Shown here in pieces: positions 1 to 6,697 of a DNA stretch of 6,697 bases; positions within the stretch are counted from its first letter, which is position 1, and the number at the start of each line of letters is the position of its first letter. Origin of the DNA: Bacteroidota bacterium. Its GTDB lineage: Bacteria > Bacteroidota > Bacteroidia > JACCXN01. The stretch is from positions 1-6,697 of the forward strand of contig JACCXN010000011.1 of the NCBI GenBank assembly GCA_013696965.1, in the 5' to 3' direction. The notes beneath the pieces were generated by a model, which saw only the letters and a list, made by a program, of their open reading frames with translations, did not search any database and had not been told where the DNA came from. The translations under genes and the position numbers were made by a program.

Positions 1-22
1 AGACAGATTTTTTTCAATGGAA

Positions 23-1141
23 TCAAATTGTTTCTCCTGTTGCTTGCTTTGTCATAAATTTCATTAATCCGGGAATTCCAGATAGACTTTTCATTAATAA
101 TTTATTAAAATTTTTGTTTTCTATAAAAAGGAGGTTTTGTAAAAATATTCCCTTTCTGATCCTGTGTAACAGATATCGGGAGATGTGTTTTCTATTATTA
201 TTCAACAACATTTCCCTGGTTTTGTTCATGCAGAAAAATTCAAGCACTTCCTTGTGCAAATCTTTTGCAGAACGAAAAGCCAGGCTCATTCCATTGCCTG
301 TTAAAGGAGGAATAAAACCAGCTGCATCACCAATCTGTAAATATTCTTTTTCAGTGGAATTGTTTATATCAAAATAAAGGTTCGCAGTTATTGTGTTTTT
401 TGAAAATTGTTTGTATTCAAGGCGTTTCTTTAAGTATGGGTTTTTCATTAAAACAGCATGCTCATAAGCTATAATGTCTCCTTTAAAGGGTTTGATGTCA
501 GAAGCTTTAGCAAGATAACACAGGCAATACTTGTTATCTTCTATTTTGGATATCCCACAATAACCGCCCCTGAAAGTGTGAATTTCAATGGTATCATCAA
601 CAGGCCCTTTATCTATGTGATATTTTACCCCTATATATTTTTCCTGCTGTATGTTCGGTATGTTATCCAATCCGGAAATTCTGCCATAGGCTCCCACTAC
701 AAGCTTTGCCTTTTCCTTTTTTTGCAGGTGTGTGGCCACTAAATACTCATCTTCCTGGTAAGCTATTTCTGTAACTTTGTGCCCTGTTAATAGCTTCACA
801 CCGTTTTCAACAGCAATTTCTGCCAGTAAATTATCCAGCTTATACCGGCTGAGGCCAAATCCCCCTTTATCTAATTTGCAAGTAGCTTTTGAACCATTAT
901 GTGAGGTTAACACAAAATTGTTTATCCGTGGTAAATCCATAGTTTCTAAGGGCACCCCCAGTTGCAAAAGGAAATCGAAGGATTCCATACTGATATATTC
1001 GCCACAAACTTTGTGTTTAGGATATTGACCTTTTTCTATCACCAGTACGGACAAACCACTTTTGGCAGACAAAATAGCAAAAGATAATCCCGCCACTCCT
1101 CCTCCGGTTATAATGATGTCCCATATTTTGTTGTTACTCAT
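23..1141 (-). CDS. FAD-dependent oxidoreductase, geranylgeranyl-reductase/aromatic-hydroxylase superfamily
   Basis: A 372-residue soluble flavoprotein, about the usual length for this superfamily. Visible motifs are the N-terminal dinucleotide fold GGGVAG (residues 13-18) with the ribose-binding acidic residue E36, a CGE motif at 46-48 typical of geranylgeranyl-reductase-like proteins, GAYGRIS at 150-156 in the place of the usual DG motif, and the second FAD motif GDAAGFIPPLTGNG at 271-284. The family either hydroxylates aromatic rings or hydrogenates isoprenoid chains. In this operon the substrate is inferred to be the polyketide ring or its prenyl tail. The segment RGGYCGIS (191-198) sits where reductases usually carry a Y-x-W-x-F-P substrate motif, and that motif is absent, so ring hydroxylation is at least as likely as chain reduction. 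The ATG overlaps the end of the methyltransferase gene by 8 nt, with AGGA 3 nt before it. It is the last operon gene seen. Family assignment is firm; the reaction is not. Confidence 0.88.
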   Translation of the reverse strand: MSNNKIWDIIITGGGVAGLSFAILSAKSGLSVLVIEKGQYPKHKVCGEYISMESFDFLLQLGVPLETMDLPRINNFVLTSHNGSKATCKLDKGGFGLSRYKLDNLLAEIAVENGVKLLTGHKVTEIAYQEDEYLVATHLQKKEKAKLVVGAYGRISGLDNIPNIQQEKYIGVKYHIDKGPVDDTIEIHTFRGGYCGISKIEDNKYCLCYLAKASDIKPFKGDIIAYEHAVLMKNPYLKKRLEYKQFSKNTITANLYFDINNSTEKEYLQIGDAAGFIPPLTGNGMSLAFRSAKDLHKEVLEFFCMNKTREMLLNNNRKHISRYLLHRIRKGIFLQNLLFIENKNFNKLLMKSLSGIPGLMKFMTKQATGETI

Positions 1142-1847
1142 TGTTCCTGATGCTTATTAAATACCGGAATGCCCACTTCCATTCCAGTGAATAGTTCTTT
1201 ATACCTGCATTTTTAAGTAAGGCTTCTAATTCATTTCGTTTGAATCCTCTTAACACAGACAAAGGCGCATCATTTTTGGTAAACCTTGATTTAGAAAATA
1301 ATTGGGTTGGGATTTTGATGCCGTAATAAGCTATTGGCGAACGGACCAAATCATTGATTACTCCACCGATAGTGGCGTTTGATTTAATATCTGCGAAAAA
1401 TCCTGTAATTTCATGATCTGTTAAATGATGGCAAAAAAGACTGGCAATGATTAAATCTGGCTTATTTCCTGCGGAAAACCAGTCACGGTAATCACAGGTT
1501 TCAAAGTTTACTTTTTCGCACAACCCGGGATGCGTTTTTTTAGCATATTCAGCAGCTTCAGGGAGCAAATCCACTCCCGTTAAACGAATAGGAAAAGGCA
1601 ATTTTTCTGCGTGGTCCAAAAGGTATTGAAGCATATCACCGGCACCAAAACCAATATCCACAATATGGACTTCCCTTGTTTCATTAGCCAGCATCTTCTT
1701 AATTGCAGAGAACACCAGGGAAGGCCCGCCTGTGAGTTTGTTGATCAATTCGAGTTCTTTTAAATTGATGAATAAATCTTCTTTGAGCTCATTGGGTAAA
1801 TCCATCAACTCGGATTCACCGGAGCGCCTGTTAAATCTATTCCCCAT
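1134..1847 (-). CDS. SAM-dependent methyltransferase (class I)
   Basis: A 237-residue Rossmann-fold methyltransferase. Motif I is VDIGFGAGD (residues 63-71), the ribose-binding acidic residue is D93 in GVDLLP, and the adenine-contact position is probably D119 in CDYRDW. SLFCHHLTD (136-144) fills the motif IV region, and GGVINDLVRSP (161-171) follows. The N-terminus has a SGESELMDLP stretch (9-18) ahead of a helical region ending in INKLTGG. There is no signal peptide or membrane span, so it is cytosolic. It lies 1 nt after the polyketide synthase stop codon and overlaps the FAD gene, so the likely substrate is the polyketide product, by O- or C-methylation. This differs from the membrane isoprenylcysteine-type methyltransferases that, as I recall, accompany many alkylpyrone and alkylresorcinol synthases. 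The start is supported by AAGGA 6 nt upstream. The fold is certain; acceptor and methylated atom are unknown. Confidence 0.88.
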   Translation of the reverse strand: MGNRFNRRSGESELMDLPNELKEDLFINLKELELINKLTGGPSLVFSAIKKMLANETREVHIVDIGFGAGDMLQYLLDHAEKLPFPIRLTGVDLLPEAAEYAKKTHPGLCEKVNFETCDYRDWFSAGNKPDLIIASLFCHHLTDHEITGFFADIKSNATIGGVINDLVRSPIAYYGIKIPTQLFSKSRFTKNDAPLSVLRGFKRNELEALLKNAGIKNYSLEWKWAFRYLISIRNNE

Positions 1848-1848
1848 T

Positions 1849-2943
1849 TTAATTCCTTGTTATTTTAAACAACCCACTTTCAACGGTAAGTCCCGGCCCA
1901 AAGGCTGCTGAATACAGCCATTCTCCCTGTTTGACTGAATCTGGTTTTTCGAGAAACTTTTGTAAAACAAATAGTATTGTAGCCGAAGACATGTTGCCAT
2001 AGTTTTGTAATATTTCATAGCTTTCAGCAAGTTTGTCCCGCGGCAAAATCAAAGCACGTTCAAAAGCTTTTAAAATGTTTTTACCTCCCGGATGAATGGC
2101 ATAGTAAGCAATGTCCTCCTTCAATAATCCGTTTCGGGATATAAAATCATTAAATGCTTTGGCAATATGATTTTCTATATGTCCCGGAACATCTCGGCTA
2201 AGTATCATTTCAAAACCATTGTTACCTATATTCCATCCCATATCATTTTTCCCTTCCGGTATAAGTAAGGAATCGAATGAATAGCAGGATAAATAACTTT
2301 CCGCAACAGGTGCATCATTCCTTACTATACAAGCTGCCGCTCCGTCAGAAAATAAATAAGTGGACAGAATATTGTCTTCGGATATGTCTTTTCTGAAATG
2401 TAGTGAACACAGCTCCACGCACACAAGAAGTACTTTAGCGGATGGTTCCGATTTACAAATCAAATCTGCTAAACGTAAGCCGTGAAACGCGGCATAACAA
2501 CCCATAAAATTGACGGTAAATCTTTTTACATTGTAATTCAATTCCAGTTTTTCCAGCAACAATGTTTCCAGGCCCGGAGCTGAAAACCCCGTGCAACTTA
2601 CCGTAATGATATGAGTAATATCCTGCTTTTGCAGGCCTGCTTTCGATATAGCCTCTTCTGAAACAGCGAAACCCAGTCGCGCAGATTCTTTCTCATAAAT
2701 CCTCATTCTCTCTGCTGTTCCCGGCTGCATATTTTCAGGCTTATACAACGCAGGGCTTTTACAGCCGGGTTGAAAATCCGGTATAACCGAATTTTTTACG
2801 CGGATTGAATCATCTTTTAGAAGAGCTTTATATTTTCTTATTACCATTTTGTCCTCGTATATTGAATCCAGGTAATCTTTCATTTGAAAATGATTCACAG
2901 GGAATTCACCACATAAAGCAGATATGGCTGTGATATTACTCAT
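1849..2943 (-). CDS. Type III polyketide synthase (chalcone/stilbene synthase family)
   Basis: A 364-residue homodimer-type ketosynthase, a normal length for bacterial type III synthases. The catalytic triad is complete: Cys149 in NFMGCYAAFHG, His284 in AIHPGG, and Asn317 in YGNMSSATI. Other family marks are SCTGFSAPG (116-124), FSDGAAA (198-204), GKNDMGWNIG (231-240) and the C-terminal AAFGPGLTVES (346-356), equivalent to the GFGPG loop of plant chalcone synthase. The family loads an acyl starter, in bacteria often a fatty acyl-CoA or ACP, extends it with malonyl-CoA and cyclises it to a resorcinol, phloroglucinol or pyrone. Starter length and ring type cannot be read from the sequence. The ATG overlaps the prenyltransferase stop as ATGA, so translation is probably coupled. 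Methyltransferase and flavoprotein genes follow directly, and I infer that they tailor its product. This is the core biosynthetic gene of the cluster. Confidence 0.95.
   Translation of the reverse strand: MSNITAISALCGEFPVNHFQMKDYLDSIYEDKMVIRKYKALLKDDSIRVKNSVIPDFQPGCKSPALYKPENMQPGTAERMRIYEKESARLGFAVSEEAISKAGLQKQDITHIITVSCTGFSAPGLETLLLEKLELNYNVKRFTVNFMGCYAAFHGLRLADLICKSEPSAKVLLVCVELCSLHFRKDISEDNILSTYLFSDGAAACIVRNDAPVAESYLSCYSFDSLLIPEGKNDMGWNIGNNGFEMILSRDVPGHIENHIAKAFNDFISRNGLLKEDIAYYAIHPGGKNILKAFERALILPRDKLAESYEILQNYGNMSSATILFVLQKFLEKPDSVKQGEWLYSAAFGPGLTVESGLFKITRN
1854..1858 (-). promoter_or_regulatory. Ribosome binding site of the methyltransferase gene
   Basis: AAGGA on the minus strand lies 6 nt before the methyltransferase ATG and inside the last codons of the polyketide synthase gene. 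It is the clearest Shine-Dalgarno sequence in the window and fixes the 1845-1847 start. Most other genes here lack one, as is common in Bacteroidota. Confidence 0.6.
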
Positions 2944-3869
2944 GGCAGTAAAAAGGATTTAAAAATGAGAAGAAGAAAAAAGACATTCACTGCAAAGGCT
3001 CCTGTTTTGTTCATGCCCATGGTATGCTCATAATCGGCATACTTTTCATTTGAAAAAGTTTTATTCATCCATCTTGTGAAATAGACAACAACCGGAAATA
3101 ATAAAAGAATAAACAAGATGGTATTAGCAATGCTGCCCTGAAATAAAAACAGTTGCAGGCTCATCAGAACACCCAAAAGCGCGAATAATATTGCCGAAAA
3201 AACAAAAGTACCCTTGATGCCAAGCAATAAACTCAGGGTTTTTACCCCATCTTTTTTATCTTGCCTGTGCTGGTATATCTGTGTTAAAGGGTAGCCTGCG
3301 CCAATTAATAAAAAACTTATCAGCAGGCTCATTATATATCCCTGTTTCCATACTAATTCGTTATTAACAGACAAAAAAACAATCATATAAATCACCGGCC
3401 CCTGGAACACGGCAACAGTTAAAAAACCAATGACCGGGTGTTTTTTCAGGCGGATACCGCGGTAACTGTAAGCTCTTGAGGCAAGAATATAGAATAAAAC
3501 AAGGGTAGCAATAACTGTATTCAAAAAAAAGTAAGTGATAACCAGAGCCAAAACATCCACAAAAAATGAAACCCAAAACATAATCCCGGGTACTTCGGGT
3601 GGCACTTTGAGGCCTCCTATGCTGGCTTTGTCATTATCCATATAGCTGTTGTAACCATTACTGGAAGGGTAAACGAGAAAGTGTAAAACAAGGAAGATTA
3701 TAAGGCCATTCACAACATTTATGCTTTCCGCCTGGCTTAACGCAAAAAGAAAAACCGGAAGCAGGAAGATGCTGAACGGAAACCGCAGGTGGCTAATAAT
3801 GTTTTTTAAGTCCTTGCTCATGGTATAAATGAAAAAAGCAAACCCGGCATCAATTGTTTTCGCCAACAC
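2940..3869 (-). CDS. UbiA-family membrane prenyltransferase
   Basis: An intramembrane prenyltransferase with about eight or nine hydrophobic helices. UbiA enzymes move a polyprenyl group from its diphosphate to an aromatic or other acceptor, with Mg2+ held by two Asp-rich motifs. The first is N74-SYM-D78-N-D80, an NxxxDxD spacing rather than the usual NxxxDxxxD. The second is the QDKKDGVKTL stretch (about 204-213), followed by SLLLG. I infer that the acceptor is the product of the adjacent polyketide synthase. The stated frame opens with GTG at 3867-3869 (309 aa). An ATG at 3819-3821 (codon 17) would give 293 aa starting MSKDLKN, just before the first helix, and is the likelier start. No Shine-Dalgarno is seen at either. 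Its end overlaps the synthase start by 4 nt. The gap behind the YceI gene is the only sizeable one in the operon. A quinone, heme or chlorophyll-type role is possible but fits the neighbours less well. Confidence 0.87.
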   Translation of the reverse strand: MLAKTIDAGFAFFIYTMSKDLKNIISHLRFPFSIFLLPVFLFALSQAESINVVNGLIIFLVLHFLVYPSSNGYNSYMDNDKASIGGLKVPPEVPGIMFWVSFFVDVLALVITYFFLNTVIATLVLFYILASRAYSYRGIRLKKHPVIGFLTVAVFQGPVIYMIVFLSVNNELVWKQGYIMSLLISFLLIGAGYPLTQIYQHRQDKKDGVKTLSLLLGIKGTFVFSAILFALLGVLMSLQLFLFQGSIANTILFILLLFPVVVYFTRWMNKTFSNEKYADYEHTMGMNKTGAFAVNVFFLLLIFKSFLLP

Positions 3870-3899
3870 CGGGTCATTTAAATCAAAACAAATTTAAGC

Positions 3900-4442
3900 T
3901 TATTTTATAATTTTCAAATCAATATCTACTTCATCTGCCAGCATCCAGCTTTTGCCACCTACGCCATAATCTCTCCTGTTCAGCTTCAGGCTGGACGAAT
4001 AAATTGTTTTACCGCCTGATTCTGCTATGACTACTTCCAAAACTATTTTTTTGGTGGTGTTTTTGATTGTCAGGTTCCCGCTTACACGAAGTTTGCTAGA
4101 ACTAACGCCTTCAACGTCAGTAGAAATAAATTTAATAACCGGATATTTCACTGCATCAAAATATTCCTCTTTTTGCAGATCATTATCTCTCATTTTGATA
4201 CCGGTATTGATGGATGATACTTTTATAATTCCGTTGAATTTACTTTTTCCGGGGTTATTTTTATCATAATGGATATCCGCTACAAAAGATTCAAAAAGCC
4301 CTTCAACTGTAATTCCGGCATTTTTTATTTTGAATTTTATATAAGAACTATCATCCTCCTGATTGGATAATGTAAAGCCAAGCAGGGCAGGGATCAGCAA
4401 AATGACAACAAGCAGCCCAATTGCGTTTAATTTATTATTCAT
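3900..4442 (-). CDS. YceI-family periplasmic lipid-binding protein
   Basis: A 180-residue exported protein of the YceI family, an eight-stranded lipocalin-like barrel; characterised members bind polyisoprenoid chains or quinone-like lipids. Residues 1 to about 25 form a signal peptide with a long hydrophobic core. Family hallmarks are SSINTGIKMRDNDLQ (76-90) leading into EEYFDAVKYPVIKF (92-105), then LTIKNTTKKI (124-133), and a C-terminal LNRRDYGVGG (154-163) with WMLADEVDIDL (166-176). It is probably periplasmic. The hydrophobic start lacks a clear lipobox, so I do not call it a lipoprotein. Its ATG overlaps the upstream barrel-protein gene by 8 nt, and the prenyltransferase follows. The placement suggests that it carries or shields a prenylated product of the operon. 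That role is inference from family and neighbours; YceI proteins are also common as stand-alone stress or acid-response genes. Confidence 0.92.
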   Translation of the reverse strand: MNNKLNAIGLLVVILLIPALLGFTLSNQEDDSSYIKFKIKNAGITVEGLFESFVADIHYDKNNPGKSKFNGIIKVSSINTGIKMRDNDLQKEEYFDAVKYPVIKFISTDVEGVSSSKLRVSGNLTIKNTTKKIVLEVVIAESGGKTIYSSSLKLNRRDYGVGGKSWMLADEVDIDLKIIK

Positions 4443-5142
4443 TCCCGGTAAAAGGATTAAATGAAATGCCTAGGAAAAACATTATAGCCTTATACCTGAA
4501 CCTGTCGTTGTTATTGGTAAGCTTTACACTGGTTGTGTATTCTGAGAAAGTCATATCCATTCCGCCTCTTAACCATAGCTTTTCTGATATTGCATAAGCA
4601 ATAAAAAACTCTGATTTAAGGTATCCAATGTCATTATCACCAACAAGCAATAAATTGAATGGTGTTGGCCTTGCAGATGGGTTAACAGGAAAATTTCCAG
4701 TATTTTCAGAAGAAATGAATGTGGTGGAGCTTTCCGAACCAAAACCAAGACCTATTGCGTCAATATTAAACCCGGCTTTTAATTTGGGTGTAAACAGGTA
4801 TTCGATATGTATGGAAGCACTCAATCCCATTGCAAGCGGGGAATTTACAATAAGCGTATCAATGGTTGATTCATCGGATGCAAGTTTGGCAGGGGCTGTA
4901 GTATAGGTTAAATTGGAGCCACTAAATCCGGAAAATCGCAGGCCATAACCCAATCGTATTTTTTTTCCATTGAATAGTCCATGAGTTCTATTCCAGGAAA
5001 GCGCGCCAGAATAAATTCCATCGCCTGCGCCAATGGCCAGGCCAAAAGCCTGTGTGGTTTTTGGAATCTCGTTTTCCTGAGCTTTTAACGAAATTGCACC
5101 AATGCAAAGGAGAGTGATTAATGTGTATTTTATTTTTTTCAT
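4435..5142 (-). CDS. Secreted protein, probable outer-membrane beta-barrel, function unknown
   Basis: A 235-residue protein not assigned to a named family. A signal peptide runs over residues 1 to about 22, with hydrophobic TLITLLCIGAISL and probable cleavage after KAQ. The mature part alternates short glycine- and aromatic-rich strands (AFGLAIGAGDGIYSG 32-46, IRLGYGLRFSGFSG 62-75, LKAGFNIDAIGLGFG 121-135, LRGGMDMTFSEY 191-202) with polar serine/threonine loops. It ends in an amphipathic strand, FFLGISFNPF (222-231). This pattern fits a small porin-like barrel of eight to ten strands. As first gene of the operon, immediately before the YceI gene and overlapping it by 8 nt, it may be the outer-membrane end of a lipid transport or storage route. 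The ATG at 5140-5142 gives a proper signal peptide; no Shine-Dalgarno is visible. Export is well supported, the barrel fold moderately, the function not at all. Confidence 0.8.
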   Translation of the reverse strand: MKKIKYTLITLLCIGAISLKAQENEIPKTTQAFGLAIGAGDGIYSGALSWNRTHGLFNGKKIRLGYGLRFSGFSGSNLTYTTAPAKLASDESTIDTLIVNSPLAMGLSASIHIEYLFTPKLKAGFNIDAIGLGFGSESSTTFISSENTGNFPVNPSARPTPFNLLLVGDNDIGYLKSEFFIAYAISEKLWLRGGMDMTFSEYTTSVKLTNNNDRFRYKAIMFFLGISFNPFTGNE

Positions 5143-5180
5143 ACAGGTTTAATTTAAATAAGTTAAACTGATTAGACGAA

Positions 5181-5199
5181 GTCAGGAATGATTCCTGAC
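5181..5199. repeat. 19-bp palindrome in the operon leader
   Basis: Perfect 9-bp arms, GTCAGGAAT and ATTCCTGAC, around a single G. It lies 38 nt before the first operon gene and inside its predicted leader. As RNA it would form a 7-bp stem with a 5-nt loop. It is A-rich, not T-rich, on the plus-strand downstream side, and no T-run follows it on the minus strand, so it is not an intrinsic terminator. It could be a repressor operator or a leader hairpin affecting translation. Confidence 0.6.
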
Positions 5200-5281
5200 A
5201 AAAAAGAATTATTAAAGTTTTATTTTTTAATTTGAACATCTTTCCATTCCACTAAAATTAACCATAAATCAAATTGAAAAA

Positions 5282-5297
5282 TGTCATAAATATGACA
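5282..5297. repeat. 16-bp inverted repeat, candidate operator
   Basis: TGTCATA and TATGACA, perfect 7-bp arms separated by AA. The symmetry, length and spacing resemble the binding site of a dimeric helix-turn-helix regulator. It lies 140 nt before the first operon gene and about 100 nt inside the predicted transcript, so it would act as a roadblock site, or belong to a nearer promoter that I could not find. No regulator gene is in the window and I cannot assign a family. Confidence 0.5.
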
Positions 5298-5394
5298 GAA
5301 ATTAGCTGCCAGAAACACCATCTGTGAAAATTTGTGCCAGCTCTCTGGTAAAATAAACAATGTATAAGACAGGGATGATTAATTTATACAATTT

Positions 5395-5427
5395 CAAATA
5401 TAGATAATGTTTTTACTCCTTTTCAAA
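5395..5427 (-). promoter_or_regulatory. Predicted Bacteroidota-type promoter of the six-gene operon
   Basis: On the minus strand TTTG (5424-5427) is followed after 21 nt by TATATTTG (5395-5402), an exact match to the TAnnTTTG -7 consensus of the phylum, with spacing in the accepted range. It points at the operon and would give a leader of roughly 245 nt containing both palindromes. The length of that leader is the main reason for doubt. Confidence 0.5.
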
Positions 5428-5642
5428 ACATGAAAGCAAAGCTGTCGGGGAATCAAGCTATTTTTCATTGGCTTTAATTGGATCAGTCAAATAATCTCTT
5501 ACCCCCTCACTTTCACTTATAGTAATTGGTCTGATATATGTTTTAATCCTGATAAATACCTACTAAAAACCTATTTTTTCCATATCGTCAAATTATGGAA
5601 AATTTGCATAATCAGATTTGAAACTTGTCAGGTATTTGGTTT

Positions 5643-5676
5643 TTTGCCGACTTAGTTAATATAAGTTGTATTTTTG
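5643..5676 (+). promoter_or_regulatory. Predicted Bacteroidota-type promoter of the secreted-protein gene
   Basis: TTTG (5643-5646) and TATTTTTG (5669-5676), 22 nt apart, fit the phylum's TTTG/TAnnTTTG promoter. It lies about 110 nt before the ATG at 5789, the only plus-strand gene downstream. The region is T-rich, so a chance match is possible. Confidence 0.45.
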
Positions 5677-5788
5677 AGTAATTAACAGTTAAACCATTTT
5701 GTTATGAAATAGCCATAAGCAGAAATCGGAGCTTACCAACCGAAAATGAATATGGCGTATTCCATCAGACCTTTAAAATTATATACTG

Positions 5789-6391
5789 ATGAAAAATTTA
5801 AAAACCCTGCTGCATTCAGTTTTTCTTATTTTCTTTCTGGTTCCAGGTTTTGCAAATGCACAAAACAGTGAAGCCCTTGCAAGATTCATTGTTTCAGAAA
5901 GTGAAAATTCATTCCTTATTTCCTGGACTATAAAAGCAGGGTTTAGTTGCTCGGATGTGGTGGTGGAACATTCTTCGGATGGCATAAACTATAATCCTGT
6001 TTACAGGTATCCGGGGATTTGTGGAGTTATTGGAAGTGACGAAACTTACAGCTTTATTCATAAAGTTCCGAAGAACGGAGCTAATTATTATAAAATGGAC
6101 CTGGGATATTCAGGAAATTCTGAACCCTTGTCTGTCAATTTTGTGGATACAAGAAAAGATGGTTTTGTAATTTATCCAATGCCAATCCAGGACCATTCAA
6201 CAATTGCCTTCACTTCCGGATCCTATGCTTTTTCTCTGATGATAATCAACCATTCGGGGAAAGTTGTTTATAGGGAAGATAATATCAGGGGCTCAGAATT
6301 TCCTTTAGGTAAACTTGGCCTGGAAAAGGGGATTTATCACTTTACCCTTGCAAACGGCAATGTTTCCTATTCAGGCACTTTTATTAGGTAA
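5789..6391 (+). CDS. Small secreted protein with type IX (Por) C-terminal sorting domain
   Basis: A 200-residue exported protein in three parts. Residues 1 to about 25 are a signal peptide (hydrophobic VFLIFFLVPGFANA, cleavage near ANAQ). Residues about 28-118 form one beta-sandwich module with the pattern SWTIKAG...VVVEHSSDG...YSFIHKVPKNGANYYKMDL, seen ahead of sorting domains in many Bacteroidota surface proteins. Residues about 127-200 are a type A sorting domain: VIYPMPIQDHSTI, IINHSGKVVY, LGLEKGIYHFTL and the terminal GTFIR. Such proteins cross the outer membrane by the type IX system, and the domain is usually removed. With no catalytic module between signal and sorting parts, the cargo is only the single sandwich, so function is unknown; adhesion or surface structure is possible. 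The ATG at 5789-5791 is chosen because it opens directly into the signal peptide. It is divergent from the biosynthetic operon, so a shared role is not implied. Confidence 0.85.
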   Translation: MKNLKTLLHSVFLIFFLVPGFANAQNSEALARFIVSESENSFLISWTIKAGFSCSDVVVEHSSDGINYNPVYRYPGICGVIGSDETYSFIHKVPKNGANYYKMDLGYSGNSEPLSVNFVDTRKDGFVIYPMPIQDHSTIAFTSGSYAFSLMIINHSGKVVYREDNIRGSEFPLGKLGLEKGIYHFTLANGNVSYSGTFIR

Positions 6392-6409
6392 TAAATTACA
6401 ATAAAAATT

Positions 6410-6437
6410 AAGGAAAATTTCGAACCAAAATTTCTTT
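6410..6437 (+). terminator. Imperfect hairpin after the secreted-protein gene
   Basis: AAGGAAAATTT and AAAATTTCTTT pair in 10 of 11 positions (one A-A mismatch, one G-T pair) around the loop CGAACC, beginning 18 nt after the stop codon. The stem is weak and no T-run follows beyond the CTTT inside the arm, so it is at best a poor intrinsic terminator. Confidence 0.3.
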
Positions 6438-6536
6438 AACTATTACAATTACCTTATTGAGTCCTGAACTTTTGCGCTTTCCTCTTTAGTCGGCAAAACT
6501 ACTCCTATTCCATAAAATTGTAATTGAATTAGGCAT

Positions 6537-6697
6537 TTAACAAATAATTAATTTGTAAGGAGCCGGTGGGCTGGCAATCATCCTTTCCATTAAATTGTCA
6601 AAAACACCTGCTTTCATATTATTCCTATTGAATCTGTATGTATACTCATCGATATATGCTTGTAAATGATTGGCATGATGATGCATTCCTCTGAGCC
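6537..6697 (-). CDS. IS1595-family (ISXO2-like) transposase, C-terminal part only
   Basis: The last 52 codons of a minus-strand gene whose start lies beyond the right edge; the stop is at 6537-6539. The fragment runs LRGMHHHANHLQAYIDEYTY followed by RFNRNN and FDNLMERMI. This is the conserved C-terminal block of IS1595-family DDE transposases, which reads G-x-H-H-x(5)-LQ-x-Y-x-DE-x-x-x-RFNRR, then FD-x-L. The catalytic residues lie outside the window, so I cannot tell whether the gene is intact. It shows no frameshift or internal stop. Cut-and-paste movement of its insertion sequence is the expected role. Confidence 0.85.
   Translation of the reverse strand, partial: LRGMHHHANHLQAYIDEYTYRFNRNNMKAGVFDNLMERMIASPPAPYKLIIC

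Follow-up and report, generated by a model that had tools for sequence, protein, structure and literature searches.

A UbiA–type III polyketide synthase cassette and a separable barrel–YceI gene pair suggest a phenolic-lipid pathway in Bacteroidota

On balance, the locus described here appears to encode a phenolic-lipid pathway of Bacteroidota, composed of a four-gene biosynthetic unit (UbiA-family protein, type III polyketide synthase [PKS], methyltransferase, and FAD enzyme) and a two-gene envelope unit (barrel protein and YceI-family protein). The window, by which we mean the whole stretch of DNA that was analyzed, is one entire contig of 6,697 bp, whose edge lies 22 bp beyond the FAD enzyme gene. 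ORF calling placed six genes between positions 23 and 5142, all on the minus strand, and the features used below are as follows.

5395-5427, minus strand: promoter-like site upstream of the barrel gene (consensus match only); candidate start of the barrel–YceI unit
5142-4435, minus strand: barrel gene, 235 aa, with a signal peptide
4442-3900, minus strand: YceI gene, 180 aa, PF04264
3889-3918, minus strand: promoter-like site TTTG-N18-TAAATTTG at the YceI/UbiA junction, where the four-gene unit may begin
3869-2940, minus strand: UbiA gene, GTG start as called, PF01040
2943-1849, minus strand: type III PKS gene, PF00195/PF02797
1847-1134, minus strand: methyltransferase gene, assigned from Methyltransf_25, a PRK06202-like match and a tree
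1141-23, minus strand: FAD enzyme gene, assigned from FAD_binding_3 and a PHBH-fold model

The barrel and YceI genes overlap by 8 nt, the UbiA and PKS genes by 4 nt, and the methyltransferase and FAD enzyme genes by 8 nt, while the PKS and methyltransferase genes are 1 nt apart; the ORF coordinates thus bear out the collinear arrangement noted in the first-pass annotation, with an overlap or a 1-nt gap at four of the five junctions. The YceI/UbiA junction is a gap of 30 nt from the GTG at 3869, or of 78 nt if the ATG at 3821 is used, and homologue comparison indicated this ATG, rather than the GTG, as the likely UbiA start. The six genes had been taken as a single operon. The data fit better with two adjacent units, one of four biosynthetic genes and one of two envelope genes, since the barrel–YceI pair is separable and found without the synthase in some genomes, and there is a promoter-like site at the YceI/UbiA junction. 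The window contains three Bacteroidota-type promoter-like sites against 0.95 expected, a number reached in 18 of 200 shuffles, and all three are upstream of genes. No sense-strand excess of the promoter consensus was detected upstream of UbiA, PKS, methyltransferase, and FAD enzyme genes in homologues, so the sites in the window are only suggestive. An Rfam scan of the window gave no match.

The UbiA–PKS–methyltransferase–FAD enzyme cassette recurs across Bacteroidota. Among 78 PKS loci flanked on each side by 4 kb or more, a methyltransferase gene was near the PKS gene in 66, a FAD enzyme gene in 63, a UbiA gene in 47, and a YceI gene in 19 (near being within 6 kb for UbiA and YceI), and all four cassette genes were found in 41. 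When UbiA was not nearby, it was often located elsewhere in the same genome; Legionella and Balneolales-type loci have the PKS–methyltransferase–FAD enzyme trio with no adjoining UbiA. The survey of synthase neighborhoods called for in the first-pass annotation therefore gave a divided answer: UbiA and YceI do occur beside the synthase, but both are often missing locally, an outcome that the annotation itself had named as evidence against its proposal and that applies here in part. At the genome level, this UbiA subfamily was present in 36 of 36 relatives carrying the PKS clade versus 5 of 162 others (198 relatives; Fisher p ~2e-34, uncorrected for phylogeny, with 11 families containing both states), and each of the five matches in the latter group was divergent, weak, or fragmentary. 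Type III PKS clusters are very common in the phylum (179 of 395 genomes sampled), and the PKS was found in all 60 UbiA-positive genomes of that sample versus this overall frequency; UbiA was unlinked to the PKS in 6 of 26 strong UbiA-positive genomes. The earlier claim that UbiA goes with the synthase was thus supported in both samples. Since the UbiA subfamily is present whenever the PKS clade is, even unlinked, a sharp prediction follows, namely that the product bears a prenyl or similar group.

The PKS has both Chal_sti_synt domains (N-terminal PF00195, E=3e-25; C-terminal PF02797, E=1e-26) and an intact Cys149-His284-Asn317 catalytic triad, which is invariant in an alignment of 12 relatives, as expected of a type III PKS of the chalcone synthase superfamily. 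It is ~40% identical to its own relatives and has no close solved enzyme, the nearest solved structures being Steely1, Ectocarpus PKS III, and PKS18. Trp281 of ArsB is the resorcinol-versus-pyrone residue; the window PKS has Tyr281, three residues ahead of the catalytic His, in its own numbering, which does not imply alignment to ArsB Trp281. The 1134-1847 product is a predicted SAM-dependent methyltransferase (Methyltransf_25, E=1.1e-10), with a PRK06202-like score of 139.8 bits that falls under the cut-off of 243. The FAD enzyme matched FAD_binding_3 (E=5e-12), and its structural model showed a PHBH-fold monooxygenase (mean pLDDT 84.8). Its Foldseek matches comprised flavin halogenases (top), 3-hydroxybenzoate 6-hydroxylase 4bk1 (TM 0.80/0.77), GGR-like 3oz2, and PHBH, and a ring hydroxylase is the probable assignment. 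We ruled out a flavin-dependent halogenase despite the top fold matches, since the protein has no WxWxIP motif and a single Trp (W7), and a geranylgeranyl reductase (TIGR02032), for which the score was 108.6 bits versus a curated cut-off of 158.8. At 23-2943, the PKS gene and those for the SAM methyltransferase and the FAD monooxygenase adjoin one another, as in an srs/pkq/hid-type operon.

The UbiA protein belongs to the UbiA superfamily (PF01040, E=5e-16; 59.2 bits versus a curated cut-off of 34.2), and its subfamily has the signature YNS[YF]xDxDxx[SP]IGG. The canonical aromatic prenyltransferase motifs NxxxDxxxD and DxxxD were not found in the window protein, which instead has NxxxDxD without an Asp at +8, and QxxxD. 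N74, D78, D80, Q200, and D204 are invariant in 59 of 59 subfamily sequences, whereas motif I lacks its second Asp and motif II its first, the equivalents of canonical D76 and D198 being replaced across the whole subfamily. Because these two Asp ligands are absent, ordinary diphosphate chemistry is not assured; conversely, the invariance of N74, D78, D80, and D204 argues for a kept metal/diphosphate site. Prenyl transfer by this protein is likely. Among other assignments, MenA, MqnP, and heme O synthase were rejected since the genome has separate genes for them, and EboC of the ebo operon was rejected because no EboC model match was obtained and the gene set is different.

The YceI protein (PF04264, E=1.2e-30) has a hydrophobic N-terminus, MNNKLNAIGLLVVILLIPALLGF, which may be a signal or an anchor, and is a predicted periplasmic lipid-binding protein of the YceI family. 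A Pfam search with the barrel protein gave no match. According to the AF2 model (mean pLDDT 89.2), this signal peptide–bearing protein forms a closed 8-stranded outer-membrane barrel of OmpA/OmpW size, with VIA-align Z-scores of 13.0 to OmpA (1qjp) and 11.0 to OmpW (2f1t) and a range of 11-13 across OmpA, OprF, and OmpW; the fold searches returned no function beyond this size class. It represents a new sequence family with the motifs TAPAKLT, GFNIDAIG, GDNDIG, and NDRFR. Pfam matches thus supported the first-pass family calls for YceI, UbiA, the type III synthase, the methyltransferase, and the FAD enzyme, and the model supported the barrel call. The barrel gene adjoins a YceI gene at at least nine other loci (about ten in all), and, as had been expected from the window, the pair recurs beside the cassette: the two are linked in six lineages with differing gene orders (the window, G425, G478, G491, G430, and, across a contig break, G438). 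The pair is also present without this PKS in genomes G456 and G563. It is a second recurring gene pair, separable from the cassette. The barrel was found in 15 of 36 PKS-positive versus 7 of 162 PKS-negative relatives (p ~3e-8), and none was detected in the other 21 PKS-positive relatives. In addition, the window YceI groups with YceI proteins linked to a barrel or to the PKS in a clade (support 97) that leaves out the six other YceI paralogues of the genome; PKS-adjacent YceI proteins lacking a barrel neighbor (Mucilaginibacter, Ferruginibacter, and L102) belong to this same clade. In the cultured, non-pathogenic Mucilaginibacter gossypii Gh-67, a single locus carries UbiA, YceI, PKS, FAD enzyme, and methyltransferase genes.

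We infer the following pathway, including its substrates, step order, isoprenoid part, carriage of the lipid, and physiological role. The PKS would add malonyl units to an acyl-CoA or acyl-ACP starter and close the chain into a phenol of the alkylresorcinol type. The methyltransferase would then C- or O-methylate the ring, and hydroxylation by the FAD enzyme would give a hydroquinone that can oxidize to a quinone. In the membrane, the UbiA enzyme would attach an isoprenyl group; in the periplasm, the dedicated YceI protein would hold the product, which the small barrel may receive or hand on at the outer membrane. The envelope is the probable site of action of the compound, be it an antioxidant, a redox lipid, or a lipid that modifies the membrane. 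The meroterpenoid-like product suggested in the first-pass annotation is favored by the tie between UbiA and the synthase, but its isoprenoid part is an inference, with two canonical Asp residues missing from the UbiA subfamily. Dedicated export, also suggested there, was not upheld, as an 8-stranded barrel of OmpA/OmpW size and a YceI lipocalin suit carriage, storage, uptake, or protection equally.

The combinations of PKS, methyltransferase, and FAD enzyme (srs/pkq/hid) and of these three with a prenyltransferase (agq) are already known. The agq cluster of Actinoplanes missouriensis (Awakawa 2011) reportedly encodes a PKS, a methyltransferase, a flavoprotein, and a prenyltransferase and yields alkyl-O-dihydrogeranyl-methoxyhydroquinones; to our knowledge, neither YceI nor a barrel is known there. 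This cluster is a nearer precedent than the previously cited srsABC, since prenylation is reportedly part of its type III PKS pathway. It is likened here by description (a type III PKS pathway to a prenylated methoxyhydroquinone), and it is actinobacterial; the window matches it in gene content, with a UbiA-type gene clustered with PKS, methyltransferase, and FAD enzyme genes. The srsABC (S. griseus) and pkqABC (mycobacteria, Streptomyces) operons likewise have genes for a type III PKS, a methyltransferase, and a FAD hydroxylase side by side and yield alkylresorcinols, alkylquinones, or polyketide quinones, but have no prenyltransferase, YceI, or barrel. Operons of this three-enzyme type yield alkylresorcinols or quinones (PMC10896814, PMC9927152, PMC8086630). 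Cyanobacterial hidABC and the Planctomycetota type III PKS operons likewise show the methyltransferase–FAD enzyme–PKS trio spread through a phylum; the 'Saltatorellus ferox' operon adds a lipoprotein and a lipid/isoprenoid-binding protein, and one cyanobacterial hid-like cluster carries a prenyltransferase (PMC10896814, PMC8086630). A prenyltransferase is nevertheless exceptional in those groups and near-obligate in the Bacteroidota clade, and their operons differ in gene order, with no barrel reported. The Burkholderia BcnA/LcoA system resembles the window in having a periplasmic protein of the YceI family, homologues of which bind isoprenoid-type ligands (PMC9113575), but its partner is cytochrome b561, with neither a barrel nor a PKS cluster. 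The ebo operon (EboC/Ubi-297) is a Bacteroidota operon with a UbiA-like protein but has no type III PKS. Our literature search found no paper naming the product of Bacteroidota type III PKS/UbiA/YceI clusters.

Three other readings bear on parts of this pathway. The four-gene unit may make a methylated alkyl(hydro)quinone of the pkq/hid/srs type, with the UbiA homologue performing another membrane step (use of another diphosphate donor, transport, or scaffolding) and no isoprenyl transfer. The subfamily-wide loss of the two Asp residues and the three-gene systems that give phenolic lipids without prenylation (PMC10896814, PMC9927152) favor this reading, but we consider it rather doubtful, given a UbiA fold above the Pfam cut-off, four invariant site residues, and YceI partners that typically bind isoprenoids, their tunnels holding octaprenylphenol or ubiquinone-8 (PMC9113575). 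The product may instead be a respiratory (polyketide) quinone, not an exported or outer-membrane lipid, that takes over from menaquinone or works alongside it. This would fit the binding of ubiquinone by YceI homologues (PMC9113575) and the pkqABC system, where the same enzyme trio gives alternative electron carriers (PMC9927152). It is the unlikeliest of the three: a distinct MqnP-like UbiA in this genome serves menaquinone, and an outer-membrane barrel partner would be unexpected for an inner-membrane carrier.

Alternatively, barrel–YceI may be an independent envelope module that sits next to the biosynthetic genes without handling what they make, acting for example in lipid-peroxide or redox defense like BcnA or in hydrophobic uptake like OmpW/AlkL. 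Its occurrence without the PKS in two genomes, the promoter-like site separating the two units, the OmpW/OmpA-size barrel, and the part that YceI proteins take in peroxyl-radical detoxification (PMC9113575) are consistent with this idea. Its linkage in six lineages in differing orders, the enrichment of the barrel in PKS-positive relatives, and the clade shared with barrel-less, PKS-adjacent YceI proteins count against it, and we regard an independent module as possible rather than probable. Returning to the prenylated phenolic-lipid pathway, an equally tentative extension is that Bacteroidota make an unrecognized class of isoprenoid-tailed polyketide (hydro)quinones via a UbiA with a changed metal site, and that the dedicated YceI and outer-membrane barrel carry the product as an outer-membrane antioxidant or electron carrier. 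The barrel–YceI pair gives an entry point for studying how isoprenoid phenols or quinones are moved between the two membranes of Gram-negative cells. The same genome also contains a second, decayed copy of the cluster, derived from another lineage of the cluster.

The six collinear minus-strand genes described in the first-pass annotation (23-5142) were borne out; at four of the five junctions, neighbouring genes overlap or are separated by 1 nt. Its family calls of YceI, UbiA, type III polyketide synthase (PKS), methyltransferase (MT) and FAD oxidoreductase agreed with our assignments. Its core inference, that these genes make a phenolic or quinone lipid with a prenyl chain, is well supported by the comparative sequence data, while the proposed export and single operon are putative. 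The window spans an entire 6.7-kb contig whose end lies 22 bp beyond the FAD stop codon, so gene order downstream of FAD was not readable.

We collected 100 synthase loci by scanning named genomes and relatives; the figures below come from the 78 of them that had flanks of 4 kb or more on each side. Gene orders and neighbour counts identified PKS, MT, FAD and UbiA as the common core, with MT nearby at 66 of the 78 loci and FAD at 63. The proposed conservation held in part: all four enzymes occurred together at 41 loci (on one strand at 23), but UbiA was nearby at only 47 and YceI at only 19. The following arrangements were found:

Chitinophagaceae and Dyadobacter: UbiA-PKS-MT-FAD, collinear, in the window-like order
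Cyclobacteriaceae: divergent UbiA with PKS-MT, FAD separate
Mucilaginibacter: YceI-PKS-FAD-MT, UbiA divergent
Pontibacter: FAD-PKS-MT, no local UbiA

Near synthase relatives (39-43% identity) were also detected in Legionellaceae, at Legionella and other gammaproteobacterial loci (L092, L115, L123, L129 and L158); at L092, L115 and L129, the synthase lay beside MT and FAD with no adjacent UbiA.

Among 198 relatives, the UbiA subfamily was present in 36 of 36 with a strong synthase match and in 5 of the 162 others, where the UbiA matches were divergent, weak or fragmentary; Fisher values for this co-occurrence ignore phylogeny and serve only as a guide. Strong UbiA tracked the synthase in all 11 families mixing synthase-positive and synthase-negative genomes, the synthase-less members of two (f66 and f88) having divergent or weak UbiA matches. 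In the phylum sample (395 genomes), the synthase was found in 60/60 UbiA-positive genomes versus 179/395 overall, and the two genes lay on different contigs or far apart in 6 of 26 strong cases. In a second group, family f25, UbiA was unlinked to PKS and carried the same signature as the subfamily, YNSYWDKDEGPIGG, and the PKS-MT-FAD genes resembled Balneolales loci. This unlinked UbiA (L210-L213) had a constant neighbourhood that included a conserved gene of ~300 aa and a thioredoxin-like gene.

The window UbiA subfamily departs from the canonical UbiA prenyltransferase motifs: motif I lacks the second Asp, and an invariant Gln200 takes the place of the first Asp in motif II. N74, D78, D80 and D204 are invariant (59/59). 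Prenyltransferase activity of this UbiA-superfamily member is thus likely, despite the non-canonical motifs. Other UbiA-type genes of the genome were a heme O synthase, an MqnP-like, a DGGGP-synthase-like and one unclassified gene. The window PKS retained catalytic Cys149, His284 and Asn317, and its nearest solved relatives were Steely1, Ectocarpus PKS III and PKS18. The FAD enzyme model (pLDDT 84.8) had a PHBH fold. Since its best overall structural fit was a phenol para-hydroxylase, 3-hydroxybenzoate 6-hydroxylase (TM 0.80/0.77), a role in hydroxylating a resorcinol to give a hydroquinone would fit. A halogenase was rejected by the absence of the WxWxIP motif, and a geranylgeranyl reductase by a score under the family cut-off.

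The Actinoplanes agq pathway, as Awakawa reportedly described in 2011, yields prenylated methoxyhydroquinones. The PKS-MT-FAD trio is already known outside Bacteroidota, in actinobacteria (srs and pkq; PMC9927152) and, as hid-type trios, in cyanobacteria and planctomycetes (PMC10896814, PMC8086630). Whereas the UbiA partner is near-obligate in the Bacteroidota synthase clade, among the cyanobacterial hid-like clusters one has a prenyltransferase, which was described as unique (PMC8086630). In 'Saltatorellus ferox', lipid/isoprenoid-binding protein and lipoprotein genes precede the PKS (PMC10896814), an independent hint of a carrier link as in the Bacteroidota cluster with YceI. The ebo operon was set aside as a different system.

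The barrel protein had no Pfam match. An AlphaFold2 model built with 15 relatives reached a mean pLDDT of 89.2 and showed a closed 8-stranded outer-membrane barrel matching OmpA (Z 13.0), OprF (Z 12.9) and OmpW (Z 11.0). Solved YceI structures have tunnels with octaprenylphenol, octaprenylphosphate or ubiquinone-8 (PMC9113575). YceI directly followed the barrel gene, or lay within about 1.2 kb, in at least nine other loci. The barrel was found in 15/36 synthase-positive versus 7/162 synthase-negative relatives. Of the seven YceI genes in the genome, the window copy clustered with barrel-linked and synthase-linked YceI of other genomes (97*), and its six paralogues fell outside this group. The annotation suggested dedicated trafficking by the barrel and YceI. 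Their linkage to the four-gene biosynthetic unit did recur, in variable order, in the window and four other genomes (G425, L065; G478, L196; G491, L195; G430, L197), and in a fifth (G438, L068/L199) it spans two contig ends; however, G456 and G563 carry the pair without this synthase, so the pair is not strictly dedicated.

The single operon originally proposed fared less well. TTTG-N17-25-TAnnTTTG, a promoter-like pattern, occurred at three sites in the window, upstream of UbiA, the barrel gene and the T9SS gene (0.95 expected; at least three in 18/200 shuffles), and showed no enrichment upstream of homologous UbiA genes. Together with the separability of the modules, these sites favour two putative transcription units, barrel-YceI and the four-gene unit.

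A second set was detected elsewhere in the genome (G000):

Contig C57 (L009), 2869-5301 and 12182-11351: decayed PKS-MT-FAD and UbiA set

Its 193-aa PKS has a large internal deletion (equivalents of residues ~124-294), so the catalytic Cys and His are gone; MT is intact, FAD is frameshifted, and a frameshifted UbiA lies about 6 kb on. The C57 MT belonged to a Cytophagales/Sphingobacteriales clade (99*), and the window MT lay elsewhere in the tree, with Saprospirales/Cryomorphaceae-type copies (81, unstarred). G+C of the window cluster was 0.35-0.39 versus 0.31-0.36 in most other sampled genome pieces. The simplest reading is that the old C57 cluster was replaced by one from another lineage, now in the window.

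The window also contained the following:

5702-5795 (+): dispersed ~100-nt repeat, in places tandem, that encloses a reading frame of 17 codons (MHEPFTNSNEYNMAYSI and variants)
5789-6391 (+): secreted protein whose T9SS type A sorting tail scores slightly below curated cut-offs
6575-6697 (-): IS1595/ISXO2-like transposase, C-terminal end (E=0.0018, short of the Pfam cut-off)

The final 114 bp match the beginning of contig C54 exactly, which places the break of the window contig within a repeated mobile element. The 3' part of the T9SS-tailed gene shares 74% DNA identity with C66:1489-1752, where no long ORF was called. Copies of the ~100-nt repeat were found on C29, C22, C91, C94, C59, C3, C49 (two) and C86 (L232-L240); several directly precede unrelated genes, the repeat-terminal ATGAAA providing the gene's start codon.
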